From Burkholderiaceae bacterium (GTDB lineage: Bacteria; Pseudomonadota; Gammaproteobacteria; Burkholderiales; Burkholderiaceae_E), in contig JAHEDO010000366.1 in the NCBI GenBank assembly GCA_024641185.1, positions 1 to 34,189 on the forward strand: a stretch of 34,189 bases of DNA, read 5' to 3'. Position 1 is the first letter of the stretch; every line of letters begins with the position of its first letter. Shown piece by piece: positions 1-34,189 of this stretch. Below the pieces are notes generated by a model that saw nothing but the letters and a program-made list of their open reading frames with translations, was not told where the DNA came from and ran no database searches. A program made the position numbers and the translations under genes.

Positions 1-118
1 CGTGAAGATGATCGTGACGCTGATTGCGCCGATCGCCATGGAGCAGGGCCTGCGCTTTGCCATCCGCGAGGGTGGCAGGACCGTGGGCGCCGGCGTCGTC
101 GCCAAGGTCCTCGAGTAA
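1..118 (+). CDS. tuf: Elongation factor Tu, 3' end only
   Basis: This is the last 38 codons of EF-Tu, the GTPase that brings aminoacyl-tRNA to the ribosome; the gene begins outside the window. Reading from base 2, the peptide contains [19 protein letters not shown] and ends VVAKVLE before a TAA at 116-118. This is the characteristic C-terminus of beta-barrel domain 3, which contacts tRNA and EF-Ts. Its position directly before rpsJ is the standard str-to-S10 junction in betaproteobacteria (rpsL, rpsG, fusA, tuf, rpsJ). Which of the usual two tuf copies this is cannot be told from sequence alone. Confidence 0.96.
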
Positions 119-133
119 TCGTCGCGCAAATAC

Positions 134-164
134 GGGCGGCCGTCCGGCCGTCCATCGTTCTTTT
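134..164 (+). terminator. Terminator-like hairpin between tuf and rpsJ
   Basis: GGGCGGCC (134-141) pairs with GGCCGTCC (146-153) across a GTCC loop, giving 8 pairs with one G-U. The T-rich stretch ATCGTTCTTTT (154-164) follows. It could end part of the str transcription after tuf and set the ratio of EF-Tu to S10 message. The T tract is interrupted, so it may be leaky. It lies immediately before the AGGA ribosome-binding site (165-168) of rpsJ. Confidence 0.5.
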
Positions 165-175
165 AGGAAACCGAA

Positions 176-487
176 ATGCAAAGCCAGAAGATCCGAATCC
201 GCCTGAAGGCGTTCGATTACAAACTGATCGACCAGTCGGCGGCCGAGATCGTCGACACCGCGAAACGCACCGGGGCGGTGGTGCGCGGGCCGGTGCCGCT
301 GCCCACCCGGATCCAGCGTTACGACGTGCTGCGTTCGCCGCACGTGAACAAGACGTCGCGCGACCAGTTCGAGATTCGCACGCACCAGCGGCTGATGGAT
401 ATCGTGGAACCCACCGACAAGACGGTCGACGCACTGATGAAGCTCGACCTTCCCGCCGGTGTCGACGTCGAGATCAAGCTGCAGTGA
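176..487 (+). CDS. rpsJ: 30S ribosomal protein S10
   Basis: S10 is a 30S head protein and also the NusE partner of NusB in antitermination. The 103-residue product has the same length as E. coli S10 and keeps signature stretches such as [10 protein letters not shown] near the start, GPVPLPTRI, and [19 protein letters not shown] in the middle. The ATG at 176 has AGGA 7 bases upstream. It is the first gene of the S10 cluster here but is separated from rplC by 187 bases containing a promoter, so S10 is probably made largely from transcripts entering from tuf. Confidence 0.98.
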
Positions 488-500
488 TCCCGGCCCAGGC

Positions 501-529
501 TTGTCGGGGCGCGGTTTTCACGCTATAAT
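501..529 (+). promoter_or_regulatory. Probable sigma70 promoter of the rplC operon
   Basis: TTGTCG (501-506) and a perfect TATAAT (524-529) are separated by exactly 17 bases. The predicted start is near 536, leaving a leader of about 140 bases before rplC. It lies just downstream of the rpsJ stop, so rplC and the genes after it can be transcribed independently of tuf-rpsJ. The -35 matches consensus at 4 of 6 positions. Confidence 0.75.
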
Positions 530-551
530 TTAAAGCTTTTCCGGATCCGGC

Positions 552-661
552 CCTGCCAGATAACGGGAAGTTTGGAACGCCAGGCCGGATTCGTCCGGCA
601 GGCAAGATACCGAGGGCGCCCATGGGCGCGCGGATTCAACACCCGGCCAATCGCAGCCGGG
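552..661 (+). promoter_or_regulatory. Structured leader of rplC, candidate autoregulatory RNA
   Basis: The leader contains a perfect hairpin GCCGGA-TTCG-TCCGGC (584-599). It also contains a competing pairing of CCTGCC (552-557) with GGCAGG (597-602) that would use the 3' arm of that hairpin. A second perfect hairpin, CCCGGC (642-647) with GCCGGG (656-661), ends four bases before the rplC Shine-Dalgarno GGAG (665-668). In E. coli, L4 represses the S10 operon through a leader upstream of rpsJ; here the structured leader is after rpsJ. Binding by L4 or another ribosomal protein is inference. Confidence 0.45.
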
Positions 662-674
662 ATTGGAGATAACA

Positions 675-1325
675 ATGAGCCTTGGCCTTGTGGGACGCAA
701 GGTCGGCATGATGCGCATATTCACCGATGATGGCGATTCCATCCCGGTGACGGTGCTCGACGTGTCGAACAACCGCGTCACCCAAATCAAGACCGTCGAC
801 AACGACGGGTACAGCGCCGTTCAGGTCACCTACGGGCAGCGTCGGGCGTCGCGGGTCATCAAGCCCCGGGCCGGACACTTCGCCAAGGCGGGTGTCGAAG
901 CCGGCAGCGTCCTGAAGGAATTCCGGGTCGACGAGGCTGGCATGGGCGAACTCAAGCCCGGCGCCGTGATCTCGGCTGAAATCTTCCAGGTCGGCCAGAA
1001 GGTCGACGTCGCGGGCACGTCCCACGGCAAGGGCTTTGCCGGAACGATCAAGCGCCACAATTTCGCATCCGGCCGCGCGTCGCACGGCAACTCGCGTTCG
1101 CACAACGTTCCCGGTTCGATCGGCATGGCGCAGGATCCCGGTCGCGTGTTTCCCGGCAAGCGGATGGCGGGCCACCTTGGCGCGGTAGCGCGAACGGTGC
1201 AGAACCTCGTAATCGCCAGGGTCGACGCCGAGCGGCAGTTGCTGTTGGTCAGGGGCGCGGTTCCCGGTGCCAAGAACGGCAGCGTCGTCGTGACGCCGGC
1301 GGTGCGCGCCGGCTCGAAGGTCTAA
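675..1325 (+). CDS. rplC: 50S ribosomal protein L3
   Basis: L3 is an early-assembling 50S protein whose extended loop reaches the peptidyl transferase centre. The 216-residue product begins [20 protein letters not shown], as the family does. It carries the conserved central loop with [29 protein letters not shown] and [15 protein letters not shown] chose ATG 675, which has GGAG 6 bases upstream; an in-frame TTG at 663 would add four residues but lies upstream of that site. The stop overlaps the Shine-Dalgarno of rplD, suggesting coupling. Confidence 0.98.
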
Positions 1326-1334
1326 GGAGCGGCG

Positions 1335-1955
1335 ATGGAACTGAACCTGCTGAATGATCTGGGTCAGCCCTCGTCGAAGGTCGAAGCCCCGGACACGATC
1401 TTCGGGCGCGATTTCAACGAGCCGCTGGTGCACCAGGTCGTGATCGCCTACCAGGCGAACGCCAGAAGCGCCAACCGCAAACAGAAGGACCGCTCCGAGG
1501 TCAAGCATTCGACCAAGAAGCCCTGGAAGCAGAAGGGCACGGGGCGTGCGCGCGCCGGCATGACGTCGAGCCCGATCTGGCGCGGCGGCGGCAAGGCCTT
1601 CCCGAACTCGCCCGAAGAGAACTTCTCGCACAAGGTCAACCGCAAGATGTTCCGGGCCGGGCTGTGCTCGATCCTGTCGCAACTCGCGCGCGACGATCGG
1701 CTCGCGGTCATCGAGGACATGTCGGTCGATGCGCCCAAGACCAAGCTGCTCGCGCAGAAGATCAAGGCAATGGGGCTCGATTCGGTGCTGCTGATTACCG
1801 ACAACCCCGACGAGAACCTGCTGCTCGCGTCGCGCAACCTGATCAATGTGCTGGTCGTCGAGCCGAAGAACGCCGACCCCCTGTCGCTGGTGCACTACAA
1901 GAAGGTGCTGATCACCAAGCCGGCGCTCGCAAAGGTCCAGGAGATGCTGGGATGA
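1335..1955 (+). CDS. rplD: 50S ribosomal protein L4
   Basis: L4 binds 23S rRNA domain I and lines the peptide exit tunnel. In E. coli it also represses its own operon. The 206-residue product has the central loop typical of the family ([27 protein letters not shown], roughly residues 60-90), the part that reaches the tunnel constriction. AAGGAG at 1324-1329 lies 5 bases before the ATG. Its stop overlaps the rplW start as ATGA. Confidence 0.98.
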
Positions 1956-2248
1956 ACCAGGAACGTCTGATGAAGGTGCTGCTCGCGCCGATCGTCTCCG
2001 AGAAGAGCACGATGGTCGCGGAAAAGAACGAGCAGGTGGCGTTTCGCGTGCTGCAGGACGCCACCAAGCCTGAAATCAAGGCTGCCGTGGAACTTCTGTT
2101 CAAGGTCAAGGTCGAGTCGGTCCAGGTGCTCAACACCAAGGGCAAGAGCAAGCGCTTCGGGCGCTTCGAAGGCCGCCGGCGCAACACGCGCAAGGCCTAC
2201 GTAAGCCTCGCACCCGGGCAGGAAATCAACTTTGCGGAGGCGATGTAA
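1952..2248 (+). CDS. rplW: 50S ribosomal protein L23
   Basis: L23 sits at the tunnel exit and docks trigger factor and SRP. The 98-residue product begins [20 protein letters not shown], aligning over its full length with E. coli L23 (MIREERLLKVLRAPHVSEK). That alignment favours ATG 1952 over the internal ATG at 1970. The start overlaps the rplD stop by four bases (ATGA) with GGAG 8 bases upstream, so translation is probably coupled. The stop overlaps the rplB start by one base (TAATG). Confidence 0.97.
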
Positions 2249-3066
2249 TGGCCGTCGTCAAAACCAAGCCCACGTCTGCCGGGCGCCGCTCGATGGTCAA
2301 GGTGGTCACGGCCGGCATGCACAAGGGCAAGCCGGAGCCGTCGCTCGTCGAGGCCAAGAAGCGTGGCTCAGGACGTAACAACAACGGCCACATCACGGTC
2401 CGGCACAGGGGCGGCGGGCACAAGGCCCACTACCGCATCGTCGACTTCAAGCGCAACAAGGACGGGATCCCGGCCAAGGTCGAGCGCCTCGAGTACGACC
2501 CCAACCGAAGCGCGCGGATCGCATTGCTGTGCTACGCCGACGGCGAGCGTCGCTACATCCTCGCGCCGCGCGGCGTCGAGGCGGGTGTCACGCTGATGAG
2601 CGGTTCCGAGGCGCCGATCCGGCCGGGCAACACGCTGCCCATCCGCAACATCCCGGTCGGCTCGTCGATCCACGCGATCGAGATGCAGCCGGGCAAGGGC
2701 GCGCAGCTCGCGCGTTCGGCGGGAACGTCGGCGAGGCTGCTGGCTCGTGAAGGCACCTACGCGCAGCTGCGCCTGCGGTCGGGCGAGATTCGCAAGGTGC
2801 ACATCGAGTGCCGCGCCACCATCGGCGAAGTCGGCAACGAGGAGCACAGCCTGCGCACGATCGGCAAGGCCGGCGCCAACCGCTGGCGCGGGATTCGTCC
2901 GACGGTTCGCGGCATCTCGATGAACCCGGTGGATCACCCGCACGGTGGCCGCTCGAACGGGGGCGGCCATCCGGTGTCGCCGTGGGGCACGCCGACCAAG
3001 GGTTACAAGACCCGCCGCAACAAGCGCACCGATACGCTGATCGTGCAGCGTCGCGGCCGCAAGTAA
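2248..3066 (+). CDS. rplB: 50S ribosomal protein L2
   Basis: L2 is needed for subunit association and sits close to the peptidyl transferase centre. The 272-residue product matches the family length and shows the conserved blocks [42 protein letters not shown] and, near the C-terminus, [10 protein letters not shown], which contains the conserved functional histidine. GGAGG (2236-2240) lies 7 bases before the ATG. It is tightly packed after rplW. Confidence 0.99.
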
Positions 3067-3087
3067 CAGGTGAGAGGCGAATAAGTC

Positions 3088-3369
3088 ATGGCACGTTCAG
3101 TAAAGAAAGGGCCCTTCGTCGACGCCCACCTGATGCACAAGGTCGACGTCGCGAACGCCACCAAGGACAAGAAGCCGATCAAGACCTGGTCGCGCCGTTC
3201 AACGATCGTCCCCGAGTTCATCGGGCTGACGATCGCGGTGCACAACGGCAAGCAGCACGTCCCGGTGTTCGTCAACGAGAACATGGTTGGTCACAAGCTC
3301 GGCGAGTTTGCGTTGACCCGCACGTTCAAAGGTCACGCCGCGGACAGGAAGTCTGCGGTCAGGCGCTAA
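3088..3369 (+). CDS. rpsS: 30S ribosomal protein S19
   Basis: S19 binds the 30S head with S13 and contacts 23S rRNA across the interface. The 93-residue product begins [12 protein letters not shown] and contains [20 protein letters not shown] and [16 protein letters not shown], all diagnostic. It lies 21 bases after rplB with a GAGAGG ribosome-binding site. The stop overlaps the Shine-Dalgarno of rplV. Confidence 0.98.
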
Positions 3370-3379
3370 GGGGGTAATG

Positions 3380-3721
3380 ATGGAAACTCAAGCGTCTCTG
3401 CGCGGTGTGCGCCTGTCGGCCCAGAAGGGTCGGCTGGTCGCAGACCTCGTGCGCGGCAAGCCGGTCGAGCATGCGTTGAACATTCTCACCTTCTCGCCGA
3501 AGAAGGCCGCGCGCATCGTCAAGAAAGTGCTCGAATCGGCGATCGCCAATGCCGAGCACAACGACGGCGCCGACATCGACGAGCTCAAGGTCACATCGAT
3601 CAACGTCGAGAAGGGCGCGTCGCTCAAACGGTTTCAGGCGCGGGCCAAGGGCCGCGGCTGCAAGATCGAAAAGCAGACCTGCCATATCTACGTCAAGGTC
3701 GGCGACAAGGTCGGCAAATAA
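3380..3721 (+). CDS. rplV: 50S ribosomal protein L22
   Basis: L22 spans the 50S and its beta-hairpin lines the exit tunnel, where some macrolide-resistance changes occur. The 113-residue product aligns from [20 protein letters not shown] onward. It contains [16 protein letters not shown], nearly identical to the E. coli protein. Two adjacent ATG codons exist (3377 and 3380). The second places AAGGGGG (3368-3374) at a normal 5-base spacing and matches the family start, so I use it. Confidence 0.97.
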
Positions 3722-3740
3722 GGGCGATCGGAAGGAAGAC

Positions 3741-4637
3741 ATGGGACAGAAAATTCACCCGACCGGATTCCGCCTTTCAGTCAGTCGGAACTGGGCCTCG
3801 CGCTGGTATGCAAACGACCGCGCGTATCCGCAGATGCTCATGGAGGACCTCAAGGTCCGCGAGTACCTGCGCAAGAAGCTGAAGACCGCCTCGGTGGGCC
3901 GCGTGCTCATCGAGCGGCCGGCCAAGAACGCGCGCATCACGATCTTCTCGGCGCGTCCGGGCGTCGTGATCGGCAAGAAGGGCGAGGACATCGAGCTGCT
4001 CAAGTCGGACTTGGCACGCCTGATCGGCGTTCCGGTCCACGTGAACATCGAAGAGATCCGCAAGCCCGAGACCGATGCGCAGCTGATCGCGGATTCGATC
4101 ACCCAGCAGCTCGAACGGCGGATCATGTTCCGCCGCGCGATGAAGCGTGCGATGCAGAACGCGATGCGTCTCGGCGCCCTCGGCGTCAAGATCATGAGTT
4201 CGGGCCGCTTGAACGGCGCCGAGATCGCCCGCGTCGAGTGGTACCGCGAAGGCCGCGTCCCGCTCCATACGCTGCGTGCGGATATCGACTACGGCTTCTC
4301 CGAGGCTCTGACGACGTACGGAATCATCGGCGTCAAGGTCTGGGTCTACAAGGGCGACACGCTGGGCCGCAACGAGGCCCCGCAGGGTGCCGAGAAGGAC
4401 GTCGCGCCCCCGCCCGAGAGGGACGAACGCCGCACCCGCCGTGTGCCCCCCAAGCCGGGCGCCCGCCCGGCAGCGGGCCGCCGCCGCGCGGAGCCGGCCG
4501 AGGCGGACGCGAAGAATGCACCCGAGAAGGCCGCTGGCACTGCCGATGCGCCCAAGCCCGCGGTCAAGCGCGTGCGCAAGGCGCCCGCCGCCGGCGCTGC
4601 GCCGACCGAGAACAAAGCAGGCGAACAGAAGGAGTGA
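3741..4637 (+). CDS. rpsC: 30S ribosomal protein S3 with a long C-terminal tail
   Basis: S3 forms the mRNA entry channel with S4 and S5 and has helicase activity there. Residues 1 to about 210 are ordinary S3: [12 protein letters not shown] at the start, then a KH domain with the GXXG loop in [13 protein letters not shown], then the C-terminal S3 domain ending near [14 protein letters not shown] tail of roughly 80 residues rich in Ala, Pro, Arg, Lys and Glu follows, bringing the protein to 298 residues against 233 in E. coli. GGAAGGA (3730-3736) precedes the ATG. The tail is in the same frame and has no sign of a frameshift. Confidence 0.98.
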
Positions 4638-4640
4638 GCG

Positions 4641-5057
4641 ATGCTGCAACCCGCTCGACGCAAGTATCGTAAGGATCAGAAGGGCCGCAACAAGGGCCTG
4701 GCCACGCGTGGCGCCTCGGTGGCGTTCGGTGAGTTCGGCCTGAAGGCCACCGGCCGTGGCCGGCTGACCGCGCGCCAGATCGAAGCCGCCCGGCGTGCAA
4801 TGACCCGCCACATCAAGCGTGGCGGCCGGATCTGGATCCGGATCTTCCCGGACAAGCCGATCTCGAAGAAGCCGGCCGAAGTGCGGATGGGCAACGGCAA
4901 GGGCAACGTCGAGTACTACATCGCGCAGATCCAGCCGGGCAAGGTGCTCTACGAGATGGACGGTGTGAACGAGGCGCTGGCGCGCGAGGCGTTTGCGCTC
5001 GCCGCGGCCAAGCTTCCGATCGCGACGGTGTTCGTCACCCGCATGGTCGGCGCCTGA
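4641..5057 (+). CDS. rplP: 50S ribosomal protein L16
   Basis: L16 organises the A-site region of the 50S and contacts the tRNA elbow. The 138-residue product begins [19 protein letters not shown] and contains [13 protein letters not shown] and a [20 protein letters not shown] stretch, all family signatures; E. coli L16 has 136 residues. It follows rpsC by three bases, with AAGGAG lying across the rpsC stop. Confidence 0.98.
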
Positions 5058-5086
5058 TCGGGCGCGACAACTGAAAAAGGTTTGGG

Positions 5087-5281
5087 ATGAAAGCCAGCGA
5101 ACTGCGCGCCAAGGATCCGGAGGCGCTGAACAAGGAACTAGCCGATCTGATGCGAGCGCATTTTTCCCTGCGCATGCAGCACGGCACGCAGCAATTGTCG
5201 AACACCAGCCAGCTGCGCAAGACCCGTAAGGACATCGCCCGGGTGCGCACCTTGCTCAAGGAAAAGGCAGCAAGCAAATGA
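5087..5281 (+). CDS. rpmC: 50S ribosomal protein L29
   Basis: L29 is a small two-helix protein next to L23 at the tunnel exit. The 64-residue product begins [18 protein letters not shown] and ends with [15 protein letters not shown], the typical second helix. The stop overlaps the rpsQ start as ATGA (5278-5281). Confidence 0.96.
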
Positions 5282-5550
5282 CCGACGCGCAAGCCACTCC
5301 CGCGCTCTCGCGCACCCTGGTCGGGCGTGTGACGAGCAACAAAATGACCAAGACGGTGACCGTGCTCGTCGAGCGCAAGGTCAAGCACCCGATCTATGGC
5401 AAGTACATCGTCAAAAGCACGAAGTACCACGCCCACGCGGAGACGCCCCTGAGCGAGGGCGACACAGTGGAGATCCAGGAAAGCCGTCCGATCTCCAAGA
5501 CCAAGGCGTGGAAGGTCGTGCGCCTGGTCCAGGCCGCCACAATCGTTTGA
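5278..5550 (+). CDS. rpsQ: 30S ribosomal protein S17
   Basis: S17 is a primary 16S rRNA-binding OB-fold protein. The 90-residue product carries the family core [28 protein letters not shown] and the motif [17 protein letters not shown]. The first ten residues ([10 protein letters not shown]) are a slightly longer leader than in E. coli. It is the last gene before a 228-base gap that contains a terminator-like hairpin and the promoter for rplN. Confidence 0.97.
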
Positions 5551-5553
5551 GCG

Positions 5554-5575
5554 GCGCCGGCCGGAAGGCTGGCGC
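5554..5575 (+). terminator. Stem-loop directly after rpsQ
   Basis: GCGCCGGCC (5554-5562) pairs with GGCTGGCGC (5567-5575) across a GGAA (GNRA-type) tetraloop: 9 pairs, one G-U, starting three bases after the rpsQ stop. No clean T tract follows (only GATTTGTTT about 15 bases on). It may be a 3'-end stabiliser or partial terminator rather than a full intrinsic one. Confidence 0.4.
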
Positions 5576-5594
5576 GGGTACGGGCGCGATTTGT

Positions 5595-5623
5595 TTGACA
5601 GGCTCGCGCATTCATGCCATTAT
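5595..5623 (+). promoter_or_regulatory. Extended -10 promoter of the rplN (spc) operon
   Basis: A perfect TTGACA (5595-5600) is followed at 17 bases by CATTAT (5618-5623, 4 of 6), preceded by TGC (5615-5617), the extended -10 element. The predicted start is near 5630, leaving a leader of about 150 bases before rplN. It corresponds in position to the spc operon promoter of enterobacteria. Confidence 0.72.
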
Positions 5624-5690
5624 TAAAGGCTTCCGGTTTGGAGCGCGGTAGCGCCCTCGCCGGAAAATCAACCCGAACTACGGGACCAAG

Positions 5691-5750
5691 ACTGACCGTC
5701 AGCCGGTCGGTGCCACGCGGGCCAGACAGCGCCCGCCGGCGCTTTCTGGC
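5691..5750 (+). promoter_or_regulatory. Two strong hairpins in the rplN leader
   Basis: ACTGACCG (5691-5698) pairs with CGGTCGGT (5704-5711) around TCAGC, 8 pairs with one G-U. Next, GCCAGACAGCGCC (5721-5733) pairs with GGCGCTTTCTGGC (5738-5750) around CGCC: 13 positions with a single C/U mismatch. Both lie in the untranslated leader, the second ending 28 bases before the rplN ATG. In E. coli the spc operon is repressed by S8 at the rplE start, not here. A regulatory role is inference. Confidence 0.5.
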
Positions 5751-5778
5751 GGCGGATTAAGTTGGGACGGAAACAGCA

Positions 5779-6147
5779 ATGATCCAGATGCAGTCGACGT
5801 TGGGCGTCGCCGACAATACCGGCGCTCGTTCGGTGATGTGTATCAAGGTGCTCGGCGGCTCCAAGCGTCGCTATGCGGGCATCGGAGACATCATCAAGGT
5901 GAGCGTCAAGGAGGCCCAGCCTCGCGGACGCGTGAAGAAGGGCGAGATCTACAACGCCGTCGTCGTTCGCACAGCCAAGGGCGTGCGCAGGCAGGACGGC
6001 TCGCTGGTGCGCTTCGACGGCAATGCCGCGGTGCTGCTGAACAACAAGCTGGAGCCGATCGGCACCCGCATCTTCGGACCGGTGACGCGCGAACTGCGCA
6101 CCGAGCGCTTCATGAAGATCGTGTCGCTCGCGCCCGAAGTACTCTGA
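5779..6147 (+). CDS. rplN: 50S ribosomal protein L14
   Basis: L14 lies on the 50S interface face and contacts 16S rRNA; the silencing factor RsfS binds it. The 122-residue product begins [20 protein letters not shown] and has [17 protein letters not shown] and [20 protein letters not shown], matching the family at full length. It is the first gene after the spc promoter and its structured leader. Confidence 0.98.
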
Positions 6148-6158
6148 CGAGGTCTGCG

Positions 6159-6476
6159 ATGGAAAAGATCCGCAAGGGCGACGAGGTCGTCGTGATCGCC
6201 GGGCGCGACAAGGGCAAGCGCGGCGCAGTGCTGCGCCGGCTGGGCGATGCGCACCTGGTGGTCGAGGGTGTGAACATGGTCAAGAAGAATCAGCGGCCGA
6301 ACCCGATGAAGGGCGAGACCGGCGGAATCGTCGACAAGGTGATGCCGATCGACCGGTCCAACGTGATGCTGTTCAACCCGGCCACCGGCAAGGGTGATCG
6401 CGTCGGCATTCGCACGCTCGAGGACGGCAAGAAGGTTCGCTTCTTCAAGTCCAACGGCGAGATCGTGAAGGCCTGA
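6159..6476 (+). CDS. rplX: 50S ribosomal protein L24
   Basis: L24 initiates 50S assembly. The 105-residue product begins [20 protein letters not shown], a KOW-motif start, and contains [16 protein letters not shown] and [14 protein letters not shown] at the end. The frame is open far upstream inside rplN. ATG 6159 is chosen because it gives the family length (104 in E. coli) and starts 11 bases after the rplN stop. Confidence 0.97.
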
Positions 6477-6508
6477 CGGCCGTCTCGAACCTGAAGGGAT
6501 AACGCAAC

Positions 6509-7048
6509 ATGGCTCGCCTGCAACAGCAATTTCGCGAGAAGATCGTCCCCGACCTGATCCAGAAGTTCGGTTACAAGTCGGTGATGGAAGTTCCCCGCAT
6601 CAGCAAGATCACGCTGAACATGGGTGTGTCCGAGGCGGTGGCGGACAAGAAGGTGATGGACGCCGCTGTCGGCGACATGACCAAGATCGCCGGGCAGAAA
6701 GTCGTGGTCACGAAGGCCAAGAAGCCGATCGCCGGATTCAAGATCCGCGAAGGCTATCCGATCGGCTGCATGGTCACGCTTCGCGGTGCCAGGATGTACG
6801 AGTTCCTCGACCGGCTGGTCACGGTGGCCCTGCCCAGGGTGCGCGATTTCCGGGGGATCTCCGGGCGCGCATTCGACGGTCGCGGCAACTACAACATCGG
6901 TGTCAAGGAACAGATCATCTTTCCCGAGATCGAGTACGACAAGGTCGATGCGCTGCGCGGTTTGAACATCAGCATCACGACCACCGCAAAAACCGACGAC
7001 GAGGCGAAGGCGCTGCTGACCGCGTTCCGCTTCCCGTTCCGCAACTGA
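6509..7048 (+). CDS. rplE: 50S ribosomal protein L5
   Basis: L5 binds 5S rRNA and forms the bridge with S13. The 179-residue product has E. coli length and carries [31 protein letters not shown] and [20 protein letters not shown] 32-base spacer separates it from rplX. E. coli S8 represses at the equivalent junction, but I see no convincing copy of that site here. Confidence 0.98.
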
Positions 7049-7059
7049 GGGCGATTGAC

Positions 7060-7365
7060 GTGGCCAAACTCTCCCTGATCAACCGCGAACTCAAGCGCGA
7101 AGCTCTGGTGAAGAAATTCGCCAAGAAGCGGGCCGAGTTGCAGGCGGTCATCGACGACCAGTCGCGCTCCGAGGAGGAGCGCTATCAGGCGCGGCTGAAG
7201 TTGCAGCAGCTCCCGCGAAATTCGAGCCCGACGCGGCTGCGTAACCGGTGCGAATTGACGGGGCGCCCGCGTGGCACCTACCGCAAGTTCGGTCTGGGGC
7301 GCAACAAGCTGCGAGAGAAGGCGATGCGCGGCGAAGTGCCGGGCATCACCAAGGCGAGCTGGTAA
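7060..7365 (+). CDS. rpsN: 30S ribosomal protein S14, long zinc-free form
   Basis: S14 helps fold the 30S head near the decoding site. The 101-residue product is the long type without the CXXC zinc motifs found in the 61-residue form. It contains [21 protein letters not shown] and ends [11 protein letters not shown], the canonical C-terminus. It starts with GTG at 7060 (GAGG at 7047-7050); no ATG gives the family N-terminus. Confidence 0.97.
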
Positions 7366-7378
7366 CGAGGAATTAAAG

Positions 7379-7774
7379 ATGAGCATGAGCGATCCGGTCG
7401 CCGACATGTTCACGCGCATCCGTAACGGGCAGCGCGTGGAGAAGGATTCGGTGTCGATGCCTTCGTCAAAACTGAAAGTCGCGATTGCCCAAGTCCTAAA
7501 GGACGAGGGGTATATCGAGGGTTTCGCCGTCAAGGGCGACGGCGCCAAGCCCGAGCTCGAAGTTCAGCTCAAGTACTACGCTGGCCGTCCGGTCATCGAG
7601 CGTATTGAGCGTGTGTCGCGCCCCGGGCTGCGCATCTACAAGGGCCGCCACTCGCTGCCCCAGGTGATGAACGGGCTCGGAGTGGCAATCGTCACCACCT
7701 CGCGTGGCGTGATGACCGATCGCCGTGCTCGCGCCGATGGCGTGGGCGGCGAGGTCCTCGGCTACGTGGCCTGA
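7379..7774 (+). CDS. rpsH: 30S ribosomal protein S8
   Basis: S8 binds the 16S central domain and, in E. coli, represses the spc operon. The 131-residue product begins [18 protein letters not shown] and has [32 protein letters not shown] and [23 protein letters not shown] 7379 follows GAGGAA (7367-7372) and matches the E. coli start, although the frame is open upstream into rpsN. Confidence 0.98.
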
Positions 7775-7787
7775 CGGGGAGCAAGCG

Positions 7788-8321
7788 ATGTCACGAGTTG
7801 CACGCATCCCGGTCCCGGTACCCGCTGGCGTCGACGTCCAGCTGTCGGCCGACACGATCAGCACGAAAGGCCCGTTGGGGACGCTGAACCAGCGCATCAA
7901 TCCGCTGGTTCGGATCACCCGCAACGGCGCGGAGCTGGTGTTCGAAGGCGCAGACGAGTCGCGCGAAGCTCGCGCGATGAGCGGCACGTATCGCGCGCTC
8001 GTCGCCAACATGGTGACGGGTGTCTCGAAAGGTTTCGAGAAGAAGCTCATGCTGGTCGGAACGGGTTATCGGGCGCAGGCACAGGGCGCCAACCTGAACC
8101 TGTCGCTCGGCTTCTCGCACCCGGTCGTATACAAGCTGCCCGAAGGCGTGAAGGCGGAAACGCCGGTTCAGACCGAGATCCTGATCAAGGGTTCGGACCG
8201 CCAGAAGGTGGGCCAGGTGGCTGCGGAGATCCGGGCGTACAGGCCGCCGGAGCCCTACAAGGGCAAGGGCGTGCGCTATTCGAACGAAATCGTGGCGCTC
8301 AAGGAAGTCAAGAAGAAGTAA
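7788..8321 (+). CDS. rplF: 50S ribosomal protein L6
   Basis: L6 stabilises the factor-binding region beside the sarcin-ricin loop. The 177-residue product equals E. coli in length. It begins [19 protein letters not shown] and contains [20 protein letters not shown] in the middle and the family signature [14 protein letters not shown] near the end. It starts 13 bases after rpsH with GGGGAG upstream. Confidence 0.98.
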
Positions 8322-8350
8322 CGGGCCGCTAAAGCACAGGACAAGAGGCG

Positions 8351-8707
8351 ATGGACAAGAATCAAGGTCGTTTGCGCCGTGCGCGTCAGACGCGGCACAA
8401 GATCCGCGAGCTGCGGGTCAACCGCTTGACGGTGTTCCGCTCGAACACGCACATCTACGCGAACATCACCGACGCGTTCGGAGACCGTGTGCTCGTGTCG
8501 GCTTCGACCGTGGAGTCGGAAGTTCGCACACAGCTCGGGGGCGCCGGGCAGAACAAGAACGCGGCAGCGGTCATCGGCAAGCGCATCGCCGAGAAGGCGC
8601 TGGCTGCAGGAATCGACAGCGTTGCGTTCGACCGCGCCGGGTATCGTTACCACGGCCGAGTCAAAGCGCTGGCCGAGGCTGCCCGCGAGGCCGGCCTGAA
8701 GTTCTGA
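8351..8707 (+). CDS. rplR: 50S ribosomal protein L18
   Basis: L18 binds 5S rRNA with L5. The 118-residue product (117 in E. coli) contains [28 protein letters not shown] and the C-terminal [20 protein letters not shown], all conserved in the family. Spacing to rplF is 29 bases. Confidence 0.98.
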
Positions 8708-8723
8708 CGTACAGGAATCGACT

Positions 8724-9242
8724 ATGGCGAAGATCCAGGCGAGAGTCGGCGGCGAGGATCGCGACGACGGTTTGAAGGAAAAGATGATCGCGGTCAATCG
8801 TGTGACCAAGGTCGTCAAGGGCGGGCGCATCCTCGGCTTCGCGGCGCTGGTCGTCGTCGGCGACGGTGACGGTCGCATCGGCATGGGCAAGGGCAAGGCA
8901 CGTGAGGTGCCGGTCGCCGTGCAGAAGGCGATGGACGAGGCCCGTCGCAAGATGTTCAAGGCGAGCCTGAAGGGCGGCACGCTGCACCATGTGGTGCACG
9001 GTCAGCACGGTGCGGCGAAGGTCTTCCTCGCGCCCGCGCCCGATGGCACCGGCATCATTGCGGGCGGCCCGATGCGGGCGATTTTCGAGGTGATGGGTGT
9101 GAGCAACATCGTCGCGAAGAGCCACGGGTCGAGCAACCCCTACAACATGGTGCGGGCGACGCTGAATGCGCTGGGCAAAATGAGCACGCCGTCCGAGATC
9201 GCCGCCAAGCGGGGCAAATCGGTCGAGGAAATCTTCGGCTGA
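8724..9242 (+). CDS. rpsE: 30S ribosomal protein S5
   Basis: S5 contributes to accuracy and forms the mRNA entry site with S3 and S4. The 172-residue product has the RNA-binding N-domain ([20 protein letters not shown]) with the glycine-rich [19 protein letters not shown] loop, then a C-domain with [13 protein letters not shown] gene for L30 follows after 53 bases, as in E. coli. Confidence 0.98.
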
Positions 9243-9295
9243 CGCCCCAGGGCGCCGGTCTGAGCGCGGGTGCCGCCGGCCCAACGGAGAATTCG

Positions 9296-9475
9296 ATGAG
9301 CAATAAGACAGTGAAAGTGACCCTGGTCAGAAGCCCCAACGGAACGCGCGGATCGCATCGCGCGACCGTGCTTGGGCTCGGGTTGAAGAAGATTAATCAG
9401 ACCCGCGAGCTCGAGGACACCCCCGCGGTGCGCGGAATGATCAACAAGGTCTCGTACCTCGTTCGGGTCGAGTGA
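9296..9475 (+). CDS. rpmD: 50S ribosomal protein L30
   Basis: This 59-residue gene reads [17 protein letters not shown] at the start, then [20 protein letters not shown] and a C-terminal [12 protein letters not shown]. These are the hallmarks of L30, a small peripheral 50S protein. The ATG at 9296 follows GGAGA at 9286-9290. It occupies the conserved slot between rpsE and rplO, and the TGA is at 9473-9475. Confidence 0.96.
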
Positions 9476-9488
9476 GCTGGAGTAGACC

Positions 9489-9920
9489 ATGCGATTGAAC
9501 GCATTGAAGCCCGCCGAGGGCAGCAAGCACGCCCGCAAGCGGGTCGGGCGAGGCATTGGCTCCGGCCTGGGCAAGACCGCGGGTCGCGGGCACAAGGGCC
9601 AGAAGTCGCGTTCGGGCGGCTTCCATAAGGTCGGGTTCGAGGGCGGCCAGATGCCGCTGCAGAGACGGCTGCCGAAGCGGGGCTTCAAATCGATGACCGC
9701 GGGCGATACGGTCGAGGTGAGGCTTTCCGACCTCGAGCGCCTCGGCGTCGAGGAAATCGATCTGCTGACGCTCAAGCAGGCCCGCGTGATTCCCCAGGTT
9801 GCCAAGGCGGCCAAGGTGATCCTGTCGGGAAAGCTGACCCGCAAGGTCAGCCTGAAAGGCCTGGGCGCGACCAAGGGCGCGAAGGCGGCCGTCGAGGCAG
9901 CGGGCGGATCGCTCGCCTGA
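9489..9920 (+). CDS. rplO: 50S ribosomal protein L15
   Basis: L15 is a late-assembly 50S protein with a long basic N-terminal extension threading through rRNA. The 143-residue product starts [20 protein letters not shown] and has the Gly-rich [19 protein letters not shown] segment and [19 protein letters not shown], all diagnostic. It is followed by secY, the standard order. Confidence 0.98.
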
Positions 9921-9970
9921 GGCGGGCGAACGTCCCTGCGGCGGCAATCAAGCAATAAGGCGAACAGCGA

Positions 9971-11299
9971 GTGGCAACCGGTTCCGCGGCATTGGCAAAA
10001 TCAGGGAAGTTCGGCGATCTGAAGCGCCGGCTCTGGTTCCTGCTGCTCGCGCTCGTCGTTTATCGGATCGGTGCGCACATCCCGGTCCCGGGAATCGACC
10101 CGGACCAGCTGGCCAGCCTGTTCAAGGGGCAGCAGGGCGGCATCCTGGGCATGTTCAACATGTTCTCGGGTGGCGCGCTGAGGCGCTTCACCGTGTTCGC
10201 GCTCGGGATCATGCCGTACATCTCGGCGTCGATCATCATGCAGCTGATGACGGTCGTGGTGCCGCAGCTGGAGGCGCTGAAGAAGGAAGGCGAGGCCGGG
10301 CGCCGCACGATCACCAAGTACACCCGCTGGTTCACTGCCGGGCTCGCCACTTTCCAGGCGCTGGGGATCGCAGTCGCGCTCGAGTCGCAGGCCGGCCTGG
10401 TGATCGACCCGGGCATCCAGTTCCGCTTTACCGCGGTCGTGTCTCTGGTGACAGGCACGATGTTCCTGATGTGGATGGGCGAGCAGATTACCGAGCGCGG
10501 CCTGGGCAACGGAATTTCGATCCTGATCTTCGGTGGAATCGCCGCAGGGCTTCCGGCAGCGGTGGCCGGCATGGGCGAACTGGTGAGCACCGGATCGATG
10601 AGCGCGGTCGTCGCGCTGTTCATCGTCGTGCTCGTCGGTCTGGTGACCGCGGCGGTGGTCTTCGTCGAGCGCGGGCAGCGCAAGATCACCGTGAACTACG
10701 CGAAACGCCAGGTCGGCAACCGGGTCTACGGCGGCCAGTCGTCCCACCTGCCGCTGAAGCTGAACATGTCGGGCGTGATCCCGCCGATCTTCGCCTCATC
10801 GATCATCCTGTTCCCGGCGACACTGGCGCAATGGTTTACGTCTGGCGACACCAGCAACCCGGTGACGCGAGTGCTCAAGGATGTCGCAGCGACGCTGGCG
10901 CCCGGACAGCCGGTCTATACGATGTTGTACGCGGCAGCGATCATTTTCTTCTGCTTCTTCTACACGGCGCTGGTGTTCAACAGCCGAGACACCGCCGAGA
11001 ACCTGAAGAAGAGCGGCGCCTTCGTCCCCGGGATCCGTCCCGGCGAGCAGACCGCTCGGTACATCGACAAGATTCTCATGCGGCTGACGCTGGCTGGCGC
11101 GGTCTACATCACCGCGGTGTGCCTGCTGCCGGAATTCCTGGTGCTGAAATGGAACGTGCCGTTCTATTTCGGCGGGACGTCGCTGCTGATCATCGTGGTT
11201 GTCACGATGGACTTCATGTCGCAGGTGCAGGCTTACGTCATGTCGCACCAGTACGAGAGTCTGCTCAAGAAGGCGAATGCGAAAGGATTGGGCGCCTGA
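9971..11299 (+). CDS. secY: Protein translocase subunit SecY
   Basis: SecY is the channel of the Sec translocon in the inner membrane. The 442-residue product (E. coli 443) begins after a short polar leader with [20 protein letters not shown], the first of ten expected membrane spans. It carries the plug-region sequence [20 protein letters not shown] and the conserved cytoplasmic loops around VEKRG-like [18 protein letters not shown] and [20 protein letters not shown]. The start is GTG at 9971; no ATG fits the family N-terminus. Placement after rplO couples translocon supply to ribosome supply. Confidence 0.98.
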
Positions 11300-11311
11300 G
11301 CCCATAGACGG

Positions 11312-11584
11312 ATGGCTAGGAAGGCGCGACCAGCCAAGCGCAGATCTGATGCCGGCGCGGGGTTCACGAGCAAGGAGGACGTGATCCAGATGCTGGGCGA
11401 GGTGGTGGAGAACCTGCCCAACGCGACGTTTCGCGTGAAACTGGAGAACGGCCACATGGTGCTCGGGCACATCTCCGGAAAGATGCGGATGCATTACATC
11501 CGGATCCTGCCGGGGGACAAGGTGACAGTGGAATTGACGCCCTACGACCTGTCGCGGGCGCGGATCGTGTTCAGGGCCAAGTGA
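11312..11584 (+). CDS. infA: Translation initiation factor IF-1 with an N-terminal extension
   Basis: IF-1 is an OB-fold protein that blocks the A site during initiation. From residue 20 on, the product is a normal IF-1: [36 protein letters not shown], then [19 protein letters not shown]. Family members are about 72 residues and start at the position of TSKED here. This frame has no start codon there. The first upstream start is ATG 11312, adding 18 mostly basic residues ([17 protein letters not shown]). The upstream ribosome-binding site is weak. Starts at GTG 11381 or ATG 11390 would remove conserved residues. Confidence 0.92.
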
Positions 11585-11618
11585 GGCCCTGAGGAATCAA
11601 ACAGGCTCGAGGTGAACC

Positions 11619-11732
11619 ATGAAAGTAATGGCATCAGTGAAGAAAATGTGCCGCAAGTGCAAGGTGATCAAGCGCAACGGCGTGGTCCGCGTGATTTGCA
11701 CTGATCCGCGGCACAAGCAGCGCCAGGGTTAA
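11619..11732 (+). CDS. rpmJ: 50S ribosomal protein L36
   Basis: L36 is the smallest ribosomal protein and binds 23S rRNA through a zinc ribbon. The 37-residue frame reads [20 protein letters not shown], then [16 protein letters not shown]. Zinc ligands C11, C14, C27 and H32 are all present, so this is the zinc-binding type. GAGG (11609-11612) lies 6 bases upstream of the ATG. It sits between infA and rpsM, as in many proteobacteria. Confidence 0.96.
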
Positions 11733-11744
11733 GAGAGGACAAGC

Positions 11745-12110
11745 ATGGCACGTATTGCCGGTATCAATATTCCGGACCGTCAGCACACCGAAATCGGGCT
11801 GACGGCGATTTATGGCGTCGGCCGCGCGCGCGCGAGAGCGATTTGCGAGGCTGCCAGCGTTCCCTACTCGAAGAAGGTCAAGGACCTGAACGACGCGGAG
11901 CTCGAGCGCATTCGCGAGCAGCTGTCGCGCTTCACCGTCGAGGGCGATCTGAGGCGGGAAGTGTCGATGTCGGTCAAGCGCCTGATGGACCTGGGCTGCT
12001 ATCGCGGTGTCCGGCACCGTCGCGGCCTGCCGGTCCGGGGACAGCGCACGCGCACCAATGCCCGTACCCGCAAGGGTCCGCGCAAAGCGGGCGTCGCCCT
12101 GAAGAAGTAA
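11745..12110 (+). CDS. rpsM: 30S ribosomal protein S13
   Basis: S13 sits at the top of the 30S head, bridges to the 50S through L5 and contacts P-site tRNA with its basic tail. The 121-residue product begins [20 protein letters not shown], has the helix-two-turn-helix-like [11 protein letters not shown], and ends in the family signature [20 protein letters not shown]. Only 12 bases separate it from rpmJ, so the S4-binding leader that precedes rpsM in E. coli has no room here. Confidence 0.98.
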
Positions 12111-12127
12111 TCGGAGGCACATAGACA

Positions 12128-12544
12128 ATGGCAACCAAATCACAGTCGTCCGCGGCCGCGGCCGCCGCGTCGAGGGCGCGAAAGAAGTCGCGCAAGAACG
12201 TCTCGGACGGCATCGCGCACATTCACGCATCCTTCAACAACACGATCATCACGATCACCGATCGGCAGGGCAACGCTCTGTCGTGGGCGTCGTCGGGCGG
12301 CGCGGGCTTCAAGGGTTCGCGCAAGTCGACGCCGTTCGCCGCGCAGGTGGCGGCCGAGTCGGCCGGCCGTGCGGCACAGGAATGCGGGATCAAGAACCTG
12401 GAAGTCCAGATTCGCGGCCCGGGCCCCGGTCGGGAGTCGTCGGTCCGCGCGCTCAATGCGCTGGGGATCAAGATCATGCAGATCCAGGACGTGACGCCGA
12501 TTCCCCACAACGGCTGCCGTCCGCCGAAGCGTCGTCGCATCTGA
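12128..12544 (+). CDS. rpsK: 30S ribosomal protein S11
   Basis: S11 forms the platform near the E site. The 138-residue product (E. coli 129) has an Ala/Ser-rich N-terminal stretch, then [37 protein letters not shown] and the conserved ending [22 protein letters not shown] (12113-12117) precedes the ATG. A 188-base gap follows before rpsD. Confidence 0.98.
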
Positions 12545-12558
12545 CGCAGTCCTGGCAA

Positions 12559-12578
12559 GGACCGCCGCCCGGCGGTCC
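12559..12578 (+). promoter_or_regulatory. Perfect hairpin after rpsK
   Basis: GGACCGCC (12559-12566) pairs perfectly with GGCGGTCC (12571-12578) around GCCC, starting 14 bases after the rpsK stop. No T tract follows, so it is not a standard intrinsic terminator. It may be an mRNA 3'-end or processing element separating rpsM-rpsK from rpsD. Confidence 0.45.
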
Positions 12579-12630
12579 GCGACACGCGCCTTCCCGGGCG
12601 TCTCGCGAATTCCGGGCATGCAAGACCACC

Positions 12631-12688
12631 GTCTGTCGCCCGCGGCGCTCGTCGCCCGGGAACGAACAAAAGACAGACTAACCGCGGG
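12631..12688 (+). promoter_or_regulatory. Candidate pseudoknot leader of rpsD
   Basis: GTCTGTC (12631-12637) is complementary to GACAGAC (12672-12678), and CCCGCGG (12639-12645) to CCGCGGG (12682-12688). The order a-b-a'-b' is that of an H-type pseudoknot. A small stem, TCGT (12649-12652) with ACGA (12662-12665), could fill the large loop. The element ends 33 bases before AAGGA and the GTG of rpsD. S4, the product of rpsD, binds a pseudoknot in the E. coli alpha operon leader, which there precedes rpsM. Equivalence here is inference; the 3-base crossing loop (12679-12681) is short. Confidence 0.4.
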
Positions 12689-12732
12689 AATGCGCTGCCG
12701 GGCGCCCTCCGCGTATTCATGAAGGAACAAAC

Positions 12733-13356
12733 GTGGCACGTTATACCGGACCGAAAGCAAAGCTGTCCCGCCGTGAAGGCACGGACCTTTTTCTCAAGAG
12801 CGCGCGTCGCGGGCTCGACTCGAAATGCAAGCTCGACAGCAAGCCGGGCCAGCACGGGCGTACCTCGGGTGCGCGCATGTCGGACTTCGGTATTCAGCTT
12901 CGAGAGAAGCAGAAGGTCAAGCGGATGTACGGCATCCTGGAGCGGCAGTTCCGTCGCTATTACGCCGAGGCGGTCCGCCGCCGCGGCAATACGGGCGAGA
13001 ACCTGCTGCAGCTGCTCGAGTGCCGCCTGGACAACGTCGTGTACCGGATGGGCTTCGGGTCGACGCGCGCCGAGGCGCGGCAGCTCGTGAGTCACAAGGC
13101 GATCGCCCTGAACGGCAGGACCCTGAACGTGCCGTCGGCACTGGTCAAGCCCAACGACGTGGTCGCCGTGCGCGAGGCGTCGAAGAAGCAGGCCCGGATT
13201 CAGGACTCCCTGAACTTGGCCGAGCAGGGCGGCCTGCCGTCGTGGGTATCGGTCGACAAGGGCAAGCTCGAGGGCGTGTTCAAGGCGGTGCCTGATCGCA
13301 CCGACCTGTCGCCTGACATCAACGAGAGCCTGATCGTCGAGTTGTACTCGCGCTAA
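12733..13356 (+). CDS. rpsD: 30S ribosomal protein S4
   Basis: S4 nucleates 30S assembly at the five-way junction of 16S rRNA and in E. coli represses the alpha operon. The 207-residue product begins [20 protein letters not shown] and carries [17 protein letters not shown]. Its S4 RNA-binding domain (roughly residues 95-155) shows [20 protein letters not shown] and [14 protein letters not shown]. It starts with GTG 12733, with AAGGA 6 bases upstream. The separating 188-base region may allow independent control by S4 itself. Confidence 0.98.
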
Positions 13357-13372
13357 TCGAAGGGATTCCTCT

Positions 13373-14356
13373 ATGCAGACTGCAATGTTGAAGCCGCGGA
13401 TCGTCGAGGTGGAGCAGGTCGGACCCTCGCACGCCCGCGTTGTGATGGAACCGTTCGAGCGCGGCTATGGGCACACGCTCGGCAATGCCCTGCGCCGGGT
13501 CCTGTTGTCCTCGATGGTGGGTTACGCGCCGACCGAGGTTCAGATGACGGGCGTGGTGCACGAGTACTCGACCATCGACGGGGTCCGCGAGGACGTCGTC
13601 GACCTGTTGCTCAATCTCAAGGGCGTCGTATTCAAGCTGCACAACCGCGACGAGGTCTTTCTGACCCTGCGCAAGGAAGGTGCCGGCCCGGTCACCGCGG
13701 CCGACATCGACGCGCCGCATGACGTCGAAGTCGTCAACCCCGAACACCCGATCGCGACGCTGACCCAGGGGGGACGCATCGAAATGCAGATCAAGGTGGA
13801 GCGCGGGCGCGGCTATGTGCCCGGCACCGTGCGCAACCTGGGTGAGACCAAGTCGATCGGGCGCATCGTGCTCGATGCGTCTTTCTCTCCGGTGCGCCGG
13901 GTGAGCTACACGGTCGAGAGCGCTCGCGTGGAGCAGCGCACCGACCTCGATCGTCTGATCGTCGATGTCGAGACAAATGGCGTGATCGCGCCCGAGGAAG
14001 CGGTCCGCCAGTCGGCCCGCATCCTGGTCGAGCAGCTTTCCGTATTCGCCGCACTCGAGGGTGGTGCCGAGCCGATGATCGAAACCGCCGGGGGCGGGCG
14101 TGCGCCGCAGGTCGATCCGATCCTGCTGCGCCCGGTCGACGATCTGGAACTCACCGTGCGCTCGGCCAACTGCCTGAAGGCGGAGAACATCTTCTACATC
14201 GGCGATCTGATCCAGCGCACCGAGAACGAGCTGCTCAAGACCCCCAACCTGGGTCGCAAGTCGCTCAACGAAATCAAGGAAGTGCTCGCCTCCCGCGGGC
14301 TCACTCTGGGCATGAAACTCGAGAACTGGCCGCCGGTCGGACTCGAGCGGCCCTGA
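13373..14356 (+). CDS. rpoA: RNA polymerase alpha subunit
   Basis: Alpha dimerises to start polymerase assembly and contacts activators and UP elements. The 327-residue product has the N-terminal domain with [20 protein letters not shown] and [20 protein letters not shown]. After a linker near 235-245 comes the C-terminal domain with [20 protein letters not shown] and [20 protein letters not shown], which holds the DNA-binding Arg and Asn (RSAN). It follows rpsD by 16 bases, the conserved alpha-operon order. Confidence 0.98.
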
Positions 14357-14393
14357 GCCACGCGCAACGCACTGAAGGAACGAGGGCAGGACC

Positions 14394-14789
14394 ATGCGTC
14401 ATCGTCACGGACTACGAAAACTCAACCGCACCAGCAGCCATCGCGAGGCCATGTTTCGCAACATGTGCAACTCGCTGCTGCGCCACGAACTGATCAAGAC
14501 CACTCTGCCAAAAGCCAAAGAGCTTCGCAGGGTCGTCGAACCGATCATCACGCTGGGCAAGAAGCCTTCGCTCGCCAACCGGCGCCTGGCCTTCGATCGC
14601 CTGCGCGATCGGGAGATGGTGGTCAAGGTGTTCAACGAACTCGGCCCGCGCTACGCGAAGCGAAACGGCGGCTATCTGCGAATCCTGAAGTTCGGCTTTC
14701 GTGTTGGCGACAACGCGCCGATGGCGATGGTCGAGCTGATGGATCGGCCCGAAGCTTCCGAGGAACAGGCCGCGCAAGCTCCGGCCTGA
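14394..14789 (+). CDS. rplQ: 50S ribosomal protein L17
   Basis: L17 is a 50S protein near the tunnel exit. The 131-residue product begins [20 protein letters not shown] and contains [20 protein letters not shown] and [20 protein letters not shown], all typical. It is the last gene of the ribosomal run and is followed by one weak and one strong terminator-like hairpin. Confidence 0.98.
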
Positions 14790-14802
14790 GCTGGCTGAAG
14801 GC

Positions 14803-14828
14803 GGGGCCCGCAATGCGCGGCCCCCTTT
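14803..14828 (+). terminator. First hairpin after rplQ
   Basis: GGGGCC (14803-14808) pairs with GGCCCC (14819-14824), with CGC/GCG continuing the stem around an AAT loop and one bulged C. Only a short TTT (14826-14828) follows. It may act in tandem with the stronger hairpin just downstream. Confidence 0.45.
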
Positions 14829-14832
14829 CCCG

Positions 14833-14879
14833 ATCGGGCGTCGTGCCGCTGGAGCGGCGCGTACGCCCGATTGCATTTT
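14833..14879 (+). terminator. Strong intrinsic terminator of the alpha operon
   Basis: ATCGGGCGT (14833-14841) pairs perfectly with ACGCCCGAT (14863-14871). Inside, GCCGC (14845-14849) pairs with GCGGC (14854-14858), and the linking bases nearly continue the helix. CATTTT follows (14874-14879). This is the best terminator in the left half of the window and marks the end of the S10-spc-alpha run. Confidence 0.75.
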
Positions 14880-14934
14880 GCCGCGTGATCGCCGGGCAAC
14901 CGCCACTCGCGTCGCGGAAACGACTCACCGCATC

Positions 14935-15894
14935 ATGAGCGACAGTCCGAGCGTTCCCGGCGCCCCAAGGGTGTCAGATGACGTGGTGCTGCGCGTCGAC
15001 GGGCTCATCAAAGCGTTCGGCGGCGTGCGCGCGGTGGACGGGTTGAGCTTCTCCGTGAGACGCGGCGAATGCTTCGGCCTGCTGGGCCCCAATGGCGCCG
15101 GCAAGAGCACGACGCTCAAGCTGATGCTCGGCCTGGTGGCACCGGATTCCGGGTCGGTCGAGCTGCTCGGGCATCGGGTTCCCGAGCAGGCGCTGTCGGC
15201 GCGGCGCAAGGTCGGGGTCGTCCCGCAGGCCGACGCGCTCGACCCCGACTTCACTGTCGGCGAGAATCTGCGCGTCTTCGGCCGCTACTTCGGGCTGCCA
15301 CGGGCCGAAGTAGAGCAGCGGATGGCTTCGCTGCTCGAGTTCGCCGGCCTGGCCCAGCGGCGTGACGCGCGGATACACGAACTGTCGGGCGGCATGAAGC
15401 GGCGGCTCACGCTGGCGCGTGCGCTGGTCAACGATCCCGAGGTGCTCTTTCTCGACGAACCGACCACCGGCCTCGATCCGCAGGCAAGGCACCTGATCTG
15501 GGATCGGCTGCGCCGCCTGCTCGCGCGGGGCAAGACGATCGTGTTGACCACCCACTTCATGGAGGAGGCCGAGCGGCTGTGCGGCCGTCTCGCGATCCTC
15601 GACCACGGGCGGCTGATCGCGCAGGACAGTCCCCGGGGGCTGATCGCGAAGGAAATAGAGCCGCAGGTCGTCGAGGCCAGCGCAGACTCGGCCGATGCGT
15701 GGGGCCGGCGCGCGCTCGAGCTGGAGGCCGCCCGACGGGTAGAGGTCGTCGGTGATACGGCGTTCGCGTACTGCGACGATTCGCGGCAGGCGGTTGCGCT
15801 CGCCGAGGCGTGGCCCGGTATGCGCTACCTGCAGCGCAGCGCGAACCTCGAAGACGTATTCCTCAAGCTCACCGGCCGCGAGTTGCGCGACTGA
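14935..15894 (+). CDS. nodI: NodI-type ABC exporter, ATP-binding subunit
   Basis: This 319-residue ATPase powers an ABC-2 exporter with the permease encoded 3 bases downstream. Seen: Walker [10 protein letters not shown] (51-59), Q-loop Q98, signature LSGGM (150-154), Walker B VLFLDE (170-175) and H207 in [13 protein letters not shown]. The middle closely resembles rhizobial NodI, and it ends with the family-typical [13 protein letters not shown]. Housekeeping relatives occur widely in betaproteobacteria without nodulation, so the substrate is unknown (a lipid-linked saccharide or drug-like compound is possible). ATG 14935 is chosen; an in-frame TTG at 14878 lies inside the terminator. Confidence 0.93.
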
Positions 15895-15897
15895 ACG

Positions 15898-16698
15898 ATG
15901 GCTGCCCGGATCTCCCCGCCCTCGATCTATCGGCCGCCCGCCGCGAGCCTGCGGTTCGTGCCCGTCTATCTGCGCAACCTGCTGGTCTGGCGCAAGCTCG
16001 CGGCGGCGAGCGTGCTGGGCAACATCGCGGACCCCCTGATCACACTGGTCGCCTTCGGCTACGGGATGGGGCAACTGCTGCGTGAAGTCCAGGGAGTGCC
16101 GTACATCGTCTTTCTCGCCGGGGGTGCGGTATGCATGAGCACCGCCATGGCGGCGAGCTTCGAGGCGCTGTACTCGGCGTTCTCCCGGATGCACGTGCAG
16201 CGCACCTGGGAGTCGATCCTTAACGCGCCGTTGGAGCTCGACGACGTCATCGTCGCCGAGTGGCTCTGGGCAGCGACCAAGAGCGCGTTCTCGGGCGTCG
16301 CGATACTGCTGGTGATCTTCGCGCTCGGCGTTTCGCGCGAACCGACGCTGCTGCTCGTGGTGCCGCTGATCCTGCTCGCCGGCCTGACGTTCAGCGCGAT
16401 CGGGCTGTGCTTCAATGCGCTGGCCCGAGGGTATGATTTCTTCACCTACTACTTCACGCTGGTGCTGACGCCGATGACCTTCCTGTCGGGCGTGTACTAC
16501 CCGATCGATCGCTTTCCGGACTGGCTCGCCGCGATTGCGGCGTTTCTTCCGCTGACGGCGGCAGTCGAGCTCGTGCGCCCGCTGGTCCTCGGCCGACTGC
16601 CCGAACAGGTGTGGCCGCAGCTGGCGCTGCTGTTCGGCTATGCCGCGGCGGCATTCTGGACGGCGCTGGTCCTTACCCGCAGACGTTTCGTCGCCTGA
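15898..16698 (+). CDS. nodJ: NodJ-type ABC-2 permease
   Basis: The 266-residue inner-membrane protein is the channel partner of the preceding ATPase. It shows about six hydrophobic spans and NodJ-like stretches: LASVLGN-like AASVLGNIADPLITL near 40-55, AGGAVCMSTAMAASFEALY, FSRMHVQRTWESILNAPLEL (the cytoplasmic coupling region) and TPMTFLSGVYYPIDRFPDWL. It ends in basic TRRRFVA. The pair is cotranscribed and tightly spaced. The family match is strong; the substrate cannot be inferred. Confidence 0.92.
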   Translation: MAARISPPSIYRPPAASLRFVPVYLRNLLVWRKLAAASVLGNIADPLITLVAFGYGMGQLLREVQGVPYIVFLAGGAVCMSTAMAASFEALYSAFSRMHVQRTWESILNAPLELDDVIVAEWLWAATKSAFSGVAILLVIFALGVSREPTLLLVVPLILLAGLTFSAIGLCFNALARGYDFFTYYFTLVLTPMTFLSGVYYPIDRFPDWLAAIAAFLPLTAAVELVRPLVLGRLPEQVWPQLALLFGYAAAAFWTALVLTRRRFVA

Positions 16699-16784
16699 AC
16701 CGCCGCGGGACAGGCGATGAGCAAGGGGGAATGGTCAATGGGCGACGGGCGCCGTGCTTCGTCCCCGACGAGGCGGTGGCAGAG

Positions 16785-17177
16785 ATGACCGGAACCGATG
16801 ACCGTCCCGACGCACATGCGGCGGACCCGGCCGGCCCGCCGGCGCCCGACGAGGTCTTCATCGTGCTGACCAACATGCCCGACGCGGCGAGCGCCGAGCG
16901 CGTGGCGCAGGCGCTCGTCGCGGAGCGGCTGGCGGCCTGCGTGAACATCCTGGCGCCATGCCGGTCCGTCTACCGCTGGCAGAGCCAGGTCGAGCGGGCA
17001 GACGAGGTGCCGCTGCTGATCAAGACCGCGAAGGATCGATATCCGGCGCTGCAGCGCCGGCTCGCGGCGCTGCACCCGTATGAAGTCCCCGAGGTGCTCG
17101 CGTGCGCGTCGGCCGCCGGATTGCCGGCCTACCTGGAGTGGGTGCTTGCCCAAACCCGCCCGGCGGGCGAGGGCTGA
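16785..17177 (+). CDS. cutA: Divalent-cation tolerance protein CutA
   Basis: CutA1 is a small trimeric cytoplasmic protein of uncertain function, historically linked to copper tolerance. The core reads VFIVLTNMPDAASAERVAQA, LVAERLAACVNILAPCRSVY, then RWQSQVERADEVPLLIKTAK and HPYEVPEVLA, matching the family throughout. From ATG 16785 the product is 130 residues, with a Pro/Ala/Asp-rich leader of about 25. ATG 16731 would give 148 residues and has AAGGGGG almost touching it; neither start has a good site. It follows the permease by less than 100 bases and converges with the corA-like gene. Confidence 0.9.
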   Translation: MTGTDDRPDAHAADPAGPPAPDEVFIVLTNMPDAASAERVAQALVAERLAACVNILAPCRSVYRWQSQVERADEVPLLIKTAKDRYPALQRRLAALHPYEVPEVLACASAAGLPAYLEWVLAQTRPAGEG

Positions 17178-17218
17178 CCGGGGGAAGGACGGCAGCCCTG
17201 TGCGCGGTCGGCCCCGCG

Positions 17219-18325
17219 TCAGCGTTGCGCCGAATCCCGATCGTGCTCCGGCCGTGCCGCGTGCGCGCGCCGCCTGCGTGACGCGGCCGACGAGTCGCTC
17301 AGATAACGGCGAGCCCGGAAGTACGTGAGCAGGGCCCCCGCGATCAGCAGCATCGCGCCGATCGCCAGCCAGAACCCCTGACGCGAATGAAGACCGGGAA
17401 TGGATTCGAAATTCATCCCGAAGATGCCGGTGATCAGCGTCAGCGGCAGGAAGATCGCGGTGATCGTGGTCAGCGTCCGCATGATCTCGTTGGTGCGGTA
17501 CGCAGTCGACGAGAAGTGCAGCTGCACCGCGCTTTCCGCGGAGTCCTGCAGGCGGCGCGCGTGGTTCAACACCCGGTGGATGTGCTCGACGACGTCGCTG
17601 GCGCGCACCTGCAGCGAATCGGCCAGAGGTCCGATGACGGGTTCATCGCCGTCGGCTGGCGAGTTGCGTTCGAGCCGTTCGTCGCGCCACTCCTGCAGCG
17701 CGTCGAGCTGCTCCTCGCACAGCTGTTCGAGCTTGCGCAGCTCGCCGCGGACCTCCAAGAGCGCCAGCCAGTCCAGGAAGGGACGCCTCGGATCGAGCAG
17801 CCGGCGCTGCCAGCGTTCGAGTTGCCCGGTCAGCGGCTGCCGCAGATCGAGGTAGCGATCGACCATCATGTTCAGCAGTCGAAGCATCAGTTCCTCGGGC
17901 ACCGAGGGCAGTCGCTGGTGGTTCTGCGCGGCGACGATCAGGCGGTCCTGCAACGCGGGAACCAGCATGCTGTCGGCGGCCCGAACGGTGACGAGGCAGC
18001 GCGGAAACAGGAAGAACACCGTGGGCCGCGTGCGCACGCGGATCGGCACGTCCTCGTCGCCTGGCGGCGCGCTGAAGGCCAGGCCACGGAAGACGATCAT
18101 CTCGTAACTTTGGGTCGAATCGAAATACGACGGGTGCTGGCGATTCTCGGCGTCGAGCAGATGGTCCTCGAACACCGGGATGCCGGTCAGGCGCGTGACC
18201 GGTTCGACCCAGTTACGCGCCTCCTCGTAGTGACAGTCGCACCAGAGGAACTCGCCGGCGCGCATTGCGGATGGCGGTTCGTCCAGCCTCTGTGCCGTGC
18301 CGGCACCGAGCAGCAGGAAGCGCAT
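17219..18325 (-). CDS. corA: CorA-family magnesium/cobalt channel
   Basis: CorA forms a pentameric inner-membrane channel for Mg2+ and Co2+. The 368-residue product has a large acidic cytoplasmic domain with a long helix (LEVRGELRKLEQLCEEQLDA and onward). TM1 (ITAIFLPLTLITGIFGMNF) ends in the GMN selectivity motif, and TM2 is FWLAIGAMLLIAGALLTYF. About 25 basic residues follow TM2, longer than the usual short tail. I start at ATG 18325, with GAGG 6 bases upstream on this strand; the frame extends upstream but overlaps hemB. It lies 28 bases after hemB and is probably cotranscribed. Confidence 0.92.
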   Translation of the reverse strand: MRFLLLGAGTAQRLDEPPSAMRAGEFLWCDCHYEEARNWVEPVTRLTGIPVFEDHLLDAENRQHPSYFDSTQSYEMIVFRGLAFSAPPGDEDVPIRVRTRPTVFFLFPRCLVTVRAADSMLVPALQDRLIVAAQNHQRLPSVPEELMLRLLNMMVDRYLDLRQPLTGQLERWQRRLLDPRRPFLDWLALLEVRGELRKLEQLCEEQLDALQEWRDERLERNSPADGDEPVIGPLADSLQVRASDVVEHIHRVLNHARRLQDSAESAVQLHFSSTAYRTNEIMRTLTTITAIFLPLTLITGIFGMNFESIPGLHSRQGFWLAIGAMLLIAGALLTYFRARRYLSDSSAASRRRRAHAARPEHDRDSAQR

Positions 18326-18353
18326 CTCTCGCCTCAGCGCCGCGTGTGCCCGG

Positions 18354-20190
<1,837 letters not shown>

Positions 20191-20225
20191 GTGGTGTGCC
20201 GAGCATTCGTTGCAGCGGCCCCTCT

Positions 20226-20235
20226 ATTGTAGAAT
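20226..20235. promoter_or_regulatory. Overlapping divergent -10 elements, engB and cytochrome c
   Basis: ATTGTAGAAT reads as TAGAAT on plus (20230-20235, toward cytochrome c) and TACAAT on minus (20226-20231, toward engB). Each matches TATAAT at 5 of 6 positions. Predicted starts give untranslated leaders of about 30 bases in both directions. Neither strand has a good -35 at 16-18 bases. Confidence 0.45.
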
Positions 20236-20273
20236 CAAAGGTTTGATCGACCCTTACAGGCTGTGAGATCGTG

Positions 20274-20930
20274 ATGATCGGAGTTCACCGTATTGGCATC
20301 GGGCCGCTGCGCACGCTGGTAGCGTTGTCGCTGCTGGCCACATCCGCGGCGTATGCGCAATCAACGCCCCCGAAGGTCGATCCTGCAAAGGGCCAGCAGA
20401 TCGTGTCACAGGTGTGCGTGGCCTGCCACGCCGCCGACGGCAACAGCACCGCGCCGGCGAACCCGAAGCTTGCCGGCCAGCACCCCGAATACCTGTTCAA
20501 GCAGCTGAAGAACTTCAAGGTCGTGCCGCCTGCCCAGCAGGCCGAGCGGGTGAACGCGATCATGGCCGGTTTCGCGGCGCAGCTCTCCGACGAGGACATG
20601 CGCAACGTCGCGGCGTACTTCGCAGCCCAGCCGCTCAAGCCCGCGACGGCCCGCAACAAGGACATTGTCGAGTTCGGCCAGCGCATTTATCGCGGCGGCA
20701 TCGCCAGCAAGAACGTGCCGGCGTGCGCGGGCTGCCACAGTCCGAACGGGGCCGGCATCCCGGCGCAGTATCCCCGGATCGGCGGACAGTATCCGGAGTA
20801 CATCGCGTCGCAGCTCGTCGCCTTCCGGCAGGGCGTGCGCAAGAACAGCGAGCAGATGACCGAGATCGCCGCACGCATGTCGGACGCCGAGATCGAGGCA
20901 GTCGCCGATTACATCGCCGGTATCCGATAG
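20274..20930 (+). CDS. Periplasmic diheme cytochrome c (c4 type)
   Basis: The 218-residue product has a signal peptide (hydrophobic TLVALSLLATSA, likely cut after AYA at 28) and two class I cytochrome c domains. Haem sites are CVACH (48-52) and CAGCH (151-155). Likely Met ligands are near 98 (IMAGFAAQLS) and 195 (MTEIAARMS). Both halves repeat the PxLAGQHPEY/PRIGGQYPEY stretch typical of cytochrome c4, an electron donor to terminal oxidases. The start is ATG 20274 or GTG 20271. The ResB-CcsA maturation genes often found next in relatives are absent. Confidence 0.94.
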   Translation: MIGVHRIGIGPLRTLVALSLLATSAAYAQSTPPKVDPAKGQQIVSQVCVACHAADGNSTAPANPKLAGQHPEYLFKQLKNFKVVPPAQQAERVNAIMAGFAAQLSDEDMRNVAAYFAAQPLKPATARNKDIVEFGQRIYRGGIASKNVPACAGCHSPNGAGIPAQYPRIGGQYPEYIASQLVAFRQGVRKNSEQMTEIAARMSDAEIEAVADYIAGIR

Positions 20931-21113
20931 CGCTCGACACGGCAGGCGTGCGTCGCCTCGCCCGGCGCTGCCGTCGAGGGCTTGGCGGCGCCTTGGCGTG
21001 CCGATCAGGGCGAACGCCGGCGAAGGGCCTGCGCCGGCAGGCTGAGCCGCTACAGGGTTCCGGTAAGGTCGGTGCGGCGCCCGCGACCGACTGCCATTGA
21101 GGAGGGCCCGGCC
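20931..21113. other. Gap between cytochrome c and msrP
   Basis: The 183 bases contain a perfect hairpin GCCTGC-GCCG-GCAGGC (21027-21042) and, at the end, a strong GAGGAGG (21099-21105) for msrP. No T tract or convincing promoter is visible. I could not find remnants of resB or ccsA in any frame. Confidence 0.5.
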
Positions 21114-22073
21114 ATGCTCGTTCGAACACGCAGTGCCTCGGATCCCCAGGCGTCGGAGATCACTCCCCGCCATCTGTTCGATCAGCGCAGGCGCTTGCTC
21201 GCGGCTGCCGCGACTGGCCTGGCGTGGTGGCCTGCGCAGCGGGCGCTGGCCCAGCGGCAGGGGGGCGAACAGAAGCTCGCGGCGCGTCCGAGCTCGTTGT
21301 CCACCACGGAAACGCCGACGCCCTACAAGGACGTCACCACATACAACAACTTCTACGAATTCGGCTTCGACAAGGACGATCCGGCGAAGTACGCGCACAC
21401 GCTGAAGGTGCGGCCCTGGACCGTCGAGGTCGAGGGCGAGGTCCGCAAACCGAAGGTCTTCGACATCGAGGAGTTGCTCAAGCTCGCGCCGCTCGAGGAG
21501 CGCGTCTATCGGCTGCGCTGTGTCGAAGGCTGGTCGATGGTCGTCCCGTGGGTCGGTTATTCGCTGTCGGAGCTCATCCGCAAGGTCGAGCCGACCGGGA
21601 ATGCGAAGTACATCGAGTTCGTCACGCTCGCGGACAAGGCGCAGATGCCCGGCCTGTCGTCCAGCGTGCTGGCCTGGCCGTATGTCGAGGGATTGCGACT
21701 GGACGAGGCCAACCATCCGCTCACGCTGCTCACGCTGGGCCTTTACGGCGAGGCCCTTCCGAAGCAGAACGGCGCGCCGGTCCGGGTGGTGGTGCCCTGG
21801 AAGTACGGGTTCAAGAGCGGCAAGTCGATCGTCAGGATCCGCTTCGTCGAGAAGCAACCCGTGTCCAGCTGGACTCGCGTCTTGCCGCACGAATATGGCT
21901 TCTACTCCAACGTCAACCCGAAGGTCGACCACCCCCGCTGGTCTCAGGCGACCGAACGGCGGATCGGCGACAGCGGGTTCCTGCAGCGCAAGCGCGAGAC
22001 ACTGATGTTCAACGGCTACGCCGATCAGGTCGCGTCGCTTTACGCCGGGATGGACCTGCGGAAATTCTTCTGA
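21114..22073 (+). CDS. msrP: Methionine sulfoxide reductase catalytic subunit MsrP (YedY)
   Basis: MsrP is a periplasmic molybdopterin enzyme that repairs oxidised methionines in envelope proteins using electrons from MsrQ. The 319-residue product carries a twin-arginine signal ([15 protein letters not shown] from residue 25, ending ALA near 46), as expected for export folded with cofactor. The molybdenum ligand is C136 in [15 protein letters not shown]. The C-terminal half has [19 protein letters not shown] and ends [10 protein letters not shown], both family-typical. ATG 21114 has GAGGAGG 8 bases upstream. The stop overlaps the probable msrQ start. Confidence 0.96.
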
Positions 22074-22675
22074 GACCGCTCAAGCCGCTCGTTTTCGTCG
22101 TCTGCCTGGTTCCGCTCGCGCGGCTGTTCGTCCTGGGCTGGTTCGACGGCCTGGGCGCCAACCCGGTCGAGTTCGTCACACACTCCACCGGCACCTGGAC
22201 CCTGGTCATGCTGTGCGCGACGCTCGCCGTCACCCCGCTGCGCCGGCTCACTGGCCGCAACGGACTGGCGCGGATCAGGCGCATGCTCGGGCTGTTCACC
22301 TTCTTCTACGCCAGCCTGCACCTGACCACCTACGTCTGGCTCGACCAGTGGTTCGACCTCATGGCCATGGCGCGCGACATCGTAAAACGGCCATTCATCA
22401 CGGTGGGCATCAGCGCATTCGCGTTGATGCTGCCGCTCGCGATCACCTCGACCAACGCGATGATGCGGCGCCTCGGGCGCAGGTGGTCGGAGCTTCACCG
22501 CCTCGTCTACGCGGTTGCGCCGCTCGCCATCCTGCACTTCTGGTGGCACAAGGCGGGCAAGAACAACTTCTTCGAGCCGACGATCTACGGCCTGGTGATC
22601 GCCGCCCTTCTCGGTGCGCGGCTGTGGTGGCGCTGGCGATCCGCCTACGCGGGCAGGCGCCGTTCGAGCGCGTAG
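22070..22675 (+). CDS. msrQ: Heme-binding membrane subunit MsrQ (YedZ)
   Basis: MsrQ is the b-type haem inner-membrane protein that passes quinone electrons to MsrP. The frame encodes about six membrane spans with conserved histidines H84 ([11 protein letters not shown]), H143 (ELHRLVYAV) and H156 ([10 protein letters not shown]), and the family phrase [15 protein letters not shown]. The family N-terminus is a short leader then LKPLVF. Here that region begins at CTG 22070, overlapping the msrP stop (CTGA); no ATG, GTG or TTG precedes the first span within about 60 bases. The first in-frame ATG (22208) would delete a span. Length from CTG is 201. Confidence 0.9.
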
Positions 22676-23907
22676 AGCGACTCGACGGTTTCGCGGTCGC
22701 GAATCAGGTGGACGCGCGATCCCTCGACCATCACCTCGGCGGGGCGCGGGCGCGTGTTGTAGTTGGAGCTCATCGCCATGCCATAAGCACCGGCCGACAG
22801 AATGGCGAGCAGGTCGCCCTCGTTGATCGCGAGATCACGGTCTCGCCCGAGCCAGTCGCCCGACTCGCAGACCGGGCCCACGACGTCGTAGCGCGAGGCG
22901 GCGCCGGGATTGCGCGCGACGGGAACGATCCGGTGATAGGCCTCGTAGAGCGCGGGGCGCATCAGGTCGTTCATCGCGGCGTCGACGATCGCAAAACGCT
23001 TGTCGGAATTCGCCTTGAGGTACTCCACTCGCGTCAGCAGCAGGCCAGCATTGCCGACGATCGAGCGGCCGAATTCGAACATCACCTCGAGATCCCGCAC
23101 GACGGGGCTCGAATCGATGCGTTCGAAGACCGCGGCCAGCATCGCCGCCCGCGAGGGCGGCTGTTCGTCGTCGTAGCGGATGCCGAGCCCGCCGCCCAGG
23201 TCCAGGTGCTCGAGCGCTATCCCTTCTCGCGACAGGGCCCCGGCCAGCTCGATCACCTTGTCCATCGCCGCGACGAACGGGGCCAGTTCGGTGATCTGCG
23301 ATCCGATGTGGCAGTCGATTCCGACGACCGCGATGCCGGGGAGCTTCGCTGCCTCGCGATAGACCGCGAGCGCCGCGTCGTGCGCGATGCCGAACTTGTT
23401 CTGTCGCAGGCCGGTCGAAATGTACGGGTGGGTCCCGGCGTCGACGTCGGGGTTCACCCGGAGCGACACGTTCGCCCGCTTGCCCGTCGCCGATGCGATC
23501 GCCGACAGCCTGCGCAACTCGCTTTCCGATTCGACGTTGAAGCAGCGCACCGAGTGCTCGAGCGCCAGCCGAATCTCGGCCTCGCTCTTGCCGACCCCGG
23601 AGAACACGACCTTTGCCGGGTCCCCGCCCGCGGCCAGCACCCGCTTGAGCTCACCGCCGGAGACGATGTCGAAACCCGCGCCCGCGCGGGCCAGGAGATC
23701 GATGATCGCGAGATTCGAGTTCGCCTTCAGCGCGTAGCAGACCAGCGCACGACGCCCGGCGGCGGCGCGGGCGAACTCTTCGAACGCGGTTGCGATCGCC
23801 GAGCGCGAGTACACATACGCCGGCGTGCCGAACCGGGCGGCGATCGCACTGAGCGGAACGTCCTCGGCGTGCAGCAATCCGTTTCGATCGGAGAGCCAAT
23901 CGGTCAT
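22645..23907 (-). CDS. lysA: Diaminopimelate decarboxylase
   Basis: LysA catalyses the last step of lysine synthesis, meso-diaminopimelate to lysine, with PLP. The 420-residue product has the PLP lysine in CYALKANSN (K61), AGFDIVSGGEL, the helix HIGSQITEL, the glycine loop DLGGGLGI, and GPVCESGDWLGRDR with the substrate-contacting Cys from the partner subunit. The start is ATG 23907; ATG 23913 adds two residues and is equally possible. Its 3' end overlaps msrQ by 31 bases on the opposite strand. It follows lptM by about 35 bases. Confidence 0.97.
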   Translation of the reverse strand: MTDWLSDRNGLLHAEDVPLSAIAARFGTPAYVYSRSAIATAFEEFARAAAGRRALVCYALKANSNLAIIDLLARAGAGFDIVSGGELKRVLAAGGDPAKVVFSGVGKSEAEIRLALEHSVRCFNVESESELRRLSAIASATGKRANVSLRVNPDVDAGTHPYISTGLRQNKFGIAHDAALAVYREAAKLPGIAVVGIDCHIGSQITELAPFVAAMDKVIELAGALSREGIALEHLDLGGGLGIRYDDEQPPSRAAMLAAVFERIDSSPVVRDLEVMFEFGRSIVGNAGLLLTRVEYLKANSDKRFAIVDAAMNDLMRPALYEAYHRIVPVARNPGAASRYDVVGPVCESGDWLGRDRDLAINEGDLLAILSAGAYGMAMSSNYNTRPRPAEVMVEGSRVHLIRDRETVESLYALERRLPA

Positions 23908-23944
23908 GGGCATCAGGAACTGTTGGATTCTTGCTGCAGGCGGG

Positions 23945-24088
23945 TCAGCGCCGCTGGGGCTCGGAGTGCTGGCCATCGGCGGCGCGATCTGCCGGCGGCT
24001 TGGGCAGGTACAGGGGCCCGCGCTGACCGCATCCGACGAGGCCGATCAGCACAGCTAGAATCGCTGCACCGACGACGGATCTTTTCAT
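23945..24088 (-). CDS. lptM: Small lipoprotein LptM (YifL-like)
   Basis: LptM is a short outer-membrane lipoprotein that assists maturation of the LptDE LPS translocon. The 47-residue frame begins MKRSVVGAAILAVLIG, a signal peptide ending in lipobox LVGC with lipidated C20. The family hallmark GQRGPLYLPKPP follows immediately, then a polar tail ending EPQRR. It starts only 14 bases from the divergent cyaY start; in E. coli yifL is likewise beside cyaY. I see no Shine-Dalgarno before its ATG, so it may be translated from a very short leader. Confidence 0.9.
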   Translation of the reverse strand: MKRSVVGAAILAVLIGLVGCGQRGPLYLPKPPADRAADGQHSEPQRR

Positions 24089-24102
24089 CGAGGCAGTCTA
24101 GC

Positions 24103-24429
24103 ATGACCGAACCTGAGTTCCATGAGCTTTGCGAGCGCACGTTGCGCGCGATCGAAGACGCGCTCGACGCCTCTGGCGCGGACGTCGAAACCAGTCGCAG
24201 CGACAACGTGCTCGAGCTGGAGTTCGACGACGACTCCAAGATCATCGTCAACGGCAACGCGCCGCTGCGGGAGGTCTGGGTGGCCGCGAAATCTGGAGGC
24301 TTTCATTTCCGTCGCGACGGCGATCGCTGGGTCGACACGCGCTCCGGCGAAGACCTGTACGCCTGCCTGTCGCGGGTGGTCAGCCAGCAGGGCGGCACGC
24401 CCGTACTGCTGCGGCCGGGCCCCGGCTGA
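24103..24429 (+). CDS. cyaY: Iron-sulfur cluster assembly protein CyaY (frataxin)
   Basis: CyaY is the bacterial frataxin, an acidic iron-binding regulator of cysteine desulfurase IscS. The 108-residue product (106 in E. coli) begins MTEPEFHELCERTLRAIEDA, an acidic helix, then has VLELEFDDDSKIIVNGNAPL, REVWVAAKSGGFHF and a C-terminal LSRVVSQQGG helix. The frame is open far upstream; ATG 24103 is set by the family start and GAGG (24090-24093). It converges with mrcA at 15 bases. Confidence 0.96.
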   Translation: MTEPEFHELCERTLRAIEDALDASGADVETSRSDNVLELEFDDDSKIIVNGNAPLREVWVAAKSGGFHFRRDGDRWVDTRSGEDLYACLSRVVSQQGGTPVLLRPGPG

Positions 24430-24444
24430 CGTCCGGGCGCAGGC

Positions 24445-26739
24445 CTATTCGACGAGTCCGAGCGACGCGATCCCCTGCCCGGGCAGAGTTTCCTCGTAAT
24501 ACCAGTCACCGTCCCAGTCGACGACCCCCGGCGGCGGCGGCATCGAACGTTCGGGAACCCCTTTGAGTGCCTTGGCCATGTAGGCCATCCAGATCGGCAG
24601 CGCGAGCCCTCCGCCGGTCTCGCGGCTGCCAAGCTTGCGCGGCTGGTCGAACCCGACCCAGGTGATCGCAGCGATGGTCGGCTGGTAACCGGCGAACCAT
24701 GCATCGTGCGAGTCGTTGGTCGTGCCGGTCTTGCCGGCCAGGTCGCCGCGATGCAGTGACTGCGCGCGTGTCGCGGTACCCGCCCTAACCACCTCGCGCA
24801 GCAGTGAATTCATGATGAAGGCGTTGCGCGCGTCGATCACGCGCAGGCCCTCGTCGCCGGCGTGGCCCGGGTGCGCCTGTGCGAGGAGCCGGCCGTCGGA
24901 GTCGGTGATCTGCGAAATCAGGTAGGGCTCGACCCGATAGCCGCCGTTGGCGAATACCGAGTAGGCGCCTGCCATCTGCCAGGGCGTGACCGCGCCCGCG
25001 CCCAGCGCCATCGTCAGGTACGCAGGATGGCGCGCGGCGTCGAAGCCGAAGCGGGTGATGTAGTCCTGCGCGTAACGTGGCCCGATCGCCTGCAGCACGC
25101 GGATCGACACCATGTTCTTGGACTTCGCCAGCGCCTGACGCAACGGCAACGGCCCGTCGTACTTGCCGTCGTAGTTCTTGGGGTCCCACGCCTGGCCGCC
25201 GGTGAGGGCGGGGTCGATCGAGATCGGCGCGTCGTTGATGATCGTCGTGGTCATGAACCCCTTCTCGAGCGCGCTCGAATAGATGAAGGGCTTGAAGCTC
25301 GACCCCGGCTGGCGCCAGGCCTGGGTCGCGCGATTGAACTTGTTGTGGCGGAAGTCGAAGCCGCCGACCATCGCGCGCACCGATCCGTCGTCGGTATTGC
25401 AGGCGACGAGCGCCGCCTCGACCTCGGGGACCTGCGCGATCTCCCACTCGGCGGGCTTGGACTCGGTGATCCGCACCACCGAACCGCGGCGGATCCTCTT
25501 CGCCGCCGGCAGCCGATCGCGCAAGGCCGCGGCGGCGAACTTCAGCCCGTCGCCGCGGATCTCGATGATCGCCCCCCGTCCGCGGGTCACCTTGACCGAT
25601 TGCGGACTCGCCTCGAGCACCACCGCGGCGAGAAAATCGTCGACGTCGGCCGCGTCCGAGACCGCGTCGTCGATCTGGTCTTCGGCCCGCTGCGGGTCGC
25701 TGGACAACTCCACGTAGGCTTCGGGGCCCCGATAGCCGTACTTTCGGTCGTAGTCGATCACGCCGTTCTTGACCGCGGCGTTGGCCGCTCGCTGGTCCTC
25801 GGAGAGCACGGTCGTGTAGACCTTCAGTCCGGCGGTGTAGGTGTCCTCGTGAAACATCTCGTGGGTGAGCGCTCGTGCCATCTCCGCGACGTAAGGGGCC
25901 TGCAGCGTGTCCTCGCGTGCGGACGCGGCGTAGCGCAGCTTTTCCTCGAGTGCGTCCCGGTACTGCGGCTCGCTGAGCACGCCGATCTCGTACATGCGGC
26001 GCAGGATGTAGTGCTGGCGCTCGGTCGCGCGTTTGGGGTTGACCAGCGGGTTGAACAGCGACGGCGCCTTGGGCAGACCGGCCAGCATCGCCGCCTCGGC
26101 CGCCGAGAGCGCCGAAATCGGCTTGCCGAAGTAGACCTGCGCCGCCGAGGCGAATCCGTAGGCGCGCTTGCCGAGGAAGATCTGGTTGATGTAGACCTCG
26201 AGGATCTGCTGTTTCGACAGGCTCTCCTCGATCCGAAGCGCGAGCAGGATCTCGTAGATCTTGCGCGTGTAGGTCTTCTCGCTGGACAGGAAGAAGTTTC
26301 GGGCGACCTGCATCGTGATCGTGCTCGCGCCCTGTTCGCGACCGCCGGAGACCACGTTCGTCACTGCCGCGCGAGCGATGCCGACGATATCGACGCCGGA
26401 GTGCTCGAAGAAGCGCGCGTCTTCCGCGGCCAGGATCGCGTTGCGCAGCACCGGGGGCACGTCCGCGATGTGCACGACGCTGCGCCTTTCCTCGCCGAAC
26501 TCGCCGATCAGCTGCCCGTCGGCGGTATAGATTCTGAGCGGGACCTTCGGCCGGTACTCGACCAGCGCGTCGATCGACGGCAGCCGGTCATTGGCCAACA
26601 GCAGCGCGACGGTTCCGAGGAGCGCGGCGCAGACCGCGCCGACCAGCGGCAATGCGATCAGCGCGCCGACAAGCTTCGGCCAGGCGAAGCCGCGATGGTG
26701 CCGGCGATTGCGATCGTGGGGCGTGATGTGCTTGCGCAT
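24445..26739 (-). CDS. mrcA: Penicillin-binding protein 1A
   Basis: This bifunctional enzyme polymerises glycan and cross-links peptidoglycan from the inner membrane. The 764-residue product has a basic cytoplasmic tail, TM at about 21-49, and a GT51 domain with catalytic E106 in AAEDARFFEHSGVD and QGASTITMQVARNFF. An OB-like insert (about 340-430) follows, then the transpeptidase: S480-S-F-K483 in QPGSSFKPF, SKN (540-542) and KTGTT (670-674). ATG 26739 is chosen because upstream codons of the open frame cover the promoter. Divergence from pilMNOPQ is a common betaproteobacterial and pseudomonad arrangement. Confidence 0.96.
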   Translation of the reverse strand: MRKHITPHDRNRRHHRGFAWPKLVGALIALPLVGAVCAALLGTVALLLANDRLPSIDALVEYRPKVPLRIYTADGQLIGEFGEERRSVVHIADVPPVLRNAILAAEDARFFEHSGVDIVGIARAAVTNVVSGGREQGASTITMQVARNFFLSSEKTYTRKIYEILLALRIEESLSKQQILEVYINQIFLGKRAYGFASAAQVYFGKPISALSAAEAAMLAGLPKAPSLFNPLVNPKRATERQHYILRRMYEIGVLSEPQYRDALEEKLRYAASAREDTLQAPYVAEMARALTHEMFHEDTYTAGLKVYTTVLSEDQRAANAAVKNGVIDYDRKYGYRGPEAYVELSSDPQRAEDQIDDAVSDAADVDDFLAAVVLEASPQSVKVTRGRGAIIEIRGDGLKFAAAALRDRLPAAKRIRRGSVVRITESKPAEWEIAQVPEVEAALVACNTDDGSVRAMVGGFDFRHNKFNRATQAWRQPGSSFKPFIYSSALEKGFMTTTIINDAPISIDPALTGGQAWDPKNYDGKYDGPLPLRQALAKSKNMVSIRVLQAIGPRYAQDYITRFGFDAARHPAYLTMALGAGAVTPWQMAGAYSVFANGGYRVEPYLISQITDSDGRLLAQAHPGHAGDEGLRVIDARNAFIMNSLLREVVRAGTATRAQSLHRGDLAGKTGTTNDSHDAWFAGYQPTIAAITWVGFDQPRKLGSRETGGGLALPIWMAYMAKALKGVPERSMPPPPGVVDWDGDWYYEETLPGQGIASLGLVE

Positions 26740-26785
26740 CGGCTGCGTTCTGCGGGCGTTGTCCGCTCGCGACGGCGGGGTCCGG

Positions 26786-26815
26786 ATTATAAGCCCACCC
26801 CCCTTCGGGCGTCCG
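26786..26815 (-). promoter_or_regulatory. Probable mrcA promoter
   Basis: On the minus strand a perfect TATAAT occupies 26786-26791, giving a start near 26779 and a leader of about 40 bases to the mrcA ATG. The best -35 at 18 bases is CGGACG (26810-26815), matching TTGACA only at the central GAC. Activator dependence is possible. Confidence 0.5.
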
Positions 26816-26831
26816 CACGAGTGCCGAAACG

Positions 26832-26845
26832 CACGGAAAACCGTG
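26832..26845. promoter_or_regulatory. Perfect palindrome in the mrcA-pilM intergenic region
   Basis: CACGG-AAAA-CCGTG is a perfect inverted repeat between the two divergent promoters, upstream of both. It could be an operator or a small hairpin. No regulator is suggested by sequence alone. Confidence 0.3.
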
Positions 26846-26915
26846 AATTTCTGCCAGATGGTCGAGAAGCTACGACAGAAGGGCGTTGCACCTGGTGATC
26901 GCGCTGTCAAAAAAC

Positions 26916-26945
26916 TTTACAGTTAACAAACATTGTTGCTAGCAT
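26916..26945 (+). promoter_or_regulatory. Probable pilM operon promoter with internal inverted repeat
   Basis: TTTACA (26916-26921) and TAGCAT (26940-26945) are 18 bases apart, with TGC (26937-26939) forming an extended -10. The spacer holds AACAA-ACA-TTGTT (26925-26937), a perfect inverted repeat placed where a repressor would block polymerase. The surrounding 100 bases are markedly AT-rich compared with the rest of the window. Confidence 0.5.
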
Positions 26946-26972
26946 CTCAAGTAACTTATTGAAAATCCATAT

Positions 26973-26998
26973 AAATCCTTAACGCATAAGGGTTTTTT
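26973..26998 (+). terminator. Terminator-like hairpin in the pilM leader
   Basis: AAATCCTTA (26973-26981) pairs with TAAGGGTTT (26987-26995) around ACGCA, 9 pairs with one G-U. The 3' arm runs into TTTTTT (26993-26998). It lies between the predicted promoter and the pilM start codon (27018), so it can only act as an attenuator or leader structure. The AAGGGG Shine-Dalgarno (27007-27012) could compete with AAGG of the 3' arm for CCTT (26977-26980). Confidence 0.5.
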
Positions 26999-27017
26999 GG
27001 GTTTAAAAGGGGTTCAG

Positions 27018-28100
27018 GTGGCGCTAAGTTTACCCAGTCTTGCGCGGCGCGCGTCGCCGCCCCTTCTCGGGATCGACGTGAGTTCGTCCGGCGTCAAGAT
27101 CGTCGAACTCGTCCCGGGCGAAAAATCCGCCATGCGCCTGCTGCGCTATGCGATCGAGCCGATCGAGCGCGGCGCGATCGCCGACGGCAATGTCGAGCAG
27201 CCCGAACAGGTCGCCGACGCGCTGAATCGTGCACTGCGACGGATGGGCTCGCGCACGCGGGATGCCGCGCTGGCGATGCCGGCCTCCGCGGTGATCACGA
27301 AGCGGATCACGCTGCCGGCCGGGCTCTCCGAGGAAGACTACGAATTCCAGGTCGAGTCCGAGGCGAGCCAGTACATCCCGTTCGCGATCGAGGAGGTGAA
27401 CCTGGACTTCCAGATCCTGGGAGTCGCCGCAAGCGAGGAAGACGAGGTCGACGTCCTGCTCGCGGCGTCGCGCAAGGAAAAGGTAGAGGACCGCGTCGCC
27501 ATCGCGGAGATGTGCGGCCTCAAGCCGATGGTGATGGACGTCGACACCTACGCGGCCCGCCAGGCGCTGGATCGGGTCGCAGGGATGCTGCCAAACCAGG
27601 GGCAGGGCCTCGTCATTGCAGTGTTCGATATCGGCAGCGTCGTCACCAACGTGTCGGTCGTCCTGAACGGACAGACCGTCTTCGAGCGTGAGCAGGCGTT
27701 CGGCGGGCAGCATCTCACGCAGGACCTGGTCAGGCTCTACGGGCTCACGCCCGAGGAGGCGGAGCTGAAGAAGCGGGTCGGAGATCTCCCGGAGAGCTTC
27801 CAGACCGACGTGCTTCAGCCCTTCGTCGAGCAAGGCGCGTCCGACGTGATGCGTGCGCTCCAGTTCTTCTTCACTTCGACGCCGTACGCGCGGGTCGACC
27901 GGATCTACCTCGCCGGGGGTTCGAGCGTCGTCCCGGGCCTGGTCGAGGCGATCGCGGATCGCACCCAGGTGCCCACCGAGCTCCTCAGCCCGTTCCAGGG
28001 CATGGAGATCGCCGACACGGTCCGTGAGAAGCAGTTGCGCCTGGATGCACCGGCGCTGGTGACCGCCTGCGGGCTGGCAATGCGGAGGTTCGACGCATGA
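27018..28100 (+). CDS. pilM: Type IV pilus assembly protein PilM
   Basis: PilM is an actin-like cytoplasmic ATP-binding protein that holds the PilN tail in the inner-membrane alignment complex. The 360-residue product has the ATPase phosphate-1 motif LLGIDVSSSGVKIVEL near the start, EEDYEFQVESEASQYIPF, phosphate-2 AVFDIGSVVTNVSVV, and adenosine motif IYLAGGSSVVPGL. I start at GTG 27018, with AAGGGG 5 bases upstream. A TTG at 26997 is in frame but overlaps the leader hairpin. The pilN start overlaps its stop. Confidence 0.96.
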   Translation: MALSLPSLARRASPPLLGIDVSSSGVKIVELVPGEKSAMRLLRYAIEPIERGAIADGNVEQPEQVADALNRALRRMGSRTRDAALAMPASAVITKRITLPAGLSEEDYEFQVESEASQYIPFAIEEVNLDFQILGVAASEEDEVDVLLAASRKEKVEDRVAIAEMCGLKPMVMDVDTYAARQALDRVAGMLPNQGQGLVIAVFDIGSVVTNVSVVLNGQTVFEREQAFGGQHLTQDLVRLYGLTPEEAELKKRVGDLPESFQTDVLQPFVEQGASDVMRALQFFFTSTPYARVDRIYLAGGSSVVPGLVEAIADRTQVPTELLSPFQGMEIADTVREKQLRLDAPALVTACGLAMRRFDA

Positions 28101-28759
28101 TCCGGATCAATCTGCTCCCTCACCGGGAGATGCGCCGAGAGCGGCGCAAGAAGGACTTCGCGAGGCAGTCGGTACTCACCGTGGTCGGCGCCGGCGTGAT
28201 CGCCCTGGTGGTGGCGCTCGGCATCAACGGGCAGATCGACAGCCAGCAGGCCCGCAACAGCTTCATCAAGAGCGAGAACGACAAGCTCGACGCGCAGATC
28301 AAGGAGGTCGCGCTCCTCAAGCAGGAGATCGAGGCGCTGCGTGCCCGCCAGGAGGCGGTCGAAACCCTCCAGCGCAACCGGACCCTGCCGGTTCACGTGA
28401 TGGACGAACTCGTCAAGTACACGCCCGAGGGGATCTACTTCAAGAAGCTCAAACAGGAAAACCGCAGGGTCACGCTGACGGGCCTTGCGCAGTCCAACGA
28501 GCGTGTCTCGAACCTGCTGCGCAGCCTGGCGCACGACACTCCCTGGCTCGAGCACCCCGAGCTGGTCGAGATCAAGGCGGTGAATCTGGGCAAGCCCGAC
28601 GGCAAGGACGGGCGCCGTGCCTACGAGTTCTCGCTCAGCACGACCATCAAGGCGCCCACCGCCGACGAGGCTTCGGAGCCCGCGCGGCCGGTGACCACCG
28701 CGCCGGCGACCGGCAGCGTGCCGGCGCCGGTCGCCTCCATCAGCAAAGCGTCGAGGTAA
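28097..28759 (+). CDS. pilN: Type IV pilus assembly protein PilN
   Basis: PilN is a bitopic inner-membrane protein pairing with PilO. The 220-residue product begins MIRINLLPHREMRR, the conserved cytoplasmic INLLP tail that docks into PilM. TM at about 26-44 (VLTVVGAGVIALVVALGI), a coiled coil to about 95, and a periplasmic ferredoxin-like domain follow. A Pro/Ala-rich tail of some 30 residues ends it. The ATGA overlap with pilM suggests coupled, stoichiometric synthesis. Confidence 0.96.
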   Translation: MIRINLLPHREMRRERRKKDFARQSVLTVVGAGVIALVVALGINGQIDSQQARNSFIKSENDKLDAQIKEVALLKQEIEALRARQEAVETLQRNRTLPVHVMDELVKYTPEGIYFKKLKQENRRVTLTGLAQSNERVSNLLRSLAHDTPWLEHPELVEIKAVNLGKPDGKDGRRAYEFSLSTTIKAPTADEASEPARPVTTAPATGSVPAPVASISKASR

Positions 28760-28763
28760 CGCC

Positions 28764-29474
28764 ATGGCGAGGCGGAATTCTTCAAGCATCGACCTGAGCA
28801 GGGTCGCCGAGCAATTCAGGGGTCTGCAGGGCCGGAATCCGGGCCTGTGGCCGGTCCTGCCCCGGTCGGTCCTCCTCTTCTTCATCGTGGTGGGCGTGCT
28901 CGCGGCCGCCTGGGCCGGCTACTGGAGAGGTCAACTGGAGGAACTCGACGCCGGGCGGGCCCGCGAGGTGCAACTCCGGGCCCAGTACGTCGACAAACTC
29001 AAGCAGGCGGTGAACCTCGAGGTGCTGCGCAAGCAGAAGGAGGAAGTAACGCAGTACGTCTCTGCGCTCGAGAAGCAGCTGCCGAGCAAGGCCGAGATGG
29101 ATGCGCTTCTCTCCGACATCAACCAGGCGGGTGTCGGCCGCGGGCTCCAGTTCGAGCTGTTCAAGCCCGGGCAGGTCGTGGTCAGGGAGTTCTACGCAGA
29201 ACTGCCGATCAGCATCAAGCTCATCGGCAACTATCACGACCTCGGCGCGTTCGCCAGCGACGTTTCGAACCTGGCAAGGATCGTCACGCTGAACGACATC
29301 AACATCAATCTGCAGGACAAGACGGGGCAGCTGATGCTGGAAGCGGTGGCCAAGACCTTCCGTTATCTGGACAGCGATGAGATTGCCGAGCAGCGGCGTG
29401 AGGCCGCCAAGGCGACGAAGGGCGTTCGCCCGGGCAAATCGGCCGGCGCCTCGCCGGCGGGAGCGGCGAAATGA
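28764..29474 (+). CDS. pilO: Type IV pilus assembly protein PilO
   Basis: PilO is the periplasm-facing partner of PilN and contacts PilP. The 236-residue product has a cytoplasmic N-terminus, TM near 30-51 (VLLFFIVVGVLAAAWAGYW), a coiled coil (LEVLRKQKEEVTQYVSALEK) and the PilO domain with VREFYAELPISIKLIGNYHD and LARIVTLNDININ. The last 25 residues are basic and Ala/Gly-rich. Its stop overlaps the pilP start (ATGA). Confidence 0.96.
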   Translation: MARRNSSSIDLSRVAEQFRGLQGRNPGLWPVLPRSVLLFFIVVGVLAAAWAGYWRGQLEELDAGRAREVQLRAQYVDKLKQAVNLEVLRKQKEEVTQYVSALEKQLPSKAEMDALLSDINQAGVGRGLQFELFKPGQVVVREFYAELPISIKLIGNYHDLGAFASDVSNLARIVTLNDININLQDKTGQLMLEAVAKTFRYLDSDEIAEQRREAAKATKGVRPGKSAGASPAGAAK

Positions 29475-30037
29475 CTACGGTGACCATGCGGGGCGCAACT
29501 GCTCTGGTCCGGGTGGCGACGATCGCGCTGGCTTGCGGCGTGCTGCTCGGCGGCTGCGGCGACGATCAGCAGGACTTGCGCTCCTGGATGCAGGCGCAGC
29601 GCGGTGCGATGCCGACGATCAAGGAGAAGATCCCGCCGCCCCGGCAGTTCCAGCCGTTCCGCTACGAGAACGCCGGGCAGTCCGACCCGTTCGCGCAGTC
29701 GAGACTGGCCTCCAAGGGCGGCGCGGTGCCGTCCAGCGGCATCCAGCCGGACCTGGCCCGTCGCCGCGAGGCGCTCGAGGGCTTTCCGCTCGATGCGATC
29801 CGGATGGTCGGGCACATGAGCAACGGGCAGAAGAACTTTGCGCTGCTCCAGGTGGACAACATGGTCTACCAGGCGCGGGTGGGTAATTACGCCGGGCAGA
29901 ACTTCGGAATGATCACGCGAGTGACCGAATCCGAAGTCCAGTTGAAGGAGCTGGTGCAGGACGCGGCCGGCGACTGGACGGAGCGCGAGACCGCGCTGCG
30001 TCTACAGGAGAGCAAGATGCGGGAGACGAAGAAATGA
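29471..30037 (+). CDS. pilP: Type IV pilus lipoprotein PilP
   Basis: PilP is an inner-membrane lipoprotein linking PilNO to the secretin. The 188-residue product has a signal peptide ending in lipobox LGGC (C29), an unstructured region with PPPRQFQPFRYENAGQSDPF that binds PilNO, then a beta-domain with LEGFPLDAIRMVGHMSNGQK, YQARVGNYAGQNFGMITRV. Overlaps with pilO and pilQ (ATGA both sides) keep it within the coupled operon. Confidence 0.95.
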   Translation: MTTVTMRGATALVRVATIALACGVLLGGCGDDQQDLRSWMQAQRGAMPTIKEKIPPPRQFQPFRYENAGQSDPFAQSRLASKGGAVPSSGIQPDLARRREALEGFPLDAIRMVGHMSNGQKNFALLQVDNMVYQARVGNYAGQNFGMITRVTESEVQLKELVQDAAGDWTERETALRLQESKMRETKK

Positions 30038-32259
30038 AGATGAGTCGTGGTGCCAATACCGCCGCCGGACTGTTCGGTGCCCGCCTGTTCGTGCTCTGCC
30101 TGTCGCTGCTCGCCGGGGTCGCGCTCGCGCAGACCAACGCGATCGAGTCCGTGACAAGCCTTCAACAAGGCAAGACGACCTATCTGCGCGTCCAGCTGAA
30201 GTCGCCGCCTGCCACGCCGCCGGCGAGTTTCTCGATCAGCAATCCGCCACGCGTCGCGCTCGACTTCAGCGCGACCGAAAACAAGGCGGGGCAGAGCAGT
30301 TTCGAGATGACGCAGGGTGACGTTCGCAGCGTCGCGATCGTGCAGGCGGGCAAGCGTGCCCGCGTCGTGCTGAACCTGAAGCAGGCGATGACCTACACGA
30401 CCTCGGTGGATGGCAGTGCGGTGATCCTGGCGCTCACGCCGGTCGCGGCGCAGGCCGCCGAGACGCCGGCGCAGACCTACACCTTCTCGAAGTCCGACAG
30501 TCAGGCGATCCACGCGCTGCGCGATCTCGACTTTCGTCGCGGCAAGGAAGGAGAGGGTCGGGTCGTGGTCGAATTGTCGGACAGCAACGTCGGTGTGGAC
30601 ATCCGCCAGCAGGGCCGCTCGATCATCGTCGACTTCCTGCGGGCGCGACTGCCGGAAAATCTTCGGCGGCGCCTGGACGTCGGTGACTTCGGAACCCCGG
30701 TCAAGTCGGTCAGCGCGACCCAGGAAGGCGATACCACCCGCGTCGTGATCGAGCCGCAGGGTGAATTCGAGCAGACCGCATACCAGAGCGACACGCAGTT
30801 CGTGATCGAGGTGAAGCCTCGGCGCGAGGACCCGAACAAGCTGGCCACGCGCCAGGGCTATCGTGGCGAGCGGCTGTCGCTGAACTTCCAGAACGTCGAC
30901 ATCCGCGCACTGCTTCAGGTGATCGCCGACTTCACGAACCTGAACATCGTCACCAGCGACTCGGTCGCGGGCACCTTGACGCTGCGCCTGAAGGACGTTC
31001 CCTGGGATCAGGCGCTCGACATCGTGCTGCAGTCCAAGGGTCTGGACATGCGCAAGAACGGCAACGTGATCCTGGTCGCGCCGCGCGAGGAACTTGCCAC
31101 CAAGGAGAAGCTCGAGCTCGAGGCGCGCCAGCAGATCTCCGAGGTCGAGCCGGTGCGCAGCGAGATGTTCCAGCTGAACTACCAGAAGGCCGAGAACATG
31201 GCCAAGCTGCTCACGAACGAGAAGCAGCGGATCTTGTCCAAGCGCGGCAGTGCCGTCTTCGACGAGCGAACCAACAAGCTGTTCGTGCAGGACACGCCTG
31301 TGCGCCTGGAAGACGTGAGAAAGCTGATCACGCAGGTCGACGTGTCGGTGCGCCAGGTGCTGATCGAGGCGCGCATCGTCGAAGCCAGCGACACCTTCTC
31401 GCGCAACCTGGGGGTGAAGCTCGGGTACAACGATACGCGCTCGACGATCACGAAAACCGTCGGAGTCATCGACCCGGCGACCGGGCAAACTATCAATATG
31501 AACGTGCCGGTCTACGGTCCCGGCAGCTCCATCGGCGGCGGCGGGCTGGGGACCGTGTCGGGCAACCTGAGCGGCGTCGCGGACCTGTCGTCGCAGAACG
31601 GCACCACGCTTCCCGGACCGAACGCGGTCGGCATCGGACAGCTGACGGCGCTTGGCAACACCAACTTCGTGAACCTGCCGGCCGGGGTGATCAACGGCTT
31701 CTCGCCCGCGACCTTCGCGATCAGCCTGTTCGGGTCGTCTCTGACGCGGTTCCTGAACCTGGAACTGTCGGCCCTGGAGGCGGACCAGCGCGGCAAGGTG
31801 GTGTCGAGCCCGCGCGTGCTCACCGCCGACAAGACGAAGGCGACGATCGAGCAGGGCACCGAGCTGCCGTTCCAGCAGGCGACCTCGAGCGGCGCGACGT
31901 CGATCTCGTTCCGCAAGGCGGTCCTGAAGCTCGAGGTGACTCCCCAGATCACGCCCGAGGGCAACGTGATCATGGAGGTCGCGGTCAACCGTGACGCGGT
32001 CGGCGTTCTGACGCCTTCAGGCTACGCGATCGACACGCGGTCGGTGCGCACCCAGGTGCTCGTCGAAAACGGTGGCACGGTGGTCATCGGCGGCATCTAC
32101 GAGCAGGTGGAGAGCAACGCGGAGAACAAGGTGCCGTTCCTGGGCGACCTGCCGATCATCGGCTATGCGTTCAAGGAGACGGCGCGCCGCAACGATCGCA
32201 CCGAACTGCTGGTGTTCCTGACGCCACGCGTGGTGACCGATACGGCGATGGCGCGCTGA
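30034..32259 (+). CDS. pilQ: Type IV pilus secretin PilQ
   Basis: PilQ forms the outer-membrane channel for pili. The 741-residue product has a signal peptide (cut near A32, VALAQT), two AMIN domains that bind peptidoglycan (about 40-135 and 160-270), an STN/N0 domain beginning LSLNFQNVDIRALLQVIADF, and an N1 domain around FQLNYQKAENMAKLLTNEKQ. The secretin core has VLIEARIVEASDTFSRNLGV, SSPRVLTADKTKATIEQG, and the ending VPFLGDLPIIGYAFK...LLVFLTPRVV. A Gly/Ser/Asn-rich gate insertion (about 490-560) is typical. A strong terminator follows. Confidence 0.97.
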   Translation: MKMSRGANTAAGLFGARLFVLCLSLLAGVALAQTNAIESVTSLQQGKTTYLRVQLKSPPATPPASFSISNPPRVALDFSATENKAGQSSFEMTQGDVRSVAIVQAGKRARVVLNLKQAMTYTTSVDGSAVILALTPVAAQAAETPAQTYTFSKSDSQAIHALRDLDFRRGKEGEGRVVVELSDSNVGVDIRQQGRSIIVDFLRARLPENLRRRLDVGDFGTPVKSVSATQEGDTTRVVIEPQGEFEQTAYQSDTQFVIEVKPRREDPNKLATRQGYRGERLSLNFQNVDIRALLQVIADFTNLNIVTSDSVAGTLTLRLKDVPWDQALDIVLQSKGLDMRKNGNVILVAPREELATKEKLELEARQQISEVEPVRSEMFQLNYQKAENMAKLLTNEKQRILSKRGSAVFDERTNKLFVQDTPVRLEDVRKLITQVDVSVRQVLIEARIVEASDTFSRNLGVKLGYNDTRSTITKTVGVIDPATGQTINMNVPVYGPGSSIGGGGLGTVSGNLSGVADLSSQNGTTLPGPNAVGIGQLTALGNTNFVNLPAGVINGFSPATFAISLFGSSLTRFLNLELSALEADQRGKVVSSPRVLTADKTKATIEQGTELPFQQATSSGATSISFRKAVLKLEVTPQITPEGNVIMEVAVNRDAVGVLTPSGYAIDTRSVRTQVLVENGGTVVIGGIYEQVESNAENKVPFLGDLPIIGYAFKETARRNDRTELLVFLTPRVVTDTAMAR

Positions 32260-32292
32260 GCGCCGCCTGCCGCCCGGCGTCACAAGGCGACA

Positions 32293-32333
32293 GCCCCCGA
32301 CGGCCGTTCGACGGTCTCGGGGGCGTCGTTTTT
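32293..32333 (+). terminator. Intrinsic terminator after pilQ
   Basis: GCCCCCGA (32293-32300) pairs perfectly with TCGGGGGC (32317-32324). An inner stem GGCCG/CGGTC closes on TTCGA, and TTTTT (32329-32333) follows after four bases. This is the clearest intrinsic terminator in the window and separates the pil operon from aroK. Confidence 0.85.
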
Positions 32334-32368
32334 GAGGTCCTCCCGCTCGCGGAGTGCTCGCCCTGCCG

Positions 32369-32390
32369 CATGCGCTAAGCTGCGCGCATG
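32369..32390 (+). promoter_or_regulatory. Hairpin enclosing the aroK start codon
   Basis: CATGCGC (32369-32375) and GCGCATG (32384-32390) form a perfect 7-base inverted repeat around TAAGCTGC; the 3' arm contains the aroK ATG. No Shine-Dalgarno is present. TAAGCT (32376-32381) could be a -10, placing the transcript start on or next to the ATG, in which case the message would be leaderless and the hairpin absent from it. The two readings are alternatives. Confidence 0.35.
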
Positions 32391-33005
32391 TCGCCAGATG
32401 CTTCGAATTCTCCGGGGGAACTCCCGGTTTTTCTCGTCGGCATGATGGGTTCGGGTAAGTCCACCGTCGGCCGGCGCCTCGCATCCACGCTCGGCCGGCC
32501 CTTCATCGACTCCGACAAGGAGATCGAACTGCGCTGCGGCGTCACGGTGGCGACGATTTTCGAGGTCGAGGGCGAGGCAGGTTTTCGGCGGCGCGAAGCG
32601 GCCCTGATCGACGAGTTGAGCGCGCGACCCGGGTTGGTGCTGGCGACGGGAGGCGGCGCCGTGCTGCTCGAGGAGAACCGCCGGCACCTGCGCGAGCGGG
32701 GCTTCGTCGTCTACCTGTGCGCCAGTGTGTCGGAGCTGTGGCACCGGCTGCGGCACGACAAGGTCCGACCGCTGTTGCGGACCCCGAATCCGCGCCAGAG
32801 GATCGTCGAGCTGGTGACCGAACGCGACCCGTTGTACCGGGACTGTGCCCACCTGGTCGTGATGACCGGGCGCCAGCCGGTCGACATGGTGGTGCGCGAA
32901 ATCCACGGGGCGATGCAAGCGCAGGGAAGTCAAGCGCAGAGGGGTCAGGCGCAGGAGAGTCAAGCGCCGCGCCCGACCGTTTCCGAAGACCCCGCGTCCA
33001 CCTGA
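32388..33005 (+). CDS. aroK: Shikimate kinase
   Basis: AroK phosphorylates shikimate with ATP in aromatic amino-acid synthesis. The 205-residue product has Walker A GMMGSGKST (18-26), shikimate-binding DSDKEIE with conserved Asp, FRRREAALIDEL, the glycine motif ATGGGAVLLEENR, and lid DKVRPLLR. The domain ends near residue 172. The tail holds three tandem pentads QAQGS, QAQRG, QAQES and a fourth degenerate QAPRP. ATG 32388 is the only start giving the intact P-loop leader. aroB follows after 115 bases. Confidence 0.96.
   Translation: MSPDASNSPGELPVFLVGMMGSGKSTVGRRLASTLGRPFIDSDKEIELRCGVTVATIFEVEGEAGFRRREAALIDELSARPGLVLATGGGAVLLEENRRHLRERGFVVYLCASVSELWHRLRHDKVRPLLRTPNPRQRIVELVTERDPLYRDCAHLVVMTGRQPVDMVVREIHGAMQAQGSQAQRGQAQESQAPRPTVSEDPAST
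32916..32975 (+). repeat. 15-base tandem repeat in the aroK 3' end
   Basis: Units CAAGCGCAGGGAAGT (32916-32930), CAAGCGCAGAGGGGT (32931-32945) and CAGGCGCAGGAGAGT (32946-32960), plus a degenerate fourth starting CAAGCGCCG (32961-32975). They encode Q-A-Q-x-S/G pentads in the disordered tail after the kinase domain. Confidence 0.8.
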
Positions 33006-33035
33006 GATCGCGATCGTTGCCGCGGGACGCACCCC

Positions 33036-33041
33036 TATAAT
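33036..33041 (+). promoter_or_regulatory. -10 element upstream of aroB
   Basis: A perfect TATAAT gives a predicted start near 33048. No good -35 lies 16-18 bases upstream; that position is partly covered by the palindrome GATCGCGATC (33006-33015). aroB may therefore have its own, possibly regulated, promoter in addition to readthrough from aroK. Confidence 0.5.
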
Positions 33042-33050
33042 TGCAGGGTC

Positions 33051-33071
33051 ATGGTCGGAAAGGCCCGATGA
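33051..33071 (+). other. Six-codon upstream reading frame before aroB
   Basis: ATG GTC GGA AAG GCC CGA TGA encodes MVGKAR. It begins within a few bases of the predicted aroB transcript start, so it would be near leaderless, and its stop overlaps the next small frame as ATGA (33068-33071). Translation is not shown. Confidence 0.25.
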
Positions 33072-33121
33072 ACGCGCCCAATGGTTTGATGCCCGTGCTG
33101 TTGTTCGCCACCGCTGAGTGA
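33068..33121 (+). CDS. Putative 17-residue leader peptide coupled to aroB
   Basis: The frame encodes [24 protein letters not shown] (33057-33063) lies 4 bases before its ATG, a better ribosome-binding site than aroB has. Its TGA (33119-33121) overlaps the aroB ATG by one base (TGATG), the geometry of termination-reinitiation. The peptide has one Phe and no Trp or Tyr, so classic aromatic attenuation is not supported. It resembles no family I know. Confidence 0.35.
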
Positions 33122-34189
33122 TGCGCAGGGTCGTCGTCCCCCTCGGAGATCGCGCCTACACCATCGCGATCGGGGAGCGCTTGTTCGAACGGCGAGACCT
33201 GCTCGGCCCGCTCGTCGGTGCACGGCAGGTCGCGATCGTCACCAACACGACGGTCGGGCCGCTCTACTCGGCGCCGCTTCGGGAGACGCTGGCGCTAGAC
33301 GCGGCGCAGGTGATCGAGGTCGCGCTGCCCGACGGCGAGGCGCACAAGCACTGGCAGACGCTGAACCTGATCTTCGATGCGCTGCTCGCGCATCGATTCG
33401 ACCGCGGTTCGATCATCGTGGCGCTCGGCGGCGGTGTGGTCGGCGACATGGCGGGGTTCGCCGCAGCGGTGTACCAGCGCGGTATCGATTTCATCCAGGT
33501 GCCCACCACGCTGCTTGCGCAGGTCGATTCGTCGGTGGGGGGCAAGACCGGCATCAACCACCCGATGGGCAAGAACATGGTGGGTGCGTTCCACCAGCCG
33601 CGGCTCGTGCTCGCCGATGTCGGCTGCCTGCAGACACTCGCGGACCGGGAACTGTCGGCCGGACTCGCCGAGGTGATCAAGCACGGCGCGATCGCTGACG
33701 AGCCCTATCTGGCCGCCGTCGAGCGTGACCTGCCCCGGCTTCTCGCACGTGACCCGGGGGCGCTGGCGGACGCCGTGGCACGCTCCTGCGAAATCAAGGC
33801 GGAGGTCGTCGGCAAGGACGAACGCGAGGCCGGCCTGCGTGCGATCCTGAACTTCGGCCACACCTTCGGCCACGCGATCGAGGCGGGACTGGGATACGGT
33901 GACTGGCTGCACGGAGAGGCAGTGGGCGCCGGCATGGTGATGGCGGCCGAACTGTCGCGGGGGCTCGGGCTGCTGGCCCGGGCCGATGCCGCGAGGCTGG
34001 TGGAGACGATCGCGGCGGCTCGCCTCCCGGTCCGAGGACCCGACTGGCCCGCGGAACGCTACCTGGAATTTATGAGCGTGGACAAGAAGGCCGAGCGAGG
34101 CACCCCGAAGTTCGTGCTGCTCGAGGCGCTGGGTCGTGCCTGTGTGCGCCGGGCGCCGGACGACGCGGTGCGCGCGGCGCTCGCGGCGT
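33121..34189 (+). CDS. aroB: 3-dehydroquinate synthase, 3' end cut by window
   Basis: AroB converts DAHP to 3-dehydroquinate using NAD and a metal ion. The 356 codons present cover almost the whole family length (362 in E. coli). Seen: NAD-binding [39 protein letters not shown], and metal ligands Glu in [11 protein letters not shown], His in [10 protein letters not shown], and His in [12 protein letters not shown] stop (33115-33117) closes the frame upstream, so the start is ATG 33121 or GTG 33118. No Shine-Dalgarno precedes either; initiation may depend on the overlapping small frame. Confidence 0.96.

Follow-up and report, generated by a model that had tools for sequence, protein, structure and literature searches.

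In the window, that is, the whole stretch of 34,189 nucleotides analysed here, positions 26900-27017 are the promoter and short leader of a pilMNOPQ-type operon, and this leader holds a hairpin followed by a U-run which, judged by sequence comparison, is a feature of the family and not a product of chance. The comparison of relatives suggests that the hairpin has been kept by selection. As to its function, we propose, with due hesitation, that it works early in transcription as a weak terminator or as a pause hairpin, leading to a partial and probably unconditional attenuation of pilM transcription; that transcripts end there, in what proportion, and with what consequence for the pilus genes is deduced from these features.

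The AT-rich stretch that a first-pass annotation of the same DNA had pointed out in a region of about 65% GC is borne out, with 34.7% GC in 26900-27017 versus 65.6% for the whole window, which belongs to an assembly of 3.2 Mb in 369 contigs. The pilM start position (Table 1) is common to relatives. Downstream of pilM, pilQ is found at 30034-32259, and the three genes between them, for which no NCBIfam match was obtained, are presumably pilN, pilO and pilP, these names being given because of the gene order.

Table 1. Features of the pilM upstream region, in window coordinates
Feature	Position	Strand	Basis or remark
mrcA/ponA-type penicillin-binding protein, divergent	24445-26736	-	TIGR02074 PBP_1a_fam, 632 bits; 26736, where translation was run from, is a provisional upper end
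A-tract, UP-element-like (putative function)	26908-26914	+	sequence; A-rich before CTTTACA in most relatives
-35 hexamer TTTACA	26916-26921	+	(C)TTTACA conserved in this and other families
AACAA-N3-TTGTT inverted repeat (AACAAACATTGTT)	26925-26937	+	right half is conserved promoter, left half not conserved
Extended -10 region TTGTTGCTAGCAT, hexamer TAGCAT at 26940-26945	26933-26945	+	conserved
Presumed pilM transcript start (~26952), then ~21 nt before the hairpin	26952-26972	+	deduced from the -10 position
9-bp hairpin AAATCCTTA-ACGCA-TAAGGGTTT (arms 26973-26981 and 26987-26995, loop 26982-26986)	26973-26995	+	-6.9 kcal/mol; covariation; arm-swap test; leader counts
AAGGG inside the hairpin 3' arm	26988-26992	+	position of the likely pilM Shine-Dalgarno in other Burkholderiales families
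T6 run	26993-26998	+	T5 or longer in 39/59 leaders versus 4/34 other-family leaders
pilM Shine-Dalgarno AGGGG	27008-27012	+	5 nt before the start; purine-rich box at like distance in relatives
pilM, GTG start	27018-28100	+	TIGR01175 pilM, 299 bits versus a cut-off of 133

pilM is present in 60 of the 74 family genomes, a match at E up to 1e-20 being absent from g3, g9 and g11 (12 genomes) and from G076 and G090; absence from these 14 genomes may be due to operon loss or to incomplete assemblies. The comparison was based on 59 leaders, 58 from the 60 pilM-bearing family genomes and one (G043) from another family. The two remaining pilM-bearing genomes, G009 and G021, were checked separately because their pilM match came without a leader on the same stretch; in G021, the start of pilM and its remainder lie about 400 kb apart on contig C1 (at about 1522266 and 1117817), beside N runs, and this contig is likely a mis-joined scaffold. 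Alignment A1 comprises 41 leaders (40 distinct). The other 18 (G088, G097, G079, G081, G001, G006, G002, G020, G030, G043 and eight g2 leaders) were left out because the block was absent or not alignable without gaps, and stay counted in the terminator-score, T-run and hairpin-plus-T counts (n = 59). Most g2 leaders (G010, G025, G033, G063, G065-G068) have a different sequence, with inverted repeats and T-runs of their own. Pairing probabilities refer to 39 of the 41 aligned leaders, the two in which the start codon is far away being excluded. Besides, alignment A2 and model R1, which covers promoter, leader and hairpin, were built from 28 hand-picked leaders. R1 gave one site each in 44 of the 74 family genomes, 28 of these matches being its own training sequences, and all 44 lie just before pilM according to a by-eye comparison with pilM positions (G009 and G021 checked apart); no R1 match was obtained in the 14 family genomes without pilM or in 16 pilM-bearing ones. 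In a sample of 300 genomes of the order, 58 had R1 matches at E up to 0.1, mostly weak. Finally, the other-family set consists of 34 distinct leaders from 43 loci, two duplicates and seven loci without a promoter-pattern match (one being G043, counted with the 59) having been lost; L069, which is among the 34, appears to match the pattern falsely.

The extended -10 promoter described in the first-pass annotation stands, and is conserved well beyond the family. The scan recorded 9 of 12 matching positions, an 18-bp spacer between -35 and -10 and the TG of an extended -10 sigma-70 promoter; as such a scan returns about as many sites as in shuffled sequences, it is conservation that provides real support. 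Among the family leaders, the -35 and extended -10 are strongly conserved together with the bases that follow, and the same promoter, with a comparable leader, precedes pilM in many other families, in a set which, being chosen by promoter pattern and partly by R1, is no proof of the promoter's spread. A wider regulon was rejected, given that the 26933-26954 motif has a single occurrence in the whole genome with up to three mismatches allowed and that R1 yields one match per matching family genome. With their fixed spacing across many families and their single occurrence per genome, promoter and leader make a clean mark of the pilM promoter in Burkholderiales.

The operator-like repeat previously noticed in the spacer is indeed present there, but its role as a protein operator was rejected: only TTGTT is conserved, and it belongs to the promoter, whereas AACAA-N3 is found upstream of TTGTTGnTA in the window only, i.e., in one of the 13 leaders with TTGTTGnTA. 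A second operator-like inverted repeat, GGTCG-N8-CGAC at 26860-26876 (element about 26852-26884), sits between the mrcA and pilM promoters and lies within GGATGGTCG-N8-CGACGGATGG in relatives; GGTCG-N4-14-CGAC occurs upstream of pilM in 34 of the 59 leaders, the surrounding sequence being alike in almost all of them, with a loose match in G023. The transcribed stretch after the -10 (26946-26975 in the window; L055-L131) is conserved in other families too and reads GTAAATTAT..., followed by CTAACC at fixed spacing. Inspection by eye led to the rejection of a leader peptide in the frame ending at the conserved TAA: in the window, the fourth codon from GTA is an in-frame TGA, the leaders share no start codon and their changes do not resemble those of a coding sequence.

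The hairpin running into TTTTTT some 20 bases before pilM was confirmed as well, the end of the T6 being separated from the GTG by 19 nt. The predicted stem takes in the first three T of the run, leaving three free, and is A-U-rich, with two G-C pairs and a G-U. Neither strand of the window has another hairpin of at least eight pairs with T5, and 8 of 500 shuffles of 26900-27017 contain such a hairpin. The hairpin energy over 26970-27002 is equalled by 12 of 200 shuffles, and the folding energy over 26950-27040 has a z of -1.13. Hairpin energy alone is only suggestive and the single sequence is only moderately unlikely; the weight for the hairpin comes from the comparison with relatives. Its predicted pairing probability is 0.96 in the window, with a mean of 0.44 over the 39 leaders. 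As it lies downstream of the promoter, with only the divergent gene upstream, a terminator at this place would act solely on the pilM transcript.

In the alignment-free counts, a hairpin of at least six pairs with T4 was detected in 32 of the 59 leaders, where 7.9 were expected, and one of at least eight pairs with T5 in 13, where 0.6 were expected, compared to none of the 34 other-family leaders in both cases. Within the 41 aligned leaders, 78.6% of cells pair versus 70.8% after shuffling, and 34 cells are changed on both sides versus 14.6 +/- 2.8. Such two-sided changes include AAGTCC with GGACTT (G086, G091, G093) and AAAC with GTTT (g16). The covariation score amounts to 0.304, compared to 0.180 +/- 0.014 for shuffles and at most 0.136 for slid partners, and to 0.245 versus 0.175 in the 28 leaders; it was reached by none of 500 shuffles, pointing to compensatory change, with relatedness not fully removed and the shuffle controls ignoring the kinship of the leaders. 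Own arms pair better than swapped ones: when whole 3' arms were swapped and close relatives progressively removed, z went from -5.1 to -3.2, -2.0 and -1.85 for 41, 27, 21 and 17 leaders, and swapped arms did as well in 0/500, 1/500, 16/500 and 18/500 cases. This support, which becomes modest in the smaller sets, indicates a real signal that owes part of its strength to related sequences. Many members have a weak or interrupted stem, e.g., g8, g14, g15, the majority of g2 and some of g1 and g7. The G009 leader, outside the alignments, has an 8-pair hairpin with T5. The equivalent block stands at a greater distance from the start codon in G013, G018, G020, G030 and G043, which would fit an action independent of the ribosome site; in all five, the stem is weak or altered.

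As a terminator, the hairpin would be a weak one. The terminator score d is -20.9 in the window; it exceeds 0 in one of the 59 leaders, and 22 of the 59 beat at least 95% of their own 40 shuffles. As a control, 21 RNA-gene 3' flanks from six family genomes were scored, among which four clear terminators reached 12.8 (in the window's own genome), 25.4, 38.7 and 54.6; d is below zero for the remaining 17, meaning that a low value is also common where no such terminator exists. With two G-C pairs only, the stem departs from the G+C-rich stable stem directly followed by a U-run that defines an intrinsic terminator, and the consensus terminator scan did not pick it up because it demands three G-C pairs. 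The terminator of the first-pass annotation thus stands as a hairpin and U-run recognised by comparison, and falls short in strength.

The AAGGG in the hairpin 3' arm of the window begins 42 nt after the -10, and in the other families an ARGG begins 42-46 nt after it in 29 of the 34 leaders, many of these boxes standing, by eye, just before a likely in-frame TTG start; for some other families, an ATG lying before the ARGG box is the alternative start. In the family, the pilM starts lie farther downstream, behind another purine-rich box. Given this match in position and the downstream start, the hairpin 3' arm appears to be an old ribosome-binding segment. Among the 41 aligned family leaders, ARGG is found at 41-42 nt in 15 and not at that place in 25, and one has no recognised -10. 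That the old pilM Shine-Dalgarno, fixed at about 42 nt from the -10 in much of the order, left translation when the start shifted downstream and has since served an attenuator hairpin as its 3' arm is a doubtful, though conceivable, history. The window also has an in-frame TTG (26997-26999), 4 nt after AAGGG, which could give a PilM seven residues longer; translation from it was rejected, the TTG having no counterpart in relatives such as G008 and G094.

Partial early termination or pausing accounts jointly for the hairpin and the U-run, and is for this reason our first choice, albeit held short of conviction. Transcription would start near 26952 from the extended -10 promoter, and about 21 nt later the RNA polymerase would transcribe the 9-bp A-U-rich hairpin, then U6. 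Whether as an intrinsic terminator of low strength or as a pause hairpin, this element may cause a fraction of the transcripts to end near 26996-26999, while the remaining ones would read into pilM, giving a modest expression level with no dedicated ligand switch. Somewhat less probable, and on the unlikely side, is an action of the hairpin on the mRNA, in which it would hide the leftover AAGGG from ribosomes and/or protect the 5' end, the U-run possibly binding S1/Hfq. Such a role agrees with the position of the 3' arm at the likely Shine-Dalgarno of other families, with the predicted pairing of the box in the window (probability about 0.96), with the in-frame TTG behind it and with the weakness of the stem, which fits an RNA role better than termination; however, 25 of the 41 aligned leaders lack ARGG there, some still having the stem (G085, G024, G062), G005, G018 and G064 keep AAGG with a weak stem, hiding a Shine-Dalgarno does not need a U-run, and the TTG is not common to relatives. 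It is unlikely, to a further degree, that the element has no regulatory role at all, the AT-rich leader having retained an old ribosome-binding segment by descent and the inverted repeat being incidental: many members have a weak hairpin or none, and the single-sequence significance is marginal, but the enrichment over shuffles and other families, the longer U-runs, the covariation and the arm-swap test all argue against it.

Pilus genes are often regulated, which would favour an attenuator where a protein, a small RNA or a ligand decides between termination and readthrough. A further point in its favour is the ligand-controlled leader terminator before pilM in Geobacter metallireducens, a c-GAMP riboswitch described in PMC9262584. 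This reading is nonetheless very improbable for the window, as only about 21 nt (counted from the presumed start) precede the hairpin and as Rfam gave no match at the gathering threshold, and none at E up to 1 in 26880-27080. A riboswitch (GEMM/c-GAMP or other) was rejected in view of zero aptamer matches in Rfam, and so was the upstream AAATCC copy as an antiterminator, since copies competing for the 3' arm are seen, by eye, in the window and in some g7 leaders, not generally; the conditional readthrough put forward in the first-pass annotation consequently loses its ground. Its other suggestion, translational control through pairing of the hairpin's CCTT with the pilM Shine-Dalgarno, would amount to a block of translation and is scarcely credible: the complementarity exists on paper, but the predicted probability is 0.00 in the window and 0.02 on average over the 39 leaders, exceeding the hairpin in 7 of the 39, where both are low. 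The Shine-Dalgarno is rather predicted to be paired by other partners (mean 0.71) than by the hairpin 5' arm. Taken together, conditional control, the AACAA-N3-TTGTT operator and the anti-Shine-Dalgarno idea find no support. Should transcription indeed stop at the hairpin, this family would have an attenuator built into its pilM operon, and the family comparison would offer a plausible path from ribosome-binding site to part of an attenuator; if the hairpin is without effect, the locus would simply be a well-conserved promoter.

The open-licence PMC literature on pilM attenuation, terminators, promoters and transcription start sites yielded no description of this pilM leader. In common with intrinsic terminators and leader attenuators, an inverted repeat followed by a U-run stands between promoter and first gene, and its arms covary. 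In contrast to intrinsic terminators, the stem is short and A-U-rich, half of the U-run lies in the stem, and d is far below that of same-genome terminators; unlike in leader attenuators, no antiterminator was found for the pilM leader. In Neisseria gonorrhoeae, Folster et al. 2007 reportedly dealt with MtrR control of the ponA/pilMNOPQ intergenic region, i.e., the same divergent gene pair as in the window, this control presumably being of the protein operator type in DNA. The pilM of Pseudomonas putida is listed among the RNAs bound by Rsm (CsrA-family) proteins in PMC7937890, the likeness being a post-transcriptional contact with the pilM transcript; the window arm, judged by its sequence, has AAGGG, and GGA is absent from the hairpin. 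Finally, the c-GAMP riboswitch of Geobacter metallireducens pilM is an ON-switch acting via a terminator, according to PMC9262584 and PMC10907184. Although its aptamer, placed ahead of the terminator, is at least about 75 nt long (PMC9262584), compared to about 21 nt and no Rfam match in the window, it is the nearest precedent, in that a terminator-type decision would likewise be placed in the leader of pilM.
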